NCBI RefSeq assembly: GCF_013185065.1
Contig: NZ_JAAVTO010000023.1
Span: 1-39,797, forward strand
Source: Adlercreutzia sp. ZJ473
GTDB lineage: Bacteria > Actinomycetota > Coriobacteriia > Coriobacteriales > Eggerthellaceae
Length of the DNA stretch: 39,797 nucleotides
Reading direction: 5' to 3'
In this document: positions 1 to 39,797 of the stretch, one piece after another
Position numbering within the stretch: the stretch's first letter is position 1
How the letters are laid out: each line of letters opens with the position of its first letter
Position numbers and translations under genes: made by a program
Notes under the pieces: generated by a model
Databases searched by the model: none
Told to the model about the DNA's origin: nothing
The model's input: the letters and a program-made list of their open reading frames with translations, nothing else

Positions 1-234
1 AGCGCGCCGGGGGCTGCGGGCGGCGAAGGCGCTGCGGGCGGTGCGAGCGCGCCGGGCGGCGTGGGCGGCGTCGCCGCAGGTGGCGAGGGTGCCGCGAACA
101 CGATGGACGCCGCAGGCGCGCCGGCGGCAGCCAAGTCGACCGAGGCCATGTTCGCCGAGGCCATCGCGAGCACGCTCGGCGTGGTCGACAAGATCGACTT
201 CGACTCCCTCGTTTTCGAAACCGACGACGAGTAA
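1..234 (+). CDS. C-terminal end of a protein, probably ScpB
   Basis: The frame open from base 1 ends at TAA 232-234. The first ~45 residues are an Ala/Gly/Pro-rich linker; the last ~30 are ordered, with acidic and hydrophobic residues (MFAEAIASTLGVVDKIDF, ending in ETDDE). The start lies outside the window. Position directly before an rluB-type gene matches the common scpA-scpB-rluB order, so I infer the tail of ScpB, the condensin-associated kleisin partner. No conserved ScpB domain is visible here, so the name rests on context only. The partial smc at the other end of the window would be its partner. Confidence 0.5.
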   Translation, partial: SAPGAAGGEGAAGGASAPGGVGGVAAGGEGAANTMDAAGAPAAAKSTEAMFAEAIASTLGVVDKIDFDSLVFETDDE

Positions 235-459
235 TCGCGAGTAAAGGCGCGAGAAACACGCGATCTGATACCGCGTGAGAGCGTTTTGGCATGCCTTCGT
301 CGTATTGTCTTGTGTAGAGAATGGTTCTGGCCAGGTGTTTGTTTTCGACATAATTGCATGGGTTGAGGTCGACGGCGATATTTCATCGCGCGACGGTATC
401 GGATCGCGTGTTTCTCGCATATTGGACGCCTCTAACTTGCATTTTAAGGGTGATGCCCG

Positions 460-1296
460 GTGAACGAGATGCGCTTGCAGAAGTTTCTGGCGCGCGCGGG
501 GGTGGCCTCGCGACGTGGGTCGGAGGAGCTCATCAGCGCGGGGCGCGTGCGCGTGAACGGCGCGTGCGTGACCGAGCTCGGCAGCAAGGTGGACGCCGAC
601 GCCGACGCGGTGGAGGTCGACGGCGCGCGCGTGGAGCTGCCGCGCGAGAGCGTGACCCTCATGCTGCACAAGCCCGCGGGCTACGTGACCACCATGTCCG
701 ACCCGCAGGGGCGCCCGACCGTCGCCGAGCTCGTGCCGGCGGGGGAGGGCCGCTTCGCGGGGCTCTACCCGGTGGGGCGCCTCGACGCCGACACCACGGG
801 GCTTCTGCTCTTCTCCACCGACGGCGAGCTGGGCAACGCGCTTCTGCATCCGCGCCGGCACGTGACCAAGCGCTACGTGGCGCTCGTGGAGGGCTCGCCT
901 GACGCGTGCGACGTCGAGCGGCTGCGCCGCGGCGTGCGGCTTTCCGACGGCATGACGCTTCCCGCTGAGGTGCGCGTGCTCGAGGGGAAGGCGGCGAAGC
1001 GCGCCGCGGCGCTCATCGGCGAGGGACGCGCCTCGAGCGGGAACGCCCGCCGGCACACGGGCAGGCGCTCGCGCGCGGCCCTCGAGCACGCCGGCGCGTG
1101 CAGCTACGTGGAGGTGGGCCTGCGCGAGGGGCGCAAGCGCCAGGTGCGCCGCATGCTCGAGGCGGTGGGATGCCCCGTGGTGGCTCTGCACCGCGCGACG
1201 TTCGGCCCGCTTGAGCTGGGGGATCTTCCTCGGGGGCAGTGGCGGGAGCTTGCAGGCGAAGAGGTGGCGGCGCTGCGGGAGGCCGTGCGGGAGTAG
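460..1296 (+). CDS. rluB: RluB/RsuA-family rRNA pseudouridine synthase
   Basis: Isomerises a specific uridine of rRNA to pseudouridine; the RluB branch acts on the large subunit. The 278-residue product starts with an S4 RNA-binding domain (MRLQKFLARAGVASRR, residues ~4-60), followed by the catalytic motif GRLDADTTGLLLFS (Asp about residue 109) and the family end motif EGRKRQVRRML. I chose GTG 460 because AAGGG at 446-450 is 9 nt upstream; ATG 469 is the alternative. A ~25-residue Ala/Arg/Gly-rich insertion lies near residues 175-205, before the last conserved motif. RsuA/RluE substrate choice cannot be excluded; the rluB name follows context. Confidence 0.88.
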   Translation: MNEMRLQKFLARAGVASRRGSEELISAGRVRVNGACVTELGSKVDADADAVEVDGARVELPRESVTLMLHKPAGYVTTMSDPQGRPTVAELVPAGEGRFAGLYPVGRLDADTTGLLLFSTDGELGNALLHPRRHVTKRYVALVEGSPDACDVERLRRGVRLSDGMTLPAEVRVLEGKAAKRAAALIGEGRASSGNARRHTGRRSRAALEHAGACSYVEVGLREGRKRQVRRMLEAVGCPVVALHRATFGPLELGDLPRGQWRELAGEEVAALREAVRE

Positions 1297-1417
1297 GTCC
1301 TCGGCGCGGAGCCTTGGCGCATTTGGGGAGGCGCAGACGCGGCCCGCCGCCCGGCGCCTCGCCGCTGCGGGCGCTCGCCGACCGTCGCGGCGTGCGCCGC
1401 GTGGGAATTAACCTCGC

Positions 1418-1449
1418 TTTCACCCGCTCGCCTCCCAAACGTATACAAT
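1418..1449 (+). promoter_or_regulatory. Candidate promoter of the tyrA operon
   Basis: TTTCAC (1418-1423) is followed after 18 bp by TATACA (1442-1447), overlapping TACAAT (1444-1449). The AT-rich patch stands out from GC-rich surroundings and lies 65-95 bp upstream of the tyrA start, in the 217-bp gap after rluB. This is pattern-based only. Confidence 0.45.
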
Positions 1450-1513
1450 ACTGTCACGCTCAAAGTGAGCCTAGGATTACGAACGAGAACGAGCAAGAGG
1501 AAGCACTGCCCTT

Positions 1514-2785
1514 ATGCCTGACCAGACTCAACCCACGTCCGCGCCGACGGGCGCGAGCGCCCCAGACGCCCCGGGCGCCGCATCTGCGGCGACACCTGAG
1601 CCAGCGACCGCCGCGGCGCCCGACGGCCCGCAGCGCGAGACGCCGTTTCGCTCCGTCGCCGTCATCGGCCTCGGCCTCATCGGCGCGTCGTTCGCCGCGG
1701 CCGTGCGCGCCGCCTACCCCGACGTCACCGTGTTCGGCGTCGACGTCGACGGGCGCACCTGCGTGGTGGCCGAGGAGCGCGCGTGGGCCACGCGCGCCAC
1801 GCGTCCCGACGACCCCGCGTTCGAGCAGTTCATCCGCACGTCCTGCGACCTCGCGGTCATCGCCACGCCGGTTGCCGCCGTCGACGACTACCTGCGCCGC
1901 CTCGCCGCGTGGGACTTCCGCGGCGTGCTCACCGACACCGTCTCCACCAAGGCGCACATCCTCGAGGCTGCCGCAGGCATCCTGCCCGCGCCGCAGAACT
2001 ACGTGCCGGGCCACCCCATGGCCGGCTCCGAGCACAACGGCATCGACGGCGCTCGCAGCGACCTGTTCAAGGGCGCGAACTGGATCCTCTGCCCCGACGA
2101 GCAGACCGTCCCCGAGCACTTCCAGAAGCTCCACGAGCTCATCACGGGCGGCCTCGAGGCGCGCGTGGTGTCGCTGCGCCGCGAGGAGCACGACCGCGCC
2201 GTGGCCATCGTGAGCCACGTGCCGCACATGGTGGCGTCCTCGCTCGTGAACCTGGCGTGCCGTCACGCCGACGACTCCCAGGCCCTCATGCGCCTGGCCG
2301 CGGGCGGCTTCAAGGACACCACGCGCATCGCCGCGGGCTCGCCGAAGCTGTGGTGCGGCATCGCGTTCGACAACGCCGAGGCGCTCTCGGACGGGCTCGC
2401 CGAGATGCAGGGCATCATCGGATCGTTCGCCACGGCGCTTGCGGAGGGCGACCGCGAGGGCTTCACGCGCCTGCTCGCGGAGGCGTCCGACGCGCGCCGC
2501 GCGCTGCCGGCGGCCTGGGTGCCCTCCACCGAGAAGCTGCTCGAGGTGCGCATCCCCATGGTCAACCGCACCGGCGTGGTGGCCGAGGTGACCACCATCG
2601 CCAGCTCGGTCGGGTGCAACATCCAGTCCATCGACATAGACCACATCTCCGAGGGCAATGCCGTGCTCTCCCTCATCCTCACCGACGAAGGCGATATCGG
2701 CCAGCTCTCGTTCCAGCTGATCACCGCTGGTTTCTCGGTATCGTTCAGTCCCTTGAGCCCGAAGGAGCACGCGCATGTCGACTAA
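1514..2785 (+). CDS. tyrA: Prephenate dehydrogenase with C-terminal ACT domain
   Basis: Oxidative decarboxylation of prephenate to 4-hydroxyphenylpyruvate in tyrosine synthesis. The Rossmann motif GLGLIG is at residues ~52-57, the family motif GHPMAGSEHNGIDGA near 166-180, and an ACT regulatory domain begins near residue 345 (RIPMVNRTGVVAEVTTI), consistent with tyrosine feedback control. The protein has 423 residues and an Ala/Pro/Thr-rich, probably disordered N-terminal extension of ~43 residues before the Rossmann fold. ATG 1514 has GAGGAAG at 1497-1503. The gene overlaps aroA by 11 bp, so the two shikimate-pathway genes are likely translationally coupled. Confidence 0.93.
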   Translation: MPDQTQPTSAPTGASAPDAPGAASAATPEPATAAAPDGPQRETPFRSVAVIGLGLIGASFAAAVRAAYPDVTVFGVDVDGRTCVVAEERAWATRATRPDDPAFEQFIRTSCDLAVIATPVAAVDDYLRRLAAWDFRGVLTDTVSTKAHILEAAAGILPAPQNYVPGHPMAGSEHNGIDGARSDLFKGANWILCPDEQTVPEHFQKLHELITGGLEARVVSLRREEHDRAVAIVSHVPHMVASSLVNLACRHADDSQALMRLAAGGFKDTTRIAAGSPKLWCGIAFDNAEALSDGLAEMQGIIGSFATALAEGDREGFTRLLAEASDARRALPAAWVPSTEKLLEVRIPMVNRTGVVAEVTTIASSVGCNIQSIDIDHISEGNAVLSLILTDEGDIGQLSFQLITAGFSVSFSPLSPKEHAHVD

Positions 2786-4187
2786 GCTCTCATCCGCATC
2801 CGCAGCGACCACGTCCGCGGCGACCGCCACGCCCGCAGCGCCCGCGCCCGCCACGCCCGCAACGTCCGCCGCGACCCTCATCAACCCGCTTCCCGGCCCG
2901 CTGCGCGGCAGCGTCACCGTGCCCGGCGACAAGTCCATCTCGCACCGCGCGGTGCTGTTCAGCGCCATGGCCGAGGGCACGTCCACCGTGAGCGGCGTGC
3001 TCGACTCCGAGGACGTGCGCTCCTCGCTCGCCGCCGTGCGCGCGCTCGGCGCGCAGGCTGACCTGGAGAAGCAGCCCGACGGCTCGCTGGCGGGCACCAT
3101 CACCGGCTGGGGCGCGAAGGGCCCCTCCCAGCCCGAGGGCCCCATCGACTGCGGGAACTCCGGCACCACGGCGCGCCTGCTCATGGGCGTCTTGGCACCG
3201 TGGGACATCCGCGTCGAGCTCACGGGCGACGAGTCGCTGTGCCGCCGCCCCATGCGCCGCATCACCGCGCCACTCATGAAGATGGGCGCGCACTTCGACC
3301 CCGCGGGCAAGGAGACGCTGCCCATCACGGAGATGGGCACGCGTTCGCTGCGCGCGCTCACCTACGACGCCCCCATGGCGTCGGCCCAGCTCAAGACCGC
3401 GGTTCTGCTCGCGGGCGTGTTCGCTGAGGGCACCACCACCTTGAACGAGCCCGCGCCCTCGCGAAACCACACCGAGCTCATGCTGCCCGAGTACGGCGTG
3501 CCCACCACGGCCGGCACGCGCGTGGCGAGCGTGCAGGGCCCGGCCGCCATGCGCGCGAGCATGGTGGCGGTGCCGGGCGACCCCTCCTCAGCCGCCTTCA
3601 TCGCGGCGGCGGCGCTGCTCGTGCGCGGCAGCAGCGTGACCATCGAGAACGTGAGCCTCAACCCGGCGCGCATCGGGTTCGTGCGCACGCTCGAGCGCAT
3701 GGGCGCCGAGATCACCACGCGCCGCGAGGGCTGCGCGGGCAAGGAGCCCTCGGGCAGCATCCACGTGGAGCACACGCCCGCGCTGCGCGGCTGCGAGGTG
3801 CCGCCGCAGCACATCGCCTCCATCATCGACGAGATCCCCGTGCTCTCGCTCGTGGCGGCGCACGCGCGCGGCGTCACGGTGTTCAAGGGCGTCTCCGAGC
3901 TGCGCGTGAAGGAGTCGAACCGCCTGGCCGCCATCATCGAGGGGCTCGGCCTCATTGGCGTCGACGCGTGGGAGGAGGGCGACGACCTCTGCATCGAGGG
4001 CGACCCGCAACTCGAGGTGCCGCGCGGCCTCACCTTCGCCACGCGCGGAGACCACCGCCTCGCCATGACGTGGGCGCTCGCGGGCCTTGCAGGCGACGTC
4101 CCGGTATCCGTCGAGGACTTCGCGTGCGTGGCCGTGAGCTTCCCCGAGTTCCTCGCCACCATGCAGAAGCTGGCAGACAAGGAGTAG
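2775..4187 (+). CDS. aroA: 3-phosphoshikimate 1-carboxyvinyltransferase (EPSP synthase)
   Basis: Transfers enolpyruvyl from PEP to shikimate-3-phosphate, the penultimate step to chorismate. Motifs: PGDKSISHRA (residues ~50-59), DCGNSGTTARLLMG, RVKESNRLAAI and GDHRLAM near the C terminus. The 470-residue product is longer than the usual ~430 because of an Ala/Thr/Pro-rich leader of ~35 residues ahead of LINPLPGPLRG. The leader resembles the one on TyrA encoded just upstream. ATG 2775 lies inside the end of tyrA. cmk follows after only 4 nt, indicating one transcript. Confidence 0.95.
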   Translation: MSTKLSSASAATTSAATATPAAPAPATPATSAATLINPLPGPLRGSVTVPGDKSISHRAVLFSAMAEGTSTVSGVLDSEDVRSSLAAVRALGAQADLEKQPDGSLAGTITGWGAKGPSQPEGPIDCGNSGTTARLLMGVLAPWDIRVELTGDESLCRRPMRRITAPLMKMGAHFDPAGKETLPITEMGTRSLRALTYDAPMASAQLKTAVLLAGVFAEGTTTLNEPAPSRNHTELMLPEYGVPTTAGTRVASVQGPAAMRASMVAVPGDPSSAAFIAAAALLVRGSSVTIENVSLNPARIGFVRTLERMGAEITTRREGCAGKEPSGSIHVEHTPALRGCEVPPQHIASIIDEIPVLSLVAAHARGVTVFKGVSELRVKESNRLAAIIEGLGLIGVDAWEEGDDLCIEGDPQLEVPRGLTFATRGDHRLAMTWALAGLAGDVPVSVEDFACVAVSFPEFLATMQKLADKE

Positions 4188-4191
4188 AGAG

Positions 4192-4863
4192 ATGATCATC
4201 GCAATTGACGGCCCGTCGGGCGCGGGCAAGTCCACGGTCGCGAAGGCCGTGGCCCAGAAGCTCGGCTTCTCGTGCCTGGACACGGGCGCCATGTACCGCG
4301 CGGTGGCGTGGCAGGCGCTGAGCGACGGCGTGGCGCTCGACGACGCCGAGGCGCTCGGGAACGTCGCGCGCACCCACGAGATCGCCTTCGGGCACGTCGA
4401 GGGCGACCCCGTCCCCCGTCGCGTGTTCATCGGCGGCGCGGAGGTGACCGACGCCATCCGCACGGCCGAGATCGACCGCGCGGTGAGCCCGGTGAGCGCG
4501 GTGCCCTCGGTGCGCGCGGCGCTCGTCGACCAGCAGCGCCGGATCGGCAACGCGGGCAACTACGTGGTCGAGGGGCGCGACATCGGCACGTGCGTGTTCC
4601 CGGGCGCCGAGGTGAAGGTGTTCCTCACGGCGTCTGACGAGGAGCGCGCGCACCGCCGCGTGCGCCAGAACGTCGACAGGGGCGTGGGCTCCATCGACTA
4701 CGACGAGGTGCTCGCCGACCTGCGCCGCCGCGACGAGCTCGACTCGAGCCGCTCCGCGTCGCCTCTGCGCGCGGCCGACGACGCCGTGCTCATCGACTCC
4801 ACGAAGCACTACATCGAGGAGGTCATCGACCAGATCTGCGCGCTGGCCGCCGACGCGCGCTAG
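4192..4863 (+). CDS. cmk: Cytidylate (CMP) kinase
   Basis: Phosphorylates (d)CMP to (d)CDP with ATP. The P-loop GPSGAGKST is at residues 7-15, followed by the CMP-binding DTGAMYRAVAW, GRDIGTCVFPGAEVK, and the lid/substrate motif RDELDSSRSASPL. The 223-residue length is typical. It starts 4 nt after the aroA stop with GGAGTAGAG upstream, and plsC follows. The aroA-cmk-plsC arrangement is common in Gram-positive bacteria. Confidence 0.95.
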   Translation: MIIAIDGPSGAGKSTVAKAVAQKLGFSCLDTGAMYRAVAWQALSDGVALDDAEALGNVARTHEIAFGHVEGDPVPRRVFIGGAEVTDAIRTAEIDRAVSPVSAVPSVRAALVDQQRRIGNAGNYVVEGRDIGTCVFPGAEVKVFLTASDEERAHRRVRQNVDRGVGSIDYDEVLADLRRRDELDSSRSASPLRAADDAVLIDSTKHYIEEVIDQICALAADAR

Positions 4864-4889
4864 CGTGCCCGAGGGTGAGGAGAGCTTCC

Positions 4890-5852
4890 TTGTTTCTTAA
4901 ATACTCTGAGATGTGGGACATGCCGCTCGGCGGCACCTCGGCCGACCGGCAGATCCCGCACTGGTTCGGCAACGCGGCGTGGGCGTTCATCGGGGCGATC
5001 TTCAAGGTGTGCTTTCGCTACCGCGTGGACGGGCGCGAGAAGCTGCGCGCGTTTGACGGCAAGTCGGGCGCGGTGGTGGTGTGCAACCACACCTCGTTCC
5101 TCGACGTGGTGATGATCTACCTCGCGGCGCGGCCGAAGCAGTGGGTGCGCTTCATGGGGCGCGACACGCTGTTCGACAACGCGGGCGGCCTTCTGGGCCA
5201 GGCGCTCTCGCGCGTGGGGGCGTTTCCGGTCAAGCGCGACTCGGCCGACCGCACCTCCATCAAGCGCGCGACGCGCATGCTCAAGAACAACGAGCTCGTG
5301 GTCATCATGCCCGAGGGCACGCGCCGCGGCAAGGGCTCCGCGACGCCGACCATCCACGCGGGCGCGGCGTTCGTGGCGCGCATGGGGCACGCGCCCATCC
5401 TGCCCATGACGGTGCGCAACGCCGAGCTGGTGAAGCAGAAGGGGAAGCGCCTGCGCTTCCCGAAGATCACGGTGGAGTACGGCGACCCTATCCTCGTGGG
5501 CGACTTCGACTTCGTGCCGAAGGACGAGCGGCTCGACGCGTGCTCGTGGTACGCCATGCGCGAGTGCTTCGCGCTCTCGCAGCGCGTGCCGCGCGAGGAG
5601 GTCGACATGCGGGCGCTGTTCCCTGAGGGGAAGGACTACGCCGCCCTGTTCGCCGCGCACCCGCTGCCGCGCCACAGCGCCGATGCGCTCGCGGAGGCGG
5701 CGGCTGCGAAGGCCGGCAAGCGCGCGGCGCTCGAGAAGGGCAGGGACGCGGCGGCCGCGAAGGGCGTCGGGGCCGGCGAGCGTGCGGGCGCGATGGCCGA
5801 CGGGGACGTGGCCATGGCCGGCGCGGCGGCTGCGAACGCGAAGGAGGCGTGA
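4890..5852 (+). CDS. plsC: 1-acylglycerol-3-phosphate acyltransferase (PlsC-like)
   Basis: Acylates lysophosphatidic acid to phosphatidic acid at the inner face of the membrane. The acyltransferase motif NHTSFLD (HX4D) is at residues ~66-72 and the acceptor motif PEGTRR at ~141-146. I chose TTG 4890 because GAGGAG (4877-4882) sits 7 nt upstream; GTG 4875 in the same frame has no good ribosome-binding site and would overlap it. ATG 4911 is a third option. The 320-residue product has an Ala/Lys-rich C-terminal tail of ~50 residues that looks disordered. ispH begins 3 nt after the stop. Confidence 0.88.
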   Translation: MFLKYSEMWDMPLGGTSADRQIPHWFGNAAWAFIGAIFKVCFRYRVDGREKLRAFDGKSGAVVVCNHTSFLDVVMIYLAARPKQWVRFMGRDTLFDNAGGLLGQALSRVGAFPVKRDSADRTSIKRATRMLKNNELVVIMPEGTRRGKGSATPTIHAGAAFVARMGHAPILPMTVRNAELVKQKGKRLRFPKITVEYGDPILVGDFDFVPKDERLDACSWYAMRECFALSQRVPREEVDMRALFPEGKDYAALFAAHPLPRHSADALAEAAAAKAGKRAALEKGRDAAAAKGVGAGERAGAMADGDVAMAGAAAANAKEA

Positions 5853-5855
5853 GGC

Positions 5856-6692
5856 ATGCAGGTGATCCAGGCGAAGCACGCGGGCGCATGCTACGGCGTG
5901 CAGCGCGCGCTCGACATGGCGATGGCGGTGGTGGAGCGCGGCGGCGAGGTGGCCACGCTCGGGCCGCTCATCCACAACCCGAAGGTGGTGGCCGACCTCG
6001 AGGCGCGCGGCGCGCGCGTGGCCGAGGCGCCCGCCGACATCCACGGCGGCACGGTGATCATCCGCAGCCACGGCGTGACGCCCGAGGTGCGCGCCGAGCT
6101 CGAGGAGCGCGGGCTCGACATCGTGGACGCCACCTGCCCGCACGTGGCGCGTGCCCAGGCGGCCGCGGCCGAGATCGCGGGCGCGGGCTGCCGCGTGATG
6201 GTGGTCGGCGAGGCGGGGCACCCCGAGGTGGAGGGCCTCACCGCGTGCGCGCAGGCCGCGGGCGGCAAGGTCGACGTGGTGGCCGCGCCCGCCGACGTGC
6301 CCGAGGGGCTCTACGACCCCATCGGCGTGGTGGTGCAGACCACCCAGGTGCGCGATAACCTCGACGCGGTGGTGGCGGCCCTCGAGGAGCAGGGGTTGAG
6401 CCCCATCGTGAAGAACACCATCTGCTCGGCCACGAGCCAGCGCCAGAGGACGGCCGCCGACGTGGCGGACCGCGTCGACGCCATGGTGGTCATCGGCGGG
6501 CGCAACTCCTCGAACACCACGCGCCTCGCCGAGATCTGCGCCGAGCGCTGCGCGCGCACCTTCCACGTGGAGAGCGCGGGCGAGCTGGCGCCCGAGCAGT
6601 TCGCGGGCTGTGCGGCGGTCGGCGTGACGGCCGGGGCCTCCACGCCCGAGGACCAGATCCAGGCCGTGGTCGCCTTCCTCGAGGAGCTGTAA
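5856..6692 (+). CDS. ispH: 4-hydroxy-3-methylbut-2-enyl diphosphate reductase
   Basis: Last enzyme of the MEP isoprenoid pathway; a [4Fe-4S] enzyme reducing HMBPP to IPP and DMAPP. The three cluster cysteines are visible: C12 (HAGACYGVQRAL), C94 (DATCPHV) and C190 (NTICSATSQRQ). Substrate-binding motifs follow (GGRNSSNTTRL). At 278 residues it is the short form without a ribosomal S1 fusion. It ends the tyrA-to-ispH run; the next genes are accessory until DUF512. Confidence 0.95.
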   Translation: MQVIQAKHAGACYGVQRALDMAMAVVERGGEVATLGPLIHNPKVVADLEARGARVAEAPADIHGGTVIIRSHGVTPEVRAELEERGLDIVDATCPHVARAQAAAAEIAGAGCRVMVVGEAGHPEVEGLTACAQAAGGKVDVVAAPADVPEGLYDPIGVVVQTTQVRDNLDAVVAALEEQGLSPIVKNTICSATSQRQRTAADVADRVDAMVVIGGRNSSNTTRLAEICAERCARTFHVESAGELAPEQFAGCAAVGVTAGASTPEDQIQAVVAFLEEL

Positions 6693-6870
6693 GCCGGCGA
6701 AGGGGACGCGAGCCGCGCACGGCGCGGGGCGCAGGGCGCTGGGCGCGGCCCCAGCTCCTCCAAGCCGCCATCGCGCTCAGCTCGCCTTTTGCAAGCTAGA
6801 AGCCCAATCGCTTCGCATTCGCGCCACCTGCACGTCTCGGATTCGCACGCGTCCTGCTCGCGCGCATCTA

Positions 6871-6884
6871 TTCCGCATGCGGAA
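6871..6884. promoter_or_regulatory. Palindrome 1 upstream of the HTH-HipA gene
   Basis: TTCCGCATGCGGAA is a perfect 14-bp palindrome in an AT-rich promoter-like region, about 100 bp upstream of the HTH-kinase gene. It shares the pattern TNCCGNATNCGGNA with the site at 6916-6929. A candidate operator for the DNA-binding domain of that protein. Confidence 0.5.
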
Positions 6885-6915
6885 CATTTATTTATATCGT
6901 GACGTAACAAAAATA

Positions 6916-6929
6916 TACCGAATACGGTA
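6916..6929. promoter_or_regulatory. Palindrome 2 upstream of the HTH-HipA gene
   Basis: TACCGAATACGGTA has 5-bp inverted arms around AATA. It matches palindrome 1 at 10 of 14 positions (TNCCGNATNCGGNA). The two centres are 45 bp apart. The AT-rich stretch between them (TTATTTATATCG, AAAATATA) could hold the promoter, so autoregulation is plausible. Confidence 0.5.
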
Positions 6930-6981
6930 CCATTATTCCCAGCATATGGCATCATCATGACCGCATGGCGGGAGGGCGTCC

Positions 6982-8400
6982 ATGTACACCACGAAAGAGG
7001 CAGCACGTCGGCTAGACGTGAGCGAGCGCCGCATTCGCGCGCTCATAGGGTCGGGCGACCTCAAGGCGCAGAAGTTCGGTGGCGTGTGGATGGTCGACGA
7101 AGAGTCGGTTCGCGCTCGCTTGCAGCGCAGGTGCAGCGCGGGCCGTCCCAAAATGGGGGAGAAGAACGCCGAGAATCTCGTTCGATGCACCCTCATGAGC
7201 AAGGACCGCCCGGTGGTTGAGTTCACGTACCATCGACGCACAGGTCAGGTGGCTGACCTCAAGCCGCTCGACGGCGTGTCGTTTGCGCCGCTCGGCATCG
7301 GCGCTCGAGGGAAGGAGCCTGACAAATACGATCTGGCGTCATGGCTTTCCGCGCGTTCCATCCCCGACTTCAGGCGCAACGTGCGGGCTCTCTTGCATGG
7401 CAGTCGCTTCGCCAGCACGGCTGAGCTCATGCTCGACAGCTGGGGCTTGAGCCTGAGCGATCCCTATTGGCTCGCGCCTGTGGGGTGCGATGTGCAGTGG
7501 GGCTCCATCAACTACTACGAAAACGGCTACGACCAGACGCTCGGCGACTTCATGCTCGATGTTCCCCACGCTGCCTTTCCGCGGACTGCCTTTCCGCGGG
7601 CGGCATCAGGCAAGGCGGCACGCGGTATGCGCACGCCTGATGTCACGACGGCTGGTGCCCTGGTCAAGACGTGGATGCGCAAGGACGGCGTGGACTATCT
7701 GGTCAAGGGCGGCGCGGGAGCGGAGAACCGCGAGCCGTACAACGAGCTTCTGGCCACGCGGCTCCTCGGGCGCATCTTGGAGCCTGATGAGTACGTCCCC
7801 TACGGGCTGGTCGAGCGGCGCGGGCGCGTTTACTCGTCGTGCGCGGCGATGACCTCGCTTGACTGGGAGCTGGTTCCGGCGGCGGACGTGATGACGGCGT
7901 TCTCCATCACCGAGGGGCGCGACCTGCACCGCTCGTACCTTCGCGCGCTCAGCGACCTGGGCATTTCGAACGCGCAGTCCGCCATTGACAAGATGATCGT
8001 GGCGGACTACCTGATGGCGAACTTCGATCGGCACGTCTACAACTTCGGCCTTCTGCGCAACACCGAGCAGCTGGACTGGTTTCGCATCGCGCCTCTCTTC
8101 GACAACGGCTGCGGCTTCTACAGCCGCGCGACGGCGGACGAGCTGCGGCGCCCGCGCTACTTCTGGGAGTCGCATCCCTTCCGCGAGTATCCGTCCCAGC
8201 AGCTTGCCCTTGTGGAGGACGTGAGCTGGTTCGACGCGGCGCGCCTCGACGGCTTCGTTGACGAGGTGGCGGAGGTTCTGGAGGGAAACTCCCATCTGAG
8301 CGACGAGTTCATAGAGGGCGTGCAACGCCACACTCAGCGCCAGATAGACGCCGTAGCTGACCTCGCCGCCGAGCGAAGCGGTCTGTTCGCCGGCTTCTAG
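6982..8400 (+). CDS. HipA-like Ser/Thr kinase fused to an N-terminal HTH domain
   Basis: Residues ~1-55 are an excisionase/MerR-type helix-turn-helix (TTKEAARRLDVSERRIRALI, then a wing containing GGVWMVDEESV). From ~residue 95 the protein matches the HipA-like kinase family: a lysine-containing strand DYLVKGG near 240, REPYNELLATRLL, the catalytic loop ANFDRHVYNFG near 345-355 and the metal motif PLFDNG near 372. Classical HipA toxins phosphorylate an aminoacyl-tRNA synthetase and pair with a separate HipB; here the DNA-binding part is in the same chain and no hipB lies nearby. GGGAGGG at ~6967-6973 supports ATG 6982. Substrate and toxicity are unknown. Codon use is less GC-biased than the neighbours, fitting acquired DNA. 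Confidence 0.8.
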   Translation: MYTTKEAARRLDVSERRIRALIGSGDLKAQKFGGVWMVDEESVRARLQRRCSAGRPKMGEKNAENLVRCTLMSKDRPVVEFTYHRRTGQVADLKPLDGVSFAPLGIGARGKEPDKYDLASWLSARSIPDFRRNVRALLHGSRFASTAELMLDSWGLSLSDPYWLAPVGCDVQWGSINYYENGYDQTLGDFMLDVPHAAFPRTAFPRAASGKAARGMRTPDVTTAGALVKTWMRKDGVDYLVKGGAGAENREPYNELLATRLLGRILEPDEYVPYGLVERRGRVYSSCAAMTSLDWELVPAADVMTAFSITEGRDLHRSYLRALSDLGISNAQSAIDKMIVADYLMANFDRHVYNFGLLRNTEQLDWFRIAPLFDNGCGFYSRATADELRRPRYFWESHPFREYPSQQLALVEDVSWFDAARLDGFVDEVAEVLEGNSHLSDEFIEGVQRHTQRQIDAVADLAAERSGLFAGF

Positions 8401-8401
8401 A

Positions 8402-8551
8402 ATGGCGCTTGAGGACGAGGCGCTGCTTTCTGACGTCAGGGTGGATGTCGGCGGGTATGGGGTCATCTGGAATGATGAGCTTGACTTGTCATGTGGCGAG
8501 CTGTGGGAGCATGGCGAAGATGGCAGCTACGTAATCGAGCAAACGGCCTAA
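8402..8551 (+). pseudogene. C-terminal fragment of a DUF2442 protein
   Basis: A 49-codon open frame starts 2 nt after the HTH-HipA stop codon. Its product contains LLSDVRVDVGGYGVIWNDE followed by LDLSCGELWEHG, the recognisable C-terminal half of DUF2442, a small family often found beside toxin-antitoxin or DUF4160 genes. The first half of the domain (usual length ~80-90 residues) is missing, so the gene has lost its 5' end or was joined here by recombination. Its TAA overlaps by 4 bp the stop codon of the opposite-strand PIN gene. It may still be translated by re-initiation; function is unlikely. Confidence 0.6.
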
Positions 8552-8970
8552 TTGTCAAGATCCAGTTGCGCCACGAGCTCAGCGGGAGTGACGACTTTGG
8601 TGATTGCCGACCGGTAATCGCTGATGTTGCGCGTGACGATGACATCTGCTTCTTCTTCCTGGGCCGTTTCGTCCATCACGGCGTCTTCGAAGTCGCCTAC
8701 CGCGGAGAAGCTTGCCCTCAAGCAAGCATGTGCTGTCGTATCTGCTACGCTGAAGATCTCATACAGGTATCTGATCGCCTGATTGCACTTCTCGTTGTCA
8801 TGGAAATGCCGATGCATAAGATAGAACACGTCCGTTATGGCTTTGGCCGTCGTCATTCCCTCGATGACGCTGTTTGCGCTTGCGAGGAAGATGCGCTTGG
8901 AGTTTTCTAGGAAGGGCTCGCGTGCCTGGAGAACGTCGATCAGCACGCACGTGTCGACGAGGACTTTCAA
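8548..8970 (-). CDS. PIN-domain ribonuclease toxin (VapC-like)
   Basis: The 140-residue protein begins MKVLVDTCVLIDVL (Asp6, first catalytic acid of PIN nucleases) and continues with DFEDAVMDE and VIVTRNISDY, supplying the other acidic residues. Such toxins cleave tRNA or other RNA in the cytoplasm. The start is TTG 8970; the antitoxin stop TGA overlaps it (TTGA). AGGAGAG inside the antitoxin gene lies ~7 nt upstream, so translation is coupled. The 3' end overlaps the converging DUF2442 fragment by 4 bp. Confidence 0.8.
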   Translation of the reverse strand: MKVLVDTCVLIDVLQAREPFLENSKRIFLASANSVIEGMTTAKAITDVFYLMHRHFHDNEKCNQAIRYLYEIFSVADTTAHACLRASFSAVGDFEDAVMDETAQEEEADVIVTRNISDYRSAITKVVTPAELVAQLDLDN

Positions 8971-9182
8971 ATCGCAGCTCTCCTGTCATCGAGGGCAGCT
9001 TGAGCGTCGAAGTCGGATGGTAAAATGCCAACGAGCGATTCCACCAGGGCTTCTTTGTCGGAGTGAGTAGAGACTTGGCCGGGTGTGTCATCCCGATCTT
9101 TTCGAGCGAGATCGGGTTTTTGCCGAGAGGCATCGAGAAAACGCCTCGGCTTTTTCTTAGACTCTGCCACCGCAATCTCCAT
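8967..9182 (-). CDS. Phd/YefM-like antitoxin of the PIN toxin
   Basis: The 71-residue product starts MEIAVAESKKK and contains RRFLDASRQKP, resembling the Phd/YefM N-terminal pattern (hIAVAESKxxFSxxLDxxRxxP). Its tail ESLVGILPSDFDAQAALDDR resembles the toxin-binding C terminus of such antitoxins. ATG 9182 has an excellent site, GGAGGAC (minus strand 9192-9186), and is preferred over the upstream in-frame ATG 9224. The middle part fits the family poorly and may be degenerate. It would bind the PIN toxin and repress the operon. Two hairpins followed by T-runs lie antisense to it (9092-9155). Confidence 0.62.
   Translation of the reverse strand: MEIAVAESKKKPRRFLDASRQKPDLARKDRDDTPGQVSTHSDKEALVESLVGILPSDFDAQAALDDRRAAI
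9092..9155 (+). terminator. Two tandem terminator-like hairpins antisense to the antitoxin
   Basis: Hairpin 1: CCCGATCT (9092-9099) pairs with AGATCGGG (9109-9116), then TTTTT (9117-9121). Hairpin 2: GCCGA and GGC (9122-9126, 9129-9131) pair with GCC and TCGGC (9143-9150) around a 2-nt bulge, then TTTTT (9151-9155). Both read as intrinsic terminators on the plus strand, but no plus-strand gene ends here. The T-runs coincide with lysine codons of the antitoxin, so part of the signal may be incidental. Confidence 0.4.
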
Positions 9183-9726
9183 GGCGTCCTCCATTGCGTG
9201 ATGCTGATGACTGATGGGGTTCATTGTATTCCCATTTTGCGTGCTTGCGTTTGCGATTCATTTGATTTTACAGCTCGGTTGCTTGTGCTCTACGCTTAGT
9301 CCCGGTGCTTTGTCATCCGAGCTTTACCAGCTGACTTGCCCTTCCGGCTGTCATGGCGGCCTCTCCTCATCAGCCTCGTTTACAATCTTATTGATCCCAT
9401 TTACAATCCCATCAATCCTCTCTTGTCGAAGGATCGAAACGAGAGTCGCTTATCAATGCGGCTTATCGCAAGGATCATGACGCTCGCAAGTTGATTGAGG
9501 CGCGCGTGCTTTCCGGCAGGATAGAGCTTCTCGGCTTCTCCAGCGCCGACCGTTCGATCGGCGCTGGAGAGTTGAAGTAGTTTTGAGCGGTTGTGCTTCC
9601 TGGCGACAACCTATGCTCGGAAAAGGCGGAAGACAGAGGCAAACGGGGGGAATGCCCCGAAAGCGCTTATGTTGGCGGCGCTCAGCAGGGGGAGAGACGG
9701 CGGCTGACTTGAAGAAGGCGGGTTGC
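9183..9726. other. Gene-poor decayed stretch before DUF512
   Basis: No convincing intact gene. AT content is higher than average at ~9220-9470. A plus-strand frame open to TAG 9578-9580 reads INAAYRKDHDARKLIEARVL and onward like the tail of a protein but has no start codon upstream; a frame shift separates it from another open frame (IDPIYNPINPLLSKDRNE). A strong stem, CTCCAGCGCCGA (9538-9549) with TCGGCGCTGGAG (9558-9569), precedes TTTT at 9581. Positions ~9600-9720 look like intergenic repeat DNA although the DUF512 frame stays open through them. I read this as remnants of accessory genes. Confidence 0.45.
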
Positions 9727-11529
9727 GTGGAGATTTACCCTTCACCAGACATAGTGCGGCAGGCGGACGACCGCCCGCGCGCCTGCGCCTGCGATGACGC
9801 GGAAGTTTCTGCTTGCGCCTGCGGCGAAGCGGAGGCTTCCGTACTTGCCTGCGCTTGCGACGAAGCGGAGGCTTCTGCGCCTGCTGACGCGCCCGCCAGC
9901 GCATCCGCATCGGCGCGAGGGTCCGCTCCCGCGCCCCGGCGCGCGGCTCGCTCCGCAGAGCCGCCTCGCGCGCTCATCACCGCCGTCGAGCCCGACTCGC
10001 CCGCCTATGACGCGGGCTTCGAGCCGGGATGCTACCTCACGAGCGTCGACGGGCAGCCCCTGCGGGACATCATCGACTGGCGCTGGCTCTCCGCCGAGGA
10101 CGTCATCGAGGTGGGGTACGTCGACCTCGACGGCGACGCGGGCGTGGTGGAGCTCGAGCGCGAGGAGGGGGAGGACTGGGGATTCACCTTCGAGGGCGTG
10201 GTGTTCGACGCCGTCAAGCTGTGCCGCAACGCATGCACGTTCTGCTTCATGCGCCAGCTGCCCGCGCACATGCGCCCCTCGCTCTCGCTGCGCGACGACG
10301 ACTTCCGCCTGAGCTTCCTGTCCGGCACCTTCGTGACGCTCACCAACTTGAGCGCCGAAGACGAGGCGCGCATCATCGAGCAGCACATCTCGCCTTTGCG
10401 CGTGTCGCTGCACGCGAGCGACCCCGCCGCGCGCCGCGCGCTCATCGGCCGCCATGCGCAGCACGGCCTCGACGCGCTCGACCGCCTGCTCGCGGCAGGC
10501 ATCGAGGTGCACGCGCAGATCGTGCTCGTGCCCGAGGCGAACGACGGCGACGTGCTGCGCGGGACGCTGGCGTGGGCCTACGCGCGCCCGAACATCCTGA
10601 ACGTCGGCATCGTGCCCCTCGGCTTCACCAAGCACCAGGCCTTCTTCGACCACAGCTTCAACGACCCGGCCGCCGCGCGCGCGGTCATCGACATCGTGGA
10701 GCCCTTCCAGCGCCGCGCGCTCGCCGAGCGCGGCGAGCCGTGGGTGCACGCGGCTGACGAGTTCTACCGCAACGCCTACCTGGCCGACACGGCGGAGAAG
10801 ATCCCTCCCACCAGCCATTACGGCGACTTCTCGCTCTTCGAGGACGGCATCGGCATCATCCGCTCCTACGTGGACGAGTTCGACGCGGCCTGCGCGGGCG
10901 GGCTCGCGCGCCGCGCCGCCGACGCGCTCGACGCCGCCGGTCTGCGCGTGCGCTACGTGGTGGGCGAGGCCATGCAGCCCTTCCTGGACCGCATGGTCGA
11001 GCGAAGCCCGCTGGCCGGCCGCCTCGTCCCCCTCACGGTGCGAAACACCTACTTCGGCGGCAATGTGGACGTCACCGGCCTCCTCTGCGCCTGCGACATC
11101 GTGCCCGCGATAAAAGAAGCTGTAGCGGAGAATGCTCCTGGGATGGACTTGGCCTTAGCGAGAATTGGCGAAAGCGCATCTTGGCAACAAAGTGATGTTC
11201 GAGGGGACGATCCGATGGTGCGCACCAAGCGAGTTCCGCACGAGCCGGAAGCGCCAGCGGCGCTTCCGAGCGAGCAGGACTGTCTGAGCGACTGCGCTCC
11301 ATCGGATCGTCCCCTGCGGGAGATGTGCGGACGAAGCACTTTCGCTCATTTGCGCGACCTCTTCGTCATCCCGCGCGTCATCTTGAACGACGCCGGCGTG
11401 ACGCTCGACGACGCTACCGTAGAGGATATGGAGAAGGCCGCGGGCACGCCCATCAGCGTGGTATCCTGTAACCCGTTAGATTACCTAACCGAAATCATCA
11501 ACCTGGCCGCTGCGGGGCGGGCCCTCTGA
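9727..11529 (+). CDS. DUF512 PDZ/radical-SAM-type iron-sulfur protein
   Basis: A PDZ-like domain (ITAVEPDSPAYDAGFEPG) near residues 80-140 precedes a radical-SAM-like motif CRNACTFCFM (CX3CX2C, ~166-173) and the DUF512 C-terminal domain (VPLTVRNTYFGGNVDVTGLL ... DLFVIPRVILNDAGVTLDD). Its reaction is unknown; the family is often encoded beside der, as here. The frame is open from TTG 9583, but GTG 9727 has AGAAGGCG just upstream; no ATG, GTG or TTG in frame lies between GTG 9754 and the PDZ domain. Two oddities: a Cys/Ala-rich triplicated repeat before the PDZ domain, and a ~59-residue palindromic insertion at 11168-11345 inside DUF512. Confidence 0.85.
   Translation: MEIYPSPDIVRQADDRPRACACDDAEVSACACGEAEASVLACACDEAEASAPADAPASASASARGSAPAPRRAARSAEPPRALITAVEPDSPAYDAGFEPGCYLTSVDGQPLRDIIDWRWLSAEDVIEVGYVDLDGDAGVVELEREEGEDWGFTFEGVVFDAVKLCRNACTFCFMRQLPAHMRPSLSLRDDDFRLSFLSGTFVTLTNLSAEDEARIIEQHISPLRVSLHASDPAARRALIGRHAQHGLDALDRLLAAGIEVHAQIVLVPEANDGDVLRGTLAWAYARPNILNVGIVPLGFTKHQAFFDHSFNDPAAARAVIDIVEPFQRRALAERGEPWVHAADEFYRNAYLADTAEKIPPTSHYGDFSLFEDGIGIIRSYVDEFDAACAGGLARRAADALDAAGLRVRYVVGEAMQPFLDRMVERSPLAGRLVPLTVRNTYFGGNVDVTGLLCACDIVPAIKEAVAENAPGMDLALARIGESASWQQSDVRGDDPMVRTKRVPHEPEAPAALPSEQDCLSDCAPSDRPLREMCGRSTFAHLRDLFVIPRVILNDAGVTLDDATVEDMEKAAGTPISVVSCNPLDYLTEIINLAAAGRAL
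9780..9886 (+). repeat. Degenerate tandem repeat coding a Cys/Ala-rich segment
   Basis: Three imperfect copies (units of ~30-36 bp) encode ACACDDAEVS, ACACGEAEASVL and ACACDEAEAS in the DUF512 N terminus. Units two and three share GAAGCGGAGGCTTC, itself a small hairpin. This is low-complexity, probably fast-evolving coding DNA. Confidence 0.65.
11168..11345. repeat. Long palindromic element inside the DUF512 gene
   Basis: Nested inverted repeats: an outer pair GCGAAAGCGC (11168-11177) / GCACTTTCGC (11336-11345), 9/10; a perfect 16-bp pair GGGGACGATCCGATGG (11203-11218) / CCATCGGATCGTCCCC (11299-11314); and an apical perfect 10-bp pair CGGAAGCGCC (11246-11255) / GGCGCTTCCG (11259-11268) around AGC. 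The encoded segment interrupts DUF512 between its AIKEAVAEN and DLFVIPRV parts and resembles no domain, so it looks like a REP- or MITE-like insertion kept in frame. Confidence 0.65.
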
Positions 11530-11592
11530 GCGTGCGCCTCGCGCACCGCGCAGGGCAGGCCGCGAAGCCCTCGACCATAGAAGGAACGAATC

Positions 11593-12906
11593 ATGGCATT
11601 ACCTCTCGTCGCCGTCGTCGGGCGTCCCAACGTGGGCAAGTCCACGCTGGTGAACCGCATCGCGCAGACTGGCGAGGCCATCGTGCACGAGATGCGCGGC
11701 GTCACGCGCGACCGCTCGTACCACAAGGCCGACTGGAACGGCATCGACTTCACGCTCGTCGACACGGGCGGCATCGAGATGGGCAACGAGGACGCCTTCC
11801 AGAGCTCCATCCGCGCGCAGGCGTTCGAGGCCACGCGCCAAGCTGACGTCATCGTGTTCCTCGTCGACGGCAAGACCGGCATCAACGCCGACGACGAGGA
11901 GGTGGCGCGCATCCTGCGCCGCGCGAACAAGCCGGTGTTCCTCGCGGTGAACAAGATGGACAACCCCTCGAAGGAGGACGCCATCTGGGAGTTCTACAAC
12001 CTGGGGCTCGGCGACCCGTGGCCGGTGTCGGCGACGCACGGGCACGGCACGGGCGATCTGCTCGACGAGGTCACAGCCGAGCTGGCCAAGCTCGACTACG
12101 ACGGGCAGGACGAGGTGCCGGCCGTCAACGTGGCCATCATCGGCCGCCCGAACGCGGGCAAGTCCTCGCTCACCAACCGGCTCACCAACGACGAGCGCTC
12201 CATCGTGAGCGACGTGGCGGGCACCACGCGCGACGCCGTGGACACGCTCGTGGAGCACGAGGGCGAGCTCTACCGCATCGTCGACACGGCGGGCCTGCGC
12301 CGCAAGAGCCACATCGACGAGGACGTGGAGTACTACGGGTTCGTGCGCGCCATGCGCGCGATCGACCGCGCCGACGTGGCGCTGCTCGTGATCGACGGCA
12401 CGCTCGGCCTCACCAACGAGGACCAGCGCGTGGCGGGCTACGCGGCCGAGCGCGGCTGCGCGATGGCCATCATCCTGAACAAGTGGGACATCGTGGAGGG
12501 CCCCGAGGCCAAGCAGAAGATCCGCGAGCTCATCGAGGACCGCATGACGTTCGTGGGCTACGCGCCCGTGATCGCCGTCTCGGCGCTGACCGGCAAGAAG
12601 GTCGACCGCGTGTGGGACGTCATCGACCAGGCGTATGCGGGCTACTCCACCGAGATACCCACGAGCCAGCTCAACGCGTGGCTCGCCGGCATCCGCGAGA
12701 CGGGCCACACCGTGAGCAAGGGGAAGGCCCTTCTGCGCATGAAGTACGTCACGCAGACCTCCACGTGCCCGCCGCAGTTCACGTTCTTCTGCAACCGTCC
12801 CGACATCGTGGACGACAACTACGAGCGCTACCTCGAGAACCGCCTGCGCGAGCGGTTCAACCTGGAGGGAACGCCCATCCGCCTCAAGTTCAAGAAGAAG
12901 GACTAG
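11593..12906 (+). CDS. der: Ribosome-assembly GTPase Der (EngA)
   Basis: A tandem GTPase needed for 50S subunit maturation. Two G domains are visible: GRPNVGKSTLVNRI with DTGG and NKMD in the first half, and GRPNAGKSSLTNRL with DTAG and NKWD in the second. A KH-like C-terminal domain ends in LKFKKKD. The 437-residue length is typical. AGAAGGA lies just upstream of ATG 11593. It is followed after 3 nt by plsY; the DUF512-der-plsY-gpsA order suggests one operon. Confidence 0.97.
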   Translation: MALPLVAVVGRPNVGKSTLVNRIAQTGEAIVHEMRGVTRDRSYHKADWNGIDFTLVDTGGIEMGNEDAFQSSIRAQAFEATRQADVIVFLVDGKTGINADDEEVARILRRANKPVFLAVNKMDNPSKEDAIWEFYNLGLGDPWPVSATHGHGTGDLLDEVTAELAKLDYDGQDEVPAVNVAIIGRPNAGKSSLTNRLTNDERSIVSDVAGTTRDAVDTLVEHEGELYRIVDTAGLRRKSHIDEDVEYYGFVRAMRAIDRADVALLVIDGTLGLTNEDQRVAGYAAERGCAMAIILNKWDIVEGPEAKQKIRELIEDRMTFVGYAPVIAVSALTGKKVDRVWDVIDQAYAGYSTEIPTSQLNAWLAGIRETGHTVSKGKALLRMKYVTQTSTCPPQFTFFCNRPDIVDDNYERYLENRLRERFNLEGTPIRLKFKKKD

Positions 12907-12909
12907 CCC

Positions 12910-13617
12910 ATGCTCGGCGTGCTTCTGTGGGCCATCGGCCTGTTCGTCGCCTGCTTCCTCCTCGGCTCCATCCCGTGGGGCGTGATCATCTCGCGGGTGT
13001 TCTTCCACAAGGACATCCGCGACGAGGGATCGGGCAACATCGGCACCACCAACGCCATGCGCTCGATGGGCAAGGCGGGCGGCGGCGCGGTGTTCGTGCT
13101 CGACTTCGGGAAGGGCGTGCTCTCGGGCGTGCTCGCGACGCTCGTGGCGCCCTACGTGCAGGGCTCGCTCGTCGTGAGCGCCGCCCAGGCGGGGAGCTTC
13201 GGCGGCATGCTCGTGGCGGAGACCGCGCCTGTCGCCGAGAGCGCGCTCGCGCTCTGCTTCGGCGTGGCCTTCTTCGGCTGCGTGTGGGGGCACATCTTCA
13301 GCCCGTGGCTGGGCTTCAAGGGCGGCAAGGGCATCGCGGTGGCCGTGGGCTGCCTGTTCGTGGTGTTCGGGCCCGTCGGAGCGCTGCTCGAGATCGCGAT
13401 CTTCGCCGTGCTGGTGGTGACCACGCGCTACGTGTCGGTGGGCTCGATCGCCGCGGCGGCGGCCTGCCCGTTCTTCTCGCTGTACTACCTGTGGGGCCAC
13501 GGGCTCGCCGTGGCGCTCATGACGGTGGGCGCGCTCACGGTGGTGTGGGCGCACCGCGGCAACATAGCGCGCCTGCGCGCGGGCAACGAGCGCAGGGTCG
13601 GGGACAAGAAGAAGTAG
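12910..13617 (+). CDS. plsY: Acyl-phosphate:glycerol-3-phosphate acyltransferase PlsY
   Basis: An integral membrane enzyme acylating glycerol-3-phosphate from acyl-phosphate, the product of PlsX (encoded at 36888). Family motifs are GSIPWGVI, GSGNIGTTNAMR and GFKGGKGIAVAVG, with several hydrophobic segments across 235 residues. It starts 3 nt after der and is followed by gpsA, which supplies its substrate. The length is slightly above the usual ~200 because of an Ala-rich stretch near residues 95-115. Confidence 0.95.
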   Translation: MLGVLLWAIGLFVACFLLGSIPWGVIISRVFFHKDIRDEGSGNIGTTNAMRSMGKAGGGAVFVLDFGKGVLSGVLATLVAPYVQGSLVVSAAQAGSFGGMLVAETAPVAESALALCFGVAFFGCVWGHIFSPWLGFKGGKGIAVAVGCLFVVFGPVGALLEIAIFAVLVVTTRYVSVGSIAAAAACPFFSLYYLWGHGLAVALMTVGALTVVWAHRGNIARLRAGNERRVGDKKK

Positions 13618-13632
13618 GGAGTTGAGCTCATC

Positions 13633-14637
13633 ATGAAGGTTGCGGTTATCGGCGCGGGGTCGTGGGGCACGGCGCTCTCCCAGGTGCTCGCGACGAACGG
13701 GCACGACGTGGCGCTGTGGGCGCGCAACCCCGCGGTGGTCGCGGGCGTGAACGAGCAGCACAGAAACCCGCGCTACCTGACGGACTCCGCGCTCTCGCCG
13801 CGCGTGCGCGCGACGCTCTCCTACGCCGACGCGCTCGCCGACGCGCGCGCCGTGGTGGTGGTCACGCCCTCGCACATCATGCGCAGCGTGGGAGCCGAGC
13901 TCGCCGGGCTCGTCGCGCCCGAGACCCCCGTCGTCATCTGCTCGAAGGGCGTCGAGGAGAAGACTGGCATGCTGCCCATCGCCGTCCTCGCCGACGAGGT
14001 GGGCAACCCCGCGCGCATGGCCGTGCTCTCCGGCCCCAACCACGCCGAGGAGATCATCTGCGGGAAGCCTGCCGCCACGGTCATCGCGAGCACGTCGGAG
14101 GCGACGGCGGTGCTCTTCCGCGACCTGTTCGCCACGGACACCTTCCGCACCTACACGTCGTCCGACGCGGCGGGCGTGGAGCTCTGCGCGGCGTTCAAGA
14201 ACGTGATCGCCATCGCCGTGGGCATCTCCTACGGGCTGGGCTACGGCGACAACACCGCGTCGCTTCTGATCACGCGCGGGCTCGCCGAGATGAGCCGCAT
14301 GGTGGTGGCCTGCGGCGGCGAGGCGATCACGTGCATGGGGCTCGCGGGCGCGGGCGACATGGTGGCCACGTGCATGTCGAAGCACTCGCGCAACCGCCGC
14401 TTCGGCGAGGACTACGTGGCGCGCGGCCGCACGCTCGACGACTTCGCCGCCGACACGCACATGGTGGTGGAGGGAGCGCTCGCGTGCAAGACGCTCGAGG
14501 TGCTCTCGGAGCGCCATCACGTGGAGCTGCCCATCACCGACACGGTGCGCGAGATCGTCTGGAAGGGGGCCGACGCGGCCACCGCCGCGCGCCTTCTCGC
14601 CGACCGCCCGCTGACCACGGAGTTCTACGGGCTGTAG
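13633..14637 (+). CDS. gpsA: Glycerol-3-phosphate dehydrogenase [NAD(P)+]
   Basis: Reduces dihydroxyacetone phosphate to sn-glycerol-3-phosphate for phospholipids. The N-terminal Rossmann motif GAGSWGTAL (residues ~7-15) is followed by LSGPNHAEEI, the catalytic-lysine region AAFKNVIAIAVGI, and GLAGAGDMVATC. The 334-residue length is typical. It begins 15 nt after plsY with GGGAGTTGAG upstream of ATG 13633. It ends just before the repeat-bearing 14640-14835 gap. Confidence 0.96.
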   Translation: MKVAVIGAGSWGTALSQVLATNGHDVALWARNPAVVAGVNEQHRNPRYLTDSALSPRVRATLSYADALADARAVVVVTPSHIMRSVGAELAGLVAPETPVVICSKGVEEKTGMLPIAVLADEVGNPARMAVLSGPNHAEEIICGKPAATVIASTSEATAVLFRDLFATDTFRTYTSSDAAGVELCAAFKNVIAIAVGISYGLGYGDNTASLLITRGLAEMSRMVVACGGEAITCMGLAGAGDMVATCMSKHSRNRRFGEDYVARGRTLDDFAADTHMVVEGALACKTLEVLSERHHVELPITDTVREIVWKGADAATAARLLADRPLTTEFYGL

Positions 14638-14645
14638 GTTTTGCC

Positions 14646-14695
14646 GCTGCGAAGGGCCGGGGCGGAACTGGCCGACGCTGCGAAGGGCCGGGGCG
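14646..14695 (+). repeat. Direct repeat pair downstream of gpsA
   Basis: GCTGCGAAGGGCCGGGGCG occurs at 14646-14664 and again at 14677-14695, a 31-bp period; the second copy runs into the 118-bp element that follows. GCGAAGGGC can pair with GCCCTTCTCGC downstream, so the region may fold as a terminator-like structure lacking a T-run. Confidence 0.65.
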
Positions 14696-14790
14696 TCCCA
14701 GCCCTTCTCGCCCTACGTGCTCGTCGCGCACGAAGTACGCTTCCTCGCGCTTTCGCGGCAATTCGGGGCGTCCCAGCCCTTCTCGCTGAC
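14673..14790 (-). repeat. 118-bp intergenic element, copy A
   Basis: Read on the minus strand it begins GTCAGCGAG (14790-14782), has the central GCGTACTTCG (14740-14731) and ends GCAGCGTCG (14681-14673). Copy B at 19106-19223 has the same length, ends and core with an otherwise different sequence. Inside copy A a 22-bp direct repeat beginning GGGGCGTCCC occurs at 14690-14711 and 14765-14786. It lies between the converging gpsA and alkyltransferase-like genes. Confidence 0.7.
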
Positions 14791-14835
14791 GTTGCCGATT
14801 ACGTGAGGGAAGAGGGCTCGCGCTTTGGGCGCCCG

Positions 14836-15327
14836 TTACGCGTGCCTTCGCTCCAGCTCGAGGAACGCGGCGCGCAGCTGGGCGCCGCGGTCGGCGCCGG
14901 TGGGGCGGCCGTTGGCGCCCACCACGCGGTGCGCGGGGACGATCACCGCGAGCGGGTTTCTTCGCACGGCGGCCCCGACCATGCGGTAGGCCTCGGGCTG
15001 GCCGATGGCCTCGGCGATGTCGCGGTTGGTGCGCGTCTGCCCGTAGGGGATGGCCTCGATGGCGCGCCACACCTTCACCTGGAAGTCGCTCCCCTCGAGC
15101 ACGGCGGGCACGTCGAAGGAGGTGCGCTTGCCGGCGAAGAACTCGAGCAGCTGGGTCGAGCAGGCGTTCGTCGCCTCGGCAGGCCGCCGCTCGCCGTCCA
15201 GGCGCACGTCGCCGAGCGCCACGGCGCAGACGGCGCCAGCGCGCTCGGCGATGGTGACGGGCCCGTACGGCGTGGGGTAGACGTAGTAGGTGAGCTTGTC
15301 GCGGGGGGCTGCTGCGAAATGGGCCAT
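14836..15327 (-). CDS. Alkyltransferase-like protein lacking the catalytic Cys
   Basis: The fold is that of O6-methylguanine-DNA methyltransferase (Ogt/MGMT): an N-terminal domain (residues ~12-80), then FQVKVWRAIEAIPYGQTRT, AYRMVGAAVRRNP and the active-site region VIVPAHRVVG. The acceptor Cys of PCHR is replaced by Ala at residue ~132; the codon is clearly GCG. The DNA-flipping Arg is kept (~R115). Such ATL proteins bind alkylated guanine and flag it for nucleotide excision repair. At 163 residues it is longer than many ATLs because the N-terminal domain is retained. ATG 15327 has GAAAGGAC upstream; ATG 15351 would include that site. Confidence 0.85.
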   Translation of the reverse strand: MAHFAAAPRDKLTYYVYPTPYGPVTIAERAGAVCAVALGDVRLDGERRPAEATNACSTQLLEFFAGKRTSFDVPAVLEGSDFQVKVWRAIEAIPYGQTRTNRDIAEAIGQPEAYRMVGAAVRRNPLAVIVPAHRVVGANGRPTGADRGAQLRAAFLELERRHA

Positions 15328-15377
15328 GCGGCGTCCTTTCAGGTGAAGCATGCGGCCATTATACGGCAGCTTCGCCG

Positions 15378-16652
15378 CTACGCCGAGATGACCCGCTGGT
15401 ACAGCGCCTCGAGGCGCACGACGAACTTCGACTGGGCGTAGCGCTCGAACACGCTCTCCGCGATGCGCTCCCGGCGCAGGGGCGCTGCGGCCGTGCGGTC
15501 GAGCTCGCCCACGATGGCGCGCGCGAGGGCCTCGTCATCGTCGACGTCGACGAGCGTGCCGCATTCCGGCGTGACGAACTCGGGCAGGCCGCCTTGGTTC
15601 GTCGCCACGACGGGCAGCCCGCACGCCATGGCCTCGAGCGCCACCAGGCCGAACGGCTCGCGCCGCGACGGCATGGCGAACAGGTCGGCCGCGTTGTAGA
15701 GCCTGCGCAGGCTGTCCTGCAGCTGATGTCCCAGGAAGTACGTGCGCGAGAGCCCCAGATCGGCGTGCAGGCGCTCGAGCGCCTCGCGCTCCTCGCCGCT
15801 GCCGGCGAGCAGGGTGACGACGTCGGGGTGCTCGCGCTCGTAGCGCGCGGCGGCGCGCAGCAGCACGTCGACGCCCTTGAAGTTGGTGAGCTTCCCTGCG
15901 AACAGCACGACGCGCTCTCCCTGGCAGGGAACGTGGTGCTCCTTGAGCAGCGAGGCGCGGTCGACGTCCTCGCGGTAGAAGACGTCCTCGTTGTAGCCGT
16001 TCAGCAGCAGCACCATCTTCTCGGCTGCGGCGGGGATGGTCGACACGGTGTCCTCGTAGTTGTCCTTCGAGATGGCGATGATGCTGTGGCACAAGCGCAC
16101 CGTCTCGTCGGCGAGCTCGTGGAAGCGCGGCCACTTGCGGTAGCCCATCATGTCGGTGCCGTGAGCTGTGACGATGGTGGGCACGCCGGTCTTCGCGGCC
16201 ACGTTGGCGAGCAGCCACACGTGCTGGGCGTGGATGATGTCGGGCTCGAACTCGCGCACGGCGGCGCTGACGGCTGCGGTGAACGCCGTCAGGTAGCGCT
16301 CGAGCTGGTCGTCGTCCAGGTCGTCGAACGTCGTCAGGCTGCGCGGGTGGGTGGTGAAGCAGGGGAAGTTGAACGGCAGCGGGCTCGTCGGGCTGCTGCC
16401 GTCGCCTGCCGCCGGCTTGCCGGCGAGCGCGTCGTTGGCGGCTGGGTCGCCAGCCAGCGCGTGCTGCCCGCCTTCGGCGTCGAAGTAGACCGGGCGCAGC
16501 GAAACCCCGTCGAGCGGTGCCGGAACGCGGTTCTCGGGGAACACGATGCAGACGTCGTGCCCGCGCTTGGCGAGGTGCTGCGCGGTGTTCATGGTGTACG
16601 TGCCGCTTCCCGACCCTTCGAGCGGAAAGTGGTTGACCAGGAGAATCTTCAT
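15378..16652 (-). CDS. Glycosyltransferase family 4 protein
   Basis: A GT-B fold glycosyltransferase: the N-terminal motif MKILLVNHFPLEGSGSGTYT is typical of GT4, the C-terminal half has KLTNFKGVDVLLRAA, and the nucleotide-sugar motif EPFGLVALE (EX7E) is present. It probably transfers a sugar to a lipid or other glycan acceptor; donor and acceptor cannot be read from sequence. ATG 16652 has GGAGG 6 nt upstream; the frame is open further 5' without a better start. Residues ~65-84 are a tandem duplication of a 10-residue unit (ALAGDPAAND / ALAGKPAAGD). The converging end is ~50 bp from the alkyltransferase-like gene's start. Confidence 0.88.
   Translation of the reverse strand: MKILLVNHFPLEGSGSGTYTMNTAQHLAKRGHDVCIVFPENRVPAPLDGVSLRPVYFDAEGGQHALAGDPAANDALAGKPAAGDGSSPTSPLPFNFPCFTTHPRSLTTFDDLDDDQLERYLTAFTAAVSAAVREFEPDIIHAQHVWLLANVAAKTGVPTIVTAHGTDMMGYRKWPRFHELADETVRLCHSIIAISKDNYEDTVSTIPAAAEKMVLLLNGYNEDVFYREDVDRASLLKEHHVPCQGERVVLFAGKLTNFKGVDVLLRAAARYEREHPDVVTLLAGSGEEREALERLHADLGLSRTYFLGHQLQDSLRRLYNAADLFAMPSRREPFGLVALEAMACGLPVVATNQGGLPEFVTPECGTLVDVDDDEALARAIVGELDRTAAAPLRRERIAESVFERYAQSKFVVRLEALYQRVISA
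16401..16460 (-). repeat. 30-bp tandem duplication in the glycosyltransferase gene
   Basis: Two adjacent 30-bp units encode ALAGDPAAND and ALAGKPAAGD (8 of 10 residues identical). They sit in a loop between N-terminal strands, an Ala/Gly/Pro-rich region absent from the GT4 core. Confidence 0.65.
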
Positions 16653-16829
16653 GGGGGCCTCCAATGCGTGCGAGACGATGGCGGACGGGCACGTGCGCCG
16701 CGTCCAATGCACCATTGTACCGCATGAGCCCCCCATCCGTCGCTCACCTGCGCACACGCGCTTCCGCCAGAGGGGGCCGGAGGTCGAAGAAGGCCAAGGT
16801 CCGCGTCCGATGGCTTGGCTTCCTTGCGT

Positions 16830-16887
16830 ATTCGCGAATTGTGGAGGAGCAATAACTCGGAACCTCGTCGCGTTGCTGCGCTAGAAT
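16830..16887 (+). promoter_or_regulatory. Palindrome and candidate -10 upstream of rpe
   Basis: ATTCGCGAAT (16830-16839) is a perfect 10-bp palindrome. TAGAAT (16882-16887) is a good -10 about 38 bp before the rpe start; no strong -35 is seen at the usual distance. The region separates divergent genes, so the palindrome could serve either. Confidence 0.35.
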
Positions 16888-16925
16888 AGGCGCGGTGCAT
16901 ACATCCGCGAGTGCAAGGACATTCC

Positions 16926-17648
16926 ATGTTTCAACCAGTGAAGATCGCCCCCTCCATCCTGTCCGCCAACTTCATGAGCTTCCAGGCCGACATCGACCTG
17001 ATCGAGCGGGCGGGCGCAGGGTACGTGCACTACGACGTGATCGACGGGCACTTCGCCCCGAACCTCACGGTGGGCATCCCCGTGCTCAAGCAGCTGGTGA
17101 AGTCGACGAGCCTGCCCGTTGACGTGCACCTCATGATCGACAACCCGGAGCGCGAGCTGCCGTGGTTCCTCGACGTGCTCCAAGGCGCCGCCGACCCGAC
17201 GGCGTGCGTCGTCACCGTGCACGCCGAGGCGCTCTACGGCCCTCAGCTCGCACGTGCCGTCGAGGTCATCCACGCGGCGGGCTGCAAGGCCGCCGTGGCG
17301 CTGAAGCCGTGCACGCCGGTCGCGGTGCTGGCCCCGGTCATCGCCGAGCTCGAGATGGTGCTCGTGATGAGCGTCGAGCCGGGGTTCTCGGGGCAGAGCT
17401 ACATCGAGGGGTCGGACGCGAAGGTGGCCGAGGTGGTGGCCCTCGCGCGCGCGGCGGGCGCGAGCCCGCTCATCGAGGTGGACGGCGGCGTCGGCGTGGC
17501 CACGGCCCCGCTTCTGGCGGCTGCGGGCGCTGACGTGCTCGTGTGCGGAAACGCCGTGTTCGCGGCCGAGGACCCGGCGGCGGCGCTCATGCGCATCGAG
17601 CAGGCGGCGGACGAGGCGCGCGAGGCCACTCTCGCCGCGCAGGCATAG
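16926..17648 (+). CDS. rpe: Ribulose-phosphate 3-epimerase
   Basis: Interconverts ribulose-5-phosphate and xylulose-5-phosphate in the pentose phosphate pathway. TIM-barrel motifs: KIAPSILSANF, HYDVIDGHFAPNLTVG, DVHLMIDNPE, SVEPGFSGQSYI and EVDGGVG, giving the metal-binding His/Asp set. ATG 16926 has AAGGA 7 nt upstream; GTG 16911 in frame is less likely. The 240-residue product ends with a short acidic/Ala-rich helix slightly beyond the usual ~220. Confidence 0.95.
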   Translation: MFQPVKIAPSILSANFMSFQADIDLIERAGAGYVHYDVIDGHFAPNLTVGIPVLKQLVKSTSLPVDVHLMIDNPERELPWFLDVLQGAADPTACVVTVHAEALYGPQLARAVEVIHAAGCKAAVALKPCTPVAVLAPVIAELEMVLVMSVEPGFSGQSYIEGSDAKVAEVVALARAAGASPLIEVDGGVGVATAPLLAAAGADVLVCGNAVFAAEDPAAALMRIEQAADEAREATLAAQA

Positions 17649-17765
17649 AGGCGCGCGGCGGGCGCGTGGCGGCGACGGAGGCGCGAACGTGTGACGGGTG
17701 CGGGCGCGACGGCTACGCGCGCGACGGCCGCGCGAGCGCAGGTCAGCCAACGCGTGCCAGCGCGG

Positions 17766-17815
17766 CGCCAGCTGCGCTTCGCCCAAAAACGCGCCGCCAA
17801 CTGCGCTTCGCCCAA
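17766..17815 (+). repeat. Direct repeat upstream of the cysteine desulfurase gene
   Basis: A 21-bp unit ending CTGCGCTTCGCCCAA occurs at 17766-17786 and 17795-17815 with one mismatch (CGCCAG versus CGCCAA), a 29-bp period. It lies ~45 bp before the gene start in the 211-bp gap after rpe. Role unknown. Confidence 0.65.
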
Positions 17816-17859
17816 GCGCGCCGCCCGTTTCACCCACGAAGAAGGAGGCTTGAAGCTGC

Positions 17860-19065
17860 ATGCCAGCTAAGGTAACGGACACCTACGTGTACCTCGACTA
17901 CGCGGCCACCGCACCTCTGTGCGAGGAGGCGGCGCGCGCGATGGAGTCCTATCTCGTGCCGGGGCGCGCGAACCTCGCCGCAGGGGGCAACGCGAACTCG
18001 CTGCACTCCGCGGGGCGCGCGGCGTTCGAGCACATGGAGCGCGCACGCCGCCAGGTGGCGCATGCCCTCGGCGCAACGCGGCCCGACGAGATCGTGTTCA
18101 CCTCGGGGGCTACCGAGGCCGACGACGCGGCGATGCTCGGGCTTTCGCGCGCCGCTGCCGACGCGCGCCGCCGCAGGGGAGCGGGCGGGTTTGCGCCACA
18201 CGTGATCACCACGGCCCTCGAGCACGACGCGGTGCTCGCGCCCGCGCGCCGCTTGGAGGCGGACGGCATGCGCGTGACGTACCTGGCGCCGAACGCGCGC
18301 GGGTTCGTGGAGCCCGCCTCGCTCGAGGCGGCGATCGACGAGGATACGGTGCTCGTGTCGGTGCAGATGGCGAACTCGGAGGTGGGCTCCATCCAGCCGG
18401 TGGCCGAGCTCGCGCGCATCGCGCACGCGCACGGGGCGCTCTTCCATACCGACGCCACGCAGGCGCTCGGCAAAGTGCGCGTCGACGTGGGCGAGCTCGG
18501 CGTCGACGCAGCCTCGTTCTCGGGCCACAAGGTGGGCGGGCCGAAGGGCGTAGGGGCGCTGTACCTGCGCGCCCGCACGCCGTTCGTCCCTCAGCAGCTC
18601 GGCGGCGGGCAGGAGGGCGGCCGACGCAGCGGCACGCAGAACGTGTGCGGCATCGCGGGCTTCGCGGCAGCGGTCACCGCGGCGGTGGAAGGCGCCGAGG
18701 CCGAGGCCGAGCGCCTGCGCGCGCTGCGCGACCAGCTCTACGCGGGCCTCGCGGCGTTCGGGCCCGTGAGCGCCACGGTGCCGGTGGCTCCCGGCGCGCG
18801 CGACTACCTGCCCAACATCGTGCACGTGCTCGTCGACGGCCTCGAGAGCGAGACGCTCATCCTGCGCTTCGACATGATGGGCTTCGGCGTCTCGGGCGGC
18901 AGCGCGTGCTCGTCGCACTCGCTCGAGCCGAGCCACGTCCTGCGCGCCATCGGCGTGCAGGGGGACGCCGCCTACGGTGCCCTGCGCGTGTCGATGGGCC
19001 GCTACACCACACATGAGGACGTCGATGCGTTCCTCGCCGCCGTCCCGAGAGCGCTTGAATGGTAA
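17860..19065 (+). CDS. Cysteine desulfurase (NifS/IscS family)
   Basis: A PLP enzyme removing sulfur from cysteine for Fe-S clusters or thio-modification of tRNA. It opens with VYLDYAATAPL; the PLP-lysine motif SFSGHKVGGPKG is near residue 224 and the catalytic Cys in GSACSSHS near 350. The spacing and SACSSHS motif fit the NifS-like/IscS group. The 401-residue length is typical. AGGAGG (17843-17848) precedes ATG 17860. No iscU or mnmA neighbour is present, so the acceptor is not known. Confidence 0.92.
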   Translation: MPAKVTDTYVYLDYAATAPLCEEAARAMESYLVPGRANLAAGGNANSLHSAGRAAFEHMERARRQVAHALGATRPDEIVFTSGATEADDAAMLGLSRAAADARRRRGAGGFAPHVITTALEHDAVLAPARRLEADGMRVTYLAPNARGFVEPASLEAAIDEDTVLVSVQMANSEVGSIQPVAELARIAHAHGALFHTDATQALGKVRVDVGELGVDAASFSGHKVGGPKGVGALYLRARTPFVPQQLGGGQEGGRRSGTQNVCGIAGFAAAVTAAVEGAEAEAERLRALRDQLYAGLAAFGPVSATVPVAPGARDYLPNIVHVLVDGLESETLILRFDMMGFGVSGGSACSSHSLEPSHVLRAIGVQGDAAYGALRVSMGRYTTHEDVDAFLAAVPRALEW

Positions 19066-19105
19066 AGTAGGCTACGGCAAAGGAAATCACGCAGCATGCG
19101 GAAAA

Positions 19106-19223
19106 GTCAGCGAGGGTGCTTGAGGTGATTCGCATGGCTCCGCCGCGCTGCCAAGCGTACTTCGGTACGCGCCGTGCAGCGCGCAAGGGGGCAGGCGGAC
19201 CGCCTCAAGTGCCCGCAGCGTCG
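19106..19223 (+). repeat. 118-bp intergenic element, copy B (large stem-loop)
   Basis: Begins GTCAGCGAG (19106-19114), has the core GCGTACTTCG (19155-19164) and ends GCAGCGTCG (19215-19223), like copy A. It folds as a long stem: GGGTGCTTGAGG (19114-19125) with CCTCAAGTGCCC (19203-19214), GCGCTGC (19145-19151) with GCAGCGC (19176-19182), and apical GCGTAC-TTCG-GTACGC (19155-19170) with a stable UUCG tetraloop. It could be a structured RNA or mobile repeat in the leader of the next gene. Confidence 0.7.
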
Positions 19224-19227
19224 ACGA

Positions 19228-19257
19228 TTCCGTTTGTTGCGTCAGCAACGAACGGAA
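19228..19257 (+). promoter_or_regulatory. Hairpin abutting the PHP phosphatase start codon
   Basis: TTCCGTT (19228-19234) and GTTGC (19236-19240) pair with GCAAC (19245-19249) and AACGGAA (19251-19257) around a GTCA loop, with one central mismatch. The 3' arm ends one base before ATG 19259, so the place where a ribosome-binding site would sit is inside the stem. Possible translational control. Confidence 0.5.
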
Positions 19258-19258
19258 C

Positions 19259-20080
19259 ATGAGAATGGAACTCATCAACACGCACTGCCACTCCAAGTAC
19301 TGCGGGCATGGGGTCGGCGAGATCGAGGAGTACGCGGCCGCTGCGGAGGCGGCGGGCATCACCACGCTGGCGTTCACCGAGCACTACCCGCTCACGCCGG
19401 CGTTCGACCCCGACGAGTACCTCTCGGTGCTGCCCGAGAACATGCCGCGGTATCTGGAGGCCGTCGAGGCCGCGCGCCGCGCGCATCCGAAGCTCGAGAT
19501 CATCACGGGCGTCGAGATGGACTACCTCGGCGATGACGAGGACCGCGTGATCACCGAGGCTGACCTGGCGCCCTTCACGCTGCGGCTCGGCTCGGTGCAC
19601 TTCGTGGACGCCTGGGCCTTCGATGACCCGGCCCAGCGCGACCGCTGGGAGGAGCCCGGCGCGCCCGACGCCATCTGGAAGCGCTACTTCGAGCTGTGGT
19701 GCGACGCGGCGTCCGACGCGGCGCAGCCCTACCACGTGATGTCGCATCCTGACCTCGCGAAGAAGTTCGCCTACTACCCCAGCTACGACGTGGCGCCCCT
19801 CTACGAGGCGGCGGCCGAGGCAGCGGCGGCCGGCGGGCGCATGATCGAGCTGAACACCTCGGGCAGCTACTACGCCTGCGCCGAGATGTTCCCCGCGCCT
19901 GCGCTCCTGCGGGCGTTCTGCCGCGCAGGCGTCCCCTGCACGGTGGGCACCGACGCGCACGAGCCGGCCAACGTGGCGCGCGACATCGAGCGCGGCTACG
20001 CGGCCCTGTACGAGGCGGGTTACCGGGTCGTCACCGTCCCGACGGCCACGGGCGACCGCCGAACCATTACCATCGAGTAA
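19259..20080 (+). CDS. PHP-family phosphatase, histidinol-phosphatase-like (HisK/HisJ)
   Basis: A PHP-fold metal-dependent phosphoesterase. Metal-ligand motifs: NTHCHSKYCGHG at the N terminus, FTEHYPL, GVEMDYL, GSVHFVDAW, VMSHPDL and GTDAHEP near the C terminus. The 273-residue length and order match histidinol-phosphatase HisK of histidine synthesis, but no his gene is nearby, so another sugar or nucleoside phosphate is possible. ATG 19259 and ATG 19265 are both possible and neither has a clear ribosome-binding site because a hairpin occupies it. Confidence 0.85.
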   Translation: MRMELINTHCHSKYCGHGVGEIEEYAAAAEAAGITTLAFTEHYPLTPAFDPDEYLSVLPENMPRYLEAVEAARRAHPKLEIITGVEMDYLGDDEDRVITEADLAPFTLRLGSVHFVDAWAFDDPAQRDRWEEPGAPDAIWKRYFELWCDAASDAAQPYHVMSHPDLAKKFAYYPSYDVAPLYEAAAEAAAAGGRMIELNTSGSYYACAEMFPAPALLRAFCRAGVPCTVGTDAHEPANVARDIERGYAALYEAGYRVVTVPTATGDRRTITIE

Positions 20081-20112
20081 GCGCTGCTCGCGCTCGGGCG
20101 CGCACAGGCTCG

Positions 20113-20147
20113 GCTCGGGCGCGAGCCTGCCCGGCCCGCGCCCGAGC
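20113..20147 (+). terminator. GC-rich inverted repeat after the PHP gene
   Basis: GCTCGGGCGCG (20113-20123) pairs perfectly with CGCGCCCGAGC (20137-20147) around a 13-nt loop, 33 bp past the PHP stop. No T-run follows, so it may be a non-canonical terminator or mRNA-stabilising stem. Confidence 0.4.
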
Positions 20148-20187
20148 AGGCTCGGCAGCGCGCGGCAGATCGGACGAAGGAGGCATC

Positions 20188-21123
20188 ATGGCGCTGTTCA
20201 ACCGAAGAGACCCCCAGGGAACGTCGAGCGGCGAGGAGGCGTCGAAGAGGGGGGCGCTCGTCAAGCGCCCGGCCCGCGCCATCGCCAAGGCGGCGCCGGC
20301 GTTCACCGTCGGCTCGCTCGAGGCGGCGCTGCTCAAGGAGTTTCCCGCGCAGGACGCGGAGGAGTGGGACCGCACGGGCCTTCTGGTGGGGGAGGCGGCG
20401 CTTCCCGTCGAGCGCGTGGCCGTGGCGCTCGACCCCACGGTGGCCGCCATCCGCGAGGCCGCCCGCGGCGGCGCCAACGTGCTCGTGACGCACCACCCCG
20501 CCTTCCTCGCGCCGCCGACGTCGTTCGCGCCCGGAAGCTCGGTGGCGACGAGCCCCGGCGCGGGCGTGTGGGCCGCCATCCAGAACCGCGTGGCGCTCAT
20601 GGACTTCCACACGGCGCTCGACGTGAGCCCGCAGGCCGCGCGCGTGCTGCCGGGCATGCTGGGGCTCGCGTTCACGGGCCGCTTCGTCGAGCCGCTCTCG
20701 GGCTCGAGGCGCAAGGGGTACGGGCAGATCTGCGACGTGCCTGCCGCCGGCGACGGGCCGCGCACGCTCGCGCAGCTGGCCGCGCGCTGCACGGCGGTGT
20801 TCGGGAGGGCGCCGCGCGTGTGGGGCGAGTTCGACCGCTCGCTGCGCACGGTGGTGACGGCCACGGGCTCGGCGGGCACCTGCGGCCGCGCGGCGCTTGC
20901 GGCGGGGGCGGACTGCCTCGTCTGCGGCGAGGTGAAGTACCACGAGGCGCTCGACCTCTCGGGTGCGGGCCTGGCCATCGTCGAGCTCGGGCACGACGTG
21001 AGCGAGCTTCCGCTCGTGGCGGTGCTGGCCGAGGCGCTCGCGCGCGTGGGCGTGGCGAAGGACGCCATCATGGTGATCGACCAGTCGGGCAACTGGGCTG
21101 CGCCCGAGGCGCTGCGCGTCTAG
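20188..21123 (+). CDS. Nif3-like dinuclear metal centre protein (DUF34)
   Basis: The family forms hexameric rings with a two-metal site; its physiological role is unsettled (sometimes annotated GTP cyclohydrolase I type 2). Motifs: EEWDRTGLLVG, VLVTHHPAF (metal His) and, near the end, GEVKYHEALDL with ELGHDVSE. An N-terminal extension of ~45 residues rich in Lys/Arg/Ala precedes FTVGSLEAALL. GAAGGAGG precedes ATG 20188. The following zinc-ribbon gene is a very common partner. Confidence 0.9.
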   Translation: MALFNRRDPQGTSSGEEASKRGALVKRPARAIAKAAPAFTVGSLEAALLKEFPAQDAEEWDRTGLLVGEAALPVERVAVALDPTVAAIREAARGGANVLVTHHPAFLAPPTSFAPGSSVATSPGAGVWAAIQNRVALMDFHTALDVSPQAARVLPGMLGLAFTGRFVEPLSGSRRKGYGQICDVPAAGDGPRTLAQLAARCTAVFGRAPRVWGEFDRSLRTVVTATGSAGTCGRAALAAGADCLVCGEVKYHEALDLSGAGLAIVELGHDVSELPLVAVLAEALARVGVAKDAIMVIDQSGNWAAPEALRV

Positions 21124-21263
21124 CGCCGCCGGGCAGCCGGGCCGCGCTCGAGCCGTTGGGCGGCGCCGGGCGGTTTTCGCGCGCGCTGCGGAAAACGCGG
21201 GCGCCAGGGCGCGCGTCTTGGCGTATAGTTGAACCATCACTTCGCAAGCAAGGGGGTCACACC

Positions 21264-21983
21264 ATGGAAGCCCAGCACGACGACATCGCCGGCCTGCTTC
21301 AGATCCAGCAGATCGACCTGGACATCCTGCGCCTGAACAAGCAGCTCGAGGAGCTCCCGCAGCGCGCCGTCATCATGGAGGCGCGCAAGAAGCGCGAGGC
21401 CGTAGGCGGCAAGCGCGCCAAGGTCGACGCCCTCAAGAAGGACGCCGCGCAGCGCCTTTCCCGCATCAGCGACGAGGACGCCTCGCTTGCGAAGAAGGAG
21501 GCGGGCACGCAGGCGGCCATCGAGGCGGCCAGCGGCAACTACCGCAACGTCGAGGCGCGCACCAAGGAGCTCGCGGGCATCGCCAAGCGCCGCGCCAAGC
21601 TCGCGGACGACCGCGCGAAGGCGAGCGACGAGCTCGACAAGATCACGCAGCTCGAGACGCAGGTGCTGCGCGCGCTCTCCGACATCGACGCCGCCGAGGC
21701 CCGCGCGGTCGAGTCGTTCAAGCGGGAGGGCGGCGCGCTCAAGATGGGCGTCGCCAAGCTCGAGGCCGAGCGCGCCGAGCTCGCCAGCCGCATGACCCCG
21801 GCGGTGCTGAGGCTCTACGAGAAGACCGCCGCGCGCACCGGCGGCGTGGCGGTCGGCGCGCTGAACGGCGACCGCTGCGGCGTGTGCCGCGCCGCCATCG
21901 AGGGCGGCCGCCTCATCGAGCTGAAGGCCCACGCGCCCCTCGGCACCTGCCCCTCCTGCAAGCGCCTCCTCATCGTAGAGTAG
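21264..21983 (+). CDS. Coiled-coil protein with C4 zinc ribbon (DUF164/CT398-like)
   Basis: The 239-residue product is a long helical hairpin (residues ~10-175, heptad-like Lys/Glu/Ala-rich) ending in a zinc ribbon with CGVC and CPSC. The frame is open far upstream, overlapping the Nif3-like gene, but ATG 21264 with AAGGGGG at 21250-21256 begins the recognisable MEAQHDDIAGLLQIQQIDLD. Family function is not established; the genomic partner is Nif3-like. A shared terminator with rpmB follows. Confidence 0.88.
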   Translation: MEAQHDDIAGLLQIQQIDLDILRLNKQLEELPQRAVIMEARKKREAVGGKRAKVDALKKDAAQRLSRISDEDASLAKKEAGTQAAIEAASGNYRNVEARTKELAGIAKRRAKLADDRAKASDELDKITQLETQVLRALSDIDAAEARAVESFKREGGALKMGVAKLEAERAELASRMTPAVLRLYEKTAARTGGVAVGALNGDRCGVCRAAIEGGRLIELKAHAPLGTCPSCKRLLIVE

Positions 21984-22022
21984 GGGAGCGAAGCGAGAAG
22001 CCCGCATAAATCTCCCCAACGC

Positions 22023-22048
22023 AAAAAAGCCCGCGCGAGCGGGCTTTT
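22023..22048. terminator. Bidirectional terminator between zinc-ribbon gene and rpmB
   Basis: GCCCGC (22029-22034), loop GCGA, GCGGGC (22039-22044), TTTT on the plus side and a run of six A before it (22023-22028), giving T6 on the minus strand. It serves the converging zinc-ribbon gene and rpmB. Confidence 0.85.
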
Positions 22049-22084
22049 CGATGCCGTGAGCGAAGCAGGCTCGCGAGCGGGCCC

Positions 22085-22276
22085 TTAGGCGCGCTCGACC
22101 TTGCCGGCCTTCAGGCAGGAGGTGCACACGTTGGCCTTGCGCACGTGACCCTTGGCGTCCTTGATGGTCACCTTCTGCACGTTGGGCTTGAACCAGCGGT
22201 TGGTCACACGATGGGAGTGGCTGATGCTGCGACCAGCAACAGGCTTCTTACCGCAAACTTCGCAAATCTTAGACAT
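22085..22276 (-). CDS. rpmB: 50S ribosomal protein L28
   Basis: 63 residues, MSKICEVCGKKPVAGRS through CTSCLKAGKVERA. Both zinc-ribbon pairs (CEVC, CTSC) are present, so this is the C+ zinc-binding form. ATG 22276 has GGAG 9 nt upstream; the in-frame ATG 22291 only adds five residues not found in L28. Monocistronic, with its own promoter and terminator. Confidence 0.96.
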   Translation of the reverse strand: MSKICEVCGKKPVAGRSISHSHRVTNRWFKPNVQKVTIKDAKGHVRKANVCTSCLKAGKVERA

Positions 22277-22334
22277 TCGTATCAACTCCAATAATATTCT
22301 CGGCCTAAACCGGTTAGGACAAAAAAGCCCTAAT

Positions 22335-22364
22335 ACTATATCACATAAAACAACACCCCTTCAA
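22335..22364 (-). promoter_or_regulatory. rpmB promoter
   Basis: On the minus strand, TTGAAG (22364-22359), an 18-bp spacer and TATAGT (22340-22335) form a good sigma-70-type promoter ~60 bp from the start codon. Between it and the gene lies a near-palindrome (22304-22318, CCTAA and TTAGG arms around ACCGG) that could fold in the leader. Confidence 0.6.
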
Positions 22365-22525
22365 GAATAATTTATGGAATATGGGCGCCTGCCTGCGCAA
22401 GCCTGCCATCGCGCGTTTAGCCCATGCGCTATACTGCATAAGATGAGCTTACGGCGGTCCCGCAGGCTCGCGCGCGCGTGGCTCGCGTGCGCGCCGCGGC
22501 GCCGCTGACACATGAAAGGAGCATC

Positions 22526-22873
22526 ATGAGCATGAGCATTCCCGGTAATCTCCATGTTGCCAATGACGTGCTGGCCGACATCGTCGGAAACGCCGCCATG
22601 GAGTGCTACGGCGTGGTGGGCATGACCGCCCCGAACGCCGCTGACGGCATTGCAAAGATCCTTCCTGCGTCGCGCCTGCGCCGCGGCGTCGTTGTCAACA
22701 CCACTGACGAGGGCATCCACGTGGAGCTCTACGTCGTCATCGAGTACGGCACCAACATCAGCACCGTCTCGCAGAACCTCATCGACCAGGTGAGCTTCGC
22801 GCTGAAGGAGTACGCGCGCGTTCCTCTGGAAGGCGTGGAGGTACACGTGCAGGACGTCAAGGTACGCCGCTAG
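22526..22873 (+). CDS. Asp23/Gls24-family envelope stress protein
   Basis: 115 residues matching the Asp23/YloU group: VANDVLADIVGNAAMECYGVVGM, then VELYVVIEYGTNIS and VNVHVQ-like VEVHVQDVKV at the end. In Firmicutes the homologue YloU is encoded directly upstream of the YloV/FakA gene, as here. ATG 22526 has AAAGGAG just upstream; further in-frame starts are GC-rich noise. It may localise near the membrane; the molecular role is not defined. Confidence 0.9.
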   Translation: MSMSIPGNLHVANDVLADIVGNAAMECYGVVGMTAPNAADGIAKILPASRLRRGVVVNTTDEGIHVELYVVIEYGTNISTVSQNLIDQVSFALKEYARVPLEGVEVHVQDVKVRR

Positions 22874-22948
22874 CCCCGCTTTCGGGAGGGCGCGCGCAAG
22901 GGGATCTGCCGCCGCGCGCTCGCATCATTAAGGAGAGAACGAACCGCC

Positions 22949-24580
22949 ATGTCAACCACCTACTCATCCAACGACGTGCTGAACGCCATCGCGGCGGCGA
23001 GCAAGGCTTTGAGCGCGCGCAAGGAAGAAGTCAACCGTCTCAACGTGTTCCCCGTCCCCGACGGCGACACGGGCACGAACATGTCGCTCACCATCGAGAG
23101 CGTGGTGAGCAACGTCGCGCGCCTGTCCATCGGGGCGAGCGGGGCTGAGATCCGCAAGGCCATCACCACGGGCGCCCTCATGGGCGCGCGCGGCAACTCG
23201 GGCGTCATCACCTCGCAGATCCTGCGCGGCCTGTGCGAGGGCAGCGCAGGCGCCGAGGCGCTCACCACCGAGACGGTGGCCGCGGCCTTCGAGAAGGCCG
23301 TCGAGGTGGCCTTCCAGGCGGTGCGCAAGCCCGTCGAGGGCACCATCCTCACGGTGCTGCGCGACTCCGGCGCCGCCGCCGTCGACGCGCGCAAGGCGAA
23401 CCTCTCCACGGTCGACGCGATCGAGTGCATCGTGGCCGAGGCGTACGCCTCGGTGCAGCGCACGCCCGAGCTGCTCCCCGTGCTGAAGGAGAACGGCGTG
23501 GTCGACGCCGGCGGCTTCGGCCTGGCCATCCTGCTCGACTCGTTCGCGGCGGCGCTGCTCGGCAAGGACGGCACGATGGTCGACGAGCTCGCGTTCGCGC
23601 GCACCGCGGCCCCGAAGGTGGAGATCGAGCAGATCAACGACTGGGAGGGCTCGGCGTACCGCTACTGCAACGAGTTCCTCGTCGACTCCGAGGTGCTCGA
23701 CCCCGCCGACGCGCTCGAGTTCCTGGCCACCATGGGCGACTGCGAGCTGTGCGTGGGCAGCGCGCCGAAGTTCAAGGTGCACGTGCACTCCAACCACCCC
23801 GACCAGGTGCTCGCGTACTTCTTGGAGCGCGGGCAGATCTCCGAGGTGTTCATCCACAACATGCAGCTGCAGTCGGCCGAGCGCACCGAGAAGCTCGCCG
23901 CGGAGCAGGCCGCCGAGCACAAGCCGCTCGGGTTCGTGGCCGTGGCGGCCGGCGAGGGCAACGCCGAGATCCTGCGCAGCCTCGGCGTCGACGTGGTCGT
24001 CTCGGGCGGGCAGACCATGAACCCCTCCACGAAGGACCTGCTCGACGCCGTGGGGCAGGTGAACGCCGATGCCGTCGTCATCCTGCCGAACAACTCCAAC
24101 ATCATCATGGCGGCGCAGAGCGCCTGCGAGCTGTCCGAGATCCCCTGCGGCGTGGTGCCCACCAAGAGCGTGCCGGCCGCCTTCGCGGCCATGTTCGCGA
24201 TCGACCCCGACGCGTCGCTTGAGGACAACGTCGCCGAGATGACCGAGGCGTTCGCCGAGGTGAGGACCGGCGAGGTCACCTGCGCCATCAAGGACTCCAA
24301 GGACGCGCACGACAACCCCATCCATGAGGGTGACGTCATCGGCATCGCGGACGGCGCCATCGAGGCGGTGGGCTCGTCGGTGGAGGACGTGGTGATGGAG
24401 CTGCTCGAGGCCATGGAGGCCGAGGACGCCGACACGCTCACGCTGCTCGCCGGCGAGGACATGGCGGACGGGGACTTCGCGGCCCTCGTCGAGCGCATCG
24501 AGGAGGCCTACGACGACCTCGAGATCGACTCCCACCGCGGAGAGCAGCCGCTCTACCCGATCGTCCTTTCGGTCGAATAA
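22949..24580 (+). CDS. fakA: Fatty-acid kinase ATP-binding subunit (DAK2 domain, YloV)
   Basis: FakA supplies ATP to phosphorylate fatty acids held by FakB; the acyl-phosphate then feeds PlsX/PlsY. The DhaL/DAK2 domain carries NVFPVPDGDTGTNM (residues ~28-41, Mg-ATP-binding Asp cluster) and GARGNSGVI; middle and C-terminal domains follow (GDCELCVGSAPKFKVHVH, GQTMNPST, LPNNSN). The 543-residue length is typical. GGAGAG precedes ATG 22949. A DegV/FakB gene is not in the window. Confidence 0.92.
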   Translation: MSTTYSSNDVLNAIAAASKALSARKEEVNRLNVFPVPDGDTGTNMSLTIESVVSNVARLSIGASGAEIRKAITTGALMGARGNSGVITSQILRGLCEGSAGAEALTTETVAAAFEKAVEVAFQAVRKPVEGTILTVLRDSGAAAVDARKANLSTVDAIECIVAEAYASVQRTPELLPVLKENGVVDAGGFGLAILLDSFAAALLGKDGTMVDELAFARTAAPKVEIEQINDWEGSAYRYCNEFLVDSEVLDPADALEFLATMGDCELCVGSAPKFKVHVHSNHPDQVLAYFLERGQISEVFIHNMQLQSAERTEKLAAEQAAEHKPLGFVAVAAGEGNAEILRSLGVDVVVSGGQTMNPSTKDLLDAVGQVNADAVVILPNNSNIIMAAQSACELSEIPCGVVPTKSVPAAFAAMFAIDPDASLEDNVAEMTEAFAEVRTGEVTCAIKDSKDAHDNPIHEGDVIGIADGAIEAVGSSVEDVVMELLEAMEAEDADTLTLLAGEDMADGDFAALVERIEEAYDDLEIDSHRGEQPLYPIVLSVE

Positions 24581-24584
24581 GGGA

Positions 24585-26813
24585 TTGTCTGCGAAAACCA
24601 ACACATCGAAGGAGAAGGGCGGGGCTTCGGCCTCGCCTGATCGTTTGGCGGCCACCTTGCTGCTCGACGCGCCGGCGTCCCGGGTGCGCGGCGTGAGCCC
24701 GGCGCGCGCAGGCGCGCTCGAGAAGCTCGGCGTCCGCACGGTGCGCGACCTGCTCACCCACTACCCGCGCCGCTACGTGGACCTCTCGAGCGTGTGCACG
24801 GTGGCCGAGGCGCGCATCGGGTCCGCGTGCACCATCCAGGGCACGGTGCACGAGATCAAGCTCAAGCGCCCGCGTCCGAAGCTCACGCTCGTGGAGATCG
24901 CGCTCGTGGACCAGACGGGCCTCCTCGTGGTCACGGCCTTCCGCCAGCCGTGGCTCATGGACACGGTGCGCGCGGGCGCGCAGGTCGCCGTGGCTGGCAA
25001 GGTTGAGTTCAGCTACGGCTTCAAGCGCATGACGAATCCCTACCTCGAGGTGCTCGGCGACGAGCCCGCCACGGGCATGATCATCCCCGTGCACCCGGCG
25101 TGCGAGAAGGTGTCGGCCGCGTGGATGCGCCGGCTCGTGGGAAACGCGCTCGAGGCGACGTGCGGGGTCCTTGACCCGCTGCCGCTCGACCTGCGGGCCA
25201 AGTATCGGCTGATGAGCCGTGGGTGCGCGCTGCGCGCCATCCACTTCCCGCAGGCCATGCCCGAGGCGCATGAGGCGCGGCGGCGCCTGGCCTACGAGGA
25301 GCTGCTCATGCTCGAGCTCTTCCTCATGCAGCAGTCCGCCGAGCGCAGCCGCGACGTGGAGCCCGTCGCGCACGTGACGGACGGCCCGCGCCTGCGCGCG
25401 CTCGCCGCGAGCCTGCCCTTCGCGCTCACGGACGAGCAGGCGTCCGCGCGCGACGAGATCCTCGGCGCGATGGCGGCGCCGCGCGTGGCGAACCACATGC
25501 TCCTGGGAGACGTGGGCACGGGCAAGACGGTGGTGGCGGCGCACGCGCTGGCCGCCGCGGCCGACACGGGCGGGCAGGCGTTCCTCATGGCGCCGACCGA
25601 GGTGCTCGCGCGCCAGCACGCGAAGAGCCTGGGCGCGCTCTTCGACGCGGCGGGCGTGACGTATGCGCTGCTCACGGGCTCAACGAGCGCCGCCGAGCGC
25701 GCGGACGCGGTCGCGCGCTCGGCGGCGGGGGAGATCGACGTGCTCATCGGCACGCACGCCCTGCTCGAGGACGACGTGGTCGCGCCCCGCCTCACGCTCG
25801 CGGTCGTCGACGAGCAGCAGCGCTTCGGCGTCGACCAGCGCGCGAAGCTCCTGTCGAAGGGCGCGGCGCCCGACGCGCTGTTCCTCACGGCCACGCCCAT
25901 ACCGCGCACGCTCGCGCTCGCGCTGTTCGGGAGCTTGACGCTGTCCTACATCAAGCACCGCCCGCACGACGCGGCGCGGCGCACCACGTGCGTGGTGGCG
26001 AAGTCCGAGCGCGGGCGCGCCTACGACGCGGCGGCGGCGGCGCTCGCGCGCGGCGAGCAGGTGTACGTGGTGTGCCCGCTCATCGGCAAGAGCTCCGAGG
26101 AGCGCGACGAGCTGGCGGGCAAGGGCGCCGCGGCGCGCGAGGGGGACGCCGAGGAGGCGTTCCACCCGACGGTGGCCATCGAGGACGACGCCGACATGGC
26201 GGACGACGACGTGACGGCCGCCACGCAGGAGGCGGCGTTTCTGAGCGCGAAGGTGTTCCCCGACCACGAGGTGGCGCTTCTGCACGGCGGCATGCCCGCG
26301 GCCGAGAAGCAGGCGGTGATGGACCGCTTCCGCGCGGGCGAGATCGGCGTGCTCGTGGCGACCACCGTGATCGAGGTGGGCGTCGACGTGCCCCGCGCCA
26401 CCGTGATGATCGTGGAGGACGCCGACCGCTTCGGCCTCTCGCAGCTCCACCAGCTGCGCGGGCGCGTGGGGCGCGGCAGCCTCCCGGCTCAGGTGTTCTT
26501 GGTGTCGGCCTCGAAGCAGGAGGCGGCGCTCGCACGCCTGCGCGCCATGGAGACCACCGACGACGGCTACGAGCTCGCGGCGTTCGACCTGTCGCTGCGC
26601 CGCGAGGGCGACATACTGGGCAACCGGCAGTCGGGCGCCTCGGCGCTCAAGCTGGTGAACGTGGTGCGCGACCAGGGCATCATCGAGGCGGCGAACGCCG
26701 ACGCGCGCGCGATCATGGAGGTTGACCCGCTTCTGGAGGAGCCCGACCACGCGGCGCTCGCGCGCGAGATGCGCGCCCTGTTCGCGCAGGAGCGCGCCGT
26801 CGTCGGCGGGTAG
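24585..26813 (+). CDS. recG: ATP-dependent DNA helicase RecG
   Basis: A branch-migration helicase for stalled forks and Holliday junctions. The wedge/OB domain spans residues ~80-180 (PRRYVDLSS), the Walker A is LGDVGTGKT, then TATPIPRTLAL, GVDVPRATVM and QLRGRVGRG. The 742-residue length is normal despite an acidic insertion near residue 510-550. Motif II reads DEQQRFG where RecG normally has DEQHRFG. The start is uncertain: TTG 24585, 4 nt after fakA, probably by re-initiation; TTG 24645 is an alternative. Confidence 0.93.
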   Translation: MSAKTNTSKEKGGASASPDRLAATLLLDAPASRVRGVSPARAGALEKLGVRTVRDLLTHYPRRYVDLSSVCTVAEARIGSACTIQGTVHEIKLKRPRPKLTLVEIALVDQTGLLVVTAFRQPWLMDTVRAGAQVAVAGKVEFSYGFKRMTNPYLEVLGDEPATGMIIPVHPACEKVSAAWMRRLVGNALEATCGVLDPLPLDLRAKYRLMSRGCALRAIHFPQAMPEAHEARRRLAYEELLMLELFLMQQSAERSRDVEPVAHVTDGPRLRALAASLPFALTDEQASARDEILGAMAAPRVANHMLLGDVGTGKTVVAAHALAAAADTGGQAFLMAPTEVLARQHAKSLGALFDAAGVTYALLTGSTSAAERADAVARSAAGEIDVLIGTHALLEDDVVAPRLTLAVVDEQQRFGVDQRAKLLSKGAAPDALFLTATPIPRTLALALFGSLTLSYIKHRPHDAARRTTCVVAKSERGRAYDAAAAALARGEQVYVVCPLIGKSSEERDELAGKGAAAREGDAEEAFHPTVAIEDDADMADDDVTAATQEAAFLSAKVFPDHEVALLHGGMPAAEKQAVMDRFRAGEIGVLVATTVIEVGVDVPRATVMIVEDADRFGLSQLHQLRGRVGRGSLPAQVFLVSASKQEAALARLRAMETTDDGYELAAFDLSLRREGDILGNRQSGASALKLVNVVRDQGIIEAANADARAIMEVDPLLEEPDHAALAREMRALFAQERAVVGG

Positions 26814-26936
26814 GGGCCCCGCGCCCGGCAGGCGACCCGCCTGTCGGCCCTCCCCCTGCGGACCCGCCCGCGGCGAACCGCGGCGTCGCGGACCGCGCCG
26901 CACCACTCATGACACTTCGAGCTGAAAGGACCGCCC

Positions 26937-27518
26937 ATGCGCATCATCGCCGGCGAGCACAAAGGCAGGCGCCTCGTCGCGCCGAAGGGGCGCGGCACGC
27001 GCCCGACCACCGACCGCGTGCGCGAGTCGCTCATGAGCGCGCTCGTGAGCGCATGCGGCGGGCTCGAGGGCGCGGTGGTGCTCGACGCGTTCGCGGGCTC
27101 GGGTGCGCTCGCGCTCGAGGTGATGTCGCGCGGCGGGGCGCATGCGTGCCTGTGCGAGTGCGACCGCGGGGCGCTCAAGGCGATCGAGGAGAACGTGCGC
27201 GCGCTCGGGTACGGGCGCGACCAGGTGCGCGTCTGCCGCACCGACGTGCTGAAGAGCGGCGCGCCCCGTTTGCGCGAGCCGTACAGCCTCGTGCTGCTCG
27301 ACCCGCCCTACGCGCTCGAGGCGCGCGAGGTGCTCGGGGTCGTGGGGCGGCTCGCGGCGGCGGGCGCGCTCGCGCCCGGCGCGGTGGTGTCCTACGAGCA
27401 CGGCGCGGCGTCGAACGCGGCGGTCGAGGAGGCGGCCGCGGCGAGCGGTTTGTCCCTTGCCTCGCGGCGCGCCTACGGCGATACTGTGATCGACCTGCTT
27501 GAGCGAGAAGGAGAGTAA
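26937..27518 (+). CDS. rsmD: 16S rRNA (guanine966-N2)-methyltransferase
   Basis: Methylates G966 of 16S rRNA in the 30S subunit. The 193-residue product starts MRIIAGEHKGRRL, has RPTTDRVRESL, SAM-binding VLDAFAGSGALALE and the N-methylase motif DPPY. AAAGGA precedes ATG 26937. The gene sits directly before coaD, the usual rsmD-coaD pair. Confidence 0.95.
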   Translation: MRIIAGEHKGRRLVAPKGRGTRPTTDRVRESLMSALVSACGGLEGAVVLDAFAGSGALALEVMSRGGAHACLCECDRGALKAIEENVRALGYGRDQVRVCRTDVLKSGAPRLREPYSLVLLDPPYALEAREVLGVVGRLAAAGALAPGAVVSYEHGAASNAAVEEAAAASGLSLASRRAYGDTVIDLLEREGE

Positions 27519-27522
27519 CGGC

Positions 27523-28008
27523 ATGAAGCGCGCCCTCACCCCGGGAACGTTTGACCCCATCACCAGCGGACACCTCGACGTGATCACGCGCGCCGCGCAG
27601 CTGTTCGACGAGGTGGTCGTGGCGGTGGCCGCGTCGCAGAAGAAGGGCCCGCGCGGGCCGCTGTTCTCCCTTGAGGAGCGCGTCGAGCTGGCGCGCGAGG
27701 CCACGTCGCACCTGCCCAACGTGCGCGTGGAGGCGTTCGACGAGCTTCTGGTCGACTTCGCTCGCCGCATGGGCGCCGAGGTGGTCATCAAGGGCCTGCG
27801 CGCCGTGACCGACTTCGAGTACGAGTTCCAGATGACGGCGCTGAACTACCAGCTCGACCGCGAGCTCGAGACGATGTTCATCATGTCGCCTCCGCAGTAC
27901 ATGTACCTGTCGAGCTCCATCGTGAGGGAGATCGCGAGCCTCCACGGCGACCTGGACCAGTTCGTCCCGCCCTGCGTGAAGGAAGCCCTCGAGCGGAAGT
28001 TCGCCTAA
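27523..28008 (+). CDS. coaD: Phosphopantetheine adenylyltransferase
   Basis: Penultimate step of coenzyme A synthesis (4'-phosphopantetheine + ATP to dephospho-CoA). Nucleotidyltransferase motifs: PGTFDPITSGHLDV (HxGH-like SGH) and YLSSSIVREIA (ISSTxVRE-like). The 161-residue length is typical. ATG 27523 has GAAGGAG upstream and lies 4 nt after rsmD. In relatives coaD is normally followed soon by the SepIVA-like gene; here a toxin-antitoxin pair and an ATP-grasp gene intervene. Confidence 0.97.
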   Translation: MKRALTPGTFDPITSGHLDVITRAAQLFDEVVVAVAASQKKGPRGPLFSLEERVELAREATSHLPNVRVEAFDELLVDFARRMGAEVVIKGLRAVTDFEYEFQMTALNYQLDRELETMFIMSPPQYMYLSSSIVREIASLHGDLDQFVPPCVKEALERKFA

Positions 28009-28146
28009 GCCCGCCCGAGCTCTCCTGCGGCTGCTTGAGTCCGCCCAGGTCAACCGAGGGGATTGCGTTGCGGCCTTCCTGCCCGGTTCCGTTCTGCGTC
28101 CGCGTTCTTCGCAAGGCGTTTCCCCGTACCGCTGAGTCTCCTCTTG

Positions 28147-28171
28147 ATTGTACGGAATATTTCCGTACAAT
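28147..28171. promoter_or_regulatory. Palindromic operator of the TacA/TacT-type pair
   Basis: ATTGTACGGAA (28147-28157) and TTCCGTACAAT (28161-28171) form a perfect 11-bp inverted repeat around TAT, 26 bp upstream of the antitoxin ATG. Ribbon-helix-helix antitoxins of this family bind such sites to repress their operon. Confidence 0.75.
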
Positions 28172-28196
28172 TGAGGAAACCTCGAAAGGAGCTAAC

Positions 28197-28466
28197 ATGG
28201 CACCGGTGATGGAAAGGTCCTGTCGCATTGACATCAGGCTGACGCAGCCCCAGCGGACGAGCTACGAACGGGCTGCCGCGCTCAAGGGCCAGACGCTGTC
28301 GCAGTGGACGACCCAGCACCTCGACGAGTGCGCGCGCCGCGACATCGACGAGGCGAGAGCCACGCAGCTCGATGACGAGGCTTTCGAGGCGTTCTGCCAG
28401 ATGCTCGAAGCCCCTCTGCCGAAGGCCGCCTCTGAGCTCCTGGCCCGTGAGGAAATCTGGGTATGA
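28197..28466 (+). CDS. DUF1778 (TacA-type) antitoxin
   Basis: 89 residues. The N-terminal ribbon-helix-helix is CRIDIRLTQPQRTSYERAAA followed by LKGQTLSQW; the C-terminal tail (DDEAFEAFCQMLEAPL) is the usual toxin-wrapping segment. ATG 28197 has GAAAGGAG upstream. The open frame extends further 5' through the operator, but that part is not conserved. Its stop overlaps the toxin start (ATGA), so the pair is coupled. Confidence 0.88.
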   Translation: MAPVMERSCRIDIRLTQPQRTSYERAAALKGQTLSQWTTQHLDECARRDIDEARATQLDDEAFEAFCQMLEAPLPKAASELLAREEIWV

Positions 28467-28939
28467 CGGGGTTCACCAGGCCCGTTCAGCTTCGCGAAGG
28501 GGAGCGGATCGAGGGCTTTCGGTGCGGCAACGAGGTGGTCGACCGATGGGCTGCCGACCACGCGGCCGACGCGCGCAAGAGGGGGACCGCCGTCGTCTAC
28601 GTCTCCTTCTGCGGAGATGCGGTGGCGGGCTTCTACACGCTCAGCGCGCACTCGGTGACCCGGTCCGACGTGTCGGGAGGCTGGTTCAAGAGGAACGCGC
28701 CCGAGCAGGTTCCCGCCGTCCTCCTGGGGATGATGGGCGTCGATGAGCGCTACAAGGGCCGCGGCCTCGGCGCGCAGCTTCTGCGCGACGCCATCCTCAA
28801 CGCACTCAAGATAGCCGACCTCGCGGGCGCGCGGGCGCTCATCGTGGACCCTGTCGACGCGTCGGCTGCAAGGTTCTACGGGCGATTCGGCTTCAAGGAG
28901 CTGCCGGGAACGCATCGCATGGCCCTGAGGCTCTCCTAG
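28463..28939 (+). CDS. GNAT acetyltransferase toxin (TacT-like)
   Basis: A 158-residue GNAT domain: the acetyl-CoA-binding loop is in VDERYKGRGLGAQLL (R/KGRGLG) and the C-terminal SAARFYGRFGF carries the catalytic Tyr position. Toxins of this family acetylate the amino group of charged tRNA and block translation. The N-terminal FRCGNEVVDRWAADHA is typical of TacT partners of DUF1778. The stop codon overlaps the converging ATP-grasp-like gene by 4 bp. Confidence 0.87.
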   Translation: MTGFTRPVQLREGERIEGFRCGNEVVDRWAADHAADARKRGTAVVYVSFCGDAVAGFYTLSAHSVTRSDVSGGWFKRNAPEQVPAVLLGMMGVDERYKGRGLGAQLLRDAILNALKIADLAGARALIVDPVDASAARFYGRFGFKELPGTHRMALRLS

Positions 28940-30348
28940 GCCAAGCAGCTGACGCGCTGCTCGTCTTGCACCCAGAGGGTGGGGGCCACCACGAACGTGC
29001 CGGGGGCGGTGACGTTCTCCGTGGGCCCGAGGCGGTTGTAGACGCCGGCGAACTGGCCGTCGAACACGTACAGGCCGGTGAGGCAGCCGGAGTCGCGCAC
29101 GGGCCCCGAGAAGTCGGCCTCGTCGCCGTAGAGCGGAATCGCCGGGGTGCGTGCGGGGGCGCAGAACTCCTGCACGAGGTAGGCTGACGGGCCCGCGTCG
29201 GCGCGGCAGCGCTCGACGACGTCCGCCCACTCGGCGCGGCTGAACTGCGCGCCCACGTAGACGCCCTTGTTGTCGTACCAGTCGGTGGGCTTGATCACCC
29301 AGCGCGCGGGCTCTTCCAGCACCTGGTCCACGGAGAGGCGCGGGTCGTCAAGAAACGCCGTGAAGGGGAGGGACTCCTCGACGAAGGCGCGCTCGGCGGG
29401 CGTGAGCAGGGCCTGCGCGGCGGGGTCGCGCAGCACCGCGAACAGCTGCTTGTCGTGGGCGATCTGGGTCGCGAAGCTGCCGATCATGGGCACGGCGCCC
29501 GAGGTGACGGCGGTGACGAAGTCCTGGCAGTCGTCCCAGTGCTGCAGCAGGTCGACCACGATGCAGAAGCGCCAGACCACGTCGATCGGCTGGTTGGGCG
29601 CTCCCTCGCGGGGGGTTGCGCAGGTGAGGCGCCCGCCGCTGAAGGCGAGGTCGCGCACGTCGCAGACGCTCGCGTCGGCGCCCGCCGCGCGGAAGAGCGC
29701 GGCGTAGCGGGAAAGCTCGCCCAAGGGCACGTCATCGCCGTCCATGCACATGACGATGGCGACATGAGGGTGCTCCTTGGCGCCCTCGCACGCCCCGTAC
29801 AGGCGCATGAAGTCAGCCGCCCATCCCTCGAACAGGCGCTCTGCGTCGTCTTCCAGGCGATGGCGCGCGGCGAACGCCTGGCAGGGGGCGCTCGGGCGCA
29901 GGGCGTCAAGCGCTGCGCGGGTCTTGTTCATGCCCGACGAGCAGTCGGCGTTGAACTCGACGAAGCGCGCCGCGCCGCTGTCCTCGTCGAAGAAGCAGTC
30001 GAAGCGCGCGTAGGGAAGCAGGCGCGCGCTCGCGCGCGGGGTCAGGATGAGGTCGCGCACGCGCTCGTCGAAGGCGAACAGCTCCCTGAACTGCGGGTCG
30101 TCCAGGTAGGCGGCGATCACCTTCTCGAGGATGCCGTGCACGGTGAGCGCGGTTGACGCAAGCTGGTCGCGCGTGCGCTGGTCGAGGATGCGCGGCAGGT
30201 ACGAGATGGGCGCGGGCGCGCCGCCCACGTACGCGCTGCTCGCCTTCATGCGCTCCCATGCGTCGCGCCTGCCCCCGCCGCGCTCGTCGGTGGTGCGCAC
30301 GAGCTCGAGGTACTCGTCGGTGGGGGCATGGCGCTCGGCAACGTTCAT
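28936..30348 (-). CDS. ATP-grasp-like protein of unknown function
   Basis: 470 residues from ATG 30348 (AAGGAGC upstream). Visible segments: YARFDCFFDEDSGAARFVEF followed by NADCSSGMNKT, resembling the pre-ATP-grasp part of circularly permuted ATP-grasp/glutathionylspermidine-synthase-like proteins, and toward the end RWVIKPTDWYDNKGVYVG with YLVQEFC, resembling the ATP-binding lysine and glutamate segments of the grasp. The middle (HVAIVMCMDGDDVPLGE) looks Rossmann-like. The substrate is unknown; the family commonly ligates amines or peptides. No biosynthetic neighbour helps. Confidence 0.6.
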   Translation of the reverse strand: MNVAERHAPTDEYLELVRTTDERGGGRRDAWERMKASSAYVGGAPAPISYLPRILDQRTRDQLASTALTVHGILEKVIAAYLDDPQFRELFAFDERVRDLILTPRASARLLPYARFDCFFDEDSGAARFVEFNADCSSGMNKTRAALDALRPSAPCQAFAARHRLEDDAERLFEGWAADFMRLYGACEGAKEHPHVAIVMCMDGDDVPLGELSRYAALFRAAGADASVCDVRDLAFSGGRLTCATPREGAPNQPIDVVWRFCIVVDLLQHWDDCQDFVTAVTSGAVPMIGSFATQIAHDKQLFAVLRDPAAQALLTPAERAFVEESLPFTAFLDDPRLSVDQVLEEPARWVIKPTDWYDNKGVYVGAQFSRAEWADVVERCRADAGPSAYLVQEFCAPARTPAIPLYGDEADFSGPVRDSGCLTGLYVFDGQFAGVYNRLGPTENVTAPGTFVVAPTLWVQDEQRVSCLA

Positions 30349-30524
30349 GGGGTGCTCCTTGGTCGGGGGTAGAGGCGCGCTGCCGAGGGCGTGGCCGCGA
30401 CAGCCTGTCCAGTGTAGCGCAACGCGGCTCCGCGCGGGGCGCAGGGCGCGCGGTGCTCGGGTAACCGTTTTCCCGCAAATGTGCGCCCTTTGTGCGCCGA
30501 CGCGCGTTCTTTTTCCCGACATGG

Positions 30525-30530
30525 TAGAAT
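30525..30530 (+). promoter_or_regulatory. Candidate -10 upstream of the DivIVA-like gene
   Basis: TAGAAT in a locally AT-rich patch about 90 bp before the gene. No convincing -35 at 16-18 bp. Confidence 0.3.
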
Positions 30531-30619
30531 AATCAAACTCATGTGCAGTTTACCTGCATCGATATAAGTTGAACTCAGCGGGGCGGCTGCCTGCCGGCCC
30601 TTGAGGTGGAAGGAACATC

Positions 30620-31090
30620 ATGGACGAAACCGGAGTCTTGGGTCTGCTCGAAGAGCTCTCTATTCTGCTTGAGGACTCGAAGCCGGTCTTTGGCAAGAAC
30701 AATCTTCGCCAGGTTGACATCACGGCGGCCTTCGAGATCATGGACGAGATTCGCGACACGTTCCCCAGCGAGTTCGCCCAGTCCCGCCAGATCGTGCGCG
30801 AGCGCCAGAGCCTCCTCGACGACGCCGAGGCCGAGGCGAACCGCCTGATCGAGGACGCGCGCAGCCAGGCCATCACCATCGCGAGCGAGCAGGAGATCGT
30901 GCGCATCTCCCAGCAGCAGGCCGAGACCATCATGGCTGACGCCCGCGAGCTCGAGCGCCAGACCCGCGCCGGCGCGGAGGACTACGCCGACGAGGTGTTC
31001 GGGCACGTCGAGCAGAGCCTCGACACGCTGCTCAACAACGTGCGCCGCTGCCGTGACCGCCTGAACGCCAACTCCATCAACGTCCGCTAA
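30620..31090 (+). CDS. Coiled-coil protein, SepIVA/DivIVA-like by context
   Basis: 156 residues, almost entirely helical: a short N-terminal region (TGVLGLLEELSILLEDSKPV), then a long coiled coil (ARSQAITIASEQEIVRISQQ and flanking residues). No enzyme motif. In actinobacteria a DivIVA-like cell-division protein (SepIVA in mycobacteria) lies between coaD and DUF177, which suggests a role in division or polar growth. GGAAGGAAC precedes ATG 30620. Confidence 0.65.
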   Translation: MDETGVLGLLEELSILLEDSKPVFGKNNLRQVDITAAFEIMDEIRDTFPSEFAQSRQIVRERQSLLDDAEAEANRLIEDARSQAITIASEQEIVRISQQQAETIMADARELERQTRAGAEDYADEVFGHVEQSLDTLLNNVRRCRDRLNANSINVR

Positions 31091-31206
31091 GCTGACCTGC
31101 GCCGCGGCGCTCGCATCAGCCCCGCCCCTTCTTCGCGTCTTGCGTCAGGGACGCGGCGGGCATGCGGGACGGCCGCGCGCGTCCGCCGCGAGATTCGAGG
31201 GTAGAC

Positions 31207-31761
31207 ATGGAATCCATCCGCATTCACATCCCTCACGAGCTCTTCGCGCCTGCGGAGAGCTCTCGTTTTGAGGGGACCATCGAGGTGCCGACGCTGAAGG
31301 CCGGCCCTGACCTGTACTCGTTCGCCCGCCCGCTCGCCTGGCAGGTCGACGTCACCAACACCGGCGACGCGCTTCTGGTCACGGGAACCGTCGAGGGAGA
31401 CGCCACCACGTCGTGCGCGCGCTGCCTGGAGGACGTCAAGCTTCCCCTGACGGGGGAGATCGAGGGCTACTTCCTGCTCGGCGGCGAGGACGCCGAGGCG
31501 CCCGAGGACATGGACGAGGACGAGTTCGAGGTGCTGCCCGAGGACAACGCCATCGACCTCACGGCGCTCGTGCAGGCCGCGCTCTTGCTCGAGGTGCCGC
31601 TCATCCCGCTGTGCGACGACGACTGCAAGGGGCTGTGCCCCACGTGCGGCGCGAACCTCAACGAGGGCGCGTGCGCGTGCGGCGAGCTGGCTGAGGACCC
31701 CGACTTCGAGCTGGCGCGCAACCCCTTCGCCGCGCTGAAGGACCTGCGCTTTGACGAATGA
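31207..31761 (+). CDS. DUF177 (YceD-like) metal-binding protein
   Basis: 184 residues: the N-terminal HIPHELFAPAESSRFEG, a central CARCLEDV, an acidic linker, and a C-terminal Cys cluster CDDDCKGLCPTCGANLNEGA with CACG, probably zinc-binding. DUF177 genes are usually directly upstream of rpmF and are linked to 23S rRNA/50S maturation. Here rpmF is 4.5 kb away. ATG 31207 has GAGGG upstream. It overlaps the ABC gene by 11 bp. Confidence 0.9.
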   Translation: MESIRIHIPHELFAPAESSRFEGTIEVPTLKAGPDLYSFARPLAWQVDVTNTGDALLVTGTVEGDATTSCARCLEDVKLPLTGEIEGYFLLGGEDAEAPEDMDEDEFEVLPEDNAIDLTALVQAALLLEVPLIPLCDDDCKGLCPTCGANLNEGACACGELAEDPDFELARNPFAALKDLRFDE

Positions 31762-33556
31762 CGTGCGCCTGGGGGATGAGGCGAACGCGCACGTCTCCGC
31801 AGGCCAGGTTTGGAAGGCGTTTCTCGGCTACTACCGTCCCTACAAGCTTCTGCTCTTGTGCGACCTGGCGTGCGCCGTGGTGCTCGCCTGCATCGACCTG
31901 GCGTTCCCGCAGTTTCTGAACTTCTTCACGAAGGAGTTCTTCCTCTCGGAGCCAGGCGTGATCCTGCGCTCGCTCGGGTGGATCGCCGCGCTGTTCGCGG
32001 CGCTCTACCTCGTGCGCACGGGCTGCCAGTACTTCATCACGTGCTGGGGGCACATCATGGGCGCGCGCATGGAGGCGGACATGCGGCGCGACCTGTTCGC
32101 GCAGTACCAGCGCCTGGGCTTCGACTACTACGACCGCCACAACACCGGCACCATGATGTCGAAGATCACGAGCGACCTGTTCGACATCTCCGAGCTCGCG
32201 CACCACGGGCCCGAGAACCTGCTCGTGTGCGCGTTCAAGATCATCGGCTCGTTCGCGCTGCTGTTCATGGTCAACGTGCCGCTCACGCTCGTGATGCTGG
32301 CGGTGACCGCCGTGATGGCGGCGTTCTCGTTCTGGCGCAACTACTGCCGCCGCACCATCTTCCGCGAGAACCGCGTGCGCATGGCGGGCATCAACGCCAC
32401 GGTGCAGGACTCGCTCGGCGGCATCCGCGTGGTGAGGTCGTTCGGCGGCGAGCGCGCCGAGAAGGCCAAGTTCGCGCAGGCCAACGTAGCGTTCCTCGAC
32501 ACGAAGAACCGCTCGTACCGCTTTCTCGGGGCGTTCCACGCGGCGAACTCGCTGTTCTTGGGCGCGCTGTACACGGTGTGCGTGGTGGGCGGCGGCTACT
32601 TCGTGGCGCAGGGCAGCCTCGAGGTGTCCGACCTGGCCATCTACGCGCTCTACATCGGCATCTTCATCGCGCCGGTCGAGCAGCTCATCAACTTCACCGA
32701 GACGCTCCAGAAGGGCTACGCGGGCTTCCGCCGCTTCATGGAGGTGCTCGTGGAGGCGCCCTCGGTGACGGACGCGCCCGGCGCGCCGGACCTGGCCGCG
32801 GCGGCGGGCGGGTGCGTGCGCGGGGAGGTGCGCTATCGCGGCGTGCGCTTCTCCTACGACGGCGAGGTCGAGGTGCTGCGCGGGCTTGACCTGCACATAC
32901 CTGCGGGGACGACCGTGGCGCTCGTAGGGCCGAGCGGGGGCGGCAAGACCACCACGTGCGCGCTTCTGCCGCGCTTCTACGACGTGGGCGCGGGGTCGGT
33001 CTCCATCGACGGCGTCGACGTGCGCGACGTGAGCGCGTCGTCGCTGCGGGACGCCATCGGCATCGTGCAGCAGGACGTGTACCTGTTCGGCGGCACCATC
33101 GCCGAGAACATCGCGTACGGGCGCCCGGGCGCCACGCACGAGGAGATCGTGGAGGCGGCGCGGCGCGCGAGCATCCACGACTTCGTGATGTCGCTGCCGC
33201 AGGGCTACGACACGCTCGTGGGGGAGCGCGGCGCGCGCCTGTCGGGCGGGCAGAAGCAGCGCGTGGCCATCGCGCGCGTGTTTTTGCGCGACCCGCGCAT
33301 CCTCATCCTGGACGAGGCCACGAGCGCGCTCGACAACGAGAGCGAGAGTGCCATACAGCGCTCGCTCGAGGAGCTTTCGCGCGGGCGCACCACCATCGTG
33401 ATCGCGCACCGCCTGTCGACCATCCGCAACGCGCGCATGATCGCGGTGGTGGAGGACGGCCGCGTGGTGGAGTTCGGCACGCACGCCGAGCTCATGGAGC
33501 GCGGCGGCACCTACGCCCGCTACTACGAGATGCAGTTCGGCGCTCACGGGGAGTGA
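31751..33556 (+). CDS. ABC-type multidrug/lipid exporter (fused TMD-NBD half transporter)
   Basis: 601 residues with six transmembrane segments in the first ~320, then a nucleotide-binding domain with GPSGGGKTTT (Walker A), LSGGQKQRVAIARV (signature), ILILDEATSALDNE (Walker B) and IAHRLST (H loop). Probably an inner-membrane homodimer; the substrate is not predictable. TTG 31751 is favoured by AAGGAC (31738-31743); GTG 31763 is the alternative. The overlap with DUF177 suggests coupled expression, although the gene appears inserted between DUF177 and rpmF. Confidence 0.92.
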   Translation: MTNDVRLGDEANAHVSAGQVWKAFLGYYRPYKLLLLCDLACAVVLACIDLAFPQFLNFFTKEFFLSEPGVILRSLGWIAALFAALYLVRTGCQYFITCWGHIMGARMEADMRRDLFAQYQRLGFDYYDRHNTGTMMSKITSDLFDISELAHHGPENLLVCAFKIIGSFALLFMVNVPLTLVMLAVTAVMAAFSFWRNYCRRTIFRENRVRMAGINATVQDSLGGIRVVRSFGGERAEKAKFAQANVAFLDTKNRSYRFLGAFHAANSLFLGALYTVCVVGGGYFVAQGSLEVSDLAIYALYIGIFIAPVEQLINFTETLQKGYAGFRRFMEVLVEAPSVTDAPGAPDLAAAAGGCVRGEVRYRGVRFSYDGEVEVLRGLDLHIPAGTTVALVGPSGGGKTTTCALLPRFYDVGAGSVSIDGVDVRDVSASSLRDAIGIVQQDVYLFGGTIAENIAYGRPGATHEEIVEAARRASIHDFVMSLPQGYDTLVGERGARLSGGQKQRVAIARVFLRDPRILILDEATSALDNESESAIQRSLEELSRGRTTIVIAHRLSTIRNARMIAVVEDGRVVEFGTHAELMERGGTYARYYEMQFGAHGE

Positions 33557-33697
33557 GGCGGCGCCGCGCGAGTTGCGAGACCCGGCGTGGGCGGCACGTG
33601 AGCGCGAGCACAGGCGTGATGCGGGTGCATGATGTGGGTGCGTGCCGCGCCGCGGGAAGCGCGGCTTTCGCCTAGGGCAGAGCAAAACGCACTTACT

Positions 33698-33776
33698 GCA
33701 CTCACCCAGTGCATATTTCACGGGAAATCGCACTCACCCAGTGCAATTTTGCTCTATAATCGCACTATATGAGTGC
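33698..33776. promoter_or_regulatory. Triple GCACT-N5-AGTGC operator array
   Basis: Three palindromes: GCACTCACCCAGTGC at 33698-33712 and 33730-33744, and GCACTATATGAGTGC at 33762-33776, with starts exactly 32 bp apart (three helical turns). A further inverted repeat, ATTTC-ACGG-GAAAT (33715-33728), is centred midway between sites 1 and 2. A consensus -10 TATAAT (33755-33760) lies between sites 2 and 3, so the -35 would be inside site 2. This strongly suggests cooperative repression of the downstream ATPase gene. Confidence 0.75.
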
Positions 33777-33798
33777 GATTTGAGCAAAAGGAGTCCTC

Positions 33799-34968
33799 AT
33801 GGACCGTCTCTACGAGTACATGCACCGCTTGCTCGACGAGGTGCCCACCGCGTTCTACCGCTATATGTATCCTCAGGTCAACTGGGATGGCAGAATGCTC
33901 GGCATCGTCGGGCCGCGCGGCGTGGGCAAGACGACCATGCTGCTCCAGCGCGCCAAGGAGCTGATCGGCTCGTCGCGCGTCCTCTACGTCACGGCTGACA
34001 GCATGTACTTCGCCAGCCACACCCTTTACGACACGGCTGAGGCGTTCGTCAAGCAGGGCGGCTCGCATCTGCTCATCGATGAGGTGCACAAGTACCCGAG
34101 TTGGTCGCGCGAGCTGAAGGCCGTCTACGACGCCTTCCCCGACTTGCACGTGTGCTTCACGGGGTCGTCGATCCTCGACATAGAGAAGGGCGAGGCGGAT
34201 CTCAGCCGCCGCGCACCGCGCTACCTCATGCAGGGCCTGTCGTTTCGCGAGTTTCTGGGGATGCGCCACGGCATCGCCTTCGACGCGTTCACGCTTGACG
34301 AGGTGCTTGAGCACAAGGCGCGCATCCCGGACGTCAAGCACCCGCTGCCCTATTTTGCCGAGTACCTGCGAAGCGGGTACTATCCGTTCGGCTCTGACCC
34401 CGACTTCCCCATCGAGCTCGGGCAGGTCATCGCGCGTACGCTTGAGGTCGACATCCCCCAGTTCGCGGAGATGAACACGGCGACGGGGCGCAAGCTCAAG
34501 CAGCTCATGGCGGTTGTGAGCACGCTCGCGCCCTTCAAGCCGAACATGACGAGCCTCGCAGGCAAGATCCAGGCAAGTCGCAACAACATCGAGGACTACC
34601 TCGTCTACATGGAGAAGGCCGGCATGATCGCCCGACTCGAGACGGGCGCCGGCGGCTTGGGCGCCTTGGGGAAGGCGGAGAAGATATACCTCGACAATAC
34701 GAACATCTTATACAATCTGGGCGGAGGCAACGTGGACGTCGGCACGGTGAGGGAGACGTTCTTCTTCAATCAGATGCGCGTGCGGCACAAGGTTACCGCG
34801 TCCGCGCTCGCCGACTTCGCCATTGGCGGCATAACCTTTGAGGTGGGGGGCAGGAGCAAGGGCGCTGACCAGCTGAAGGGTGCGGAGCGCGGCATCGTCG
34901 TCAAGGACGACATCGAGTACGGGTTCGGCAACGTGGTTCCGCTCTGGGCGTTCGGGCTGACGTATTGA
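33799..34968 (+). CDS. AAA-family ATPase with DUF4143-like C terminus
   Basis: 389 residues. Walker A GPRGVGKTT (near residue 38-46) and Walker B HLLIDEVHKYP define the AAA_14-type ATPase; CFTGSSILDIEKGEADLSRR is the sensor region. The C-terminal part has a winged-helix-like IEDYLVYMEKAGMIARLE and a PD-(D/E)XK-like FEVGGRSKGADQ typical of DUF4143. The role of these ATPases is not established; they are frequent in accessory DNA. AAAGGAG precedes ATG 33799. Regulation is suggested by the palindrome array just upstream. Confidence 0.85.
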   Translation: MDRLYEYMHRLLDEVPTAFYRYMYPQVNWDGRMLGIVGPRGVGKTTMLLQRAKELIGSSRVLYVTADSMYFASHTLYDTAEAFVKQGGSHLLIDEVHKYPSWSRELKAVYDAFPDLHVCFTGSSILDIEKGEADLSRRAPRYLMQGLSFREFLGMRHGIAFDAFTLDEVLEHKARIPDVKHPLPYFAEYLRSGYYPFGSDPDFPIELGQVIARTLEVDIPQFAEMNTATGRKLKQLMAVVSTLAPFKPNMTSLAGKIQASRNNIEDYLVYMEKAGMIARLETGAGGLGALGKAEKIYLDNTNILYNLGGGNVDVGTVRETFFFNQMRVRHKVTASALADFAIGGITFEVGGRSKGADQLKGAERGIVVKDDIEYGFGNVVPLWAFGLTY

Positions 34969-35020
34969 CGGTGGCGGCGTGCGGCGAAGGTGGCTTTCGG
35001 GTATGGAGAGGAGCGCGGGC

Positions 35021-36142
35021 ATGGATGATGCGATGCGGGCGGCGTTCGAGGCGCTGCCGTTCGTCCGCGGGATGGTGCGGATGTGCTCTGACGGCTGGGA
35101 ACGGGGCTGGCACGAGCGCAACGGCGGCAACGCGTCGTATCGCCTGACGGAGGGCGAGGCGGAGCACGTGCGCGCGCTGCATGCGGGCGAGCCGGGGGCG
35201 TGGGCGCCGCTCGGCGTGGAAGTGCCCGAGGTGGCCGGCGCGCTCTTTCTGGTGACGGCCACGGGCTCGTTCATGCGCAACGTGGCCGACGATCCCTCGC
35301 GCGCGCTCGGCATCGTGGAAGTTGACGGCGCGGGCGGCGCATGGCGCACGCTCTGCGGCTTCTCGGGCGGCGGGCGGCCCACGAGTGAGTTCGCGGGGCA
35401 TCTGCTCATCCACGCGGCGCGCCTGCAGGCGCATGACGCGGGGGAGTGTGACGCGCCGGCTTCAGGCGCGGACGAGCCGCGCGTGCTCTACCACGCGCAC
35501 CCGGTGCCGGTGATCGCGCTCGCGAAGGTGCTGCCGCCTGACGCGCGCACCCTCACGCGCGCGCTCTGGCGCGCCATGACCGAGTGCGTGATGGTGTTTC
35601 CCGAGGGCGTCGGGTGCGTGGGGCTCGAGGTGCCCGGCAGCTTGGAGCTCGCACGCGCCTCGGCCGAGCAGGCGCGCCGCCACGCGGCGGTCATCTGGGC
35701 GCACCACGGCCTCCTGAGCACGGGCGCCACCTTCGACGATGCGTTCGGTCACATGCACGCCATCGTGAAGGCGGCCGAGATCCACAACGCCGCGCGCATG
35801 ATGGCCGGCGGGCGCGTCGAAGCAGGCGGGAGCGCGTACACCGGGTCCGGCGTGGCGGCGGCAGGCGCGCGCATGATGGCGGCGGGCGAAGACGCCGCGT
35901 TTCCCTACGACCTGACCGACGAGGGCCTGCGCACTCTCGCGCGCGGCCTCGGCGTCACCCTCAACGGGGACTTCATCGGCGATAGTCGTTGCGCTCCTGG
36001 CCCCTCCGCTCAGGCTCGCCAGCAGACGCTCGAGCGCCTTGAGGATGAGCTGGATGCGCGCGATCTCAGGGAGGCTGTCGAGCAAGACGACGGGCGACGC
36101 GTGCCGTGGAGCGCGGCTAAGCGTGATCTTGACCTCTCGTGA
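35021..36142 (+). CDS. Class II aldolase, rhamnulose-1-phosphate aldolase-like
   Basis: Matches RhaD-type class II aldolases: the N-terminal GWHERNGGNASYRLT, VTATGSFMRNV, FSGGGRPTSEF (catalytic Glu), zinc ligands in LYHAHPVPVIALAKVLPPD and IWAHHGLLSTG. RhaD cleaves rhamnulose-1-phosphate to DHAP and lactaldehyde; no rhaA/rhaB neighbour is present, so the substrate is inferred. ATG 35021 has GAGAGGAG (35006-35013) upstream. The 373-residue protein is ~80-90 longer than usual, with a C-terminal charged tail of ~60 residues. Confidence 0.82.
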   Translation: MDDAMRAAFEALPFVRGMVRMCSDGWERGWHERNGGNASYRLTEGEAEHVRALHAGEPGAWAPLGVEVPEVAGALFLVTATGSFMRNVADDPSRALGIVEVDGAGGAWRTLCGFSGGGRPTSEFAGHLLIHAARLQAHDAGECDAPASGADEPRVLYHAHPVPVIALAKVLPPDARTLTRALWRAMTECVMVFPEGVGCVGLEVPGSLELARASAEQARRHAAVIWAHHGLLSTGATFDDAFGHMHAIVKAAEIHNAARMMAGGRVEAGGSAYTGSGVAAAGARMMAAGEDAAFPYDLTDEGLRTLARGLGVTLNGDFIGDSRCAPGPSAQARQQTLERLEDELDARDLREAVEQDDGRRVPWSAAKRDLDLS

Positions 36143-36222
36143 GCTGCCCGCGCACCCCGCACCTGCGCACCGCGCCTGCGTGTGGAAGGGTAAGATGGGG
36201 CGGAAAAAGACGCGATGAGCCC

Positions 36223-36276
36223 TTGCGAGGGGAGGATCCGTTTGGTAAAATACCGTTTCGTGCGTTTACTGAAACG
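36223..36276 (+). promoter_or_regulatory. rpmF promoter with adjoining inverted repeat
   Basis: TTGCGA (36223-36228), a 17-bp spacer and TAAAAT (36246-36251). Just downstream, CGTTTC (36254-36259) and GAAACG (36271-36276) form an inverted repeat over the expected transcription start, which could be an operator or a 5' hairpin. Confidence 0.6.
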
Positions 36277-36323
36277 AGTTACGAGCTTTGAGACGTCGCT
36301 CGTGTAATAGAAGGAGTTAGATC

Positions 36324-36503
36324 ATGGCAGTACCTAAGCGTAAGATGGGTCGCGCTCGCACCCATGCTCGTCGTAGCACCAACGACAAGATCACCGCTCC
36401 CGCTCGCTCCGTTTGCCCCCAGTGCGGCGAAGTGAAGCTTCCGCATCGCGTGTGCGGTAACTGCGGTTACTACAAGAACCGCGAGGTCATCGAGACCGAG
36501 TAG
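36324..36503 (+). CDS. rpmF: 50S ribosomal protein L32
   Basis: 59 residues, starting MAVPKRKMGRARTHARRS; zinc ribbon CPQC and CGNC. ATG 36324 has AAGGAG (36311-36316). Third codon positions are richer in T than elsewhere (GCT, CGT), typical of a highly expressed gene. It is followed by a strong terminator. Normally next to DUF177, from which it is separated here by three genes. Confidence 0.97.
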   Translation: MAVPKRKMGRARTHARRSTNDKITAPARSVCPQCGEVKLPHRVCGNCGYYKNREVIETE

Positions 36504-36887
36504 CGCTCTTCCCGCAAGAACGTCGGGTGGGCGGCACGTCCCCCGATGACTCAAAGCCTCCTTGCGCGCCAAGCTCTGCGGCTTGGCCTGCCAGGAGGCT
36601 TTTTGGGTGTGCGCGGGAGGAGGCGGCGCCTGCGGTGCTTGTGGCGCTCGTCTGCGGCGTCCGCGTTCGTCCTGCTCGCCCGCCCATCCGCCCCGCCCGC
36701 CGCCTCGCCTGCGCCCCGCGCGGAGTTCTTCTGCGTTTTTGCCGTGCCGCGCGCTTTCTGCGGGGCGCGTGCACGTGGTCGGGTATCCTAGTGCGAAAAC
36801 CCATGCGCCCATGCGTCTGCGCGCCGATTTCGGGCGGTCGGACGCATGGGCCCATGCCTAACGCTTGACATGCTGTAAGGAGTACAT
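36504..36887. other. Intergenic gap between rpmF and plsX
   Basis: Contains the rpmF terminator, then GC-rich DNA with no credible gene; the open frames here have no family resemblance or ribosome-binding site. GCCCATGCGTC (36807-36817) and GACGCATGGGC (36841-36851) form a perfect 11-bp inverted repeat with a 23-nt spacer, ~40 bp before plsX. TTGACA at ~36865 is too close to the plsX start to act as a -35. Confidence 0.6.
36555..36604 (+). terminator. rpmF terminator
   Basis: AGCCTCCT (36555-36562) pairs with AGGAGGCT (36593-36600), with an inner stem GCCAAGC (36568-36574)/GCTTGGC (36581-36587), followed by TTTTT (36600-36604). A strong intrinsic terminator ~50 bp after rpmF. Confidence 0.88.
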
Positions 36888-37886
36888 GTGGCTGAACCAG
36901 TAACCATCGTCGTTGACGCCATGGGCGGCGACAACGGCCCGGAGGTCGTGCTGCGCGGCACGCACGCCGCGCTCGAGGCCGACCCCGACCTGCACGTCAT
37001 CGTGTGCGGGCCCGCGGACGTGACAGGGCCCTTCGCGGCGGCGCACGAGCGCTGCCGGGCGCAGGCGACCACCGAGGTCATCGAGATGGGCGAGCACCCC
37101 GCGGGCGCGGTGCGCAAGAAGAAGGACTCCTCCATCGTGGTGGGCTGCCGCTTGGTGAAGGAGGGCGCGGCCGACGGGTTCTTCTCGGCGGGCTCCACCG
37201 GCGCCTGCCTCGCGGCGGCGACGCTCGTGATGGGGCGCGTCCGCGGCGTGAAGCGCCCGGCGCTCGGCCAGGTCATCCCCTCGTACGCAAACCCCACGCT
37301 GCTCGTCGACGTGGGGGCCAACGCCGACTGCAAGCCTGAGTACCTCGTGCAGTTCGCGCAGATGGGGGCGGCGTACGCGCGCGCGATCATGGGCGTCGAG
37401 AGCCCGCGTGTGGGCCTGCTCAACATCGGCGCCGAGGAGACGAAGGGCTCCGAGTTCGCGCAGGCCACCTTCGAGGCCCTGCGGCGCGACGTGCCTGAGT
37501 TCGCGGGCAACTGCGAGGGCGGCAACCTGCTCGCAGGCGACTTCGACGTGGTGGTGTGCGACGGCTTCACCGGCAACGTGTGCCTGAAGACGCTCGAAGG
37601 CACGGCGAAGACCCTGTTCAGCTACTTGAAGGACGCCTTCCTGTCCTCGACGAAGTCGAAGCTCGGGGCGGTGCTGCTCAAGGGCGACCTCTCCGCGCTC
37701 AAGGCGAAGGTGAGCCCCGACACCTACGGCGGCGCGCCGCTCCTCGGCGTGAAGGGCGCCTGCATCGTGGGCCATGGCTCCTCGAACGAGCTGGCCGTCA
37801 AGAACGGCATCCTCGCGAGCGCGACTACCGTGCGCTCGCACGTGAGCGAGGTCATCGCGGGCGTCGTCGCCGGTGATGCGCGATGA
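36888..37886 (+). CDS. plsX: Phosphate acyltransferase PlsX
   Basis: Converts acyl-ACP to acyl-phosphate, the donor used by PlsY. The 332-residue product starts with TIVVDAMGGDNGPEVVLRG and contains DGFFSAGSTGACLA, NIGAEETKGS and CDGFTGNVCLKTLEG. GTG 36888 is preceded by AAGGAG; the nearby ATG is out of frame. It overlaps rnc by 4 bp (ATGA). Confidence 0.96.
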   Translation: MAEPVTIVVDAMGGDNGPEVVLRGTHAALEADPDLHVIVCGPADVTGPFAAAHERCRAQATTEVIEMGEHPAGAVRKKKDSSIVVGCRLVKEGAADGFFSAGSTGACLAAATLVMGRVRGVKRPALGQVIPSYANPTLLVDVGANADCKPEYLVQFAQMGAAYARAIMGVESPRVGLLNIGAEETKGSEFAQATFEALRRDVPEFAGNCEGGNLLAGDFDVVVCDGFTGNVCLKTLEGTAKTLFSYLKDAFLSSTKSKLGAVLLKGDLSALKAKVSPDTYGGAPLLGVKGACIVGHGSSNELAVKNGILASATTVRSHVSEVIAGVVAGDAR

Positions 37887-38788
37887 GCCTTTCGCCTGAG
37901 CAGGAGCGCAAGCTCGCGCGCGCCGAGGAGATCCTGGGGTATCACTTCGAGCAGGAGCAGCTCATCCTCTCCGCCATCACGCATCCCTCGGCCACCGAGG
38001 GCAAGGCGGTCAAGTACTCCTACGAGCGCCTCGAGTTTCTGGGCGACTCCATCCTGGGCGCCATCGTGGCCTCGACGGCCTTCCACCGCTTCCACGAGCT
38101 CGACGAGGGCGGCCTCACGCGCATCAAGGTGGCGCTCGTGTCGGGCGCGAGCCTGTCGGACGTGGCCGAGAAGCTGGGGTTCACCGACGTCATCGTGTTC
38201 GGCTCGTCGGAGACGGGCACGGGCCGGCGCGGGCTGCACTCGGCGCTCGAGAACGTGTACGAGGCCATCGTGGCCGCGCTCTACCTCGACGGCGGCATCG
38301 GCGCGGCCGAGGAGTTCGTGCGCCGCACGCTCATCCCGCGCATGACGCTCGACATGGCGAGCGAGCCCGAGAATCCGAAGAGCGCGCTCCAGGAGAAGCT
38401 CCAGGAGGACGGCATCACGCCCACGTACAAGCTGGTGGAGACCCAGGGCCCGCCGCACGACCGCACCTTCGTGGCGCAGGTCTACGCCGGCGAGAAGGGG
38501 CTCGCGCGCGGCACCGGCCGCACGAAGAAGGAGGCCGAGAGCCAGGCGGCGAAGTCAACGCTCGCGCGCCTGTCCGAGTTCTTCGGCATCGGCATGACGG
38601 GCAAGGAGCGCGCCCAGAAGGAGGCCGCGGCCAAGCGCGCGAAGGCCAGCAAGGCCGCCGAGAAGGCCGAGCGCGAGGCGGCTGCCATGCAGGCGAAGGC
38701 CGACAAGGCCGCGGCGCGTGCCGAGGAGAAGCGCGCTGCGCTCGAGGAGCACGACGCGCAAGGCGCTGGCCAGGCATATCAGGAGTAA
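37883..38788 (+). CDS. rnc: Ribonuclease III
   Basis: Cleaves double-stranded RNA in rRNA precursors and other transcripts. The signature ERLEFLGDSILG is near residues 48-59, with the second acidic site YEAIVAALYLDGG; a dsRNA-binding domain follows (NPKSALQEKLQEDG ... GTGRTKKEAESQAA). Beyond the usual ~230 residues there is a Lys/Ala/Glu-rich helical extension of ~65 residues. It overlaps plsX and is followed by smc after 9 nt. Confidence 0.95.
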   Translation: MSLSPEQERKLARAEEILGYHFEQEQLILSAITHPSATEGKAVKYSYERLEFLGDSILGAIVASTAFHRFHELDEGGLTRIKVALVSGASLSDVAEKLGFTDVIVFGSSETGTGRRGLHSALENVYEAIVAALYLDGGIGAAEEFVRRTLIPRMTLDMASEPENPKSALQEKLQEDGITPTYKLVETQGPPHDRTFVAQVYAGEKGLARGTGRTKKEAESQAAKSTLARLSEFFGIGMTGKERAQKEAAAKRAKASKAAEKAEREAAAMQAKADKAAARAEEKRAALEEHDAQGAGQAYQE

Positions 38789-38797
38789 GCGGCACCG

Positions 38798-39797
38798 ATG
38801 TATCTCAAGTCACTGGTTCTCAAGGGCTTCAAGTCCTTCGCCGACCGCAGCGCGCTCACGCTCGAGCCGGGCATCACGGCCATCGTGGGCCCGAACGGCT
38901 CGGGGAAGTCCAACATCTCCGACGCGGTGCTGTGGGTGCTCGGCGAGCGCAACGCCAAGCACCTGCGCGGCCAGGCCATGGAGGACGTGATATTCGCGGG
39001 CTCCTCGGCGCGCAAGGCCACGGGGCTCGCCGAGGTTGACCTCGTGCTCGACAACTCCGACGGCACGCTGCCAGTAGACTTCGACGAGGTGGCCATCACG
39101 CGCCGCATGTACCGCTCGGGCGAGAGCGAGTACCTGATCAACGGCACGGTGGCGCGCCGCATGGACGTGCTCGACATCCTGCACGACTCGGGGCTGGGCA
39201 CGGGCACGCACTCCATCATCTCCCAGGGCTCGCTCGACTCCATCCTGCAGAGCAAGCCCGAGGACCGCCGCGCGCTCATCGAGGAGGCCGCCGGCGTCCT
39301 CAAGCACAAGCAGCGCAAGGCGAAGAGCGAGCGGAAGCTGGCCGCCATGGACCAGCACCTCGCCCGCGCGCGCGACGTGGTGGCCGAGGTGGGCCGCCAG
39401 CTCGGGCCGCTCGAGCGCAAGGCGAAGAAGGCGCGCACCTACGCCGAGCTGGCGGGCGCGCTCTCCGAGGTGAACCTGCAGCTGGCCGTCGACGACCTGA
39501 GGCGCCTGCAGCGCAGTTGGGACGCGTCGCAGGAGGCGGAGGCGCGGCTTTCGGCCGAGATCGAGCAGAAGCGCGCGGCCATCGGGGAGGCCGAGGCAGC
39601 CCTTGAGGCGCTCCAGGAGCAGATCCGCCGTGAGAGCGTGGACGCCGGCGAGCTGTCGCGGCAGCACCGCGCCGCGGCCGCGGCCGTCGAGCGCTTCGAC
39701 TCCGCCGCGCTCGTGATGCACGAGCGGCGCCGCGCGGCAGTCACGCGCGCGGGCGAGATCGAGCTGGCGCTGGAGGCGGCGCGTGCCAAGCGCGCCG
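38798..39797 (+). CDS. smc: Chromosome segregation protein SMC (5' part)
   Basis: Open from ATG 38798 to the window edge, 333 codons, no stop. MYLKSLVLKGFKSFA, the Walker A VGPNGSGKSN and SIISQGSLDSIL are classic SMC head motifs; after EEAAGVLKHKQRK the sequence enters the first coiled-coil arm. SMC acts with ScpA/ScpB in condensin; the probable scpB tail is at the other end of this window. The rnc-smc order is widely conserved. Confidence 0.96.
   Translation, partial: MYLKSLVLKGFKSFADRSALTLEPGITAIVGPNGSGKSNISDAVLWVLGERNAKHLRGQAMEDVIFAGSSARKATGLAEVDLVLDNSDGTLPVDFDEVAITRRMYRSGESEYLINGTVARRMDVLDILHDSGLGTGTHSIISQGSLDSILQSKPEDRRALIEEAAGVLKHKQRKAKSERKLAAMDQHLARARDVVAEVGRQLGPLERKAKKARTYAELAGALSEVNLQLAVDDLRRLQRSWDASQEAEARLSAEIEQKRAAIGEAEAALEALQEQIRRESVDAGELSRQHRAAAAAVERFDSAALVMHERRRAAVTRAGEIELALEAARAKRA

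Follow-up and report, generated by a model that had tools for sequence, protein, structure and literature searches.

Two intergenic regions of the analyzed window (the whole stretch of 39,797 nt of Adlercreutzia sp. ZJ473 DNA examined here) share their length, ends and central motif and differ in their arms, which raises the question of what kind of element they represent. The initial annotation took them for copies of a mobile palindromic repeat or else for members of a structured RNA family, to be checked by searching this genome and its relatives for further copies and by building a covariance model. Both regions, designated copies A and B, were present as described: each is 118 bp long, runs from GTCAGCGAG to GCAGCGTCG and carries GCGTACTTCG, at offsets 50 and 49, respectively. 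Copy B folds, as proposed, into a single long stem capped by UUCG on a C-G closing pair (−73.5 kcal/mol, z −4.95, equalled by 0 of 200 shuffles). For copy A the corresponding values are −57.5 kcal/mol and z −2.54 (1 of 200 shuffles equal), and this copy contains a direct repeat of 21 nt. Features of both copies, including a second hairpin (hp2) beside each core, are summarized in Table 1.

Table 1. Features of copies A and B and of the adjoining genes. Positions are those of the window; offsets are counted within the core.
Feature	Position	Strand	Description
NAD-dependent glycerol-3-phosphate dehydrogenase gene	13633..14637	+	Pfam PF01210/PF07479; stop TAG at 14635-14637, gap of 35 nt to copy A
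Copy A hp2	14638..14668	+	Between the gene stop codon and the core; read from sequence; family-typical position
Copy A core hairpin	14673..14790	-	Inner module GAAAGC..GAGGAAG/CGACGA; model R1 88.8 bits, E 1.4e-17
Copy A 21-nt direct repeat	offsets 6 and 81		Left arm repeated inside right arm
Copy A leader side	14791..14810	-	Compared by eye with 41 rows from the genus
Class-V aminotransferase gene	17860..19065	+	Pfam PF00266; same-strand neighbour 5′ of copy B, ending 40 nt from the core
Copy B core hairpin	19106..19223	+	Inner module CCAAG/CGCCG, UUCG apex; model R1 108.4 bits, E 2.7e-22
Copy B hp2	19228..19257	+	TTCCGTTTGTTGC-GTCA-GCAACGAACGGAA, one T-G wobble; same place as hp2 of other copies
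PHP-domain gene	19259..20080	+	Pfam PF02811; 3′ of copy B

Used as DNA queries against their own genome, copies A and B each retrieved five other places (E < 1e-9 each). The covariance model, once built, recognized 25 copies there (E < 1e-6, copies A and B included), and matches were found in 102 of 138 genomes of the same family and in 151 of 396 genomes of the class Coriobacteriia, so that the further copies foreseen at the outset do exist. Chance similarity of two hairpins was excluded by the own-genome matches, the covariance model matches and the pairing statistics presented below. The element reaches at least three families of the class (f1, f4 and f10), and its carriers include the gut genera Gordonibacter and Collinsella as well as Paraeggerthella; 36 of the 138 family genomes (G024, G045 and G080, for example) gave no match, several of those listed being single-contig assemblies. 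Per-genome copy numbers, which range from 1 to 67, are lower bounds, as scoring covered 150 candidates in each genome: with E no higher than 1e-4 there are at least 67, 48, 44, 40, 15 and 13 copies in G029, G065, G052, G062, G028 and G005, respectively. An anchor-based finder reports 21 of the 25 own copies (L094, L100, L101 and L102 were missed), and in the survey of copy context in relatives it also missed L115, L134 and L136. Plasmid and phage sequences, searched with one element query each, gave no match, and carriage by plasmids or phages was dropped as an explanation. A scan of viral contigs yielded 36 stretches, many of which may be chance matches given 18 fixed bases, and the matches listed in a broad contig scan mix true copies with chance ones in other high-GC genomes. 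No earlier description of the hairpin family was found in literature searches, and this family of long DNA hairpins of Coriobacteriia is apparently new to the literature.

The typical unit is composed of a leader, a core of about 118 bp, a spacer of about 5 nt and hp2. The two core ends, of 9 nt each, are nearly fixed. Core length is 114-120 bp across copies, with subtypes of 145 bp (L441-L444, missed by the finder and read by eye) and 184-190 bp; the length survey covered 100 chosen sources and left out the long subtypes L103-L105. The element extends beyond these 118 bp: most copies have a variable hp2 on the GCAGCGTCG side, and many have on the opposite side a lineage-specific leader consisting of a CAGGT-type box and 9-11 nt. 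The unit as a whole is seen in G006, where L433 and L434 have in common about 165 bp made up of hp2, core and leader, with a single base different, while in G008 three identical cores (L430-L432) have flanks that are only 20-33% identical. Identical cores within unrelated flanks indicate that the unit boundaries are defined at the core ends.

Context was analyzed in 141 distinct copies, selected for no more than one anchor mismatch, sufficient flanking sequence and an arm score of 14 or above; since they include orthologous copies from related species, they are not independent events. The 42 nt on the gene side fold at −15 kcal/mol or below in 133 of the 141 copies, as against 17 of 141 shuffled sequences, 6 of 141 leader sides, 33 of 141 segments of coding sequence and 43 of 173 element-free gene ends. 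The idea that hp2 is an ordinary feature of all gene ends was dropped. The pattern GTTNCG..CGNAAC occurs in 76 of 141 copies and in one of 173 called gene ends without the element. The hp2 loop often holds TGA or TAA, and in two copies (L316 and L482) a terminator-like hairpin takes the place of hp2. A strict hp2 scan, which saw none in the window and a single unrelated palindrome over 200 kb of G052, is unusable as a control because it missed both window hp2s and registered none at the three cores of those samples. In copy A, hp2 is rearranged and contains a copy of the core end GCTGCGAAGGGCCGGGGC, and the leader side, read on the minus strand, is possibly a decayed form of the genus leader CAGGTCGTTCGTAAC.

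The proposal that the arms differ by compensatory change was borne out by the alignment. In alignment A2, whose fitting to the model makes pair counts lean towards structure, 97.0% of 3611 arm cells are paired, compared with 69.3% in the shuffled control and 35-57% when partners are slid; two-sided changes are present in 33 of the 35 consensus pairs (974 cells versus 272 shuffled). Copies A and B keep 31 and 34 of these pairs, respectively. The family keeps its fold while its sequence changes, and this covariation could in part stem from template switching inside palindromes. The fold also has a favoured strand: G-T mispairs outnumber A-C ones (259 versus 38, or 122 versus 38 without two wobble columns), and the element strand folds better than its complement in 103 of 104 copies with RNA parameters and in 104 of 104 with DNA parameters. 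A tandem UG/GU is retained in about two thirds of the copies (67 and 70 of 104 cells), UUCG loops occur, as does one GCAA loop (L311), and internal loops have sequences that recur among copies. Rfam covariance models gave no match in the window, and a permissive search of eight loci gave none overlapping a core. A sub-threshold match to mir-312 adjoins one core (L301:1399-1452).

The cores tend to be placed at the ends of genes that run towards them on the opposite strand. Such a gene end lies within 110 nt of the core in 119 of the 141 copies, as called by a simple open-frame and G+C rule; the distance between stop codon and core is 31-46 nt in 87 of these 141, with the small hairpin in between, and 16-19 nt in 20, in all of which the small hairpin encloses the stop. 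No called gene end stands at the expected place in 22 of 141 copies. A same-strand gene ends within 110 nt on the leader side of 67 of the 141, with no peak like that of the stop-codon side: 13 of these ends fall at 0-3 nt, TAA being frequent in leaders, and the other 54 are scattered over 18-103 nt. In the own genome a same-strand gene runs in at 8 of 21 copies. Copy B is exceptional, as the PHP-domain gene begins, rather than ends, at its hp2, and it is therefore no stop-codon case. The genes ahead of the element include housekeeping functions assigned by Pfam, i.e. GAPDH, GreA, the SufB/D core, a carbamoyltransferase and a LeuA-like enzyme, and copies occur behind greA in G000 (by Pfam) and in G028 and G113 (by protein end). 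TGA is rare among stops 25-50 nt from the core (8 of 87 versus 139 of 471 in other genes, p 3e-5); in an earlier count, which took in stops at any distance, TGA made up 15 of 70 (overall p 0.2), with 2 of 30 versus 48 of 181 in the own genus (p 0.019) and 13 of 40 versus 91 of 290 in other genera (p 0.86). Element-free orthologues likewise end mostly in TAG or TAA. The depletion may be a property of the genes rather than a sign of a TA target, and we give the latter idea little weight.

Orientation follows replication in 43 of 45, 38 of 40 and 40-44 of 49 copies in three genomes, the first two of which are single-contig. It is the leading-strand template that contains the better-folding strand, and the lagging-strand template carries the complement of that strand. 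This polarity is stronger than that of called genes (104 of 153 leading in samples of G052 covering 200 kb, with a home-made gene caller; Fisher p 7e-5). Stop-codon anchoring, hp2 and the one-strand pairing bias had no counterpart in the initial annotation.

To follow the element between genomes, 18 own element-bearing gene ends were sought in sister species, and 17 were located in G028 (L084 is absent from this set) and 16 in G029. The finder saw a full core at 6 of 17 and 3 of 16 of them, respectively, one further G029 site being broken by a contig end. At all 17 located G028 sites the two flanks are still together at a single locus and on the same strand, although the element has changed, so that the genes are not cassettes. 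The pairs L103/L399 and L095/L393 are clean filled and empty sites in which the insert starts at the stop codon. Between L098 and L405 the difference matches the core to within 2 bases at either end. Only TA/TAG recurs on both sides at the two clean empty sites, and inspection of the L433/L434 flanks by eye revealed no target duplication. Other differences in the sister species (L403, L385, L397 and L411) look like loss of a core rather than gain, the G028 gpsA locus holds half an element and a repeated gene end, and the small hairpin at L431, L445 and L089 is an inverted copy of the gene end. The original proposal is supported in part. Mobility of the element is well supported, by filled and empty sites and by identical cores at unrelated sites; as to whether the folded strand acts as DNA or as RNA, its placement antisense to gene ends and an orientation linked to replication lean to DNA, an RNA role being less probable.

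We incline, by a little, to the view that the family consists of small non-autonomous mobile DNA elements whose folded single-stranded core is recognized in trans and which enter on the lagging strand at stop codons. The folded core strand, as single-stranded DNA, would be bound by an enzyme supplied in trans, perhaps much as an integrase binds attC or a Y1 transposase binds hairpin ends. New copies would enter the lagging-strand template where a gene that runs in the direction of the fork has its stop codon or, alternatively, would enter older copies with exchange of cores. Profile searches for Y1 transposases and integron integrases in 137 genomes found no transposase or recombinase linked to the element. 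Y1_Tnp (PF01797, E 1e-6) has no match in the carriers G000, G028 and G029, and RAYT mobilisation in the own genus was dropped on this ground; it matches 68 of the 137 genomes, not G052, G062 or G065 among them, and is present in other carriers such as G005, G064, G066, G067 and G068, so a Y1 enzyme may serve part of the family. More tentative, and on balance doubtful, is the idea of a new single-strand recombination system, in which the enzyme would read the 118-bp strand by its ends, internal loops and length, swap whole cores among resident sites and install new copies at stops of genes co-directional with the fork, the stop in hp2 making a landing within the last codons of a gene harmless.

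Several known systems resemble the element in part. REPs and REPINs, as characterized in PMC3733652, are likewise dispersed, extragenic and hairpin-forming, lie mostly 3′ of coding regions and have variable stems with tagged ends, the CGTC kind lacking a dedicated transposase; the main text of that paper does not mention Eggerthella, Coriobacter, Slackia, Gordonibacter or Actinobacteria. However, REPs are 20-40 bp long with stems of 5-13 bp, whereas the Coriobacteriia core has about 118 bp, about 35 consensus pairs, recurring ends on both sides and hp2. Its CGTC lies inside GCAGCGTCG instead of marking the base of a short stem, a core of 114-120 bp differs from the 20-40 bp palindrome tagged with GTAG or CGTC, and the RAYT (Y1) enzyme of GTAG-type REPs matches other carriers but not G000, G028 or G029. 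Insertion of IS200/IS605 elements is not known to cause target duplication. Single-strand hairpin recognition and lagging-strand-linked insertion, both proposed here for the element, are features of these and related elements (IS608, ISDra2 and TnpA-REP), as outlined in PMC6006769. The replication-biased orientation is found in the element too; however, their hairpins, of about 20-25 nt, are much shorter than the core, and the strand logic appears reversed relative to IS608, as the lagging-strand template bears the complement of the better-folding strand. RUP and Correia elements are non-autonomous, intergenic MITEs of 100-200 bp. The enterobacterial RU elements are described in the same terms in PMC2759123. 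Our element differs from such MITEs in that neither a target duplication nor long terminal inverted repeats like those of a known IS were found, and in that its arms vary freely while pairing is kept.

The alternative that the element strand is transcribed, from a same-strand neighbour gene or its own promoter, and that the hairpin acts as RNA (e.g. as an antisense or 3′-end element), with mobility secondary, would account for covariation in which G-U wobbles fall on one strand and a tandem UG/GU is kept, for UUCG and GCAA loops and recurrent internal-loop sequence, and for copies behind greA in different genera. We nevertheless consider it unlikely, as the folding strand is antisense to the adjoining gene, same-strand genes run in at only some of the copies and are mostly scattered, no Rfam match overlaps a core in the window or at the eight loci searched, and the orientation bias exceeds that of called genes. 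Less likely again are polar hairpins adopted by the host at leading-strand gene ends, for transcription-replication coordination, termination or the nucleoid, and spread by conversion. The polarity in the two single-contig genomes, the position behind housekeeping genes and the occurrence across the class agree with such a role, but not the match-free family genomes, the variation in copy number or the few full cores at the sites located in G028.

Palindromes might also be made and kept matched without any trans enzyme, by template switching at stalled forks, dispersal being rare ectopic conversion. The inverted gene-end copies at L431, L445 and L089, the arm of copy A duplicated in direct orientation and the G028 gpsA locus fit this account; its probability seems low to us, since nearly fixed 9-nt ends, a length of 117-118 bp and unpaired bases conserved across families suggest recognition or selection, and the tandem wobble stays imperfect in most copies. 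Relict integron attC sites without an integrase were considered as well. Such sites stand behind a gene, a position that the element shares, and have GTTRRRY/RYYYAAC R boxes, with which the core ends GTCAGCGAG and GCAGCGTCG do not agree by eye. They also resemble the element in their length, which in most sedentary integrons is 120-129 bp, in a fold formed by one strand, in arms that vary yet match and, in sedentary integrons, in a folding strand on the leading-strand template, according to PMC5371416. The element sites, however, are scattered singly through the chromosome, and the integron integrase profile TIGR02249 exceeded its cut-off in 0 of 137 genomes, its weaker matches in 64 genomes being, among those listed, to the C-terminal part only. 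Together with the intact flanks in G028 this excludes integron cassettes and makes the relict origin very improbable.

The small mobile DNA elements that we favour as the reading of this family combine features in an unusual way: shape is conserved over sequence in at least three families, and gene ends are marked with replication polarity. They offer a natural system for studying how enzymes read hairpin shape, how the arms of a palindrome are kept matched and how mobile DNA can reach gene ends without doing harm. In practice, hairpins at the 3′ ends of housekeeping genes may also influence the assembly and annotation of genomes, the ends of transcripts and the typing of strains.

The two intergenic stretches of 118 bp described in the initial annotation are present as claimed, with common 9-nt ends and with GCGTACTTCG near mid-core (offset 50 in copy A, 49 in copy B). 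Copy B indeed forms one long stem capped by a C(UUCG)G apex, and its fold is the stronger (z -4.95 vs -2.54 for copy A). Copy A, located behind gpsA, is rearranged: a 21-nt arm is repeated in direct orientation, and the element end is duplicated into hp2, the second small hairpin found between a gene stop codon and the ~118-bp core. Copy B is atypical in its place, as it precedes a PHP gene.

Coordinates of cores and neighbouring RNA features
Feature	Sequence	Positions	Strand	Remark
Copy A	window	14673-14790	minus	118-bp core
Copy B	window	19106-19223	plus	118-bp core
Core	L099 (own genome)	1501-1618		within a ~520-codon open reading frame
FMN riboswitch	L103	331-494		near element; ordinary
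RNase P RNA	L126	1096-1444		near element; ordinary
TPP riboswitch	L126	2513-2638		near element; ordinary

DNA searches of the own genome with copy A and copy B each retrieved 5 dispersed others (E < 1e-9). RNAalifold predicted 35 pairs for an alignment of 19 copies, and 24 of these show two-sided changes. A covariance model built from the alignment bore out the proposed family: 25 copies were found in the own genome (E < 1e-6), copies A and B among them, and matches in 102 of 138 Eggerthellaceae genomes and 35 of 48 genera (E up to 0.01). Within the class Coriobacteriia 151 of 396 genomes gave matches at E up to 1e-4, families f10 and f4 included, while family f6 showed two weak matches only. 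Per-genome copies in six more deeply searched genomes range from at least 13 to at least 67 (E up to 1e-4). Paraeggerthella, Enteroscipio, Adlercreutzia, Ellagibacter and Collinsella (a member of Coriobacteriia) are among the contig matches listed, intermixed with chance hits from other high-GC genomes; copies from Collinsella and Atopobiaceae reached covariance model E-values of 3e-8 to 3e-12. Of these, L178 and L201 also bear an hp2-like hairpin, and an open frame on the other strand ends at a distance of 45 and 31 nt, respectively. No Rfam family matched a core in the window or in eight loci, and a literature search by titles and abstract openings, with few subscription journals covered, found no prior description of such an element, which is not proof of novelty.

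The arm differences preserve base pairing, as had been supposed. A set of 105 matches aligned to the model (104 distinct), drawn from 100 chosen sources, has 97.0% of cells paired vs 69.3% after shuffling, and two-sided changes occur in 974 cells vs 272; sliding the partner by 1-3 columns reduced pairing to 35-57%. With copies oriented by their conserved ends, mispairs on the GTCAGCGAG strand are G-T in 259 cases vs A-C in 38 (122 vs 38 once the two columns holding a conserved tandem wobble are excluded), although the covariance model permits G-U and perhaps somewhat favours G-T-rich copies. Under RNA parameters the GTCAGCGAG strand also folds better than its complement in 103 of 104 copies, and under DNA parameters in 104 of 104. 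Because of this mispair excess and better folding, constraint appears to act on a single folded strand.

Visual inspection distinguished three kinds of inner module. Modules are mixed: outer arms are alike but the inner part is not in 14 of 3982 pairs, and the reverse holds in 36. One core subtype carries ~68-73 extra bases at one right-arm place, forming three small hairpins (TGATCGG..GCGCCCTCTCGGGCGC..AAACAG-CTGTTT). It was recognised in L103, L104 and L105 (own genome), L407 and L413 (sister species G028), L107 and L158, lying within a core in 7/7 retrieved cases; at the L087 site the insert is present in G028 and missing from the own copy. A 145-bp subtype (L441-L444, genome G052) has ~27 additional bases in the inner helix (GGAAGTCCCCGCAGGGGATACTTCGG).

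Of 141 distinct copies, 119 have an opposite-strand gene whose end lies no more than 110 nt from the GCAGCGTCG end, with stop-to-core distances of 31-46 nt (87 copies), 16-19 nt (20), 2-6 nt (4) and 65-100 nt (8). On the opposite flank, the leader side, a gene end lies within 110 nt in 67 of 141 copies (13 at 0-3 nt, often with TAA inside the leader, and 54 scattered over 18-103 nt). Most copies have hp2 between stop and core, frequently with the pattern GTTNCG...CGNAAC. A 42-nt fold of -15 kcal/mol or lower occurs on the gene side of 133 of 141 copies (controls, each of 141: leader side 6, coding sequence 33, shuffled 17), and an uninterrupted stem of at least 8 in 67 (7, 1 and 0, respectively). 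The small hairpin encloses the stop codon in every one of the 20 copies in the 16-19 nt class, so the last codons of the frame are element sequence; in L089, L431 and L445 the left arm of the hairpin is the coding end of the frame itself. Certain frames of this class may not be real genes. Three loci (L485, L207, L140) lack hp2, with the core directly at the stop codon. Nine scanned proteins of element-marked genes included GAPDH, GreA, a SufB/D-core protein, a carbamoyltransferase, a LeuA-like enzyme, a nucleoside-phosphorylase-superfamily protein and, at copy A, glycerol-3-phosphate dehydrogenase.

In some leaders (L081, L091, L407, L404) the motif CAGGTCGTTCGTAAC, exact or degenerate, is tandemly repeated in an iteron-like manner. 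In L486 (sister species G029) the small hairpin differs from those of the other copies read: it is a near-perfect palindrome rich in A+T, GCGTATATATCGAT-GA-ATCGATATATACGC.

Eighteen own sites were sought in the sister species; G028 yielded 17 of them and G029 yielded 16. Full cores of 116 to 190 bp were detected by the anchor-based finder at 6 of the G028 sites (L401, L415, L413, L391, L389, L407) and at 3 of the G029 sites (L396, L394, L404), a fourth (L402) being interrupted by a contig end. In the clean filled/empty pairs L103/L399 and L095/L393 the insert begins at the stop codon. The L098/L405 pair shares hp2, the G028 site is without a core, and boundaries are defined within 2 bases per end. 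Sites L403, L385, L397 and L411 retain parts and look like losses. At the L099 site, G028 has a decayed core (L409) and none was seen in G029. Behind gpsA the finder located the element in the own genome and G028; in G029 it is interrupted by a contig end, and the finder saw none at the remaining 27 loci read, though one of them, L359, may hold a decayed hp2. Genome G008 contains three identical cores whose 40-nt flanks are 20-33% identical, and thus the core is inserted or exchanged as one unit. Two copies in G006 have ~165 bp in common, including leader and hp2 (one mismatch).

Relative to dnaA, which was located in three single-contig genomes, the core strand runs counter to the replication fork in 43/45 (G052), 38/40 (G062) and 40/49 copies (G065; 44/49 with a fitted terminus), which places the folding strand on the leading-strand template. 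Of the genes called in 20 ten-kb control samples of G052, 104/153 run with the fork, a weaker bias than that of the copies (Fisher p 7e-5). The sole orientation exception checked (L301, G052) follows its gene, the opposite-strand gene end still lying at 35 nt.

The elements have some behaviour in common with REP elements (PMC3733652), IS200/IS605-type ends (PMC6006769) and attC sites (PMC5371416) but, at least in the own genus, lack a tested defining feature of each. The bottom strands of attC sites in sedentary integrons are reported to lie on the leading-strand template (PMC5371416), the same placement as that of the element's folding strand. Over 137 family genomes no integron integrase exceeded the cut-off, while Y1 transposase matches occur in 68, other element carriers included; none was found in the own genome, G028 or G029. 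It is possible that the element strand acts as RNA, since the pairing rules would suit RNA equally well. Our preferred reading is a mobile, non-autonomous element whose single DNA strand is recognised in folded form; it would enter the lagging-strand template at gene ends, and its cores would be exchanged among resident sites. The rearranged arm and copied end of copy A, together with a duplication at the G028 gpsA site, suggest that template switching also shapes element sites.
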